Virus record (IMG/VR): IMGVR_UViG_3300004176_000001 | Span: 1-38,601 of that record | Source of the DNA: a virus | Length of the DNA: 38,601 nt | Reading direction: 5' to 3' (one strand) | Shown here: piece by piece, positions 1 through 38,601 of the stretch | Position numbering within the stretch: position 1 is the stretch's first letter | Layout of the letters: each line of letters starts with the position of its first letter | Notes under the pieces: model-generated | What the model was told of the DNA's origin: nothing | Databases searched by the model: none | What the model saw: the letters and a program-made list of their open reading frames with translations, nothing else | Made by a program: the position numbers and the translations under genes

Positions 1-56
1 GGGTTTGCCGCCGGCGCAGGGTCGGAGTTCATCACCGGCAACGGCGTCGGCAAGGC
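1..56. repeat. Terminal direct repeat (circular assembly overlap), left copy
   Basis: These 56 bases are identical to 38546-38601. The capsid reading frame continues exactly across the join, so the repeat is the overlap left when a circular or circularly permuted molecule is assembled as a line. A true virion terminal repeat is possible but less likely, because it lies in the middle of the capsid gene. Confidence 0.9.
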
Positions 57-564
57 GCGCGGCATCACCGCCTACACCAATATCGCTAACAGCTCGTATG
101 CCTGGGGTAAGGTGGGTTATATCGTCTCCGGAAAATCTGCGGCCTTCGCCTCGGTTGCGCCGGCGGATAAGATCGTCTCGTTGCAGCACGCTTTAAAAGC
201 GCAATATCGCCCCGGCGCTGTCTGGCTGACCAATGATTCCACCTTGGGCACCATCCGGCAATTGAAGGACGGCTCAGGCAGTTACTACCTCTGGCAACCC
301 GATCCCGCTGCAGCCTTCGGTGGCCGCTTGCTGGGTAATCCGGTCGAAGTTGACGATAACGTTGCCGATATCGCCGCCGCCAGTTACTCGCTGGCATTCG
401 GCAACTTCAAGGCCGGCTACACGATCGTAAATCGTGCCGGTACAACGTTGATCCGCGATAACATCACCACCAAAGGCGTGACAAAATTCAACTTCCGCCG
501 CCGTTTCGGTGGTGGCATCACGAATTTTGAAGCCATCAAGCTGATGAAATTCGCGACATCATAA
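1..564 (+). CDS. Major capsid protein, HK97 fold, C-terminal part
   Basis: This is the 3' part of the gene that begins at 37763; joining at the 56-bp overlap gives one protein of about 448 residues. The part here holds the end of the HK97 core (P domain and A domain): it begins in the stretch GFAAGAGSEFITGNGVGKAR, includes the P-type loop around AAASYSLAFGNFKAGY, and ends in a beta strand and short helix (GGGITNFEAIKLMKF). This ending is typical of HK97-family capsid proteins. The gene stands directly after portal and prohead protease and is followed by an intrinsic terminator at 583-604. The function call rests on family pattern and synteny and is strong; it forms the icosahedral shell. Confidence 0.92.
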   Translation, partial: GFAAGAGSEFITGNGVGKARGITAYTNIANSSYAWGKVGYIVSGKSAAFASVAPADKIVSLQHALKAQYRPGAVWLTNDSTLGTIRQLKDGSGSYYLWQPDPAAAFGGRLLGNPVEVDDNVADIAAASYSLAFGNFKAGYTIVNRAGTTLIRDNITTKGVTKFNFRRRFGGGITNFEAIKLMKFATS

Positions 565-582
565 AAAACCCGCTCGCAAAAG

Positions 583-604
583 ACCCGCTTCGGCGGGTTT
601 TTTG
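583..604 (+). terminator. Intrinsic terminator after capsid gene
   Basis: ACCCGC-TTCG-GCGGGT forms a 6-bp stem with a stable TTCG tetraloop and is followed by TTTTTT. It sits 18 bases after the capsid stop. It probably lowers transcription of the downstream genes relative to capsid unless the polymerase has been modified by the Q-like antiterminator. Confidence 0.8.
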
Positions 605-658
605 TTGCCCGCAATATTGTGGCCGGCAATCTTCCGGCTGATTTAACCGAGAAAGACC

Positions 659-1096
659 ATGACTATTCGAGATTTACATAGCAACATCCGCACTAAAACC
701 GCCATTGTCCCCGCCGCTATCGGCGCCAATGCCACTAAAACCGGCTTGGTTGTCGATCGCCAGGGGTACGGTGGCGTTGAGTTTATCGTAGCCTATGGCT
801 CAGTTACGACAACCGGTACAGTCGTCACCGTAGTCGTAAAGGAGGGCGACGTAACTGGCACGATGACTTCGGTTGCCGATAGCAACCTGATCGGAACAGA
901 GACATTGGCAAGTTTGCCGGCGGCAACCCCAAGAACCGCCGGTACGACTAAGGAAGTTACCAAGCGAGTCGGCTATAAAGGCGTGAAACGCTACGTTTCA
1001 ATAGATGCCGTGCAAACAGGTGTTACCTCCGTCGGTGTAGTAGGCGCAATAGCTGTATTGCACAGCCCAGGCCTGGCGCCGGCCGATAATCCTTAG
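659..1096 (+). CDS. Small structural protein following the capsid gene (possible decoration protein)
   Basis: A 145-residue protein I do not recognise by family. It is rich in V, T, G and A with alternating beta-type patterns (EFIVAYGSVTTTGTVVTVVV) and has no membrane segment or signal peptide. Short Thr/Gly-rich beta proteins placed directly after the capsid gene are often decoration or head-completion proteins, so a virion surface role is a reasonable inference. The only support is position and composition. It is separated from the capsid gene by a terminator, which could set a different expression level. Confidence 0.55.
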   Translation: MTIRDLHSNIRTKTAIVPAAIGANATKTGLVVDRQGYGGVEFIVAYGSVTTTGTVVTVVVKEGDVTGTMTSVADSNLIGTETLASLPAATPRTAGTTKEVTKRVGYKGVKRYVSIDAVQTGVTSVGVVGAIAVLHSPGLAPADNP

Positions 1097-1205
1097 TTCG
1101 ACTCCGCTCACTAACCGTAGCAAGCCCCAGCAAGAAGGGCAACCGCTCGCCCGGTTGTCGCCGTGAAACTCGGCAACCCCTTAATTTCTGGCGAGAGAAG
1201 AACCA

Positions 1206-2543
1206 ATGAATTTAGAAAATACCGGCGAAAGACAAGTATCGCCAACCCTGGACGACATCCGCCGCGATCATGTCGCGCGCTATGAATTCGCGGCAAAAGT
1301 AATCCGCTTCGGCTCGCGAGTCATTGACTACGCCTGCGGCATTGGTTACGGCTGCCGCATTATGGCTAATGCGGGACTGATCCCGACCGGCATTGATATT
1401 GCCGGCGAGGCTATCGCCTATGCAAAGCAGCATTACTGCAATTTATCCGGCGAATTTAAAACCGGCAACGGCAACGTTCCCGGCGACCTGGGCGACTTTG
1501 ACGCCGCTGTCAGCTTTGAAACCATCGAGCATTTGCAAGACCCGCGCCCGCTGCTTAAAGCACTGCGCCAGTCAGCGCCGCTGCTGATTGCCAGCGTGCC
1601 GAATGAAGATATGTTCCCCTACGAATACGAACCTGGCAAAACCATCGCCTATCATTACCGGCATTATACCAAAGCCCAATTTAATGCCCTGCTGCAAGAA
1701 TGCGGCTGGTACGCCGACGAATGGTACGGACAAGCCGGGCCAGAATCCGAAGTGGAGGATGATATACAGGGCCGTACCTTGATAGCTGTGTGCCGGCGTG
1801 CGGAACTGCCCGCCCCTGTCGATATCCAGGAGCGCCATATTGCCATTCTTGGACTTGGCCCCAGCCTGGATCAATACCTTGAGCATACCAAGCGCCTTGG
1901 CGGGCGGTCGCGGTTTTGCGATGAAACCTGGGCAATCAACGCCCTGGGCAATGTCTTCGACTGCGACCTGATCTTCCACATGGACGACGTGCGCATCCAG
2001 GAGATCAGAGCCGCCGCCGCGCCCGCGTCCAACATCGCCGCGATGCTGCAATGGCTTAAGGTCAGTCGCGTGCCGGTCATCACCAGCCGCGCGCACCCGG
2101 ACTACCCTGCCCTGGTCGATTTCCCGCTGGAAGACATACTTAATCATCTAGGCCATGACTATTTCAACAACACCGCAGCCTATGCCGTGGCGTTCGCCAT
2201 CCATGTCGGGGCGACAAAAATAAGTCTGTTCGGGATGGATTACACCTACCCCAACGTGCACGATGCAGAAAAAGGCCGGGCGTGTGTAGAGTTTTGGCTT
2301 GGCCAGGCCCATGCGCGCGGAATCGAGATCGGCCTGCCGAAAACCACGACGCTGATGGATTCTATGTATCCGCAGGCGGCGCGATTATATGGCTACGATA
2401 CCCTGGATATTCAATTTAATAGCCAGGCCGACGGTAGCATCCAGCTAGATTTCACCGAGCGCGAAACCCTGCCGACAGCAGCGGAAATCGAAAAAAATTA
2501 CGATCACTCCGCCCCGATCCGCGATCAGCACTTGCCGATCTGA
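1206..2543 (+). CDS. Fusion enzyme: SAM-dependent methyltransferase plus DUF115/Maf-like Rossmann domain
   Basis: This 445-residue protein has two domains. Residues about 15-195 form a class I methyltransferase: the SAM-binding motif VIDYACGIGYGCRI, an acidic residue ending strand 2 (GIDIAGEA), then SFETIEHLQDP as post-motif region and ASVPNED. Residues about 210-420 begin with AILGLGPSLDQYL, continue with a second Rossmann-like pattern and contain SLFGMDYTYPN. This resembles the DUF115/MptE/Maf glycosyltransferase-like domain found alone in many phages. It lies between capsid and holin genes, outside the replication region. A role in modifying a glycan or small molecule is plausible, with virion decoration as one option. 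The methyltransferase call is firm; the substrate is unknown. Confidence 0.75.
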   Translation: MNLENTGERQVSPTLDDIRRDHVARYEFAAKVIRFGSRVIDYACGIGYGCRIMANAGLIPTGIDIAGEAIAYAKQHYCNLSGEFKTGNGNVPGDLGDFDAAVSFETIEHLQDPRPLLKALRQSAPLLIASVPNEDMFPYEYEPGKTIAYHYRHYTKAQFNALLQECGWYADEWYGQAGPESEVEDDIQGRTLIAVCRRAELPAPVDIQERHIAILGLGPSLDQYLEHTKRLGGRSRFCDETWAINALGNVFDCDLIFHMDDVRIQEIRAAAAPASNIAAMLQWLKVSRVPVITSRAHPDYPALVDFPLEDILNHLGHDYFNNTAAYAVAFAIHVGATKISLFGMDYTYPNVHDAEKGRACVEFWLGQAHARGIEIGLPKTTTLMDSMYPQAARLYGYDTLDIQFNSQADGSIQLDFTERETLPTAAEIEKNYDHSAPIRDQHLPI

Positions 2544-2568
2544 CGAATATTTTTTAACCGCGCCCAAC

Positions 2569-2910
2569 ATGAGCATTATGGAAAAAGACCCCACGTCGTA
2601 TTCAATTGCAACGTATTTCTGGGTAATCGGATTGTCAGCCTGGGGTGGGATAGCCGGCTACATTCGGCGGATTAAAAGTAAAAGCAAGGCGGCGTTTTCA
2701 TTGGCGGAACTGGTCGGCGAGGTTTGTATTTCCGGTTTCGTCGGCATGTTGACGTTTTATTTCTGCGAGTCGGCAAAAATCCCGCCCATATTGGCGGCTG
2801 CCTTTATCGGTATATCCGGCCATATGGGCAGCCGCAGCCTTTTTTTTATGGAAGCCCTTTTAAAACGCAAAGTCGCGGTTTGGCTGGGAGAAGATATAGA
2901 TGACTTATGA
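2569..2910 (+). CDS. Holin, LydA-like (holin superfamily III)
   Basis: A 113-residue membrane protein whose pattern fits the LydA holin family. It has an N-terminal membrane segment (YFWVIGLSAWGGIAGYI) followed by the basic stretch RRIKSKSK, a second hydrophobic helix (GFVGMLTFYFCESA), and a third region with the characteristic AAFIGISGHMGSRSLF. Such proteins make holes in the inner membrane so that endolysin can reach peptidoglycan. The start may be ATG at 2569 or ATG at 2578 (MEKDP...), the latter resembling other family members. The gene is unusual in lying inside the head module, far from the endolysin at 16935. A 39-residue gene overlaps its end. Confidence 0.8.
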   Translation: MSIMEKDPTSYSIATYFWVIGLSAWGGIAGYIRRIKSKSKAAFSLAELVGEVCISGFVGMLTFYFCESAKIPPILAAAFIGISGHMGSRSLFFMEALLKRKVAVWLGEDIDDL

Positions 2911-3019
2911 AGCCTGGCGAGTCAGCTACCAGTCCAGCGAGCAAGCCGCCCGCGCGGCCTATGCGGAAATGATGCGGCTGCAAACATTAATCGAGCAAAT
3001 CAAACGGGAAAAAGGTTAA
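2900..3019 (+). CDS. 39-residue helical protein next to holin
   Basis: A short reading frame, starting with ATG inside the last codons of the holin gene (11-base overlap) and ending 3 bases before the next gene. It reads MTYEAWRVSYQSSEQAARAA and then a heptad-like helix ending in QIKREKG. Similar tiny proteins (WRxSYQSSEQAARAAY) recur beside holins in phages of Gram-negative bacteria, as far as I recall. No membrane segment is seen. Overlap and tight spacing imply translational coupling with the holin. Function unknown. Confidence 0.7.
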   Translation: MTYEAWRVSYQSSEQAARAAYAEMMRLQTLIEQIKREKG

Positions 3020-3022
3020 ACA

Positions 3023-3553
3023 ATGTCAGAATATTTAGAGAAAGTGAGCGGCGATATATTCTTCGTCCGCAATACCGACGATGGCAGGATTATCGCGCTT
3101 CAGGATTCATCTGGGCGGCGCTTCAATCCGTCCATTACGGTAGGTTCGCTTTCCGAGCGGCCCGATGCGGCGAAATTCGGCGTCGGCCTGTGCCAGATCG
3201 GGTCAACGCTTTATGCCAGCGACGGCGCGTCATGGGCGCAAATAGCCGCAGGCACCAGCACCGTTCCGGTTACCAACAATCCCGATGCCACCCCCGTTAA
3301 TGTCACCGGCACATCTGGCGTGCAAAATATATTCGTTAATGCCACCGCCGGTAATTATGTGGTCAACCTACCCACCGCTGTCGGCAATACGGCAAAAATT
3401 ACCGTTAAAAAAACAGACGCCACCGCAAACACAGTGTCGGTAACGCCGTTAGGTGCGGAAACCATAGACGGCATCAATGCGGCAACCGTCCTGGCCAACA
3501 AGAACGACAAGATTATTTTATATAGCGATAGCACGGGTTGGCAGTCGGCTTAG
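3023..3553 (+). CDS. Putative virion fibre or appendage protein
   Basis: A 176-residue protein. The N-terminal 80 residues contain a compact motif (GLCQIGSTLYASDGASWAQI) seen in phage structural proteins. Residues about 95-176 are a beta-rich repeat domain (YVVNLPTAVGNTAKITVKK through IILYSDSTGWQ). That C-terminal module resembles the end of the fibre-like protein at 15402-16055, where a similar NVVLPLA...YADGTN pattern occurs. The two genes may therefore share a fibre head domain. It sits just upstream of the head-tail connector. A structural role is inferred; no enzyme motif is seen. Confidence 0.55.
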   Translation: MSEYLEKVSGDIFFVRNTDDGRIIALQDSSGRRFNPSITVGSLSERPDAAKFGVGLCQIGSTLYASDGASWAQIAAGTSTVPVTNNPDATPVNVTGTSGVQNIFVNATAGNYVVNLPTAVGNTAKITVKKTDATANTVSVTPLGAETIDGINAATVLANKNDKIILYSDSTGWQSA

Positions 3554-3656
3554 CTGGATTAATCCCCATGACGCCGGTTAAATTCTGCCGGCTCTGCATG
3601 GCCTTAATGCAAGCGCTTTGGCATATGGTCCATCTTATTAGGCGCATGAAGCAATT

Positions 3657-4250
3657 ATGAAGCACATTATAAAAACTGCGCCGGCAACCGAACCCGTCAC
3701 CCTGGCGGAAATGCGTGCGCATCTGGGTATCACCCAATCCGCCGAAACCGCGCGTGATACGGTCATTACTTCGCGCATCGCCACCGCGCGGCAATGGGCC
3801 GAAGATTACACCCGGCGGGCATTCATTACCCAAACCTGGACCGGCTATGACGACGATTATCCCTGGGACCCCAACGAGGGCTATCTGATCGCCTTAAAAG
3901 CTCCGTTGGTTTCGGTATCAAGCATCAAGTATCTTGATATCGATGGCGTCCAACAAACGCTTAGCTCCTCGCTGTATCTGGTAGATACCGTTTGCGGCGT
4001 CGTGGTCCCCGCCTATGCCGCAAGCTGGCCGGCGATCCGCGAGCAGCTTAACTCGGTGCAGGTCGAATACGTTTGCGGCTTCGGGGCGGCGTCGGCTGTG
4101 CCTGGCCCGATTAAAGAGGCGATTGCGTTAATTGTCGGGCAATGGGAAGTCTTCCAGAGCAGCATCGAAGGCGTCACGCGGCCGTTTACCATCCCCTATG
4201 CCGCCAAGCAGTTGCTGGATAACTATGTGGATATGCGGGGTTATTTTTAA
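3657..4250 (+). CDS. Head-tail connector, HK97 gp6-like / phiE125 gp8 family
   Basis: A 197-residue protein with the family's opening (EPVTLAEMRAHLGI), a helix containing ITSRIATARQWAEDYTRRAF, a central beta section (LKAPLVSVSSIKYLDIDG) and the C-terminal helical part ending in AAKQLLDNYVDMRGYF. Members form the ring that binds below the portal and links the filled head to the tail. Its stop codon overlaps the start of the next gene (TTTTTAATG), showing coupling. No separate gp7-like head-closure gene is evident between this and the tail terminator. Confidence 0.85.
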   Translation: MKHIIKTAPATEPVTLAEMRAHLGITQSAETARDTVITSRIATARQWAEDYTRRAFITQTWTGYDDDYPWDPNEGYLIALKAPLVSVSSIKYLDIDGVQQTLSSSLYLVDTVCGVVVPAYAASWPAIREQLNSVQVEYVCGFGAASAVPGPIKEAIALIVGQWEVFQSSIEGVTRPFTIPYAAKQLLDNYVDMRGYF

Positions 4251-4675
4251 TGCACCTGCGCCGTAAAATCCTTAACGATCTAGCTACCCTATTAAAAGGC
4301 CTGACCGGATTCGGCGCGGTGCGCATCCAGCGCGTCGGCCCGCCTAAAACTATATTCCCCGCCATCACCCTGTATGCCGAGGAAGAAAGCTGCCAAACGC
4401 TCACTGTACACCCTCAGCCGCGCGCGCAGGACCGCGTATTAACCGTGTCAATCAACGCCTGGATTCGCGGCACGGTCGACGATGAAAAAGCGGAAACCGA
4501 TATGGACGCCGCCGCCGTGTTGATCGAGTCGGTCATGTCTCAACCCACCAATGCCGACGATATTGTATTAGTTGGGACGGACTTTAATATTGCCGAGGAT
4601 GAGCCTGAAATCCATGTCATCACCCTCACCTATCACGTTTCGTACCACTCGACCGAGAAAGCCGCCACCGTTTAA
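4250..4675 (+). CDS. Tail terminator-like / tail completion protein
   Basis: A 141-residue protein located where siphophages encode the tail terminator, between connector and tail tube. The N-terminal helix (LRRKILNDLATLLKGLTGFG), the middle beta strands with an arginine at AQDRVLTVSINAWIRG, a helix (ETDMDAAAVLIESVM) and the final strand pattern (EIHVITLTYHVSYHS) match the alpha-beta fold of lambda gpU/gp9-like proteins. It would cap the tail tube and bind the head connector. Assigned from pattern and synteny. Its start overlaps the connector stop. Confidence 0.7.
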   Translation: MHLRRKILNDLATLLKGLTGFGAVRIQRVGPPKTIFPAITLYAEEESCQTLTVHPQPRAQDRVLTVSINAWIRGTVDDEKAETDMDAAAVLIESVMSQPTNADDIVLVGTDFNIAEDEPEIHVITLTYHVSYHSTEKAATV

Positions 4676-4699
4676 CGCCAGACCCAACCCCAACACCAG

Positions 4700-4721
4700 A
4701 CTCGCTTAGGCGGGTTTTTTT
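4700..4721 (+). terminator. Intrinsic terminator before the tail tube gene
   Basis: ACTCGC-TTAG-GCGGGT forms a 6-bp stem with one T-G pair, followed by a run of seven T. It lies between the tail terminator stop and the tail tube start. Like the terminator at 583-604 it may act only partially in the late operon, or be overridden by Q-type antitermination. Confidence 0.65.
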
Positions 4722-4745
4722 ATGCCTAAAATTTGAGGATCAGCA

Positions 4746-5408
4746 ATGTCCACCATTCGTAAAATGTCCAATGTCGCCGTCGCCGTGCAGTCCGCACTAG
4801 GCGCGGCGAAAACCATTACCGCCATCAGCAAGGCCGCGCCCGGCGTCGTCACCGCTACGCACGATTTTAGCAACGGCGATTTCGTCGTACTGTCCGTCCA
4901 GGGCATGTGGCAAGTTAACGACCGCGTGTTTCGGGTCTGTAACGTATCCACCACCGTCTCGTTCCAGCTTGAGGATATCAGCGGCGGAACGGGTATCGAC
5001 ACCAGCGCTTTCGATACCTTCAGCAGCGGCACGGCCAAAAAGATCACCTTCGGCACGTCCATCACCACGATGGCCGATGTGCAGATGTCAGGCGGCGAGT
5101 TCGACAAACTCGACACCACTGTAATCCATAGCAACGTCAAAACCAACATCCCCGGCACGGCAAACCCGTTCGCGATCGATTTCGAGCATTTGTGGGACGT
5201 GACGGATACGGGCCAAGCGGCCATGAAAGTCGCCTCCGATGCGCAATCTAAACTTGCCTTTAAATTTACCTTCGGCGTCGGCGGCACGATCATGGTATTC
5301 AACGGTTATGTCGGACACTCCGCGCTGCCGACCGCATCAGCCCTACAGGTCATCAAGACCAAATCCAGCATTTCCGCCGAGGGTGCCCCATCCTACTACT
5401 CGTCTTAA
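4746..5408 (+). CDS. Major tail tube protein with FCCH-like domain
   Basis: A 220-residue protein in the tail tube position, just upstream of the tail chaperone pair. Residues about 105-220 show the tube fold pattern: TSITTMADVQMSGGEFDKLD, then FAIDFEHLWDV and a C-terminal strand pair around FKFTFGVGGTIMVFNGYVG. Residues about 20-100 form an additional beta domain (THDFSNGDFVVLSVQGM, VNDRVFRVC, STTVSFQLEDISG) resembling the E1 FCCH-type domain, also found in the two tail-tip proteins at 8939 and 9805. Hexamers of the tube core would stack into the tail tube. The inserted domain would lie on the tube surface (inference). Confidence 0.8.
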   Translation: MSTIRKMSNVAVAVQSALGAAKTITAISKAAPGVVTATHDFSNGDFVVLSVQGMWQVNDRVFRVCNVSTTVSFQLEDISGGTGIDTSAFDTFSSGTAKKITFGTSITTMADVQMSGGEFDKLDTTVIHSNVKTNIPGTANPFAIDFEHLWDVTDTGQAAMKVASDAQSKLAFKFTFGVGGTIMVFNGYVGHSALPTASALQVIKTKSSISAEGAPSYYSS

Positions 5409-5435
5409 TTAATTTATGATGAGCGTAGTTGAATC

Positions 5436-5792
5436 ATGAGCCAAGCCTTAATCGATAAACTCAAAAAAAGCCGCGAGTCTCTAGTATTCGCGGGGGGGTA
5501 TAGCTTCACCATCCGCCGCCCGACCGATATGGAAATAACCGAATTTCGAGGCCAAAACATCAAACAGGGCGACATCATGCGCCGGTTTGTCATCGATTGG
5601 CAAGGTGTGGGCGAGGTGGATATTGTCCCAGGCGGTACGGGCGTGGCCGTACCGTTCGATTCCGATTTATTCATGTGCTGGGTCGAGGACAAGCCGGATT
5701 TATGGGCGCCCATCGTCCAGGCGATCACCGACGCCTATACCGCGCACATCGATAAAACGGCAGCCGCATTGGGGGAGCCCAGCGCTGGCTAG
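5436..5792 (+). CDS. Tail assembly chaperone, G-like product
   Basis: A 118-residue protein equivalent to lambda gpG, needed to load the tape measure during tail assembly and absent from the virion. The pattern SFTIRRPTDMEITEFRGQNI followed by a helical C-terminus (LWAPIVQAITDAYTAHIDK) fits small tail chaperones. Its zero-frame stop is TAG at 5790. Near the 3' end is a run of five G (5771-5775), from which the -1 frame continues into a conserved second domain (see 5774-5983). The gene lies between tail tube and tape measure, the standard site. Confidence 0.75.
   Translation: MSQALIDKLKKSRESLVFAGGYSFTIRRPTDMEITEFRGQNIKQGDIMRRFVIDWQGVGEVDIVPGGTGVAVPFDSDLFMCWVEDKPDLWAPIVQAITDAYTAHIDKTAAALGEPSAG
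5771..5775 (+). promoter_or_regulatory. Frameshift slip site GGGGG
   Basis: Zero-frame codons are TTG GGG GAG. A peptidyl tRNA-Gly on GGG can re-pair with GGG one base back, then the next codon read is GGA. It is not a textbook X XXY YYZ heptamer, so single-tRNA slippage is the likely mechanism. Confidence 0.65.
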
Positions 5793-5983
5793 AGGCCAGC
5801 AACTTACCGCTACCGCAAGGGCCTGCGCCCGATGGCATGGCCTTGGCGGTGCAGGCGTGGAATCTGCTTGGCGGCGCAATCGACTGGACCGGTTTGCCGG
5901 TCGTCGCCGAGCTGTTGGGCATCGCCGATATTGATCTGCTGATCCGGCAACTGGCATTAATTAGGGAGTTTCAGCATGGCTGA
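5774..5983 (+). CDS. Tail assembly chaperone GT extension made by -1 ribosomal frameshift
   Basis: In the -1 frame after the GGGGG run the sequence encodes 69 residues with no ATG of its own near the start. The protein text is coherent (GMALAVQAWNLLGGAIDWTG, VVAELLGIADIDLLIRQLAL), as expected for the T domain of a gpGT fusion. The -1 frame has a stop (TAA) at 5753-5755 and the zero frame stops at 5790, so slippage must occur between about 5756 and 5789; the G run is the only good slip site. Slipping there gives a fusion of about 182 residues ending at the TGA at 5981. Frameshifting at this gene pair is a known property of siphophages; here it is inferred. Confidence 0.8.
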   Translation, partial: GAQRWLEASNLPLPQGPAPDGMALAVQAWNLLGGAIDWTGLPVVAELLGIADIDLLIRQLALIREFQHG

Positions 5984-6698
5984 CGATGAATTTAGTATCC
6001 GTATTCGCGGCATAGACGATGTTACCCGTGCATTATTTCAAATTAGCCCTAAATTGGCCGAGCGCGTCGTTATGTTGTCGATCCGCAAGGGCGCAAATTA
6101 TATGAAAAAAGCTATCAGCGCCGCTGCTCCATCCAGTAAGCATGGCTCACGGGAATATACCCAAAAGGCACAGTGGGCCATGATTAACGGCAAACGCAAA
6201 AAGGTTGCTCCCGGCGTATCGACCATCTTGCCGCCCGGCAGGATTAAACGATCTATCAGGGTTGTCACCTCAAAGCGCAACAAATACAAATTAAATGGCA
6301 CGGTAGGGCTTTTTATCAGCTGCTATCCGGGTAAATCCAGAACCGATAAAAAAGGAGCATGGTATGGCTCGTTTGTCGATAAGGGTTACAACTTGGGCAG
6401 TAGGCAAATTTCAGCGCGCGAGGCTATCTCGTTAGGTATCGTCACGGAAGGCCAGCATTTGCAGAGTGTCGTTAATGCACAGTTGGACAGCATAGCGCAA
6501 AGATCGCGGACGGGTAAAAAGTCGCGAGCGCGCCGAATACGTTACCGCAACAGCGGATCGCGGCATATTGATGGCCAGAATTTCATCAAAAAAGGCTTCG
6601 ACTCTGCATCAAAAAGGACTTTAGAAATCATGGTGCAGGCGCTTGAGGTATCTACCGAGCAATTGCTTAGACAGCTCAATCTAAATGTAACGAGATAA
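5976..6698 (+). CDS. HK97 gp10-like tail component
   Basis: A 240-residue basic protein. The opening (EFSIRIRGIDDVTRALFQIS and KLAERVVMLSIRKGANYMKK) matches the HK97 gp10 family, minor tail or neck proteins that carry this helix and then a glycine-rich loop (KGAWYGSFVDKGYN). The ending (GQNFIKKGFDSASKRTLEIM) is also typical. The protein is longer than the usual 120-160 residues because of an inserted basic segment (RSRTGKKSRARRIRYRNSG). In HK97-like phages this gene usually precedes the tail tube; here it lies between the GT chaperone and tape measure and overlaps the GT stop. The call is good; the altered order is unusual. Confidence 0.75.
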   Translation: MADDEFSIRIRGIDDVTRALFQISPKLAERVVMLSIRKGANYMKKAISAAAPSSKHGSREYTQKAQWAMINGKRKKVAPGVSTILPPGRIKRSIRVVTSKRNKYKLNGTVGLFISCYPGKSRTDKKGAWYGSFVDKGYNLGSRQISAREAISLGIVTEGQHLQSVVNAQLDSIAQRSRTGKKSRARRIRYRNSGSRHIDGQNFIKKGFDSASKRTLEIMVQALEVSTEQLLRQLNLNVTR

Positions 6699-6702
6699 TC
6701 AA

Positions 6703-8946
6703 ATGGCATTAGGCGTCACCGTAGATATTAATGCGCATCTAGGCAATATATCGGGCCAGGTCGACCAGGCTGTCGACCAGCTCAATAGATTCCAGCAACA
6801 AGCCGAAAGCATGTCAAGCAAAGTCGGTGCGGCCTTCAAGGCTTTAGGTGTTGGATTGTCCGTAGGTGGAATCGTAACATTTCTTAAGTCCGGAATCGAC
6901 GCCGCTGATGCGCTCAACGATATGGCTGATCGCACCGGTATCGCAGTCGAGCAGTTGGCAGGACTTCAATTAGGCTTAAAACTATCCGATAGCAGCATGG
7001 AGGCGTTTGCCGCCTCGGCCAATAAACTCAGCGCTAATATTGGAAAAAATCGGGAGGAATTCGCAAGGCTCGGTATTACCGCTAAAGACCCGATTGAGGC
7101 GTTTTTGCAATTGGCCGACGTATTCAAATCGATTCAAGATCCGCAAACCCGCGCAGCCCTGGGCGTAAAGGTGCTCAATGAAAATTACGCTGAATTGGCC
7201 CCGCTCTTATTGCAGGGTAGCGCAGCTATTCGCGAACAGATGAAGGATGGGCTGGCTTGGTCCGGTAATATTGGCACAATGTCAAAACAGGCGGCTCAAT
7301 TTAATGATCAGATCGATACTATGAAGTTTCGATTGGGCAGCCTGTCTATCCTCGTTGCCGGTCCGATACTTGATGGATTTACTCAGTTAACTGAGCATAT
7401 CGCCGACGCCACAGAAAAGAGCGTCACATTTAATAATGTGATGAAGGGAATCGGCGATTTTGTATTTCAACGCGATACGTTTACAGGCTTAACCAGGGAG
7501 CTAAGCGACGTTACCGACGCCATCGAGCGTACCGAAGCCAAGATCAAAGCGATTAAAAATGACGGGGCTATTGGGGGGTTAATTGATGGCCTGGCCGGTA
7601 GCGATATTAATCTGGAAAAGAATCGGCTCGACAACTTATTAAAAGAGCGTCAACGCATTATCGACGCCTTTAATGCGCAGCAAAATGAAGCCAAAATAAA
7701 AACAACGACTACCAGTGATGCCGGTGTTAAAGCCTTCCTCGGCATTGGAGAAGAAGCCGAGTCGGCTAATCGAAGGGCGGGCGCCTCGGTTGATGCGCTC
7801 ACCAGCAAATACAATTCCCTGGTAGCATCATTGCAGCGCGAAATCGCCCTGCATGGCGACAATAGCGAAGCCGCCAAAATGGAATACGAGGTGCTCAATG
7901 GCTCGCTGCAAAAATTAAGCGAAGGCCAAAAGCTCAAGCTGTTAAATTTGGCTGCCGAAAAAGATGCCATCGACGCTAATGCTAAAGCCTATGAAGAATA
8001 CGATGCGATCATCGAAGAAAGCCTGAAGCTGGCGCAAAAACAAATCGAAGATACCGCCGCTACATTCGACCGGCTTACGCAAAAATTCGACGGCGCGCGG
8101 CAGGATTTTATCGCCGGTTTGGGCGATGTGCAGGACGCTTTAAACCTCCATATTATCGATGCCGACAGGGCCAAGGTGGAATTCGACAAACTCGGCCAGG
8201 CCTACAATGATTCGTTCATCGATCCCGCCAAAAAGGGCACCGATGAGCTGAGCAAATTTGCCGATCAGGCCGCGCGTAACATGCAGGACGCCTTTGCTAA
8301 TTTCCTATTCGATCCGTTCCAGGGCGGGCTGACCGGTATGCTGGACGGTTTTATTACCACGCTTCGGCGGATGGCGGCCGAGGCCAGCAGCGCGTATATT
8401 TTCGACGCCCTGAAAAGCTCGTTTAAGGATTCAAGCAGCAGCGGCAGCGATGCGGGCGGCTTTTTCAGCTCCCTGTTTTCGTTGTTTAGTTCATCCAGTT
8501 CAGGGAGCACCTTTCAGGGCAACGGCCCGTTGCTCTCTTACGCCAACGCCGTCGGCAATATTTACGATAGCGGCAATGTGGTACCATTTGCCAAAGGCGG
8601 TGTGTTTGAGGGCGGCAATGTCATTGCCTTTCCCAAAACCAACCACTCTAATCCCGTTATCAAATTTGCCAAGGGCGATCTGTTCGACCAGCCGACAAAA
8701 TTCCCCATGGCAGGCGGGCGCACCGGTTTAATGGGCGAGGCCGGACCGGAGGCGATTATGCCGTTAACGCGTGGGCCGGACGGCAAGCTGGGCGTTAAAT
8801 CGATGGGCGGCGGCCAGCACCCCGCGCAAACCATCAATATTACCGTCAATGTGCAATCGGGCACAGCGCCGGATGTGCGCCGGGCTGCAGGACAGGGCGC
8901 GCGCGAGGCGTTAGGCCTGATCAACGGGGCGTCGCGGTATGTCTGA
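6703..8946 (+). CDS. Tape measure protein
   Basis: A 747-residue, mostly helical protein following the chaperone genes. It contains hydrophobic helices near residues 45-65 (AFKALGVGLSVGGIVTFLK), long coiled-coil-like stretches (about 320-460), a Ser/Gly-rich linker (SSSSGSDAGGFFSSLFSLFS) and the C-terminal GLMGEAGPEAIMPLTRGPDG motif common in tape measure proteins. It sets tail length and may assist DNA entry. By comparison with lambda (853 residues, about 135 nm) a tail of roughly 110-120 nm is expected, but this is only an estimate. The 3' end overlaps the next gene by 8 bases. Confidence 0.93.
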   Translation: MALGVTVDINAHLGNISGQVDQAVDQLNRFQQQAESMSSKVGAAFKALGVGLSVGGIVTFLKSGIDAADALNDMADRTGIAVEQLAGLQLGLKLSDSSMEAFAASANKLSANIGKNREEFARLGITAKDPIEAFLQLADVFKSIQDPQTRAALGVKVLNENYAELAPLLLQGSAAIREQMKDGLAWSGNIGTMSKQAAQFNDQIDTMKFRLGSLSILVAGPILDGFTQLTEHIADATEKSVTFNNVMKGIGDFVFQRDTFTGLTRELSDVTDAIERTEAKIKAIKNDGAIGGLIDGLAGSDINLEKNRLDNLLKERQRIIDAFNAQQNEAKIKTTTTSDAGVKAFLGIGEEAESANRRAGASVDALTSKYNSLVASLQREIALHGDNSEAAKMEYEVLNGSLQKLSEGQKLKLLNLAAEKDAIDANAKAYEEYDAIIEESLKLAQKQIEDTAATFDRLTQKFDGARQDFIAGLGDVQDALNLHIIDADRAKVEFDKLGQAYNDSFIDPAKKGTDELSKFADQAARNMQDAFANFLFDPFQGGLTGMLDGFITTLRRMAAEASSAYIFDALKSSFKDSSSSGSDAGGFFSSLFSLFSSSSSGSTFQGNGPLLSYANAVGNIYDSGNVVPFAKGGVFEGGNVIAFPKTNHSNPVIKFAKGDLFDQPTKFPMAGGRTGLMGEAGPEAIMPLTRGPDGKLGVKSMGGGQHPAQTINITVNVQSGTAPDVRRAAGQGAREALGLINGASRYV

Positions 8947-9808
8947 ATTCTTGGAGGAACGCCTGCCGATTGGCGTCCGCGCCGGCGCGAGTTACTCCGA
9001 CGAGTACAATGTCGAAATAACCGAAACCGCCTCCGGCAGCGAATACCGCCGCTTGGTCCATGCCTTCCCACGCCGGATTTACAACATTTTTTACACACAG
9101 CAAACCGCCGATCTGTGGACGGACATCATGTCGCTGTACCACCGCACTTACGGTATGTATGCCGGTTTCCGCGTCAAGGCATTGGATGATTACACCACCA
9201 ACGGCCGCACCGGTGCACCTACCGCTTTCGATCAGGCCCTGGCGCTGGTATCCGCCGGTATTTATCAGCTTCAGGTAGCCTACGGCAGCGGCGCAGCTAT
9301 CAGCATCGGCAAGCCGGTGCGGTCGATCTTTAAACCGGTGGCCGGCACGGTATTAGTGGCAATCGATACCCTGGCCGTACCCATCACGACCATGTGGACG
9401 GTATCCACCACGACCGGATTAGTCACCTTTAACGCCAATAAAACCGACACGATAACCGGCATCACCCAGGCCAGCAGCGCAGTCGTTACCGTCGGCGCGC
9501 ATACGTTCGCCGTCGGCGAGTCGGTGTATTTTTCCAGCGTCGTCGGCATGACGGAGATCAACGGCAAACGCGGCGTTATTACCGCCATTGGTGCGACCGA
9601 TATCACCGTCAACATCAACTCCACCGCCTACACCGCCTACGCCAGCGCAGGCACGGTCAACACCCGCCCGCAAACCGGCGAAGTGGTTTACGGCGGCTGT
9701 GAATACGACATCCCCTGCCGTTTTAATAGCCGCATCGATGTTAAGTCCTTGGCGCCGGGCGTGCGAGAAACCAGCGAAATAGAAATTATCGAATTGCTTA
9801 ACCTATGA
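8939..9808 (+). CDS. Distal tail protein, DUF2460 family, with inserted FCCH-like domain
   Basis: A 289-residue protein with the DUF2460 signature: an N-terminal FLEERLPIGVRAGASYSDEY, the strand GSEYRRLVHAFPRRIYNIFY, and a C-terminal part ending CEYDIPCRFNSRIDVKSL then EIEIIEL. Family members are distal tail/tail-tip proteins; the gene-transfer-agent homologue is encoded just before a DUF2163 gene, as here. Residues about 163-240 are a beta domain (ASSAVVTVGAHTFAVGESV, GMTEINGKRGVITAIG, ITVNINSTAYT) repeated almost verbatim in the next gene. That domain resembles the FCCH-type domain. Starts in the end of the tape measure gene and ends overlapping the next start. Confidence 0.85.
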   Translation: MSEFLEERLPIGVRAGASYSDEYNVEITETASGSEYRRLVHAFPRRIYNIFYTQQTADLWTDIMSLYHRTYGMYAGFRVKALDDYTTNGRTGAPTAFDQALALVSAGIYQLQVAYGSGAAISIGKPVRSIFKPVAGTVLVAIDTLAVPITTMWTVSTTTGLVTFNANKTDTITGITQASSAVVTVGAHTFAVGESVYFSSVVGMTEINGKRGVITAIGATDITVNINSTAYTAYASAGTVNTRPQTGEVVYGGCEYDIPCRFNSRIDVKSLAPGVRETSEIEIIELLNL

Positions 9809-10869
9809 AATCCGCCGTAGCCGATTACCGCTATAAAATCCACTGCCTACGCATCGTGCCGCTGTGGGGCCCTACGGTCTACCTAACCGATCACGTCCGC
9901 GATTTAACCATGGGCGGGCATACCTACCAGACCGACAGTGGTTACCAATTTACTGGGCAGACTTCAGAAAACGCCATGTCGCCCGGCATTATGGACCTGA
10001 CCGGCATCGCCGACATTGCCGGTATTGATTACAATGAGATTGTCTCCGGCGTCTTCGACAATGCCCGCGTCTACGCTTTCGCCACCACCTGGAATAGCCC
10101 CGTCGAGGATGAAGAGCCCCTGGGCATGGCGTTCATGGGCAAGATCACGCAGCGGGATAAACGCTACACCGCCGAGCTGATGATGTCGGTCGACGTGCTC
10201 AACCAATCCGTCGGCAAAACCTATACGACAACCTGCCAAAAAACTTTTGGCGGCCAGGAATACGCCGGCTGTAAAGTTGATCTAGGGCCGATTACCGTCA
10301 CCGGCACGATTACTTCAGTCACTAGCAATTCCATATTCCGCGACAGCGCCCGCACCGAGGATGATGATTATTTCGGCGAGGGCACGATCGCCTTTACCAC
10401 CGGCGCCAATGCCGGGCTGAAGCCGGAGGAAATTAAAACCTTCATCGGCGTGCATACCGGCACGATTACCGCGATTACCAAAGCGGCCTCAGCCGTAGTC
10501 ACTATAGGTGCTAATACTTTCGTTAGAGGCAATGTGGTAGTGTTTTCCGGTGTCAGCGGAATGACGGAAATCAACGGGCTGACCGGTACAATTACGGCAG
10601 TAGATGCAACGGCCAGTATAACGGTCGACATCAACAGCACGGCATTTACCACCTATACCAGCGGCGGCACGGTGGCGCATATCGCGGGCGGCATTACTAC
10701 CCATGAGGCGTTCCATTACCCAGTTGAAGTCGGCGATGCCTACACCATGATCCCCGGCTGCCGCAAGCGCCTGGCGGATTGCAAAACCAAATGGAGCAAT
10801 ATCGCGAATTTCGGCGGGTTTAGCTTTATCCCAACCAGCTCGCAGTATCAAGACCGGGGGCTTAAATGA
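9805..10869 (+). CDS. Tail-tip protein, DUF2163 / phage BR0599 family, with FCCH-like domain
   Basis: A 354-residue protein. The N-terminal half (CLRIVPLWGPTVYLTDHVRD, GIMDLTGIADIAGIDYNEI) and the C-terminal cysteine motif region (MIPGCRKRLADCKTKWSNIA then NFGGFSFIP) match the DUF2163 tail protein, whose cysteines resemble the metal site of lambda gpL. Further cysteines are at TTTCQKTFGGQEYAGCKVDL. Between about residues 215 and 290 there is an inserted domain (ASAVVTIGANTFVRGNVVVF, GMTEINGLTGTITAV, SITVDINSTAFT) that duplicates the one in the previous protein. It forms part of the tail tip next to the hub. Overlaps both neighbours by 4 bases. Confidence 0.85.
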   Translation: MKSAVADYRYKIHCLRIVPLWGPTVYLTDHVRDLTMGGHTYQTDSGYQFTGQTSENAMSPGIMDLTGIADIAGIDYNEIVSGVFDNARVYAFATTWNSPVEDEEPLGMAFMGKITQRDKRYTAELMMSVDVLNQSVGKTYTTTCQKTFGGQEYAGCKVDLGPITVTGTITSVTSNSIFRDSARTEDDDYFGEGTIAFTTGANAGLKPEEIKTFIGVHTGTITAITKAASAVVTIGANTFVRGNVVVFSGVSGMTEINGLTGTITAVDATASITVDINSTAFTTYTSGGTVAHIAGGITTHEAFHYPVEVGDAYTMIPGCRKRLADCKTKWSNIANFGGFSFIPTSSQYQDRGLK

Positions 10870-11024
10870 CGCAAAGCCTAAAGCCCCGTAAAGAGGCTGT
10901 TTGCCGATCCAATACAAAGCGGCCGAGGAATAATATAAAAATTATCCGAGCGCCCATTAGTTATAAATTGGAAGATTTTTTATACAAAAAACCGTGCCAT
11001 CACGATCAATGGTGGACGCTTTGA
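10866..11024 (+). CDS. 52-residue basic protein of unknown function
   Basis: An ATG overlapping the stop of the previous gene (ATGA) opens a 52-codon frame that ends inside the start of the NlpC/P60 gene. The protein is basic at the N-terminus (SLKPRKEAVCRSNTKRPRNN) and ends YKKPCHHDQWWTL. The ATGA junctions on both sides argue for a real, coupled gene. Without it, an intergenic gap of about 125 bases would be unusual in this tightly packed module. No family is recognised. Confidence 0.5.
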   Translation: MTQSLKPRKEAVCRSNTKRPRNNIKIIRAPISYKLEDFLYKKPCHHDQWWTL

Positions 11025-11431
11025 CGCGCGAAGAGATCATTGCCGCCGCCCGCGCCCAGATCGGTACAAAATTCCGCCATCAGGGCCGCGTTCCCGGCTT
11101 GGCGCTGGATTGCGCGGGACTTGCCGCGTGTGTCGCCGGGCAACTGGGCGTTGAATACAACGACCGACCCGGTTATGGCCGCACGCCGCACCGGGGCTTA
11201 TTGCAATCAATGCTGGACGGGCAGCCCTGCCTGGTGCGCGTTTACGATCGGCAGCCGGGCGATATCCTGTTGATGCGTTTCCAGAAAGAGCCACAGCACG
11301 TCGCCATCTGCGCCGGCGCTACCGTAATCCACAGTTACGAGGCCGTGGGCCAGGTCTGCGAACATGATCTGGATGATGAGTGGATCAAGCGCATTGTCGC
11401 GGTTTACCGGTTTGTGGGGGTTGAGGCATGA
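11009..11431 (+). CDS. NlpC/P60-type cysteine peptidase of the tail tip
   Basis: A 140-residue protein with the NlpC/P60 pattern. The catalytic Cys is in LALDCAGLAACVA, the His in EPQHVAICAG, and the polar third residue is probably His in TVIHSYEAVG. The N-terminal helix (TREEIIAAARAQIGTKFRHQ) is standard for the phage tail version, related to the lambda gpK C-terminal domain and to the gene-transfer-agent peptidase encoded after DUF2163. It would cut peptide stems of peptidoglycan during DNA entry. I chose ATG at 11009; GTG at 10994 or 11012 are alternatives. No strong ribosome site is seen, so coupling with the upstream 52-codon gene is likely. Confidence 0.85.
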   Translation: MVDALTREEIIAAARAQIGTKFRHQGRVPGLALDCAGLAACVAGQLGVEYNDRPGYGRTPHRGLLQSMLDGQPCLVRVYDRQPGDILLMRFQKEPQHVAICAGATVIHSYEAVGQVCEHDLDDEWIKRIVAVYRFVGVEA

Positions 11432-14400
11432 GCGGCAGCAGTATAGGCGGCATTGCTCTAGGGATAGTCGGCGCAGCCATTGGGGGATATTTTGGCGGTT
11501 TTCAGGGGGCCTATGCTGGATTTTCGCTTGGTATGACGGTGGGGGGCGCTGTTGGCAGCGCCCTCGACCCCCCGAAAAATAACAATGGCGGTCCGCGCCT
11601 CTCCGACCTGACCATCCAAACCGCCACCTACGGCGCATTTATTCCACGTCTGTACGGTACGATCGCCGTATTCGGAAATATCTTTTGGCTGGAAAATAAC
11701 CAGCTTAAAGAAACAGCTAATGACTCGGGCGGCGGCTTGCTGGGCGGCAAAGGCATGGGAGGGGGCGGGGCGGCATCAACCACCTATACCTATTCCGCTA
11801 CCTTCGCGCTCGGACTGTGCGATTGCAGCGACGGCGATCCGATCATCGGCATTAAGCGCATCTGGATTGGGCCGAAGCTGTTTTACCATGCCGGCAGCAG
11901 CAATCATGCCACGATCATTGCCAGCAACAAGGCGCAGTTGGGTTTTAAGCTTTATCGGGGCACTGATACCCAAACCGCCAACGCCCGTATGCAGTCCACC
12001 TTGGGCGTCGCCAATGTCCCGGCCTATCGCGGCCTGGCTTACATCGTTTTTTACGATTTGCCCCTGGCCGATTACGGCAACTCGCTGATTGCCGCGCAGA
12101 TCAAAGTCGAGATCGTCAAAGCGGGATCGTTGGGCTATGTTTTTGAAAAGGTGGCCTCAGAGACTATTGCGGCGGACGGGTTGCAAGGTTTCTGGCTAGT
12201 GATGGGAAGTAATAATAATTATGCGTACTGCCTACAAACTGCCAGCCAGCGCATTATAACATTCGATATTAACAATCCAGAAAGACCCATCCTGACCAGC
12301 ACAACAGCAAGCGAGTACCCGGATAATTACGACTCCGGTTGCTTTGATGGCACCTGGTTGTATGTTGGGACTAATCAGATCAATCGATGCCTGAAGATAT
12401 TCGACGTTTCCAGCCCAGGGTATCCGGTAAAGGTCAATGAAATGTCTGGTCTTGGTAATTGGATAAGCGCCATGACCGCATTTGGCGACCATGTTTATGC
12501 CGCCGATACCTACGCCAATACCCTGATTATCGTCAATGTATTTGATAAATCAAATCCCTATGCTGAGTCCACAACCAGCATAGGTGGAGGTTTGCGAGCA
12601 TTAATATATAGCGATGGCATCCTGTATGCCCTGGACAGGACAAATTTAAAGCTGTTGATTATCGATGTGGGGGAGGCCTCCAGTCCGGTTATTTTATCGT
12701 CGCTGACATTGGCCTATAACGGCTTTTGGATGGTGAAGAACGGCGATTATCTCTATATCAGACCTGAAACAGACAATTATTTAATCATCGTCGATATTAG
12801 CAACATTTTAAGTCCTGCGGTTGCCAATACCATAGCGCATGCCGAGGCAGGGCCGCTGGCGATAGCGGGCAATTACCTGTATATCGGCAGCTACGCCACA
12901 GTCGATGCACTGGATATCTATAATTTAGACGATCCCGAGAATCCCGCTTATGTCGCTAGCCTGGCAAATGAATATGGATTTCACGGGATGGCTGCAAGCG
13001 GCAATTATCTATATACCTCTGGCGGCCCGTTTAACGTCTATTTCTTCGGTGAGCCGATCATTTCCTCATCATTGGTGCCGCTATCCGATATCGTCAGCGC
13101 CGAGTGCATCCAAAGCAAACTGCTGACCACGGGCGACATCGATGTTACTACATTGACGCCGGAAGTTCGCGGCTACCGCATTTCCGATCTGGGTACTATC
13201 CGGGCTGGCATCGAGCCCCTACAGGCGGCCTGGCCGTTCGACGTGGTTCAGCACGGCTATAAAGTAAAATTCGTGCTGCGCGGCACGGCATCGGTCGCCG
13301 CGATAACCGCAGGTGAATTGGATGCTCGCGAATCCGGCAAAACGCCTGGCGTGCAGATTATCAACAGCCGTGAGATGGATAGCATCCTGCCGCGCAAAGT
13401 CAGCATCAAACATTTTGATTCAAACCGCGAATACGATACCGGCGAGCAATACGCCGAGCGGATCAATACCGATGCCGTCAATGCCGTCGCGCTGAATCTG
13501 GCTGTGGTGCTGACTTCGCAGGAAGCCGCGCAAAAAGCCGAAGTGCTGCTCTATCTGTACTGGATGGAGCGCTATGATATCAGCTTCAGTTTGCCGCCGG
13601 ATTACAGCGAACTGGAACCCGCCGACGTGATTACCATCACGACCGACGATGCCGTCTACGAGTTGCGCCTGACCTCGGTGCAATACACCGCCGATGGCCG
13701 CCTGGAGTGCAAAGCAAAATACAATTTCGCGGCGCTTTATGTGCCGGTCGCTACCGGCGAAGATGGGCAATCGACCGGAACAGAACTGACCCTGAGCGGC
13801 GATACTTTATATGAGCTGCTGGACATCCCCATGCTTCAGGATGTCTACGATATGCCGGGATTCCCGGTCGCGATGACCGGATATGCGGCGGGATGGCCGG
13901 GCGGCGTGTTGTTCCGATCGGAGGATACCGGCCAAACCTGGGCGGCAATCCAGGGCTTTAGTTCCCCCGGATCAACCATGGCATGGGCTGTCGATGCCTT
14001 GGCCGTGCATGGCGGCACGGTGTTGGATAAATCCGGCGTGCTGACGGTGCGGATGCGGCAGGGTACACTCTCCAGCGTTACCGAGGCACAACTATTCGCC
14101 GGGCAAAACTGGTTTGCCTACGGCGCGGACGGCCGTTGGGAAATTATCGCCGCTGAAAACTGCGACTTGCAGGGCGACGGCTCGTATATCCTCACTGATT
14201 TTCTACGCGGCCAGAATGGCACGGAATGGGCAACAGGGCTGCATGTCGCCGGTGATCGCCTCATCCATCTGAGCAGTTCAGAGCTGTTTTGGATCAAGGA
14301 GAATTCGTCGGCCATAGGCGTTGAAAAACTTTACCGAGGCATTACCCGTGGCGAGACGATCGACACTGATAGCGATTATGCGTTTAGTTATGATGGCGTC

Positions 14401-15393
14401 AATTTTGAATGCCTATCGCCGTGCCAATTGACCGGCAATATACATCCAACAACAAAAGACTGGACGTTAACTTGGACGCGGCGCACCCGATTTGCCGGAT
14501 GGCGTGCTCTCGTTGACGCGGCGCTGGGCGAGGCCAGCGAGTCTTATGTAATTGAGATATACAGCGATGGCACTTATGTGACGGTAGTGCGCACGCTGAC
14601 GGCAACATCGCCAACGGTCGCCTATACGCGCACGCAGCAAGAAACCGACTTCGGCATTATCCAGCCGACCTTATATGTAAAGATTTATCAGTTATCGGCG
14701 ACTGTTGGAAGAGGTTATCCATTAATTGAATCGATAAATCGAGGCCAAGATTTATCGAGCTATGAGGCGCTCGCATTATTTTTTGAAGGCAGCAATGGCA
14801 GCACGACATTCGTTGATAGCTCGGCTAATACGATTAAATCAGTTGCGGCAAATGGGAACGCGCAGATCAGCACGGCGCAATATTATACTGGAGCTTCGTC
14901 CGGATTATTCGATGGTGCTGGTGATTATCTTAGCGTCACTGATCATAATGATTTTAATTTCGGCAGCGGCGATTTCACGATCCAAATGATGATACGGCCA
15001 ATCGCTAATCCTGGGGCTGGTAGTTATGCGTGTTTGTATGCTCAACGGACCGGTGGCGCGAGTAATTTTGCCCTAGGTTTTTGGTTGGATGGTACAAATA
15101 AATATTATGTGGCGTGGACTACGGATGGGGTAACACCCATCGCAACAACATTTGCGTCCGGGTCATTACCAACAGTCGGGGCATGGAATAAGATCGAATT
15201 AATAAGGCGGGGCGCCAACCTAGAAGTTTGGTTGGATGATGTACAGCAGGGTTCGACGTACAATATCGGATCAACAAATATATTCAATAGCTCTGCCAAT
15301 GTCGTCATTGGCTGCTCTGATGCTGGCACTACATGGCCCTACAATGGCTATATTGATACCGCATTAGTCTACAAAGGCTACTCCTCCCATTAA
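11428..15393 (+). CDS. Giant tail hub / host-specificity protein with LVIVD propeller and LamG-like domain
   Basis: A 1321-residue protein following NlpC/P60, in the position of the gene-transfer-agent 'megatron' and lambda gpJ. Residues 1-45 are a Gly/Ala-rich membrane-like segment (IGGIALGIVGAAIGGYFGGF). Residues about 60-240 and 550-1100 form the hub proper (e.g. LYGTIAVFGNIFWLENNQLK; YDISFSLPPDYSELEPADVI). Residues about 245-545 interrupt it with seven LVIVD-type repeats of about 42 residues (GNYLYI...LxIYDI...P), predicted to be a seven-bladed beta propeller. Residues about 1110-1315 resemble a LamG/concanavalin-like lectin domain (FDGAGDYLSVTDHNDFNFGS, FTIQMMIRP). The propeller and lectin segments look richer in A/T than the hub, hinting at acquisition. 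Probably binds receptor and opens the envelope. Confidence 0.88.
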   Translation: MSGSSIGGIALGIVGAAIGGYFGGFQGAYAGFSLGMTVGGAVGSALDPPKNNNGGPRLSDLTIQTATYGAFIPRLYGTIAVFGNIFWLENNQLKETANDSGGGLLGGKGMGGGGAASTTYTYSATFALGLCDCSDGDPIIGIKRIWIGPKLFYHAGSSNHATIIASNKAQLGFKLYRGTDTQTANARMQSTLGVANVPAYRGLAYIVFYDLPLADYGNSLIAAQIKVEIVKAGSLGYVFEKVASETIAADGLQGFWLVMGSNNNYAYCLQTASQRIITFDINNPERPILTSTTASEYPDNYDSGCFDGTWLYVGTNQINRCLKIFDVSSPGYPVKVNEMSGLGNWISAMTAFGDHVYAADTYANTLIIVNVFDKSNPYAESTTSIGGGLRALIYSDGILYALDRTNLKLLIIDVGEASSPVILSSLTLAYNGFWMVKNGDYLYIRPETDNYLIIVDISNILSPAVANTIAHAEAGPLAIAGNYLYIGSYATVDALDIYNLDDPENPAYVASLANEYGFHGMAASGNYLYTSGGPFNVYFFGEPIISSSLVPLSDIVSAECIQSKLLTTGDIDVTTLTPEVRGYRISDLGTIRAGIEPLQAAWPFDVVQHGYKVKFVLRGTASVAAITAGELDARESGKTPGVQIINSREMDSILPRKVSIKHFDSNREYDTGEQYAERINTDAVNAVALNLAVVLTSQEAAQKAEVLLYLYWMERYDISFSLPPDYSELEPADVITITTDDAVYELRLTSVQYTADGRLECKAKYNFAALYVPVATGEDGQSTGTELTLSGDTLYELLDIPMLQDVYDMPGFPVAMTGYAAGWPGGVLFRSEDTGQTWAAIQGFSSPGSTMAWAVDALAVHGGTVLDKSGVLTVRMRQGTLSSVTEAQLFAGQNWFAYGADGRWEIIAAENCDLQGDGSYILTDFLRGQNGTEWATGLHVAGDRLIHLSSSELFWIKENSSAIGVEKLYRGITRGETIDTDSDYAFSYDGVNFECLSPCQLTGNIHPTTKDWTLTWTRRTRFAGWRALVDAALGEASESYVIEIYSDGTYVTVVRTLTATSPTVAYTRTQQETDFGIIQPTLYVKIYQLSATVGRGYPLIESINRGQDLSSYEALALFFEGSNGSTTFVDSSANTIKSVAANGNAQISTAQYYTGASSGLFDGAGDYLSVTDHNDFNFGSGDFTIQMMIRPIANPGAGSYACLYAQRTGGASNFALGFWLDGTNKYYVAWTTDGVTPIATTFASGSLPTVGAWNKIELIRRGANLEVWLDDVQQGSTYNIGSTNIFNSSANVVIGCSDAGTTWPYNGYIDTALVYKGYSSH

Positions 15394-15401
15394 GGCCAAT
15401 T

Positions 15402-16055
15402 ATGTCTGATTCAACCAGCTTACTTACCCAACTCACCACCGCCCAGGCCGGCAAAGAAGCGACGGTCAACGAGTTGCTCAATGCGCTTGGCGCGCCCTCA
15501 TTCGGCGGTCGTAAACAATCCTCATCCGGCCTCAGTTGGGATTATTTCGGCGGACGCATCCTGGTCGACGGCGTCAGCACGGCCATCGCCAACGGCACAG
15601 TCACGCTGTCGGCCTCGACGACCAATTACGTCGAATCCACCCGCGCCGGCGTCGTCAGCAAGAACACGACGGCATTCACGCCGGGATCAATCGCGCTGTA
15701 TAAGGTTGTCACAGGCACAGCCACCGTCACCAGCTACGAGGATCACCGGCCCTGGCTAAAGCTGGCAGCCGGAAAACTGGCCCGGTCGATTGCCAGCGAT
15801 GCCAACATCATACTAACTCACGCCGAAGCGCTCTGCGACATCCTGGAATTTACCAGCGGAGTTAGCCTGACCGCCACGCGCAATGTCGTGCTTCCGCTGG
15901 CCGCGAAACAATACACCGTTTTCAACAATACCACCGGCGCGCAAAGCCTACAGTTTATCGGCGCATCCGGAACAGGCATCACCGTCGCCAACGGCAAGCG
16001 GGCAATCGTTTACGCCGACGGCACCAATGTCGTGCGCGTTACGGCGGATCAATAA
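15402..16055 (+). CDS. Tail fibre-like protein
   Basis: A 217-residue protein right after the hub. The N-terminus (LLTQLTTAQAGKEATVNELL) resembles the attachment segment of short fibre or DUF2793-type proteins. The middle is beta-rich (ANGTVTLSASTTNYVESTRA; ITSYEDHRPWLKLA-like segment near residue 112). The C-terminal 55 residues (NVVLPLAAKQYTVFNNTTGA, IVYADGTNVVRV) form a small beta module that has a relative at the end of the protein at 3023-3553. A role in the tail tip or fibre is inferred from position and composition. The hub stop and this start are only 8 bases apart. Confidence 0.65.
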   Translation: MSDSTSLLTQLTTAQAGKEATVNELLNALGAPSFGGRKQSSSGLSWDYFGGRILVDGVSTAIANGTVTLSASTTNYVESTRAGVVSKNTTAFTPGSIALYKVVTGTATVTSYEDHRPWLKLAAGKLARSIASDANIILTHAEALCDILEFTSGVSLTATRNVVLPLAAKQYTVFNNTTGAQSLQFIGASGTGITVANGKRAIVYADGTNVVRVTADQ

Positions 16056-16070
16056 AATCGGAGATATAAA

Positions 16071-16238
16071 ATGATTAAAGAGTTTCTGGTGTCCCGGCTG
16101 GGCGAGCGCTCCACCTGGTCGGCCATCCTGCTGGTTGCGGCAGCGTGGGGATTGCACTTCTCGCCCGAACAGCAATACGCGCTCACGGCGCTGGGCGTAG
16201 TTTTGGCTGCGCCGGATAAAAACTACCTGAAGAAATAA
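16071..16238 (+). CDS. Small membrane protein, holin-like
   Basis: A 55-residue protein with two hydrophobic stretches (WSAILLVAAAWGLHF and ALTALGVVLAAP) and charged ends (MIKEFLVSRLGE; DKNYLKK). Its ribosome site is GGAGATATAAA before ATG. The stop overlaps the start of the next gene (TAATG). The size, two-segment topology and place before a lipoprotein and endolysin fit a small holin or lysis accessory protein. A LydA-type holin is already present at 2569, so this could be a second holin or antiholin. Confidence 0.65.
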   Translation: MIKEFLVSRLGERSTWSAILLVAAAWGLHFSPEQQYALTALGVVLAAPDKNYLKK

Positions 16239-16393
16239 TGCGCCTGCTCGCGCTCCTATGCCCGCTTTGGCTGGCCGGATGCGCAGAGCTGGACTGCAAG
16301 CCCTCGCTGATGCCCATCATGATTATTTTCGATGCCGAAGAGCCCGTCTTGCGGATCGATGGCGTGATGGCGTCGATCAACTGCGCAAATTAA
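16238..16393 (+). CDS. Small lipoprotein, possible outer-membrane spanin
   Basis: A 51-residue reading frame overlapping the previous stop (TAATG). It begins with a lipoprotein signal, [20 protein letters not shown]; the lipobox is LAGC with cysteine 15 as lipidation site. The mature part is only about 37 residues. Tiny lipoproteins in lysis cassettes are often o-spanins (Rz1-like). No inner-membrane i-spanin partner is seen and the mature part is not proline-rich, so the spanin label is tentative. Confidence 0.55.
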
Positions 16394-16400
16394 ATTATCT

Positions 16401-16853
16401 ATGCTAAATAAAGTTACGCTAATCGGCAACCTGGGCGGCGATCCCGACGTGCGCTTCATGCCCAACGGCAACCCGGCCGCCACGCTTAGCATCGCCACTA
16501 CGCGGAGCTGGAAAGATAAACAATCCGGCGAAAAAAAGGAGGATACCGAATGGCATCGCGTCATATTCTTCAATCGCCTCGCCGAAATCGCCCGCGATTA
16601 CCTAAGAAAAGGCGCGAAAGTTTACATCGAAGGCCGCCTGCAAACGCGCAAATGGCAAAAAGATGGCGTCGATCACTACACCACCGAGATCATCGGCGAG
16701 CAGATACGTATGTTGGGCTCTCGGCAGGAGGGACAGCAATCCGGACCGGCTGGCGCGGGTAACTTAGGTGCTGGCTCCAAATACGATCCACCGCATTACC
16801 AGGCCCCCCCCGAACCTGCCTTCGATAATTTCGATGATTATATCCCTTTTTGA
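16401..16853 (+). CDS. ssb: Single-stranded DNA-binding protein
   Basis: A 150-residue protein starting [20 protein letters not shown], the hallmark of bacterial SSB. The OB fold spans residues 1-110 ([32 protein letters not shown]), followed by a Gly/Pro/Gln-rich linker and the acidic tip DDYIPF, which recruits partner proteins. It coats single-stranded DNA in replication and recombination. Its position within the lysis genes on the late strand, away from DnaB and the initiator at 29701-32032, is unusual and implies late as well as, or rather than, early expression. Confidence 0.95.
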
Positions 16854-16934
16854 TAAAAACCCGCGCGGATGGCCTCGATACACTGGCCGGATTACACCCT
16901 GCCGCCTATCAATCTATGGAGCATAGCGCCCAGC

Positions 16935-17468
16935 ATGCCAAATAAAAAAATAGACAAAATCATCTACGAAATTATCGCCAGGGAGGGAGGCTATAGCGAT
17001 CACAAGGCCGACCGGGGCGGGCCGACTAAATACGGCGTCACCCTGGCCACCTTGAGCAGTTACCTGGGGAGGCCGGCAACAAAAGACGATGTTAAGGCGC
17101 TGACCAAACACACCGCGTTCGAGATTTTATACCGGTTTTATTATGAGGTGCCCGACATCGATATGCTGCCCGAATCCATCCAGCCTATCATGGCTGATAT
17201 GTCGGTCAACCACGGCCCGCGCAAATCTATCAGCATGTTGCAGGATGTGCTCACCACCTGCGCTTTAAATGTAGGCCCGATCGATGGCCATTGCGGCCAG
17301 CGTACCCAATCCGCTGCCCGCAAATGCTGGGACGATATCGGCAATGATCTCATCAATAAACTCGTAAACCGGCGGATTGCGCTGTATCACAATATTGTTA
17401 AAGATGATCCGTCGCAGTTGAAGTTTATTTCAGGGTGGGTTAATCGGGCGGAATTGTTTTTGGTTTGA
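16935..17468 (+). CDS. Endolysin, glycoside hydrolase family 108 N-acetylmuramidase
   Basis: A 177-residue protein from ATG at 16935. The catalytic Glu is in IIAREGGYSDHKADRGGPTK, the standard GH108 motif. The following region TKYGVTLATLSSYLGR and the C-terminal peptidoglycan-binding part (SMLQDVLTTCALNVGPIDGH) complete the usual domain pair. It cuts the glycan backbone of peptidoglycan. No signal peptide or membrane anchor is seen from this start, so release depends on a holin. An upstream in-frame start at 16869 would add 22 residues but lacks family support. The 3' end overlaps a convergent gene. Confidence 0.88.
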   Translation: MPNKKIDKIIYEIIAREGGYSDHKADRGGPTKYGVTLATLSSYLGRPATKDDVKALTKHTAFEILYRFYYEVPDIDMLPESIQPIMADMSVNHGPRKSISMLQDVLTTCALNVGPIDGHCGQRTQSAARKCWDDIGNDLINKLVNRRIALYHNIVKDDPSQLKFISGWVNRAELFLV

Positions 17469-17748
17469 GCAAAGGCTTATCATCCCCGCAATTTGATAGG
17501 CAATCGCAGGTTTCGTTTTTTCTGCATCGGGGGATGTTGGGAAATCCAGGAATGCCGATTTTAATTAGAAATAATTCCCATAGGGCGGGGTCCATCGCCC
17601 GGTCGCCATTTTCCCACTGCTGCCAGGCGCGGAGTTTTTTATAAATCAGCGCCGCGCAAACCTCCTGCGCGGCGGTAATGCCTAGCCCGCGCTCGGCCTG
17701 AACGTGCTCGCGGGCTTGTTTTATTTCTTCTTTAGTCGGGTTTTGCAT
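17440..17748 (-). CDS. Small helix-turn-helix-like phage regulator
   Basis: A 102-residue protein on the minus strand, converging with the endolysin (29-base overlap) and starting inside the upstream 82-residue gene. The segment ITAAQEVCAALIYKKLRAWQ followed by QWENGDRAMDPALWELFLIK matches a short HTH form found in phages, in which WxxWENGxRxM follows the recognition helix. The C-terminus holds four cysteines (CRKNETCDC and CGDD), a possible metal site. It is most likely a DNA-binding regulator; target unknown. Confidence 0.6.
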   Translation of the reverse strand: MQNPTKEEIKQAREHVQAERGLGITAAQEVCAALIYKKLRAWQQWENGDRAMDPALWELFLIKIGIPGFPNIPRCRKNETCDCLSNCGDDKPLLKPKTIPPD

Positions 17749-17980
17749 CAATTTTTCTCAGATGCTCGGGCACCAGCTCCATAATCTCGGGCGGTGCTAT
17801 CAGGTCGCCGCCTTCCTCATTGCTTTGCGCGTAGCGGATCATTTCGCGGGCCGCGAAGGCCGCCGCCGATTGCGGATCAAGGCCGGCGCGGGCCATTTGA
17901 TAGCCGCCGCCGAACTTGCCTGACGCGGTGCAGACATAGCCTGCGCCGCGTTTTTCTATGATGATTGTCGATTTATTCAC
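17732..17980 (-). CDS. 82-residue phage protein of unknown function
   Basis: It begins with GTG at 17980 (MNKSTIIIEKRGAGYVCTAS). It has a short beta strand pair, then a helix (PQSAAAFAAREMIRYAQSNE), and ends in EHLRKIDAKPD. The pattern resembles small single-domain proteins common in phages; I do not recognise a named family. Its stop overlaps the start of the HTH-like gene, so the two are probably translated together. No signal or membrane segment. Confidence 0.6.
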   Translation of the reverse strand: MNKSTIIIEKRGAGYVCTASGKFGGGYQMARAGLDPQSAAAFAAREMIRYAQSNEEGGDLIAPPEIMELVPEHLRKIDAKPD

Positions 17981-18346
17981 CGTTTCTTATCTCCCCTAAT
18001 GCGCTCAGGTTTAGCGCCCCGCCGAGCCCCGGCGGGTTGGGACGTTTCGGGTTTTCCGATTCGTTGGAAATAATTGACGCGCATTGCGCGTAATTGTCAA
18101 TACCCCATTAAAAATATTTCTTTTGCCTAGTTGCAATAGGTTTGTAACTTATTGATAAATATAGGCTATTAATATAAAAATGGTTGCAGTTAAATAATGT
18201 TAAGCCATTGATTTATCGGCATTGATAATCTAATTGTGATTCCTGTTGTCGCGGGTTCGAGCCCCGTCGTTCACCCCAATTAAATCAATACATTGGCCGT
18301 CATTCGCCAAGTCAATTCTAACTGCTGGTTGCAACCCTGGTTGCAA
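17981..18346. other. Intergenic region containing attP
   Basis: 366 bases without a gene. It holds a GC hairpin CCCGCCG-AGCCC-CGGCGGG (18018-18036) without a T run, an A/T-rich stretch at about 18100-18235, the tRNA-His-derived attP core at 18233-18278, and GTTGCAAC/GGTTGCAATT repeats (about 18320-18345 and related GGTTGCAG at 18182) that may be integrase arm sites. Upstream of the 17980 start no clear promoter is seen. Confidence 0.6.
18233..18278 (+). other. attP: attP core: 3' half of tRNA-His(GTG)
   Basis: The sequence runs from the anticodon loop (TTGTGAT, anticodon GTG at 18236-18238) through TCCTG, a T arm (GCGGG-TTCGAGC-CCCGT), the 3' acceptor strand CGTTCAC, discriminator C and CCA at 18276-18278. 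It matches the second half of a bacterial tRNA-His, in which C73 is diagnostic. The 5' half is absent: upstream bases cannot pair with the anticodon stem. This is the classic structure of a phage attachment core that restores the host tRNA after integration, and it lies 330 bases from the integrase gene. Confidence 0.9.
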
Positions 18347-18604
18347 TTAACTGGTTTTACCTAGTTTCAGCCAGGATTTCAATACATCGATACATGATTT
18401 ATTTGTCCGCGCTTTTACCGTGCGCGGATTAAGTTCATACCACAGTTTTGTTAGTCGGTCTCGCTCACGCGTCCATTCCGGCGTTATCTCAAAATATGCG
18501 CCGCCAGAGCAGGATCGATAGTACGGTCGCTCAAGCCTATCCAATGCCTCATCAATATCAATAAAATTGGGGTTAGTCGTTACATTTTCCGCTGTGTCTA
18601 TCAT
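18347..18604 (-). CDS. 85-residue protein downstream of integrase
   Basis: It starts 2 bases after the integrase stop, so it is in the same transcription unit. The protein reads IDIDEALDRLERPYYRSCSG and ends VKARTNKSCIDVLKSWLKLG. It has no membrane segment and no recognised domain; the size and mixed charge fit a small accessory or regulatory protein. A recombination directionality role is possible from position alone, but no HTH or typical Xis pattern is seen. Confidence 0.55.
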   Translation of the reverse strand: MIDTAENVTTNPNFIDIDEALDRLERPYYRSCSGGAYFEITPEWTRERDRLTKLWYELNPRTVKARTNKSCIDVLKSWLKLGKTS

Positions 18605-18606
18605 AA

Positions 18607-19728
18607 TTAATTCCTCGTCGGTTCAACGATATCAATCCCCACATCATAAATCCGCATCATCGATGCTGACCTATGCCCTGAGCCTTGCATTTTATCATGC
18701 GAGGTGCCCTCGGTGTCCGTCACGGCCTTGCGCTTGATATCATGAAAGGTAAAATCATTATACTCAACACCGTCGCGGGCGGCTTGTTGGCCGGCAGTGG
18801 CGCTGATCCGGCTTTTCGCGGTTTTAAATCCGCGCTCGGTGATGCGGTTGCCGGTGCGGTCGCTGATAATTAAAAAGCGGCGGTCGGGCTGGATGGGATG
18901 TGGCTGTTTGCGTTTAGCCAGGATCGCGTTGCGTCCCTGCTTGAGCGCGTCCCAGGCGGCGCGAAGGCGTGGGCTCCATTTGGTGATGTTGGTTTTGCTT
19001 CCTTTGCGTCGGATGATTTTCAGGCCGATGTCGAGCTCGTTGGCGTCGGTCATGTCCAGCACTTCGGACAGTCGCATCCGGCATTCGTAGGCCAATTCCA
19101 TGGCATACTGCATGTACCAGGAGCCCGATTGTTTGGCTACGTTGAGCATATAATGATAGTCACGATCCTCGGCGTAATGCTGGCGGGGCGGGATGCTGAT
19201 TTTTTTAATGCCGATGGCGGGATTGACGGGGATTTTTTCGTATTCGTAGGCCCAGGCAAACAAACGCCGGATGTAACTTATTTCCTTGTTCGCTCGGCTT
19301 TCGGATTCCTCCGCGCGTTTGTCGCGGTATTTTCGGATCAGGCCGACGGTCCATTTATCCAGCGGCACATCGCCCAGGCGTCCGCTGCTGGTGGCCTGGG
19401 CGACGATGGCCAGGTGGCAATATTCGTAATCCGATTGTGTGGACCGGGCTAGTTTTCGCCATAGGGGCGTTGCCTGGAATTCCGCGGACAGCGTCGAAAA
19501 GGTGCTGATGGTTTTTTCTTGCTGCGCTTCGTAGGCCTGCCAGATTTCGGCCAGCTTGGCGTCCGGTCCGCAAAGTCTACGGGTTTTGCGGCGATGGAAT
19601 TCGTCGTAATAGTTGAGCATCCACTTACCGGCGCCCGAGGCATTAAACCAGACGCGCTCAGGCAACTTCTCGGCATTGATGTGCGCCGGGATGTTTTTGG
19701 ATGAGCGATGGCGGCCGGTTTTTTTCAT
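18607..19728 (-). CDS. int: Tyrosine recombinase, phage integrase
   Basis: A 373-residue protein with an N-terminal arm-binding region (WFNASGAGKWMLNYYDEFHR), a core-binding SAM-like helical domain (about 80-180) and a catalytic domain. Visible active-site residues are Arg in AYECRMRLSEVLDMT, Lys in the beta hairpin IRRKGSKTN, HDIKRK in place of HxxRR (Lys at the second Arg position), His in GSGHRSASMM and Tyr in MRIYDVG. There is no IntI-specific extra helix, so this is a phage integrase and not an integron integrase. It would recombine attP at 18233-18278 with the host tRNA-His gene. It is read leftward, downstream of the cassette array. Confidence 0.92.
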   Translation of the reverse strand: MKKTGRHRSSKNIPAHINAEKLPERVWFNASGAGKWMLNYYDEFHRRKTRRLCGPDAKLAEIWQAYEAQQEKTISTFSTLSAEFQATPLWRKLARSTQSDYEYCHLAIVAQATSSGRLGDVPLDKWTVGLIRKYRDKRAEESESRANKEISYIRRLFAWAYEYEKIPVNPAIGIKKISIPPRQHYAEDRDYHYMLNVAKQSGSWYMQYAMELAYECRMRLSEVLDMTDANELDIGLKIIRRKGSKTNITKWSPRLRAAWDALKQGRNAILAKRKQPHPIQPDRRFLIISDRTGNRITERGFKTAKSRISATAGQQAARDGVEYNDFTFHDIKRKAVTDTEGTSHDKMQGSGHRSASMMRIYDVGIDIVEPTRN

Positions 19729-19866
19729 TATGATGTGGATTAAATTTATTTTAGGCTATACTAAATATAACTATAATCTTGATAAATAAATGATTTTTGT
19801 TGCTTTATAATTATTAGTCGTCAAAATGACGCAATGTTTTACATCTATTAGGATGCCTAATTAGCG
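19729..19866. promoter_or_regulatory. A/T-rich gap upstream of integrase
   Basis: 138 bases without a gene, strongly A/T-rich. It may hold the integrase promoter, but I see no -35/-10 pair good enough to name. The right end carries GCCTAATTAGCGTTAGGC (19855-19872), an inverted pair of attC-type cores that marks the left end of the cassette array. Confidence 0.4.
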
Positions 19867-19872
19867 TTAGGC
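19855..19872 (+). repeat. attC core pair at left end of array
   Basis: GCCTAA-TTAGC-GTTAGGC: a perfect GTTRRRY core (GTTAGGC) and an inverted partner, without L boxes between them. The stop codon of the first cassette gene (TAA, minus strand) lies inside the core. It is either a worn-down attC or the boundary core left by insertion. Confidence 0.6.
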
Positions 19873-20070
19873 GTCATATCCGCGCAGGTTTTCTAGTGCT
19901 CGCAACATCGCAACCACATCGCCACTCGCGGATGCTATTTCTGCTTCTCGTAACGAGTTTTTCATCATCGCTAAAGCGAAAGCACCTGGAGCGCCAATGC
20001 TTTCGTAAATTGGTATTAATTCTCGAACTCGCTCTTGTTCCTTTGGTAATGCATCTGCTAAAGTTTCCAT
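19867..20070 (-). CDS. Cassette gene 1: 67-residue conserved small protein
   Basis: The start is ATG at 20070 with ribosome site AGGAG; the frame also extends upstream through attC-1 but that part is attC sequence. The protein METLADALPKEQERVRELIP continues with ESIGAPGAFALAMMK and ends SGDVVAMLRALENLRGYDA. Small helical proteins of this pattern recur in phages and mobile arrays, from memory; function is unknown. No membrane segment. The stop overlaps the GTTAGGC core. It is transcribed leftward, opposite to the attC orientation. Confidence 0.75.
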   Translation of the reverse strand: METLADALPKEQERVRELIPIYESIGAPGAFALAMMKNSLREAEIASASGDVVAMLRALENLRGYDA

Positions 20071-20082
20071 ATAATCTCCTAC

Positions 20083-20170
20083 GTCTAACTCGGCGCTCAA
20101 CCGGAGCGCGGTCATAATTCGGTTTCATTGTTCAGACTTCGGGCCGCGCCCGTTTAGCTTTGCGTTATAC
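20083..20170 (+). repeat. attC: attC-1 (integron-type recombination site)
   Basis: Read on the plus strand: R'' GTCTAAC, spacer TCGGC, L'' GCTCAACCGGAGCGCGG, loop of about 32 bases, L' CCGCGCCCGTTTAGC, spacer TTTGC, R' GTTATAC. The L'' arm has an unpaired C (GCTcAAC) and A (CGGaGCG) relative to L', the extrahelical bases that set attC polarity. On the minus strand the right end reads GTTAGAC, a perfect core. Confidence 0.88.
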
Positions 20171-20171
20171 A

Positions 20172-20462
20172 TCAAATTTGTAACTCATTTAGCGTGAAAT
20201 CGTTTTTGCAGCCGCAGCATTTATATTCGATTTCCATATTTTCCCATACAGCCGGTTTGGTGTTCGTTCCGAATAATGCCAAACCTAATAAATCCTCACC
20301 GTTACAATATTCTGTTTCATCATCCGTGTATGGATAATTATTCAAATTTAACTGCCTGCCGCAATTGGGGCAGTTAACATATACGCCATACGATATTGTG
20401 CCGTGTATAACCCGGCGCTCAACCGGACCCGCAACAGCGGGCGAGTTTTGTTCATTTGTCAT
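20172..20462 (-). CDS. Cassette gene 2: 96-residue zinc-ribbon-like protein starting inside an attC
   Basis: The only usable start is ATG at 20462, in the loop of attC-2, with GGGAG upstream. The first 18 residues (MTNEQNSPAVAGPVERRV) are translated attC arm. The cassette-specific part has two CxxC pairs (YVNCPNCGRQLN and YKCCGCKNDF), suggesting a zinc ribbon, and a middle section LLGLALFGTNTKPAVWENME. It ends one codon from the attC-1 core. Function unknown; the start within the recombination site is notable. Confidence 0.7.
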   Translation of the reverse strand: MTNEQNSPAVAGPVERRVIHGTISYGVYVNCPNCGRQLNLNNYPYTDDETEYCNGEDLLGLALFGTNTKPAVWENMEIEYKCCGCKNDFTLNELQI

Positions 20463-20506
20463 AGTCTTTCTCCCGCTGTTGCGGTCCGGTTAGCTTTGCG
20501 TTATGC
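20405..20506 (+). repeat. attC: attC-2 (integron-type recombination site, long arm)
   Basis: Plus strand: GTATAAC, spacer CCGGC, arm GCTCAACCGGACCCGCAACA plus GCGGG, loop of about 30 bases, returning arm CCCGCTGTTGCGGTCCGGTT plus AGC, spacer TTTGC, GTTATGC. The stem is longer than in the other copies, 23 paired bases, with an unpaired C after GCT and one extra base near GGAC in the 5' arm. It contains the start of cassette gene 2 and the end of cassette gene 3. Confidence 0.88.
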
Positions 20507-20622
20507 AACTTCATATGATCTCTGCATTTTTTGCAGACAGCTTTTTTACAGTTCTTTTTTTTGCCGCATCTGATGCACGGTTGTATATATTTTTTCCGTA
20601 TATCAGCCATCTGGTTTTTCAT
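20452..20622 (-). CDS. Cassette gene 3: 56-residue Cys/Lys-rich protein ending inside an attC
   Basis: The start is ATG at 20622 with AGGA seven bases upstream; an in-frame ATG at 20637 inside attC-3 is an alternative. It carries four zinc-type cysteines in CIRCGKKKNCKKAVCKKC, then reads on through the 5' side of attC-2 (LHNAKLTGPQQREKDYDK) and stops in its loop, 11 bases past the start of cassette gene 2. The gene is strongly basic and may bind nucleic acid. No family is recognised. Confidence 0.65.
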   Translation of the reverse strand: MKNQMADIRKKYIQPCIRCGKKKNCKKAVCKKCRDHMKLHNAKLTGPQQREKDYDK

Positions 20623-20633
20623 ACATAATTCCT

Positions 20634-20722
20634 GCATAACCCGTCGCTCAACCGGAGCGCGGTCATAATGCGGTTTCATTTGTCAGTCATCCAGGCCGCG
20701 CCCGGTTAGCTCTGCGTTATAC
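20634..20722 (+). repeat. attC: attC-3 (integron-type recombination site)
   Basis: Plus strand: GCATAAC, spacer CCGTC, GCTCAACCGGAGCGCGG, loop of about 33 bases, CCGCGCCCGGTTAGC, spacer TCTGC, GTTATAC. It carries the same two extrahelical bases (C, A) in the 5' arm as attC-1 and attC-4. The loop has ATGAAACCG on the minus strand, giving a possible start that reads PVERRV across the arm. Confidence 0.9.
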
Positions 20723-20726
20723 ACCA

Positions 20727-20981
20727 TTATGACGGCACCTCCCATGGCCTGTTTAAATCGCACGTAGGGCCGTTTTGTACGTCCCACAATTCTGATGCAG
20801 CAGCCTCGTGCTGTTTGCAGCACAAAGATAATTCAGCTTTCAATCTGATATTTTCTGATTGTAAGGCTCTTATTTTTTCAGCAGCTTCACGCATCAATGC
20901 CGTATCACTACCACAAGCTATCTTTTCGCCCATTTCCATAACACCGGCTTTTATATCAAGTCTCTCTGGTAAGTCTTTCAT
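20727..20981 (-). CDS. Cassette gene 4: 84-residue coiled-coil protein
   Basis: The start is ATG at 20981 with GAGAG upstream (AAAGAGAGTAATTATG). The protein opens MKDLPERLDIKAGVMEMGEK, has a heptad-type helix (REAAEKIRALQSENIRLKAE) and then CCKQHEAAASELWDVQ. Such coiled-coil miniproteins are common in phage early regions. It ends 4 bases from the core of attC-3. No enzymatic motif; function unknown. Confidence 0.72.
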   Translation of the reverse strand: MKDLPERLDIKAGVMEMGEKIACGSDTALMREAAEKIRALQSENIRLKAELSLCCKQHEAAASELWDVQNGPTCDLNRPWEVPS

Positions 20982-20999
20982 AATTACTCTCTTTAAGAT

Positions 21000-21086
21000 G
21001 TATAACCCTACGCTCAACCGGAGCGCGGTTATAGTACGGTTTCATTGTTTAGCTCCGGGCCGCGCCCGGTTAGCTTTGCGTTATGC
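21000..21086 (+). repeat. attC: attC-4 (integron-type recombination site)
   Basis: Plus strand: GTATAAC, spacer CCTAC, GCTCAACCGGAGCGCGG, loop of about 31 bases, CCGCGCCCGGTTAGC, spacer TTTGC, GTTATGC. This is the cleanest copy: 15 arm bases pair perfectly apart from the extrahelical C and A. The stop of cassette gene 5 (TAA) is formed by the GTTATGC core read on the minus strand. Confidence 0.92.
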
Positions 21087-21374
21087 CTTCATGAACTTTG
21101 GTTTTTCCGCCGCGCCCTTTTTCCCTTCGGCCTGCGGGCCATACTCGAAGTCCGGGCGCTCCATCACTGGCTCATCGCTAGCGAGTGCCAAGCGAGAAAC
21201 ATCGAACCAGCATTGGTCCATTAGTTTGCCGTCCTTGTCCGCGCCGGGATTCACAATCGCCTGCACGCAGCCGTAGAGGTCGAAGCTGATCGAAGCAACC
21301 ACGCCCTTAAAACCAGTAACCTTGTCCTCGACCTTCATGCCAAGCAAGTTGAGGTGTTTTTTCACATGTACCAT
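21081..21374 (-). CDS. Cassette gene 5: 97-residue conserved phage/array protein
   Basis: The start is ATG at 21374 with AGGAA upstream. The pattern GMKVEDKVTGFKGVVASISF and YGCVQAIVNPGADKDGKLMD then WFDVSRLAL is, from memory, a recurring small protein in phages: a beta barrel-like domain with no known function. The C-terminus is basic and rich in Gly and Lys. The stop codon is the TAA inside the attC-4 core (GCATAAC), so gene end and recombination core coincide. Confidence 0.8.
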   Translation of the reverse strand: MVHVKKHLNLLGMKVEDKVTGFKGVVASISFDLYGCVQAIVNPGADKDGKLMDQCWFDVSRLALASDEPVMERPDFEYGPQAEGKKGAAEKPKFMKA

Positions 21375-21404
21375 TTCTGGTTCCTTTCTTCGGAGTTGCG
21401 CCAG

Positions 21405-21471
21405 GCATAACCCGGCAGTCGATCTGACCTGCGCGAAAAAGCCGCGCAGTCAGCTCACTTTTGCGTTGTGC
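21405..21471 (+). repeat. attC: attC-5 (short integron-type site)
   Basis: Plus strand: GCATAAC, spacer CCGGC, arm AGTCGATCTGACCTGCGCG, six-base loop, arm CGCGCAGTCAGCTCAC, spacer TTTTGC, GTTGTGC. At 67 bases it is the classical short form with a small loop. The arm sequence differs from copies 1-4 but still carries extra bases in the 5' arm, giving the same plus-strand polarity. Confidence 0.82.
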
Positions 21472-21472
21472 G

Positions 21473-21676
21473 TCACAGTGGAACGTCCGCGCGTACCTCG
21501 CCGACAGCAAACCGCCGCTCGCGCTCGCCCATCGTGGTCACATCAACCAGCCCAATGTCTATGCTTTGCGGGCACATGCCGGTCTTTGCGAGAAACGCCT
21601 TCATGGCTTCGAGGACTGCCGCTTGGATCGAGTCTTCCATTTCGCGCCGCGCCACTCTGATTTGTTCAATGTCCAT
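21473..21676 (-). CDS. Cassette gene 6: 67-residue helical protein
   Basis: The start is taken at ATG 21676, six bases after GGAG; ATG at 21679 would add one Met. The protein has an amphipathic helix (IRVARREMEDSIQAAVLEAM) then TGMCPQSIDIGLVDVTTMG, a short beta strand, and ends GEVRADVPL. There is no recognised family or membrane segment. It stops one base from the attC-5 core. Confidence 0.7.
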   Translation of the reverse strand: MDIEQIRVARREMEDSIQAAVLEAMKAFLAKTGMCPQSIDIGLVDVTTMGERERRFAVGEVRADVPL

Positions 21677-21717
21677 CATCTTCTCCTGTTAAAAGTCGGC
21701 GCTGGTGAGGCGGCGCC

Positions 21718-21790
21718 GCACAACCCGTCACTCGTGTGGGACCTGCCGCGATGATGCCGCGTCAGGTCCCACAGTTCTAGCATTGTATAC
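21718..21790 (+). repeat. attC: attC-6 (diverged integron-type site)
   Basis: Plus strand: GCACAAC, spacer CCGTC, arm ACTCGTGTGGGACCTGCCGC, short loop, arm CCGCGTCAGGTCCCACAGTT, and a degenerate right end TTGTATAC. The arms pair over GTGGGACCTG plus flanks. The right core has lost the GTTRRRY form, so the site may be weak or dead in one direction. Confidence 0.7.
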
Positions 21791-21791
21791 A

Positions 21792-21989
21792 TTAATCGAC
21801 AATAATAAATTGATCGGCTCTATTAATGATGTCTAAAAACGACAATCCTCTTTTATATCCGCTGTCGTTTTTTAATATCCCAGCGGCCATGCCTTCATTA
21901 GGCAAAACAAGGTAACAATCACCGTCTTTGTAATTAATTCTTTTGCCATTTATTAAAGCCGCAAATATAGCGTTTGCTAATTCGTTCAT
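21792..21989 (-). CDS. Cassette gene 7: 65-residue protein
   Basis: The start is ATG at 21989 with GAGG eight bases upstream. The protein MNELANAIFAALINGKRINY continues KDGDCYLVLPNEGMAAGIL and ends DIINRADQFIIVD, an alpha-beta pattern without known motifs. The stop is adjacent to the right end of attC-6. The cassette is noticeably A/T-richer than its neighbours, which suggests a separate origin. Confidence 0.7.
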   Translation of the reverse strand: MNELANAIFAALINGKRINYKDGDCYLVLPNEGMAAGILKNDSGYKRGLSFLDIINRADQFIIVD

Positions 21990-22004
21990 TTATTAATCCT
22001 CAAA

Positions 22005-22125
22005 GTACAACAAGTTAGTCAAAGCGACAGGCCGCCCGTAGCGGCTGTCAAAGATAGTGGTTTTTCAAGCCTCGCGGCTTTGTGAAAGGTCATGTAGTGG
22101 CCTGCGCCTTACTGTGGCGTTAGGC
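22005..22125 (+). repeat. attC: attC-7 (long, VCR-like integron site)
   Basis: Plus strand: GTACAAC, arm AGTCAAAGCGACAGGCC, long loop of about 65-70 bases that itself folds (TCAAGCCTCGCGGCTTTGTGA), arm GGCCTGCGCCTTACT, spacer GTGGC, GTTAGGC, a perfect GTTRRRY core. The 5' arm again has an extra C (AGTcAAAG) and A (GCGaCAGG). The 121-base length is like Vibrio-type sites and different from copies 1-6. Confidence 0.85.
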
Positions 22126-22147
22126 ACTACAATAATTCTCTTCTCCC

Positions 22148-22170
22148 GTCTAACCTTACGCTCAATCCAG
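22148..22170 (+). repeat. attC-8, half site overlapping the next gene
   Basis: GTCTAAC, spacer CTTAC, then GCTCAATCCAG, the R'' and L'' boxes of the copies-1-4 type; on the minus strand it ends in GTTAGAC, a perfect core. No returning arm or right core is found to the right, where gene 22162-22554 begins to be read. Only 22 bases separate it from attC-7, so one cassette is empty. Confidence 0.7.
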
Positions 22171-22554
22171 ATTGCGCGCAGTCGATCCATCGCGCAGCGT
22201 CAGGACGTCTCCGCACGATGAAATAACTTCTGTACTAAGTATGGTTTTGGTGCCGTCTGCCAGTTCGGCGTGGAATTTCCAGCCCGCCCATTTTGGCAGG
22301 TCAATCGCCGACGGATCATCAACCTGGCCGACAACAAGCCATTTAAAGCCATCGTCTAAAATTGCCATCAGCAGTTCATTTTTCATCGCGAAGTGGGAGA
22401 ATCCTGGCGTTGTTTGATGCCATTTAACTATGTCCAGCGCCAGCAGTTCTTGGGTGCCAAAAAACCAACGATGTTTTACGTAGGCGCTATCGGAGATGAA
22501 TTCCGGGATGTGTTGTCTAAATCTGTTCATTTTAGTCGCCTGGTCTTCGGTCAT
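22162..22554 (-). CDS. 130-residue early protein of unknown function
   Basis: Starts by overlapping the stop of the next upstream gene (ATGA). The protein (MTEDQATKMNRFRQHIPEFI) contains aromatic-rich segments (AYVKHRWFFGTQELLALDIV; KWLVVGQVDDPSAIDLPKWA) and ends LTLRDGSTARNLD. The final codons are read through the attC half site at 22148-22170, so its 3' end may have been replaced when the array was inserted. No family recognised. Confidence 0.65.
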   Translation of the reverse strand: MTEDQATKMNRFRQHIPEFISDSAYVKHRWFFGTQELLALDIVKWHQTTPGFSHFAMKNELLMAILDDGFKWLVVGQVDDPSAIDLPKWAGWKFHAELADGTKTILSTEVISSCGDVLTLRDGSTARNLD

Positions 22555-22754
22555 AAGATTTCAATCGGTTGATTTTTTGCAGGTTTACCGGATTTTAACC
22601 CCATTGCGGCATTGAGTGCATCCACTGTTGTATAAATTCCGGTTTTGCCGTATAAAAAACGCACGCCATTTTTCCGCAGGCACTTTTCGAGGTCGCCCAG
22701 ACGCGTGCAATTGTTCGCGGCTTTGAGTTCTTCGTAAGTGACTATGGTACTCAT
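22551..22754 (-). CDS. Small DUF4224-like protein
   Basis: A 67-residue protein: VTYEELKAANNCTRLGDLEK, then CLRKNGVRFLYGKTGIYTTV and ALNAAMGLKSGK. The pattern TYEELK...LRKNGIxFxxGxxGxYTT resembles the DUF4224 family of short phage proteins with a winged-helix-like layout, often near integrase or regulators. Possibly DNA-binding. ATGA overlap couples it to the downstream gene. Confidence 0.65.
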   Translation of the reverse strand: MSTIVTYEELKAANNCTRLGDLEKCLRKNGVRFLYGKTGIYTTVDALNAAMGLKSGKPAKNQPIEIL

Positions 22755-22803
22755 TATTTAATGCCAACCAGTATCGGGTCTGGCATCGGCAGGGCTATGC
22801 CGA

Positions 22804-23025
22804 TTACGCCTCGCCATTTTTAATTTTCAGAACAAATCTATTTATCTCGTCACGGCAACCTTCAAGTATTGCAACGCCTGCATCTCCGATAGCCCATTGG
22901 ATCTTCATCATTGCCTGCGCGCCGGCATAAAAAGCCCTCCGCATTTCCTGCCGTTGTATTGCAGGAGCATTATTCGGCACAACCAACGCCTCAAATGAAA
23001 TCCACTGCTCTTGTATCGTATTCAT
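22804..23025 (-). CDS. 73-residue conserved phage protein
   Basis: The start is ATG at 23025, overlapping the upstream stop (ATGA). The protein MNTIQEQWISFEALVVPNNA continues with IQRQEMRRAFYAGAQAMMKI and ends INRFVLKIKNGEA. The core QRxEMRRAFYAGAQAMM is a pattern seen in many phage early genes; no function is known. Mostly helical, no membrane segment. Confidence 0.75.
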   Translation of the reverse strand: MNTIQEQWISFEALVVPNNAPAIQRQEMRRAFYAGAQAMMKIQWAIGDAGVAILEGCRDEINRFVLKIKNGEA

Positions 23026-23651
23026 TCCGCCTCCAATAGCTCCAGGTCGGCGCGGATCGCGGCCAGCAGCTCGGCGATGTCGTCGCTTACGATTTGTTCC
23101 AGTCGCTCCAGTGCGGACAGTTTCCGGGATTTGTCGCGGATTTTGAACGGTATTTCGGCGTTGATGAGCGTATCCAGGATGCACTTACGCATGATCAAGG
23201 TGGCCTCATCGAATGAGGCCAGCAGGTCAGGGCCAATGTCGGGCATGGCGGCTTTTTCGTCGCCCGGGTCATTGGGTTCTAAGGGCGCAATGGGCGCGGC
23301 TTCCGGCGGGTTTTGGGCGACGCGTTCGCTTTTTGCGGGCGACTCGTCCGGCAGTGGGTTGGGATTTTTGTAGGCCAGGGCAACCGGTTCGTCTCTCAGT
23401 GCGTCGGCCAGTAGTTGCAAGCCGTGTGGGGTGATTTTATGTACTTTGCCGCCAACGGCATCGGATGAGGTTATTTTGGGCGTGCCGTTATTTCGTAGGG
23501 CGTAAATACATTGCCCGGTGATGGTGCTGTCGAACAGTTCGCTGCCGCGCTGTTTACAGCAAATGTTGAATATTTGGCCGGTAGTTAATCCCTTCGGGTT
23601 GTCGCGCAGGGCGGTCAGGATTTCCTGATAACGATAGGGTAACGATGCCAT
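23022..23651 (-). CDS. 209-residue protein with winged-helix-like N-terminus
   Basis: Residues 1-85 have a winged-helix pattern: RYQEILTALRDNPKGLTTGQ, a recognition-helix-like TGQCIYALRNNG and a wing (GKVHKITPHGLQLLADAL). The middle is a Pro/Glu/Ala-rich linker of about 55 residues. The C-terminal 70 residues are helical and charged (RKLSALERLEQIVSDDIAEL). A DNA-binding regulatory or recombination accessory role is inferred. It lies tightly between two early genes and its stop overlaps the next start. Confidence 0.6.
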   Translation of the reverse strand: MASLPYRYQEILTALRDNPKGLTTGQIFNICCKQRGSELFDSTITGQCIYALRNNGTPKITSSDAVGGKVHKITPHGLQLLADALRDEPVALAYKNPNPLPDESPAKSERVAQNPPEAAPIAPLEPNDPGDEKAAMPDIGPDLLASFDEATLIMRKCILDTLINAEIPFKIRDKSRKLSALERLEQIVSDDIAELLAAIRADLELLEAE

Positions 23652-24080
23652 TTAAATTTCCTTGGTTTTTGTTAGCATTAATTCGAGTCTTGCCAGGGCG
23701 TTCCAGGCGGTCTGCGATGCGTGCAGCAAACCGCTTTCATCATCGACTATTTCCCCGGTGGCCTCGGCCAAAAGATGTCTGAGCATGGCATCGGTGTATC
23801 GCGTCTCGCCGTCCTCGACGGTTTTCCAGCCATTTGGCGTATATTTGTTGGCGCGGGCCAGGATGTTGCTGCGAGCCAGGGCGAAACCAGCATAGACCGC
23901 GCCTGCGCCGCTAGTGCCGGCATTGAGGTTTTTTACCGCGGTGCTGACGCCGTCGATGATGTCTTCCGGTTGATACCGGGCTTTGGTGTGGAGGCTGTTG
24001 GCGATAAAGAATATGGTCGCGTGGACCACATGGGATAGTTTGGCGCTGTGCTGGAGTTGTCTCATGATTTCTGTTTTCAT
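23652..24080 (-). CDS. DUF5664 protein, predicted dATP/dGTP diphosphohydrolase-like
   Basis: A 142-residue protein from ATG at 24080. The C-terminal half shows the DUF5664 motif: NKYTPNGWKTVEDGETRYTD, AMLRHLLAEATGEIVDDESG, LLHASQTAWNALARLELML. The conserved His and Glu/Asp residues could bind metal and nucleotide as in MazG-like all-alpha pyrophosphohydrolases. Pfam names the family after dATP/dGTP diphosphohydrolase N-terminal regions, but activity varies and is unproven here. It may adjust deoxynucleotide pools for replication. Upstream in-frame starts exist but lack a ribosome site. Confidence 0.65.
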   Translation of the reverse strand: MKTEIMRQLQHSAKLSHVVHATIFFIANSLHTKARYQPEDIIDGVSTAVKNLNAGTSGAGAVYAGFALARSNILARANKYTPNGWKTVEDGETRYTDAMLRHLLAEATGEIVDDESGLLHASQTAWNALARLELMLTKTKEI

Positions 24081-24109
24081 TTTGGTTGCCTGTGTGGTTG
24101 GGTGGGTGA

Positions 24110-24535
24110 TTAGCCGTTTTGGTAGCGGTTGCGGATATGCAATTCCGGCCAATCGTCGTGGAGCTGGTTGAAGATGCGGTCGCCGTCGGAAATGACTTCG
24201 TGCGGCTCGCGGGAGAGTTTGACGCGGCCCAGGATGGCGGTGATGGCGGCGCTGAGGTAAATATCATCGATGCTGCAAAGATCGATCAGGTTGGTGTGGT
24301 AGTTCCAGCCGTTGTAAAGGTTAAGCAGCAGTTGGGCCGCTGCGCTGGAGCCGCCGCAATGCATGTCGGCGAGCTTTATCAGGGTTTGTACGGCCTGGGT
24401 GTAGTCGTCCATGGTGACATCGGTGTCGATGGTGCGGTTCGTGGGCGGCGCTTTTTTGGACGTGTTGAAATCAGCCAGACCATATGAGCTTGTGGGGGAA
24501 GTGGTAAACAGTTTTAATCGGGTTTGTTGGTTCAT
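24110..24535 (-). CDS. 141-residue early phage protein (DUF7673-like)
   Basis: The N-terminal 40 residues are low-complexity and polar. From residue 43 the pattern YTQAVQTLIKLADMHCGGSS, AAAQLLLNLYNGWNYHTNLI and DLCSIDDIYLSAAITAILGR resembles a family of small helical phage proteins (DUF7673-like, low certainty). No membrane segment. It is the second gene of the pL operon, with a ribosome site region close to the ATG at 24535. Confidence 0.55.
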   Translation of the reverse strand: MNQQTRLKLFTTSPTSSYGLADFNTSKKAPPTNRTIDTDVTMDDYTQAVQTLIKLADMHCGGSSAAAQLLLNLYNGWNYHTNLIDLCSIDDIYLSAAITAILGRVKLSREPHEVISDGDRIFNQLHDDWPELHIRNRYQNG

Positions 24536-24575
24536 ATTTATACCTCGGTGCGTGGTAAAAGGGGTTGAGCGGGTG

Positions 24576-24704
24576 TTAACCGTCGCCCAGCGGGATAATC
24601 AAGGCGGTGTTGATCTTGGTGCTGACCTCGTTGAGCAAGTTTTTAACCTGTACGGCGATGAGCGCCAGGGCGGAAATCAGGATGATGTAAGGTATTATTT
24701 TCAT
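24576..24704 (-). CDS. 42-residue single-span membrane protein, first gene of pL operon
   Basis: ATG at 24704 has GAGG at the right distance. The peptide MKIIPYIILISALALIAVQV is one transmembrane helix, followed by a polar tail (KNLLNEVSTKINTALI) and LGDG. Being first after the pL leader it would be expressed very early. A role in membrane or superinfection effects is possible, by analogy only. Confidence 0.65.
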   Translation of the reverse strand: MKIIPYIILISALALIAVQVKNLLNEVSTKINTALIIPLGDG

Positions 24705-24740
24705 TTTGCCTCGCTGGGTTAGTGTCCGGTCAGCGTCTCT

Positions 24741-24768
24741 AAAAAGCTCCCGCCGGGCTAAGGCGGGA
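24741..24768 (-). terminator. Leader terminator downstream of pL
   Basis: On the minus strand TCCCGCC-TTAGCCC-GGCGGGA is followed by GCTTTTT. It lies about 20 bases after the expected pL start and before the first gene, so transcripts would stop early unless antitermination or attenuation intervenes. Confidence 0.65.
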
Positions 24769-24794
24769 TAAGGGGGGCTGAAGTGTTGGATAAA

Positions 24795-24822
24795 ATAATA
24801 CCAAAGTATTAATTAATGTCAA
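24795..24822 (-). promoter_or_regulatory. pL: pL early leftward promoter
   Basis: On the minus strand: -35 TTGACA (24817-24822), 16-base spacer, -10 TATTAT (24795-24800). It is near-consensus for sigma70 and has exactly the same elements and spacing as pR at 27355-27382. Two palindromic operators overlap it. Confidence 0.85.
24797..24810. promoter_or_regulatory. CI/Cro operator OL1
   Basis: AATAC-CAAA-GTATT, a perfect 5-bp inverted repeat overlapping the -10 of pL. The same AATAC-N4-GTATT form occurs at 27319 and 27367. Confidence 0.82.
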
Positions 24823-24837
24823 TACTCAAGTAGTATT
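24821..24837. promoter_or_regulatory. CI/Cro operator OL2
   Basis: AATAC-TCAAGTA-GTATT, the same half sites with a 7-base spacer, overlapping the edge of the pL -35. The wider spacing suggests a weaker or differently used site. Confidence 0.6.
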
Positions 24838-24934
24838 TTTTAAAAAAAAGGTGTTAAACTAATTCCCGTAGGCAAACTTTTGGGCAAAGCTTCCGCTCCT
24901 GCTCGCGCTGATTGCCTGCTTCCTTGCAGGCAAT

Positions 24935-24958
24935 AAAAAACCCGCTCGGGGCGGGTTT
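24935..24958 (-). terminator. Terminator of the cI operon
   Basis: On the minus strand AAACCCGC-CCCGA-GCGGGTTT is followed by TTT, giving a T run of six including the stem end. A second hairpin (ATTGCCTGC-TTCCTT-GCAGGCAAT, 24911-24934) lies immediately beyond. Together they separate the cI operon from pL. Confidence 0.8.
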
Positions 24959-25075
24959 GGAGATTACATTATGAATACGAGATCAGAAATTTATAGGGAT
25001 AGGTCTATAGCGAGCATACCACCTGGTTTTAAATTCACTCCGCTGCATGTAAAGTGCCCTCGGTGCGGATGTGAC

Positions 25076-25402
25076 TTAAGCCAAGAATTTGTAGAGACCG
25101 ACGCAAATAAGGGCAAGGCCGAGAATGTCAAAGGCGATTCCGAGAATCTTGGGACTCCTAGGATGTCCACTGATAACGCCACTAGGAAAACTAGCGGTAG
25201 CCGGTATGAGCGCAGTTTGCAGGGGGTGATTGATCCACTCCCCAAGGCCGATGAAGAATACACCGAGGGAAATGAGAGCGGTAGGCGCTGTGGGAAAGGT
25301 AGGGAGCAGGCCAGCGCCAGCGGCCAAAAAGACAACGATACCTACGACCATCAGGACATGGTACCAGTAGTCGAGCGCAAGTTTGGAAAGCGGATTATCC
25401 AT
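25076..25402 (-). CDS. Conserved membrane protein of cI operon
   Basis: A 108-residue protein with three hydrophobic helices: VLMVVGIVVFLAAGAGLLPT, ALISLGVFFIGLGEWI and ILGIAFDILGLALICVGLY. Between them lie the conserved-looking segments INHPLQTALIPATA and GVISGHPRSPK. It resembles a small inner-membrane protein found in prophages, from memory, with unknown function. As the last gene of the repressor operon it would be made in lysogens, so superinfection exclusion or envelope change is possible. Confidence 0.75.
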   Translation of the reverse strand: MDNPLSKLALDYWYHVLMVVGIVVFLAAGAGLLPTFPTAPTALISLGVFFIGLGEWINHPLQTALIPATASFPSGVISGHPRSPKILGIAFDILGLALICVGLYKFLA

Positions 25403-25443
25403 TGGTTACTCAGGAAGATAGTAAAGCATGAAAAAATTAAAAA

Positions 25444-25695
25444 TTACTGAAGCGGGCCTTGTGGTGGTTGATAGCCGGCGTTTTCCAGCTTCAGAAGTGC
25501 TGAGGAAATGGAGCGTTGCAGCTCATGAAGTTGTTCACGTTGAAAGGCGTACCTTCGCCCCGGATCAGCTTGTCCCATGGTTTGAAGTGGGCTTGTTAAA
25601 AAAGCGATCTGAATAAAAATAGCGTCAATTTCCGGCAGTGTTCCTATATTCCATCCCGCTACCGGGAAGATGTGAAATTCATTTTCTGATGTCAT
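25444..25695 (-). CDS. BssS-like protein
   Basis: An 83-residue protein whose core HIFPVAGWNIGTLPEIDAIF, IQIAFLTSP and LHELQRSISSALLKLENAG follows the pattern of the BssS/YceP family (HPLxGWDIxTxxxYDAxxxR). BssS affects biofilm and signalling in E. coli, but phage relatives have no proven role. It is read leftward in the cI operon, suggesting expression in lysogens. A plus-strand frame over it is judged a shadow. Confidence 0.65.
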   Translation of the reverse strand: MTSENEFHIFPVAGWNIGTLPEIDAIFIQIAFLTSPLQTMGQADPGRRYAFQREQLHELQRSISSALLKLENAGYQPPQGPLQ

Positions 25696-25704
25696 AGTTA
25701 ATCC

Positions 25705-26127
25705 TCATTTTTTCGCAAACAGGGCTTCGGTCAAATAGCGCAGTTTCTTATCTGCCCGGCCTAGGCCGTAATGCGCCCAGGCGGGTTCTTTGTCGTCGAA
25801 TTCGGCATAGCCGATTAAAGTTGTTTGGTCGAATAATTTCAGTTCGGCATAGACCATGTTGGGAACAAAGTCGAAGCGCCAGTTGGCGGTATAACTCAGC
25901 CAATACCGGCAGCCATCCGGGTTATATCCCGACCAGAGTTGGGTTTTAATGCCGTAACCGGTAATCTGGCTTTTCAATTCGGGTAAAAACCCATCCATCA
26001 AGACCTTGGGGTTTTCGATGATGCACAGCTCAGTAATATGGATACTGGGAGACGGCGGCGTGGAGCGGACGGGGACGGTGCAGCCATTCAGCAGGAACGG
26101 AAATAATAATATAAAAATTATTCTCAT
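25705..26127 (-). CDS. Lipoprotein, Sbal_3080-like family
   Basis: A 140-residue protein with signal MRIIFILLFPFLLNGCTVPV; lipobox LNGC, Cys 16. The mature part ELCIIENPKVLMDGFLPELK, GCRYWLSYTANWRFDFV, YAELKLFDQTTLIGYAEFDD resembles the Sbal_3080 lipoprotein family. The residues after Cys do not include Asp at +2, so outer-membrane sorting is expected. Coded in the cI operon, it is a candidate lysogenic-conversion surface protein. Confidence 0.72.
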   Translation of the reverse strand: MRIIFILLFPFLLNGCTVPVRSTPPSPSIHITELCIIENPKVLMDGFLPELKSQITGYGIKTQLWSGYNPDGCRYWLSYTANWRFDFVPNMVYAELKLFDQTTLIGYAEFDDKEPAWAHYGLGRADKKLRYLTEALFAKK

Positions 26128-26163
26128 TTTTTTAATGGGGAAATTCCGGTAATTTTAAAATTA

Positions 26164-26589
26164 TCAATTAATGCGTTTACCGGTAACAATAGCTTTGGCA
26201 AAACAGCTATTTAAAACTCCGCGTCGAATCAAAGTCCCACGGATCGATTTAATAAATCCGGATGAATCAAAACTTAATATCGCAGTCGCTGCTATATGAT
26301 CAGATACATCGCCAGTATAAATGCTGCATGCAGCCTTTTTTGATGAAATTGAAGTGCATTCAACATCAAGTGCAGCTATAAAATTACTCAGGAATGGATC
26401 GGTATAGACGGACGCCTGAACCGTGTTATCAATGCGCACCCAAAGATCGATATCATTGCTTGGGTTAAATCGTTGCGGCTTAAAACCACTACAATATTGC
26501 GTTCCTGTAGTATTTAATTTAAGCACTTCCCCAGCTGCTATCGCAGCTTGCGCTGAAAATAATGCGAAAAATAAAAAAATAATTTTCAT
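26164..26589 (-). CDS. Exported protein of cI operon
   Basis: A 141-residue protein with a clear signal peptide (MKIIFLFFALFSAQAAIAAG, cleavage after AIA). The mature part has about four cysteines (YCSGF, DVECTS, AACSIY, NSCFA), suitable for disulfide bonds in the periplasm, and beta-rich patterns. No family recognised. Directly downstream of the repressor gene, so probably expressed in the prophage state. Confidence 0.7.
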   Translation of the reverse strand: MKIIFLFFALFSAQAAIAAGEVLKLNTTGTQYCSGFKPQRFNPSNDIDLWVRIDNTVQASVYTDPFLSNFIAALDVECTSISSKKAACSIYTGDVSDHIAATAILSFDSSGFIKSIRGTLIRRGVLNSCFAKAIVTGKRIN

Positions 26590-26606
26590 AGTAACACCTC
26601 TTATTT

Positions 26607-27305
26607 TTAAAGATCATATTCAACTTTTCTCGCTACGCCGCAAATCACGCAGTTTTCTGTTATTTCAATCGTTCTATAATTCGGGTTAAGCGGTTTTAAA
26701 TACCGGTGCGGCCCATCGATGATGAGCTGCTTTATCATGGCTTCATTGCTGTTTTCCAATCGGGCAACGACGATCGATCCGTGCTTCGCCTGAATCTCCG
26801 GATCGATGATAACGATAAACCCTTCCGGGATCGATGGTGCTCCGAACGGATTGGTCATGGAATCACCAATCACGCGCAAGGCAAACGTGTTAGGCGAAGC
26901 TTTTAGCGTAGTATCAATCCATTCAAGCGGCTCGAAATGGTCTTTGATTTCTGACCAGTGGCCAGCCTGGATGTAATTGATAAGCGGCACTTTCCCCTTG
27001 ATAGTTGGTCCAGGCTCCACATTTGAATTTATATAGTTATCCTCGTAGTCAGATGCAGATTCCTCACTAATGCCAATTTTCCCCAACCAATCAGGGCAAA
27101 ACCGCTCATCGCCATTTTTTAGCCAGGTTGGATTTATGTCCAGCGCGTTTGCAAGTTCGATATCGAATGATGAAAAGTCCTGATCTCCTCGCTCAATTTT
27201 AGAAATGCTGCCTTGTTTTATGCCGGACTCAATTTCTAACTTACCTTGCGACCAGGCTTTGTGTTTTCTAGCATATTTAAGGCGCTGCCCGTAAGTCAAT
27301 TTCAT
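26607..27305 (-). CDS. cI: CI-type repressor, HTH plus S24 autoprotease
   Basis: A 232-residue protein from ATG at 27305. Residues 1-65 are an XRE helix-turn-helix (LKYARKHKAWSQGKLEIESG, IKQGSISKIERGDQDF). Residues about 125-225 are an S24/LexA-like peptidase: Ala-Gly cleavage site in INYIQAGHWSEI, catalytic Ser in VIGDSMTNPFG and Lys in NSNEAMIKQLIIDG. It binds the AATAC-N4-GTATT operators and maintains lysogeny; RecA-stimulated self-cleavage would trigger induction. The upstream extension to 27404 covers operator DNA and is not likely translated. It is transcribed opposite to cro. Confidence 0.92.
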   Translation of the reverse strand: MKLTYGQRLKYARKHKAWSQGKLEIESGIKQGSISKIERGDQDFSSFDIELANALDINPTWLKNGDERFCPDWLGKIGISEESASDYEDNYINSNVEPGPTIKGKVPLINYIQAGHWSEIKDHFEPLEWIDTTLKASPNTFALRVIGDSMTNPFGAPSIPEGFIVIIDPEIQAKHGSIVVARLENSNEAMIKQLIIDGPHRYLKPLNPNYRTIEITENCVICGVARKVEYDL

Positions 27306-27318
27306 AGAATTAGAGCCT

Positions 27319-27332
27319 AATACAAAAGTATT
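27319..27332. promoter_or_regulatory. CI/Cro operator near cI start
   Basis: AATAC-AAAA-GTATT, a perfect inverted repeat 14 bases from the cI start codon. It overlaps the presumed cI promoter (TATTAG on the minus strand, weak -35), so binding could shut off cI, as lambda OR3 does. Confidence 0.8.
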
Positions 27333-27354
27333 AAAATTACAAACTACCCAGGTA

Positions 27355-27382
27355 TTGACATTCGATAATACTGTAGTATTAT
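27355..27382 (+). promoter_or_regulatory. pR: pR early rightward promoter
   Basis: -35 TTGACA (27355-27360), 16-base spacer, -10 TATTAT (27377-27382). Transcription should begin at about 27389-27391, at or next to the ATG of the Cro-like gene, so its mRNA is probably leaderless. Confidence 0.86.
27367..27380. promoter_or_regulatory. CI/Cro operator over pR
   Basis: AATAC-TGTA-GTATT, a perfect inverted repeat within the spacer and -10 of pR. It has the same relation to the promoter as the operator in pL. Confidence 0.83.
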
Positions 27383-27390
27383 TTTCAATC

Positions 27391-27654
27391 ATGGATACCA
27401 ACAAAGCTAAAGAAATCGTAAGCGCATCTGTACAGCAGGCCGTTGAATATTGCGGCTCTCAGATGCGGCTTGCAAAAAAAGCCGAGCTTTCGCAGGGGGC
27501 TATCGGTAAATATATCCGAAAGGAATCGCTTCCTACGGGTGTATCAGCCAAAAAGCTTGCCAAAGCAGTCAACAATACGCTGACGGAATATGATTTTGCT
27601 CCACATATTTTCGACAAAGTGCCTGTAATACAAGAAAAGTGTCAGGCCGCATGA
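27391..27654 (+). CDS. cro: Cro-like HTH regulator
   Basis: An 87-residue protein from ATG at 27391. The HTH is AVEYCGSQMRLAKKAELSQG then AIGKYIRKESLPTGVSAKKL, the YdaS/Cro-type layout. It faces cI with the operators between and is the first gene of the pR transcript. There is no ribosome site upstream (ATTTTCAATC), consistent with a leaderless start at the promoter. It would compete with CI for the operators and favour lytic growth. Confidence 0.82.
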   Translation: MDTNKAKEIVSASVQQAVEYCGSQMRLAKKAELSQGAIGKYIRKESLPTGVSAKKLAKAVNNTLTEYDFAPHIFDKVPVIQEKCQAA

Positions 27655-27737
27655 TCCCTCAATCGCCCCTCCCCCGCCTAATTCTGTCGGCATTCGCTAG
27701 TAATGTTTGCCGGGTGGGGCTGGGGCGTCCCTTTTCG

Positions 27738-27770
27738 AACTGTCAAAGAAAATTTGACAGTTCTTTTTTT
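27738..27770 (+). terminator. Strong intrinsic terminator after cro
   Basis: AACTGTCAAA-GAAAA-TTTGACAGTT, a perfect 10-bp stem with a 5-base loop, followed by CTTTTTTT. It ends the cro transcript 85 bases after the gene, ahead of all other early rightward genes. Confidence 0.92.
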
Positions 27771-27772
27771 AT

Positions 27773-27848
27773 AGCGGGGTAGAGCAGTTGGTAGCTCGTC
27801 AGTCTCATAAGCTGAAGGTCGCCGGTTCGAATCCGGCCCCCGCTTCCA
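27773..27848 (+). tRNA. tRNA-Met (CAT anticodon)
   Basis: Complete cloverleaf: acceptor AGCGGGG/CCCCGCT (7 bp), D arm GAGC...GCTC, anticodon arm TCAGT-CTCATAA-GCTGA with CAT, variable AGGTC, T arm GCCGG-TTCGAAT-CCGGC, discriminator T and encoded CCA. CAT may be elongator Met, or Ile if the C is lysidine-modified; the unusual T discriminator gives no clear answer. It begins just 3 bases after the terminator T run. Confidence 0.92.
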
Positions 27849-27853
27849 TTTTA

Positions 27854-27926
27854 TGCATAGCCGCGCGGACGGAAGCGCAGTCGGTTAAATCCCGATTACA
27901 GGGTTCGAATCCCTGCTATGCGCCCC
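27854..27926 (+). tRNA. tRNA-like sequence, degenerate, identity uncertain
   Basis: It can fold as acceptor TGCATAG/CTATGCG (one G-T pair), D stem GCGC/GCGC, anticodon stem GTCGG/CCGAT with loop TTAAATC (anticodon AAA), and T arm CAGGG-TTCGAAT-CCCTG. However, base 8 is C, the variable loop is only 2 bases, and no CCA is encoded (CCCC follows). An alternative D-arm reading (AGTCGGTTA) would leave no proper anticodon arm. Probably a decayed or rearranged tRNA. Confidence 0.5.
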
Positions 27927-28012
27927 TTTTTGCGTTCGCCCCGTTGCTGGCGGGTATGGCCGTTATTCGTTCCCGGCCCGAACGCAAATTTATTTTACAG
28001 CGCCTCCTGTCT

Positions 28013-28040
28013 CGCCAGGCTTCGTGCCGGGCCTTTTTTT
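28013..28040 (+). terminator. Probable intrinsic terminator after the tRNAs
   Basis: CC-A-GGC-TTCGT-GCC-G-GG forms an imperfect stem followed by GCCTTTTTTT. It would end transcripts through the tRNA region before the LuxR-type gene. Confidence 0.5.
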
Positions 28041-28118
28041 GTCTTGTTGGCAGTATGGCTGTTTGGCGCCGGTTTGGCGTCGCGTGTTTCGCTTAGGTAG
28101 TTATACCGGGAGGTGTTT

Positions 28119-28469
28119 ATGCAGCATTCGACTGAGATTATCGACCGCAAGGAGTTAACGCCTAGGGAGGCGGGCGTGTTGCGCCTGATCTGTTCAGGGC
28201 TTTGCGATAAGGATATCGCGCAATCACTGGCGATCTCGATCAGGACGGTGGAGACGCATATCGAGCGGGTGTATTTAAAGCTGGGCGTGCAAAACGAGCG
28301 GCTAAATTGCCGCGTGTCGGCGCTGCGGGTGGCGTTGCAGCGGGGCATAGTCCGGCTGTCGTGCTTGGTGCTGGCGGTGTCGTTTGTGGCGCAGGCTGAT
28401 CATGCGCAGGTGGCAAGCCGGACGGCGCGCGCCGGGGTGGTCAGGGTTTTATCGAGACGGGGAGAGTGA
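28119..28469 (+). CDS. Small LuxR-type HTH regulator with hydrophobic tail
   Basis: A 116-residue protein from ATG at 28119, with GGGAGG upstream. Residues 10-68 are a LuxR/GerE HTH: LTPREAGVLRLICSGLCDKD, IAQSLAISIRTVETHIERVY and LKLGVQNE, with all conserved positions. There is no sensory or receiver domain. Residues about 85-100 are a hydrophobic stretch (LSCLVLAVSFVAQA). It is likely an early transcription regulator. ATGA overlap with the next small gene shows an operon. Confidence 0.85.
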   Translation: MQHSTEIIDRKELTPREAGVLRLICSGLCDKDIAQSLAISIRTVETHIERVYLKLGVQNERLNCRVSALRVALQRGIVRLSCLVLAVSFVAQADHAQVASRTARAGVVRVLSRRGE

Positions 28470-28573
28470 TGAGTGGGTTATATAAAGTTTTTGCGTGGAT
28501 TGTTCTGGCTGCTGCTGGGGTGTTTGCTTTTTCTGTGTTTATTGGCCTGTTATGGGTGTGCGTGCTTGCTTGA
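28469..28573 (+). CDS. 34-residue membrane peptide
   Basis: ATG overlaps the LuxR-type stop (ATGA). The peptide MSGLYKVFAWIVLAAAGVFA continues as one long hydrophobic helix ending WVCVLA. No other feature. The coupling supports it being translated; function unknown. Confidence 0.55.
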   Translation: MSGLYKVFAWIVLAAAGVFAFSVFIGLLWVCVLA

Positions 28574-28574
28574 T

Positions 28575-28646
28575 ATGGCCATGCAGCTGCTCGGTCTGGC
28601 GGCCAAACGGCTGGATGAGCTGATCGATCAGCTGTTAGAGTTTTAA
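28575..28646 (+). CDS. 23-residue amphipathic peptide (tentative)
   Basis: MAMQLLGLAAKRLDELIDQL plus LEF, an amphipathic helix, in the space between two genes. The start is next to the previous stop (TGATATG). Too short to be sure; it is listed because the spacing is operon-like. Confidence 0.3.
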   Translation: MAMQLLGLAAKRLDELIDQLLEF

Positions 28647-28655
28647 GGAGGATTG

Positions 28656-28949
28656 ATGAAGTTATTGATGGTTTTGGCGTTGCTGCTGGGCGGCTGCGCG
28701 GTGGGTACGGATGGCCGTTTGGCTGGTGCGGGTAGTGCGTCGTATGAGTATAAGCGCACGTTGGCGGACGGATCCACCTGCTCGGTGTCGGTGTTGTCGG
28801 GCCGGGATGTGGTCGGCGCCGATCTGGCGGTGGATAAGGACTGCGCGGTAACGTCGCGGGCGGAGTCCACGGCGGGCGCGGTGAGCGCGTTGCAGGTGGT
28901 CGGAGCCTCGATCAGTGCGGTGCGCGAGGCTGTAAGCAAGGTTCCTTGA
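28656..28949 (+). CDS. Lipoprotein of unknown function
   Basis: A 97-residue protein from ATG at 28656 with AGGAGG upstream. Signal MKLLMVLALLLGGCAVGTDG has lipobox LGGC, Cys 14. The mature part (GSASYEYKRTLADGSTCSVS; VVGADLAVDKDCAVTSRAES) has two further Cys that could pair. It may sit in the outer membrane. It is read with the early rightward genes, so an early envelope role is possible. Confidence 0.68.
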   Translation: MKLLMVLALLLGGCAVGTDGRLAGAGSASYEYKRTLADGSTCSVSVLSGRDVVGADLAVDKDCAVTSRAESTAGAVSALQVVGASISAVREAVSKVP

Positions 28950-28962
28950 TTTGGAGATGATG

Positions 28963-29319
28963 ATGAAACGTTATTATTTGTGGCTATATATTGAGATTGC
29001 CCTAGGGTTTTGGGTTTGGCTGGGGATTAATCGGTCATATGCGGGCGAGCCTGCGTTTAATGCGCTGTCGCTTGCCGATCCCCATTACCTGGAGTATCAG
29101 GCGGCGTTATGCGCGGGCACGCGGGAGGAGGTCAGCAAGCTGGACGCGGATAAGTATTGGCTGGATATGATCGACCCCAAGCTGGGTGCTAAATCGCCGC
29201 AGCAGCGCGTGGACTGGGTAATCAATTATGTGATTACCTCAAAATTGCGTGACGATTGGCGCAAACGGTATGAGGCTAATTGCGCCGAGATCAATGCAGC
29301 ACACGGTAAGGGACTGTGA
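28963..29319 (+). CDS. Exported or membrane-anchored early protein
   Basis: A 118-residue protein; ATG at 28963 is six bases from GGAG. The N-terminus MKRYYLWLYIEIALGFWVWL is a signal anchor or signal peptide (possible cleavage after SYAG). The rest (YLEYQAALCAGTREEVSKLD; QRVDWVINYVITSKLRDDWR) is helical with a Cys pair. Unknown family. Its stop overlaps the GTG start of the next gene. Confidence 0.62.
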   Translation: MKRYYLWLYIEIALGFWVWLGINRSYAGEPAFNALSLADPHYLEYQAALCAGTREEVSKLDADKYWLDMIDPKLGAKSPQQRVDWVINYVITSKLRDDWRKRYEANCAEINAAHGKGL

Positions 29320-29555
29320 TAGCTTCTATTGGCTTGGCTGCTGACCAGTATCGGCAGCGGTTGTTTAAGTCGATCGACGATGAAGAGCGCCGCATTGCCA
29401 GGCTGCGCAACGTGATCCATGAGCGTAACAACCTGATCAGTTCGTACTGGGATGAGATTAATACCATCGATCGGGTGCGTATTGCCAACGAACTGTACCT
29501 GCATCGCCTGGTACGATTGTGCAATACGCCTTGTAGCGACTATAAACCTTATTAA
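29316..29555 (+). CDS. 79-residue helical early protein
   Basis: GTG start overlaps the previous stop, with AAGGGA before it. The protein forms a long helix (DQYRQRLFKSIDDEERRIAR; VIHERNNLISSYWDEINTID) and ends LYLHRLVRLCNTPCSDYKPY. The charge pattern suggests a coiled coil. No family recognised. Confidence 0.6.
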   Translation: MIASIGLAADQYRQRLFKSIDDEERRIARLRNVIHERNNLISSYWDEINTIDRVRIANELYLHRLVRLCNTPCSDYKPY

Positions 29556-29563
29556 GGACTGCC

Positions 29564-29704
29564 ATGCCTGAAACTAAAAAGAAAAAGAAAGTCAATAAGG
29601 CGTTTAACAGTTATATCGAACCCAGACGGACTGAGGCGCCGTTATATGATGATCTGCAGCGGATCAAGAGAAATTATTATTATAATGGGCGGATATACAA
29701 ATGA
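29564..29704 (+). CDS. 46-residue basic protein preceding the helicase
   Basis: ATG at 29564 after AAGGA. The protein begins MPETKKKKKVNKAFNSYIEP and ends RNYYYNGRIYK, very basic. Its stop overlaps the helicase start (ATGA), so the two are translationally coupled. Possibly DNA-binding; no known family. Confidence 0.6.
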   Translation: MPETKKKKKVNKAFNSYIEPRRTEAPLYDDLQRIKRNYYYNGRIYK

Positions 29705-31083
29705 GCGAGCTAGTGAACGTCCCGCCGAATTCATCCCAGGCTGAGCAGAGTGTTATAGGGGCGTTACTGCTGGATAATGGCGCCTGGCCCAGGGTGCAAG
29801 GCACATTGACGGCGGCAGACTTTTACCAGCGCCGGCATCAGATACTTTGGAATGCCCTTGGCAAGTTATTGTCGACCGGAAATCCCGCCGATATACTCAC
29901 GGTGGATGAGTATATCAAAAGCAAGGGCCACGCGGAGACCGTCGGCGGCCTGGCGTATATTGGGATGCTGGCCAAGGATACCCCGAGCGCGGCCAACATC
30001 GGCGCCTATGCGCAAATTGTGCGCGATAAATCGACGCTGCGGCAATTGCTGACGCTGTCCGGTTCCATCCGCGAGCTGGCAACGGCTGAGGGCGCGAATG
30101 CTAAAGAGGCGTTGGCGCAAGCCGAGCGCGAAATCTTCGACCTAGCGCAACGAGATTTACGTGGCAAGAAAGGATTCTCTCGGCTCCGCGATGTATTGCG
30201 GGAGGTGATTGACAAAGTCGAAACCAATTGCAGCCGCCCGGCCACCGGTGTGCTGGGCGTGTCCAGCGGCTTTATCGATCTGGATGCTTATACCTCCGGC
30301 TATAACGGCGGCGATTTGATCGTATTGGCGGCGCGGCCTTCGATGGGTAAAACGGCGCTGGCAATGAATTTTGCAGAAACGGCCGCGCTGGATGGCAAAG
30401 TGGTCGCGGTGTACAGTCTGGAGATGCAGGCTATCCAGCTCGGCGAACGGCTGTTGGCGGGTAATTCCGGCGTTGGCTTAAAAAAGCTCCGAGAGAGTTG
30501 GAAGCTGGAAGATGCCGACTGGCCTCTGCTGACTGCCGGCATGTTGCGCATCGGCGAGTTGCCGCTGTACGTCGATGACTCGCCGGGTCTGACGCTGGCG
30601 GCAATCCGGTCGCACACCATGAAGCTCAATCTGGAAATCCGCGATGAATACGCCGATGGCATTGGCATGATCATTATTGATTATTTGCAGCTCATGGGCA
30701 GCGACAACGAGCGCCAGGGTAACCGCAATAATGAGATTGAGGATATTACCCGAGGCTTAAAGAAGCTGGCGAAAGAACTGGATGTACCGATCGTGGTGCT
30801 GTCGCAGCTTAACCGCAACCTGGAGAGCCGACCGAACAAGCGCCCGCTGATGTCGGACCTGCGCGATTCCGGCGGCATCGAGCAGGATGCCGACCTGATT
30901 TTGTTCCTTTACCGGGATGAGGTTTACAACCAGGATAGTCTCGATAAGGGCTTGGCGGAGCTGATCATCGGCAAGCAGCGCAACGGGCCGCTGGGGACGG
31001 TGAGGTTGCAGTTTGACGGGGCTAATGTGAGGTTCCTTAGTTTGGTTAGGCCTGGAGGTTATGATGCTGATCGTTTTGGCTGA
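29701..31083 (+). CDS. dnaB: Replicative DNA helicase, DnaB family
   Basis: A 460-residue protein, near the family's full length. The N-terminal domain (PPNSSQAEQSVIGALLLDNG; ADFYQRRHQILWNALGKL) is followed by a linker and the RecA-like motor: Walker A AARPSMGKTALAMNF, Walker B MIIIDYLQLMG, motif with QLNRNLESRPNKRP and DLRDSGGIEQDADLILFLYR. It unwinds the fork at the phage origin. It replaces the lambda P-type helicase loader arrangement, since this phage encodes its own helicase. The next gene overlaps its end by 23 bases. Confidence 0.96.
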   Translation: MSELVNVPPNSSQAEQSVIGALLLDNGAWPRVQGTLTAADFYQRRHQILWNALGKLLSTGNPADILTVDEYIKSKGHAETVGGLAYIGMLAKDTPSAANIGAYAQIVRDKSTLRQLLTLSGSIRELATAEGANAKEALAQAEREIFDLAQRDLRGKKGFSRLRDVLREVIDKVETNCSRPATGVLGVSSGFIDLDAYTSGYNGGDLIVLAARPSMGKTALAMNFAETAALDGKVVAVYSLEMQAIQLGERLLAGNSGVGLKKLRESWKLEDADWPLLTAGMLRIGELPLYVDDSPGLTLAAIRSHTMKLNLEIRDEYADGIGMIIIDYLQLMGSDNERQGNRNNEIEDITRGLKKLAKELDVPIVVLSQLNRNLESRPNKRPLMSDLRDSGGIEQDADLILFLYRDEVYNQDSLDKGLAELIIGKQRNGPLGTVRLQFDGANVRFLSLVRPGGYDADRFG

Positions 31084-32032
31084 GGAGCTTGACTTATTGC
31101 GGTCCATGCAGCCGCTAGATAGGGATGTGTTCAACTATCTGGCGGAACGGATGGATTACAAGACAGGGATCGTGGGGGTGTCGCGCAAGGTATCGCGCGG
31201 GGGTATTGCGTTTGATCTGTCCGAGAGGGACGGTGAGCGCAGACGCGTTGAATCTCTGCGCACGGTGTCGCTGGATCAGGTGAGGAATTCAATCCGACGG
31301 CTGGTCGATGCCGGTCTTTTAAAGTCACTATCGAAGCAGGGTAAGACCTGTAATTTGGTGTTGGTGCGCGTTTTTTATGAGGATTTATTGGGTAAGGGTA
31401 ACTCCGTTCAAAAACCAGATGCCCGACCAGATGCCCGACCAGATGCCGACCAGATGCCCGGTGAATTATTATTTTTAGTGAATATATTCAATAAGTTACA
31501 AGAAAATAATCAGACCAGATGCCCGGCAGATGCCCGACCAGATGCCCGACCAGATGCCCGAACATCTTTTACTCAACAACAACAGCAGGATGAGTTTTTG
31601 ATGACGATGGATTGGCAGCCGACGCAAGATGAATTTACGATGATTATGCACAGGGCCGGGTATTCGCTCGAAAAAGTCGACAAGCTATGGATCAGGGAAT
31701 TTATCGATCATTGGGCTTCGGAAGGCAAGCGCCATCACAGCCAGGCGGGATGGACCAAGCGCCTTGCTTACCGGATGATCGATTATTTACGATCGCCAGG
31801 GCTTTACGATCGGCTGCATGGGATTGATAAAGCGGGTGTTAATCCTGGTAAAAAACAATCGGGCGGCTTGCCGGAATGGGCCAGGATGCCGCGCGATGAC
31901 GAGGAGTTGCCGCAATGGGCGCAGGCGAATGGTTATGGTCAGGCGCCAGTGGGGGTGTCGTATTTGCAATTTAGAAATCTTTTGCGCTGCAAAGTTGAGC
32001 AGCGGTTGACGGAGTTTAGGAGGTTGTCATGA
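31061..32032 (+). CDS. Replication initiator, lambda-O-like, with internal iterons and DnaT-type C-terminus
   Basis: A 323-residue protein starting after GGAGG. Residues 1-110 look like a winged helix (LDRDVFNYLAERMDYKTGIV; LDQVRNSIRRLVDAGLLKSL). Residues about 118-170 are encoded by the iterons and read as PDARPDARPDAD repeats. Residues about 185-250 match the DnaT DNA-binding domain: WQPTQDEFTMIMHRAGYSLE, WIREFIDHWASEGK, SQAGWTKRLAYRMIDYLRS. Following DnaB and placed before Q, it fills the role of lambda O: bind the origin within its own gene and load the helicase. Confidence 0.8.
   Translation: MMLIVLAEELDLLRSMQPLDRDVFNYLAERMDYKTGIVGVSRKVSRGGIAFDLSERDGERRRVESLRTVSLDQVRNSIRRLVDAGLLKSLSKQGKTCNLVLVRVFYEDLLGKGNSVQKPDARPDARPDADQMPGELLFLVNIFNKLQENNQTRCPADARPDARPDARTSFTQQQQQDEFLMTMDWQPTQDEFTMIMHRAGYSLEKVDKLWIREFIDHWASEGKRHHSQAGWTKRLAYRMIDYLRSPGLYDRLHGIDKAGVNPGKKQSGGLPEWARMPRDDEELPQWAQANGYGQAPVGVSYLQFRNLLRCKVEQRLTEFRRLS
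31415..31559. repeat. ori: Origin iterons inside the initiator gene
   Basis: Eight copies of CCAGATGCCC (one GCAGATGCCC, one CCAGATGCCG) in two groups of four: 31415, 31427, 31439, 31450 and 31515, 31526, 31538, 31550. Spacing is 12 bases with one 11-base step in each group. Between the groups lies an A/T-rich stretch (31463-31512), suitable for unwinding. The layout matches the lambda origin. Confidence 0.82.
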
Positions 32033-32466
32033 GTGGTCATTCCGCCGGCTCAATCGTTGAGCTGTCTCGCCGAAAATCATGCTATCACGATCAGGATCAG
32101 TTATTGAAAGCGTTTGTCGATTGTTCGGGATATACGGCAAAAGAGGTTGCTGTTGAGGCGTTGGATTGGCGCTATGAGCAGTATTCCAACGCGCCGAAGC
32201 GGGCGTTTGATTTGCAGCGCTTGGGTTATCTTGAGCAGTTGGATGGCAAGGTGTGCCGTCAAACGGGCAAGTTAGCGCATACGTATAGGACGACGGATAA
32301 GGGCGTCGAGCATTTGCGCAAACAGGGTATCAGCATTGCGCCGCTGCCGTTTGTGCCGGAGAATTTATCTGTGCCTGATCCTGTTGGTTCGGTCTGTGCA
32401 AGTGAGGGTAAAAAGCGGTTATCTGAAATTCGCGAACTATTGTGGGGGGGTAATGGCAAGTCCTGA
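32029..32466 (+). CDS. 145-residue early protein with winged-helix pattern
   Basis: ATG overlaps the initiator stop, with GGAGG upstream. The protein has SCYHDQDQLLKAFVDCSGYT, a helix pair with RYEQYSNAPKRAFDLQRLGY and a wing (CRQTGKLAHTYRTTDKGVEH). This pattern suggests a winged-helix DNA-binding protein. The C-terminus is unstructured and proline-rich. Its end overlaps the Q-like gene by 14 bases. No named family is recognised. Confidence 0.6.
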   Translation: MSGHSAGSIVELSRRKSCYHDQDQLLKAFVDCSGYTAKEVAVEALDWRYEQYSNAPKRAFDLQRLGYLEQLDGKVCRQTGKLAHTYRTTDKGVEHLRKQGISIAPLPFVPENLSVPDPVGSVCASEGKKRLSEIRELLWGGNGKS

Positions 32467-33010
32467 AATGATTGGATTGTTGTGCGCGGGAAGTGTTAAA
32501 TATCATTTGAGTCATGCCGCGCCGTCGGGTGATGCGCTGTCGAGATCGGAGCTGGCAGGATTTCTGGCAGGGCTTAATGGGCCTCAAGTTGATTTAGCGT
32601 TTGCGCGGTATGGTTGTGATGAGGTGAGCGAGCGGCGATTGATTGCGCATACGCGGGTATGGTTGTCGGGAAGAGCCGTGCGGGATGAGTGGAAGATTAT
32701 TAGGGGCAGACCAACGGTCTGCAATATGGCGGCACTGGCGGTGATTGAGGTAGTTAGGCCTAATCGATGCGGGCGTTGTAAGGGGCGTGGAGTGGTGGAG
32801 AATAGGGTTTGTCATCGTTGCGGTGGATCGTCATATGTGCATCTGTCAGGTCGGCAGATTGCCGAGGCGATTGGGGTTGATGAGTGCAATTATCGCCGCA
32901 CCTGGAGCGATCGGTATGAGTTGGCTTACAGGTATGTCCAAGATATTGATTTTAATGTGAAATTAATAATAGGCAGGGCAGATAGACGCGGCGATTTAAT
33001 AGCGATTTAA
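32453..33010 (+). CDS. Q-type antitermination protein (phage 82-like)
   Basis: A 185-residue protein from ATG at 32453 following GGGGGGG. The central zinc motif is CGRCKGRGVVENRVCHRCGG, as in Phage_antitermQ proteins, followed by a helical recognition region HLSGRQIAEAIGVDECNYRR. Q proteins bind a promoter-linked site and let RNA polymerase pass terminators into late genes. The strongest support is context: directly downstream are a promoter and a terminator in the pR'-tR' arrangement, then the terminase genes. Confidence 0.78.
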   Translation: MASPEMIGLLCAGSVKYHLSHAAPSGDALSRSELAGFLAGLNGPQVDLAFARYGCDEVSERRLIAHTRVWLSGRAVRDEWKIIRGRPTVCNMAALAVIEVVRPNRCGRCKGRGVVENRVCHRCGGSSYVHLSGRQIAEAIGVDECNYRRTWSDRYELAYRYVQDIDFNVKLIIGRADRRGDLIAI

Positions 33011-33019
33011 AAAAACTAT

Positions 33020-33048
33020 TTGCAACCGCCGCAATATTAGGGTATATT
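33020..33048 (+). promoter_or_regulatory. pR'-like late promoter
   Basis: -35 TTGCAA (33020-33025), 17-base spacer, -10 TATATT (33043-33048). Start of transcription is expected near 33055. It lies 10 bases after the Q-like gene. Confidence 0.72.
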
Positions 33049-33065
33049 TTCCCACAATCGCAACG

Positions 33066-33100
33066 AAGCCCCGCATGGTAATCATACGGGGCTTTTTTTA
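33066..33100 (+). terminator. tR'-like terminator just after the late promoter
   Basis: AAGCCCCG-loop of 13-CGGGGCTT followed by TTTTT. It would stop unmodified late transcripts after about 45 bases, so late genes depend on Q-type antitermination. Confidence 0.85.
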
Positions 33101-33115
33101 TGCCTGAGATTTACC

Positions 33116-33496
33116 ATGCCAATCGCTGCAAAATCGCCCTGCCGTCACGTTGGATGCAGGGCGCTGGTTGATCGTGCGGGATATTGTGAGCAGCATCGGC
33201 GCGAATCGCACAAGCGCTATCATGCCGGCAGTGTTAATCATCAAATCAATAATCGGTTCTATGCGTCGGCGCGATGGCGCAGGGTACGTGCGCAGCAATT
33301 ACAGCAAGAGCCATTGTGTCGGCACTGCCGAAAGTCGGGGCGATTGACTGAGGCGACGCACGTGGATCATATCATCGAGCGCTCGCGCGGTGGCGATGAC
33401 TATGTCGATAACAATCTGCAATCCCTGTGCAAATCCTGCCACGAGGCTAAGAGCCGACGAGACCAGGCGGGGGCGGGTCGAATCTCTACAGATTAA
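33116..33496 (+). CDS. HNH endonuclease (packaging-associated)
   Basis: A 126-residue protein. The N-terminal part has a Cys/His cluster (CRHVGCRALVDRAGYCEQH). The HNH core is ATHVDHIIERSRGGDDYVDN then NLQSLCKSCHEAKSRRDQ, with the His-Asp-His and Asn-His residues and CxxC pairs (LCRHC, CKSC) binding zinc. HNH proteins beside the terminase of HK97-like phages assist DNA packaging and cos cleavage. It is the first late gene after tR'. Confidence 0.9.
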   Translation: MPIAAKSPCRHVGCRALVDRAGYCEQHRRESHKRYHAGSVNHQINNRFYASARWRRVRAQQLQQEPLCRHCRKSGRLTEATHVDHIIERSRGGDDYVDNNLQSLCKSCHEAKSRRDQAGAGRISTD

Positions 33497-33582
33497 CCGG
33501 GTCTATGCGTGCCCCCATCTTATTTGTGCGGATTTGAAATTAAATAGGAAAAGCCCACGCAGTTGGATTGGTGGGGAGTGAT

Positions 33583-34038
33583 ATGGCCAGAGGTCGAAAG
33601 CAAGATTTAAAAAATAAATCAAATGTAGTGGCTATCCCGCTGCACGATGAGCCACAAGCCGTTCATTTCGCACGGGCGAATGCACTCCGGCCTGCTGATC
33701 TTCTCAGTGATGATGAGCTGAAAGTTTGGGATCGCATGGCGCCCCAGTTGGCAATGTTGGGCAGATTGAAGCCACATTTCGTTGACGCATTCTGCGAATA
33801 TTGCCGCGTTGTTCGTCGCCTGTCCGACGCCAGAAAATATTTGGATGAAAGTGAGTGGACCTATGTTGTCACTGGCCGCAATGGACAGCAGCATAAATCC
33901 CGCCCCGAGGTTGCTCAACTCAATGACGACTGGCGCAAGTGGCGCTCGTTGGTAGGTGAATTCGGACTGGCTCCGGCAGCGGAACGCGGCATGATGTCAG
34001 GCCAGGGCGATATTTTCGACGATTTTGATAATTTTTAG
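33583..34038 (+). CDS. terS: Terminase small subunit, P27-like
   Basis: A 151-residue protein from ATG at 33583 with GGGGAG upstream. The pattern LRPADLLSDDELKVWDRMAP, LKPHFVDAFCEYCRVVRRLS and GLAPAAERGM matches the P27 family: helical DNA-binding part followed by the oligomerisation region. The C-terminus is acidic (GDIFDDFDNF). It recognises the packaging site, probably nearby, and feeds the large subunit. A GTG at 33568 is a less likely start. Confidence 0.85.
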   Translation: MARGRKQDLKNKSNVVAIPLHDEPQAVHFARANALRPADLLSDDELKVWDRMAPQLAMLGRLKPHFVDAFCEYCRVVRRLSDARKYLDESEWTYVVTGRNGQQHKSRPEVAQLNDDWRKWRSLVGEFGLAPAAERGMMSGQGDIFDDFDNF

Positions 34039-34142
34039 ACTTTGATTGTATCAATTGATCGGTTCAAAGGCTGAGATAAAAAACAACTGCAATGGGGAAG
34101 CGCGCCGAGTAATGGCTCCATTGGCAATTAAGGTCTAAAAAT
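34039..34142. other. Gap between terminase genes, possible packaging site region
   Basis: 104 bases without a gene. No promoter, hairpin terminator or repeat is evident. In HK97-type phages the cos site lies near the small terminase gene, so this gap or 33497-33582 could contain it; nothing in the sequence proves this. Confidence 0.3.
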
Positions 34143-35801
34143 TTGAGTGACCCCCTCGAAAAAGCCGCCCAATATGGGCGCGATGTCATCAACGGTAAAA
34201 TTAAAGCCGGAAAACTAACCCGTCTTGCCGTCGAGCGGCATGACAGAGACCTAAAAGAGGCCGCCAATCGCGGCCTTTTTTTTTGCGAGGAGTCCGCCTG
34301 GCGAATCCTAAACACCTTCAGTTATTTACGGCACAGCAAAGGCGAGTGGTCAGGGAAAGAAATCGAACTCGCCGGGTGGCAGGCTTGGGGGCTCGCCTGC
34401 GTATTCGGCTGGAAACATCAGGATACCGAACTCCGACGATTCAGGACGATTTACGAAGAGGTCGCGCGCAAAAACGGCAAGACCACCAAACTTTCAGGGG
34501 TCGGCGTCTACGGTCTGACTAAAGATGAGGAAGGCGGTCCTGAAATTTACGCCGCGGCTACCAAGCGCGAACAGTCCCGCATCCTGTTTGAGGAAGCCTG
34601 CCGCATGGTCAAGCAATCCAGGCCCTTACGGAGACGCCTGGATGTGCAGCAACACCGCATCGTTCATGCAACAAACTTTGGCAAGTTTGAGCCGCTGAGC
34701 GCCGACGGCAACACCATGGACGGCCTTAACCCGCATATCGCCCTGGTTGACGAGCTGCACGCGCATAAGACTCCGGAAGTTTGGGACGTGCTTAAATCCG
34801 CATTGGGCGCCCGATCGCAACCGCTGATCTGGGCGATCACCACGGCGGGGTTTAACAAGAACGGCATTTGCTACGAGGTCCGCGATTATGCCATCAAGGT
34901 GCTCACCGGCGTAATAGACGACGATAGCTTCTTCGGCTGCATTTATACCCTGGACGACGGCGACGACTGGCAGGATGAGTCCAACTGGATCAAGGCCAAT
35001 CCTAACCTGGGCGTATCAGTCAGCCTGGATTACCTGCGCGAACAGGCCAGGCAGGCGGCAGTAATGCCGACCGCAAAAACAAATTTTTTAACCAAACACC
35101 TCAATGTTTGGGTTACGGGCGAGTCCTCCTGGTGCAACATTGAGCGCTGGATGGAATGCGGCGCAGATTACAAACCGGATGAAATCATCGATCCAGTCCA
35201 GGTCTATCTCGGCATCGATTTGGCGTCAGTCTCCGACATCGCCAGCATCGGCGGTATTGCTATCCTGGCCGACGGCTCATGGCGCACCTTCGGCAAGCAT
35301 TACCTGCCGGAAGATACCGTTAACGCCGGCTACCGGAAAACCGCCGTCCCGTTCCGGCAATGGCATGAACAAGGTTGGATGACACTGACGCCCGGCAACG
35401 TCATAGACTACAACTGGATCAAGGCCGACATCCTGACCATGCTGGAAAAGTGGCCAGTCAAGGAAATCGGCTTCGATCGTTGGAACAGCAGCCAGCTTGT
35501 CAACGACCTAATGGAAGTCGGCGCGCCGATGGTGCAGTTCGGCATGGGCTATGCCTCCATGAATGCCCCGATGAAAGAGCTGGAACGCCGTTACCTGGCA
35601 AAAGAAATCGAACACCCGAATGACCCGGTCCTCAACTGGGCGATGAGCAACGTCGTCGCCGATCAGGACCCCGCCGGCAATATCAAACCGGCAAAGAACA
35701 AATCATCCGAAAAGATCGACCCTGCAGTCGCCTTAATAATCGCCATAGGACGCGCCATGCTCACAGAAGAAACCATCACCGTCGGCGTCGAGTTCTGGTA
35801 A
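34143..35801 (+). CDS. terL: Terminase large subunit (HK97/YmfN-like)
   Basis: A 552-residue protein starting with TTG at 34143; the opening LSDPLEKAAQYGRDVINGKI is the family norm. The ATPase has Walker A-like EEVARKNGKTTKLSG, Walker B-like IALVDELHAH and coupling segment ITTAGFN. The nuclease domain (from about residue 355) has the first metal Asp in VYLGIDLASVSDIASIGG and a late Asp in KSSEKIDPAVALIIAIGRAM. It pumps DNA into the prohead and cuts concatemers. AAGG lies about 10 bases before the start. Confidence 0.95.
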   Translation: MSDPLEKAAQYGRDVINGKIKAGKLTRLAVERHDRDLKEAANRGLFFCEESAWRILNTFSYLRHSKGEWSGKEIELAGWQAWGLACVFGWKHQDTELRRFRTIYEEVARKNGKTTKLSGVGVYGLTKDEEGGPEIYAAATKREQSRILFEEACRMVKQSRPLRRRLDVQQHRIVHATNFGKFEPLSADGNTMDGLNPHIALVDELHAHKTPEVWDVLKSALGARSQPLIWAITTAGFNKNGICYEVRDYAIKVLTGVIDDDSFFGCIYTLDDGDDWQDESNWIKANPNLGVSVSLDYLREQARQAAVMPTAKTNFLTKHLNVWVTGESSWCNIERWMECGADYKPDEIIDPVQVYLGIDLASVSDIASIGGIAILADGSWRTFGKHYLPEDTVNAGYRKTAVPFRQWHEQGWMTLTPGNVIDYNWIKADILTMLEKWPVKEIGFDRWNSSQLVNDLMEVGAPMVQFGMGYASMNAPMKELERRYLAKEIEHPNDPVLNWAMSNVVADQDPAGNIKPAKNKSSEKIDPAVALIIAIGRAMLTEETITVGVEFW

Positions 35802-37022
35802 ATGGCCTGGTTTAAATTTTTCCAAAAGAAAAGCGCGATCACTAACAGCGCCGACATCTGGCGCGAGCTGCTGGGCCAGGCCAGCAGCAAGGCCGGCATC
35901 CCGATCAATCACAAAACCGTGTTGCAGTTGACCACGGCGCAATCCTGCGCGCGGGTGATTGCCGAGGATATCGCCCAGCTCCCGTTCAAATTGTTCAGGG
36001 ATAGGCCCGACGGCGGCAGCGATCCCGCATCGGACCATGCGGTTTATGAACTGATCAAAACCAAACCTAACGACTGGCAAACCGCGTTTGAACTGCGCGA
36101 ACAGATCGGCCTGCATTTGGTACTGACCAACGATGCCTATATCTGGCTCAACCGGGTGCGCGGCGGTATCGTCGAATTGCTCCCCCTGGAGCCGCAAAAC
36201 GTCAAGGTAATCCGCAAGGATAACGAATCCAGTTACGAAATAAGCCTGGAGGGCGGGCAAAAACAAATCCTTCCCAAGTCCGACATCTGGCATATTCGAG
36301 GACCAAGCTGGAACGGTTGGCAGGGCTTGGACGGCGTGCGCCTGATGCGCGAGGCTGTCGGCCTGGCGTTGGCATTGGAAGAGCATGGCTCGCGCATGTT
36401 TAGCAATGGCGCCACTGTTGGCGGCGTGCTGTCGACCGATCAAAGCCTAAATACGGATCAGGTTAAGGCCCTGCGCGAAAGCTGGGAGGCGCGTCAATCC
36501 GGCACCGCCAACGCCTATAAAACCGCAGTCATGTGGGGCGGGATGAAGTGGGAGCCGATGGCCACCGCCAACGATGCCGCCCAATTCCTCGAAACCCGTC
36601 GGTTTCAGGTCGAGGAAACCTGCCGGGCCTTTAAGGTGATGCCGATTATGGTCGGGCATAGCGACAAAACGACCACCTATGCCAGTGCCGAACAGATGTT
36701 TTTGGCGCATTTACGCAATACCATGGGGCCCTGGCTTAGCCGAATTGAGCAATCCGCCGACTGTAACCTGCTGACTGATGGCGAGCGCAAACAGGGCTAT
36801 CACACCAAATTTATGCGCAACGCCTATCTGGCCAGCGTGGCAACCGATCGGGCCGCATTTTACGCGCAAATGTACGGTATCGGCGCGCTGAATCCGAATG
36901 AAATCCGCGCCCTGGAAGACATGAACCCCTATGCTGGCGGCGAAACCTACCGAGTCCCGCTCAACATGACAGACCCGGCCAATCCAACCGACGGAAATAG
37001 CAACAATGCCGCAACTCCATAA
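35802..37022 (+). CDS. Portal protein (HK97 family)
   Basis: A 406-residue protein starting directly at the terminase stop. It shows the HK97 portal pattern: TVLQLTTAQSCARVIAEDIA, LPFKLFRD, then DAYIWLNRVRGGIVELLPLE, SDIWHIRGPSWNGWQGLDGV, and the long helix region EETCRAFKVMPIMVGHSDKT with TYASAEQMFLAHLRNTMGPW. Twelve copies make the ring through which DNA passes. The C-terminus is short and polar; the 3' end overlaps the protease gene by 17 bases. Confidence 0.95.
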   Translation: MAWFKFFQKKSAITNSADIWRELLGQASSKAGIPINHKTVLQLTTAQSCARVIAEDIAQLPFKLFRDRPDGGSDPASDHAVYELIKTKPNDWQTAFELREQIGLHLVLTNDAYIWLNRVRGGIVELLPLEPQNVKVIRKDNESSYEISLEGGQKQILPKSDIWHIRGPSWNGWQGLDGVRLMREAVGLALALEEHGSRMFSNGATVGGVLSTDQSLNTDQVKALRESWEARQSGTANAYKTAVMWGGMKWEPMATANDAAQFLETRRFQVEETCRAFKVMPIMVGHSDKTTTYASAEQMFLAHLRNTMGPWLSRIEQSADCNLLTDGERKQGYHTKFMRNAYLASVATDRAAFYAQMYGIGALNPNEIRALEDMNPYAGGETYRVPLNMTDPANPTDGNSNNAATP

Positions 37023-37752
37023 AAAAACCGCCCAACCCGCCGCGCTGGAAACCAAGCGCATCAATTTTGCTGAATGCAAGCTGGCGCCATCGGAAACCGC
37101 CGCCGACACCATGGAATTTACCGGCTACGGCGCGGTTTTCGGCAATATCGACAGCTACGGTGATGTGATCGAAAAAGGCGCGTTCTCCGCCTACCTGGCG
37201 GATGTGAAAAGCGGCAAACAAAACTGGCCGGCCATGCTCACGCAGCACGGCGGCTGGGCCGTCAGCGCCAACGATTTAACCCCAGTCGGCGTCTATACCG
37301 ACCTGAAAGAGGATGATACCGGCCTGAAAACCGCCGGAACGCTGGCGCCAACCCCGCGCGGAACTGAAATCCATGCGCTGATGAAAATGCAGCCCCGCCC
37401 TGCCATCACCGGGTTATCAATCGGCTATTACGTGCGCGAAGAAGCCTACGGCGGAAGAAACGACCCATACGATCGGCTATTAAAGCAGATCGACCTGGTC
37501 GAGATCAGTATTGTCACCTTTCCGGCCAACGACAAGGCACGGATCGGCAACGTCAAATCCGCAGCGGAAATGACGGAACGAGATTTTGAACAACTCCTGC
37601 GGGATGTAGTCGGGTTGAGCAAAAAGGAAGCCAAAACAGTTGTCAGCTGTGGCTTCCGGCAATTGATTACCGAGCGGGATGCCGGTAGTGAAGAGCTAAA
37701 ACAAATGGCGGCGCTATTGGAGCGCAGACAAAACATTTTTAAATCAATCTAG
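37006..37752 (+). CDS. Prohead protease (HK97 gp4-like, S78/U35)
   Basis: A 248-residue serine protease. The barrel pattern FTGYGAVFGNIDSYGDVIEK precedes catalytic His in MLTQHGGWAVSAND, and Ser in AITGLSIGYYVREEA, with an acidic third residue in LVEISIVTFPANDKARI. It cleaves the N-terminal scaffold region of the capsid protein during maturation and then is lost. The C-terminal 60 residues are helical (FEQLLRDVVGLSKKEAKTVV). Located between portal and capsid. Confidence 0.93.
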   Translation: MPQLHKKTAQPAALETKRINFAECKLAPSETAADTMEFTGYGAVFGNIDSYGDVIEKGAFSAYLADVKSGKQNWPAMLTQHGGWAVSANDLTPVGVYTDLKEDDTGLKTAGTLAPTPRGTEIHALMKMQPRPAITGLSIGYYVREEAYGGRNDPYDRLLKQIDLVEISIVTFPANDKARIGNVKSAAEMTERDFEQLLRDVVGLSKKEAKTVVSCGFRQLITERDAGSEELKQMAALLERRQNIFKSI

Positions 37753-37762
37753 GATAACTGTT

Positions 37763-38601
37763 ATGAAAATTACATCCCGCGTGGCCTGGTCGCTTCTGGC
37801 GATCCTCGGCCTATTCATCGCCCAGGCGCTGGGCTACACCGCATCCGCCGAGGAATTAACCGCCGGCGGCCTAATGCTGGCAGGCGTCGGCGACATTGAA
37901 TTGAAAGACATCAACGATATGCTGCAAAAGCAGGGCAATATCTTTGAGGAATTCAAAACCAAAAACGACGAACGCCTAAAATCTATCGAGTCAAAAGGCT
38001 GGGCTCCCGCCGATTTAACCGAACAGGTCGGACGCCTCAGCGAAGCCATGACCAAACTGGATAAAGAGATCCTTGAGATCCAGAAAAAGGCCAACCGCAT
38101 CCCCGGCGGCGCGGGTGAGATGACCGACGAGCAGCGCGAATATAAAGCCGCTTTTAACGATTATATCCGCAAGGGACGCACCGATAATCTAGCTGATATG
38201 CAACGCAAAGCCATGAATACCGGTACGGATTCCGAGGGCGGCTATTTAGTCCTTCCGGAAATGGATCAAATGATCGATCGCATCGTTCCAACGATCAGCG
38301 CCGTTTATCGACTGGCTAATAACGTCACCATCGGCTCGGCGCGGTATGAAAAGCTGATTAAAACTGCCGGCATGACGATGGCACGTGTCGCCGAAGGCGC
38401 AACCGCAGGCGAAACCACTGAGCCTACCTACTCAAAAGTCGCCATCGATGTGTTTCCGGCGGAAGTTGAGCCCTGGGTAAACAACGAAACCCTGCAAGAT
38501 GCTTTAATCGATCTTGAGAACGATCTGGCGATGGAAGCGGCCATCGGGTTTGCCGCCGGCGCAGGGTCGGAGTTCATCACCGGCAACGGCGTCGGCAAGG
38601 C
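37763..38601 (+). CDS. Major capsid protein, HK97 fold, N-terminal part with signal-like leader
   Basis: The start ATG at 37763 follows AGGA by seven bases. The gene continues at position 1 through the 56-bp overlap for a total of about 448 residues. Residues 1-36 unexpectedly resemble a Sec signal peptide (MKITSRVAWSLLAILGLFIA, then a TASA site). Residues about 40-115 are a coiled-coil scaffold (delta) domain (DINDMLQKQGNIFEEFKTKN; LTEQVGRLSEAMTKLDKEIL). The HK97 core begins near residue 130 (YKAAFNDYIRKG) with NTGTDSEGGYLVLPEMDQMI, the family hallmark. Protease cleavage near residue 120-130 would remove leader and scaffold. An internal start (residue 38, MLAGVGDIELK) lacks a ribosome site. 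Confidence 0.94.
   Translation, partial: MKITSRVAWSLLAILGLFIAQALGYTASAEELTAGGLMLAGVGDIELKDINDMLQKQGNIFEEFKTKNDERLKSIESKGWAPADLTEQVGRLSEAMTKLDKEILEIQKKANRIPGGAGEMTDEQREYKAAFNDYIRKGRTDNLADMQRKAMNTGTDSEGGYLVLPEMDQMIDRIVPTISAVYRLANNVTIGSARYEKLIKTAGMTMARVAEGATAGETTEPTYSKVAIDVFPAEVEPWVNNETLQDALIDLENDLAMEAAIGFAAGAGSEFITGNGVGK
38546..38601. repeat. Terminal direct repeat, right copy
   Basis: Identical to 1-56; see the left copy. The capsid frame is preserved across the join (codon boundary at 38546). Confidence 0.9.

Follow-up and report, generated by a model that had tools for sequence, protein, structure and literature searches.

An attI-headed array of reversed gene cassettes, lacking an integron integrase, in a temperate phage of Methylococcaceae

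A complete temperate phage genome recovered from a metagenome carries an array of seven attC-bearing cassettes headed by a single attI of the type found in its host family, and every cassette gene in it runs antisense to its attC. The genome is the IMG/VR virus record IMGVR_UViG_3300004176_000001, a metagenomic contig of 38,601 nt that was analysed over its full length (hereafter the window), and the host family is the methane-oxidising Methylococcaceae. In our judgement the array is probably an integron platform without an integrase, resident in a temperate phage that integrates at tRNA-His, with its genes reversed and its cassettes moved by the IntI of the host. A wider proposition is that integrase-less, attI-bearing phage integrons are widespread, hijack host IntI in trans and draw on an inverted cassette pool of their own, orientation being the code that separates the phage pool from the bacterial one; on this we are evenly divided.

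A 56-bp terminal repeat (window 1-56 and 38546-38601) closes the contig into a complete circular genome of 38,545 bp. The phage encodes a terminase, a portal, a DnaB-like helicase, a repressor, an integrase and an excisionase and, as far as reading and gene order tell, genes like those for a prohead protease and for a capsid protein, the capsid-like one being divided between the contig ends. The record is catalogued as linear, yet the circle closes inside the capsid-like gene. The array lies between int and xis, in what reads, on the sequence, as the leftward early operon of the phage (Table 1). Elsewhere in the genome, two tRNA genes, Met (cat) and Phe (aaa), directly follow the cro-like gene (27773-27925), Rfam detecting the first only, and the last 65 residues (C-terminal) of the product of 23652-24152 match a domain common to phrog_5033, annotated as endolysin, and phrog_801, annotated as dATP/dGTP pyrophosphohydrolase.

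Table 1. Features of the cassette array and its surroundings in the window
Feature	Position	Strand	Details
Phage attP core, 3' part of tRNA-His	18233..18278	+	45/46 nt identical to host tRNA-His
Phage tyrosine integrase (not IntI)	18607..19728	-	PF00589, phrog_1; TIGR02249 not matched
attI, host type A	19827..19872	+	predicted R-box cleavage between 19866 and 19867
Cassette 1 gene (C1)	19867..20070	-	ATG at 20070, GGAG upstream; antisense to attC
attC S1 (top strand plus)	20083..20170	+	R1 21.6 bits
Cassette 2 gene (C2), Cys-rich, zinc-ribbon-like; start codon inside attC S2	20172..20462	-	
attC S2	20405..20506	+	R1 33.8 bits
Cassette 3 gene (C3), Cys-rich; stop inside attC S2, overlaps C2 start	20452..20622	-	
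attC S3	20634..20722	+	R1 30.9 bits
Cassette 4 gene (C4)	20727..20981	-	
attC S4	21000..21086	+	R1 27.1 bits
Cassette 5 gene (C5), phage family phrog_37639	21081..21374	-	E 1.3e-34
attC S5, weaker	21405..21471	+	R1 15.8 bits unfiltered; finder 13.8
Cassette 6 gene (C6), weak phrog_1707	21473..21679	-	E 5.6e-4; RBS
attC S6, degenerate R'	21718..21788	+	R1 12.5 bits unfiltered
Cassette 7 gene (C7)	21792..21989	-	
attC S7, 121 bp, VCR-like length	22005..22125	+	R1 22.5 bits
Half attC, only R''-L'' kept; distal end of array	22148..22165	+	direct repeat family D4; 4.3 bits
Excisionase-like gene, operon neighbour	22551..22754	-	phrog_1266, E 3.7e-9

We searched for attC sites with a structural finder written for this analysis and validated on class 1 integrons (chance rate: 0.1 matches scoring 13 or more per 38.6 kb) and with a covariance model, R1, that was trained on 13 class 1 attC sites alone and recovers three sites in each of the phages TJE1 and PH101, for which sites have been published. 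With default settings over the whole window, R1 returns five attC and no other match. Run unfiltered, it ranks the seven complete sites at the top with 12.5-33.8 bits, the bottom strand always on minus, and gives the plus strand at these sites 5.7 at best. The structural finder scores S1-S5 at 12.6-15.5. The sites have R''/R' and L''/L' boxes, an extrahelical base in L'' and an asymmetric fold, clear in five of them and weaker in S5 and S6, the weakest complete sites. As with the top strands of class 1 sites, it is the plus strand that has the extra base of L'', and the bottom strand is predicted to fold more stably than the top strand at six of the seven sites, the two being equal at S1. All seven complete sites of the original prediction are confirmed at the coordinates it gave; at the half site it placed at 22148, R''-L'' is present, scoring just 4.3 bits. 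Rfam gives no attC-type match in the window. With at least two attC and no intI the array qualifies as a CALIN, to which the attI is an extra. A distant search of the array DNA against cultured phages returned a single 77-bp match.

The core pair at 19855, listed in the original prediction beside the attC, belongs instead to the attI, of which it forms the R end. This attI is identical to the host attI L187 at 37 of 46 nt and scores 64 against the host attI set, the null maximum in 1.16 Mb of simulated sequence being 34; a scan of 192 kb of control phage loci gave no match. As read from the host loci, the sites upstream of Methylococcaceae intI are mainly of three types that track IntI similarity: type A (GACGCAATGTTTTGCGTC...GTTAGGC), type B (ACACCTGAAAAGGTGTCTACTTAACGTTAGGC) and type C (GTCGTATACATTACGTTAGGC). 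Two relatives of the window phage over int and the structural genes (mostly 66-76% at the nucleotide level) carry an attI of another host type beside the homologous int: type B in L003 and type C in G015, the latter matched by eye. An insert of about 700 bp with two small genes is flanked in G015 by two copies of some 75 bp from the 5' end of int (L056 14180-15330); the duplication and insert adjoin an attI-like site.

The attI was also considered as the attP of the phage and rejected in that role. The attP-like core, which is the 3' part of tRNA-His, and the attI lie on opposite sides of int. In host genomes, homologous integrases adjoin tRNA-Pro/Arg/His with no attI or attC near them; the attI is therefore an added feature and not attP.

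All seven cassette genes lie on the minus strand, are preceded by ribosome-binding-like sequences and run antisense to their attC (7/7), a point that is absent from the original prediction. In six cases the start lies 12-39 bp past the R'' box of the gene's own attC; the exception is C2, which begins within the S2 loop, where C3 ends. The Pfam zinc-ribbon matches of C2 are weak and under cut-off, and C2 has no relatives in cultured phages or viral contigs. The search against phage families, likewise proposed at the outset, assigned C5 to phrog_37639 and C6 weakly to phrog_1707; no relatives of C6 were found in cultured phages. C5 has 24 viral relatives, and in none of them is the gene convincingly flanked by attC, so that in the window an ordinary phage gene has turned cassette.

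Cassette inversion recurs in many phages. We called the gene strand first by longest ORF, which left many gaps ambiguous, and hence by codon usage; the codon method miscalled one window gap as sense, where the C3 gene reaches into the attC sites and the ORF is minus. In host chromosomal arrays, scored with the same attC family and model, ORF length gives 48 sense, 2 antisense and 3 unclear cassettes, and codon usage 34, 4 and 11, respectively. In viral contigs codon usage gives 96 antisense, 14 sense and 9 unclear cassettes, and G068, the sole record with a full IntI, accounts for seven of the 14 sense ones. With G068 left out, 93 of the 100 scorable cassettes on IntI-less viral contigs are antisense and 7 sense, against 4 antisense among 38 chromosomal cassettes (Fisher, 5.5e-21; p-values here are nominal, as the test treats cassettes and contigs as independent and related phages are not). 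Taken by contig majority, the IntI-less viral set divides into 31 antisense and 2 sense, and wherever a scored contig matches terminase (phrog_2) or portal, its antisense cassettes outnumber or equal the sense ones. Two antisense cassettes lie in a MAG contig assigned to the host (L134 2885-5472); these may be phage-derived or belong to an unrecognised prophage.

As an independent test, IMG/VR was scanned with attI type B alone, which gave 24 new loci. At ten of these attC adjoins on the predicted strand; the ten arrays contain no IntI at the IntI model cut-off, and 23 of their 24 cassettes are antisense (the earlier viral set already included one of these records, G057). The other 14 loci have no attC, mostly lack a proper R box and are probably chance matches. 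The richest phage array seen is that of G057 (L346), a viral contig of 58 kb that matches terminase and carries a type B attI followed by a single array of at least nine attC. Insertion elsewhere leaves an ordinary sense cassette sense; the phage arrays are therefore no random draw from the bacterial cassettes, and phage cassettes appear to form a separate pool of their own.

The window encodes no IntI by the TIGR02249 model, and its tyrosine recombinase is a phage integrase; on both counts the original prediction was right. No IntI was found at the model cut-off in the first 29 viral records or in 28 of the 29 tested next, G068 being the one with a full IntI. Within Methylococcaceae, 91 of 201 sampled genomes encode IntI, so that mobility of the phage cassettes would depend on host IntI, and we infer that host IntI acting in trans is their simplest source of recombination. 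Set against a complete integron, the window has an attI heading the array; the intI gene is absent, and the genes, instead of lying sense to attC and being read from Pc, are antisense. The prediction of an integrase-less cassette array inside a temperate phage is supported. A fixed orientation of int relative to attC in all phages was looked for and not found.

We propose that cassettes most likely enter and leave at the attI and attC of the phage through the chromosomal IntI of the host, acting in trans. Operon transcription towards int and attI, presumably from an early leftward promoter, would read every reversed gene; each gene begins at or shortly downstream of its own attC. The most likely reason for the inversion is that reversed cassettes would work in a phage operon and be silent behind a bacterial Pc. 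Two further candidate reasons are that each gene may retain its own attC as a leader and that the bottom strand may, as the non-template strand, be exposed by transcription.

Weak S5 and S6 and the loss of half of the distal attC count against movement by host IntI and would fit a fossil array, in which old captures at sites that no longer recombine are kept by the phage merely for their useful genes. However, five attC and the attI are well preserved, related phages have the platform with different cassettes (no cassette DNA is common to the window and these phages), and some inter-phage cassette homologies begin at the R' cut, at most 2 bp from the predicted cleavage point (G024:39171 and L209:2575; G013:28 and L209:420, in this pair on the L209 side), with most homology edges in the inter-phage list falling off any cleavage point. 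We regard a fossil array as unlikely.

The position of each repeat, at or just upstream of a gene, with the C3 stop and the C2 start within S2, could also be that of phage RNA or DNA hairpins, for instance translation-insulating or translation-coupling leaders, whose likeness to attC arose by chance. Against this, an attC 17-mer of the window is shared with host integrons, with a concentration in Methylobacter and relatives, the extrahelical-base anatomy and strand asymmetry match class 1 sites, and the array is headed by attI. Such a chance likeness is very unlikely, and a leader role could be compatible with recombination of the sites.

That the phage integrase itself recognises attI and attC, running a phage version of the integron, is suggested by the layout int (-), attI, attC (+), which mirrors intI, attI, attC and is common to L003 and G015. 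We disfavour it as extremely improbable: Int fails the IntI model, one int lineage is accompanied by three attI types that match the host types, homologous integrases, next to tRNA-His, lack attI and attC, and for most of the viral arrays tested the contig carries no tyrosine integrase. That a phage and a chromosomal integron of the host were joined by misassembly, conceivable for a metagenomic contig, is hardly credible and was rejected, as the terminal repeat closes the genome, related contigs from other metagenomes show attI and attC beside the same int, and the cassettes of the window are inverted where chromosomal ones are sense.

Our observations suggest a modular platform with which phages swap genes at the cost of the host's integron enzyme, phage attI types following host IntI types. 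Systematic inversion is a simple, testable rule separating phage from bacterial cassettes; it allows such phages to be found by attI or orientation alone, and it bears on the origin of reversed-gene cassettes and on the exchange of small early genes among phages.

The original prediction saw little precedent for an array in a phage; in fact 17 phage attC clusters (CALINs) have been published, and five of six tested phage attC were active with IntI1 (Qi et al. 2023, PMC9892861). That study does not say how the genes are oriented with respect to attC, nor does it describe attI of host type in free phages. In the open-access journal full texts searched, neither systematic inversion of phage cassettes nor a match between host attI and those of free phages turned up, a result of this scope not being proof of novelty.

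Pseudoalteromonas phage PH101 (KR534323, named H101) resembles the window in having an attC cluster and no integrase; its attC recombine with IntI1 in an assay (PMC9892861) and, in our own reading of the record, its genes are antisense to attC. The cultured phage TJE1 (PMC9892861) also carries a CALIN and lacks IntI, yet its genes are sense, which counts against our explanation. An attI-headed CALIN has been published in the Shewanella prophage M16-3 (MZ568829; PMC9892861) and in that respect resembles the window, but M16-3 is cryptic, has its own IntI and carries its cassettes sense. Methylococcaceae chromosomal integrons share the attC family and attI types of the window, whereas they have their own intI beside attI, genes sense to attC and larger cassettes (median gap 646 vs 290 bp). 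Class 1 mobile integrons, finally, share the attC anatomy and strand asymmetry but have their own integrase, and 10 of their 10 scored cassette gaps are sense; the choice of the bottom strand sets cassette orientation for expression from Pc (PMC8946536).
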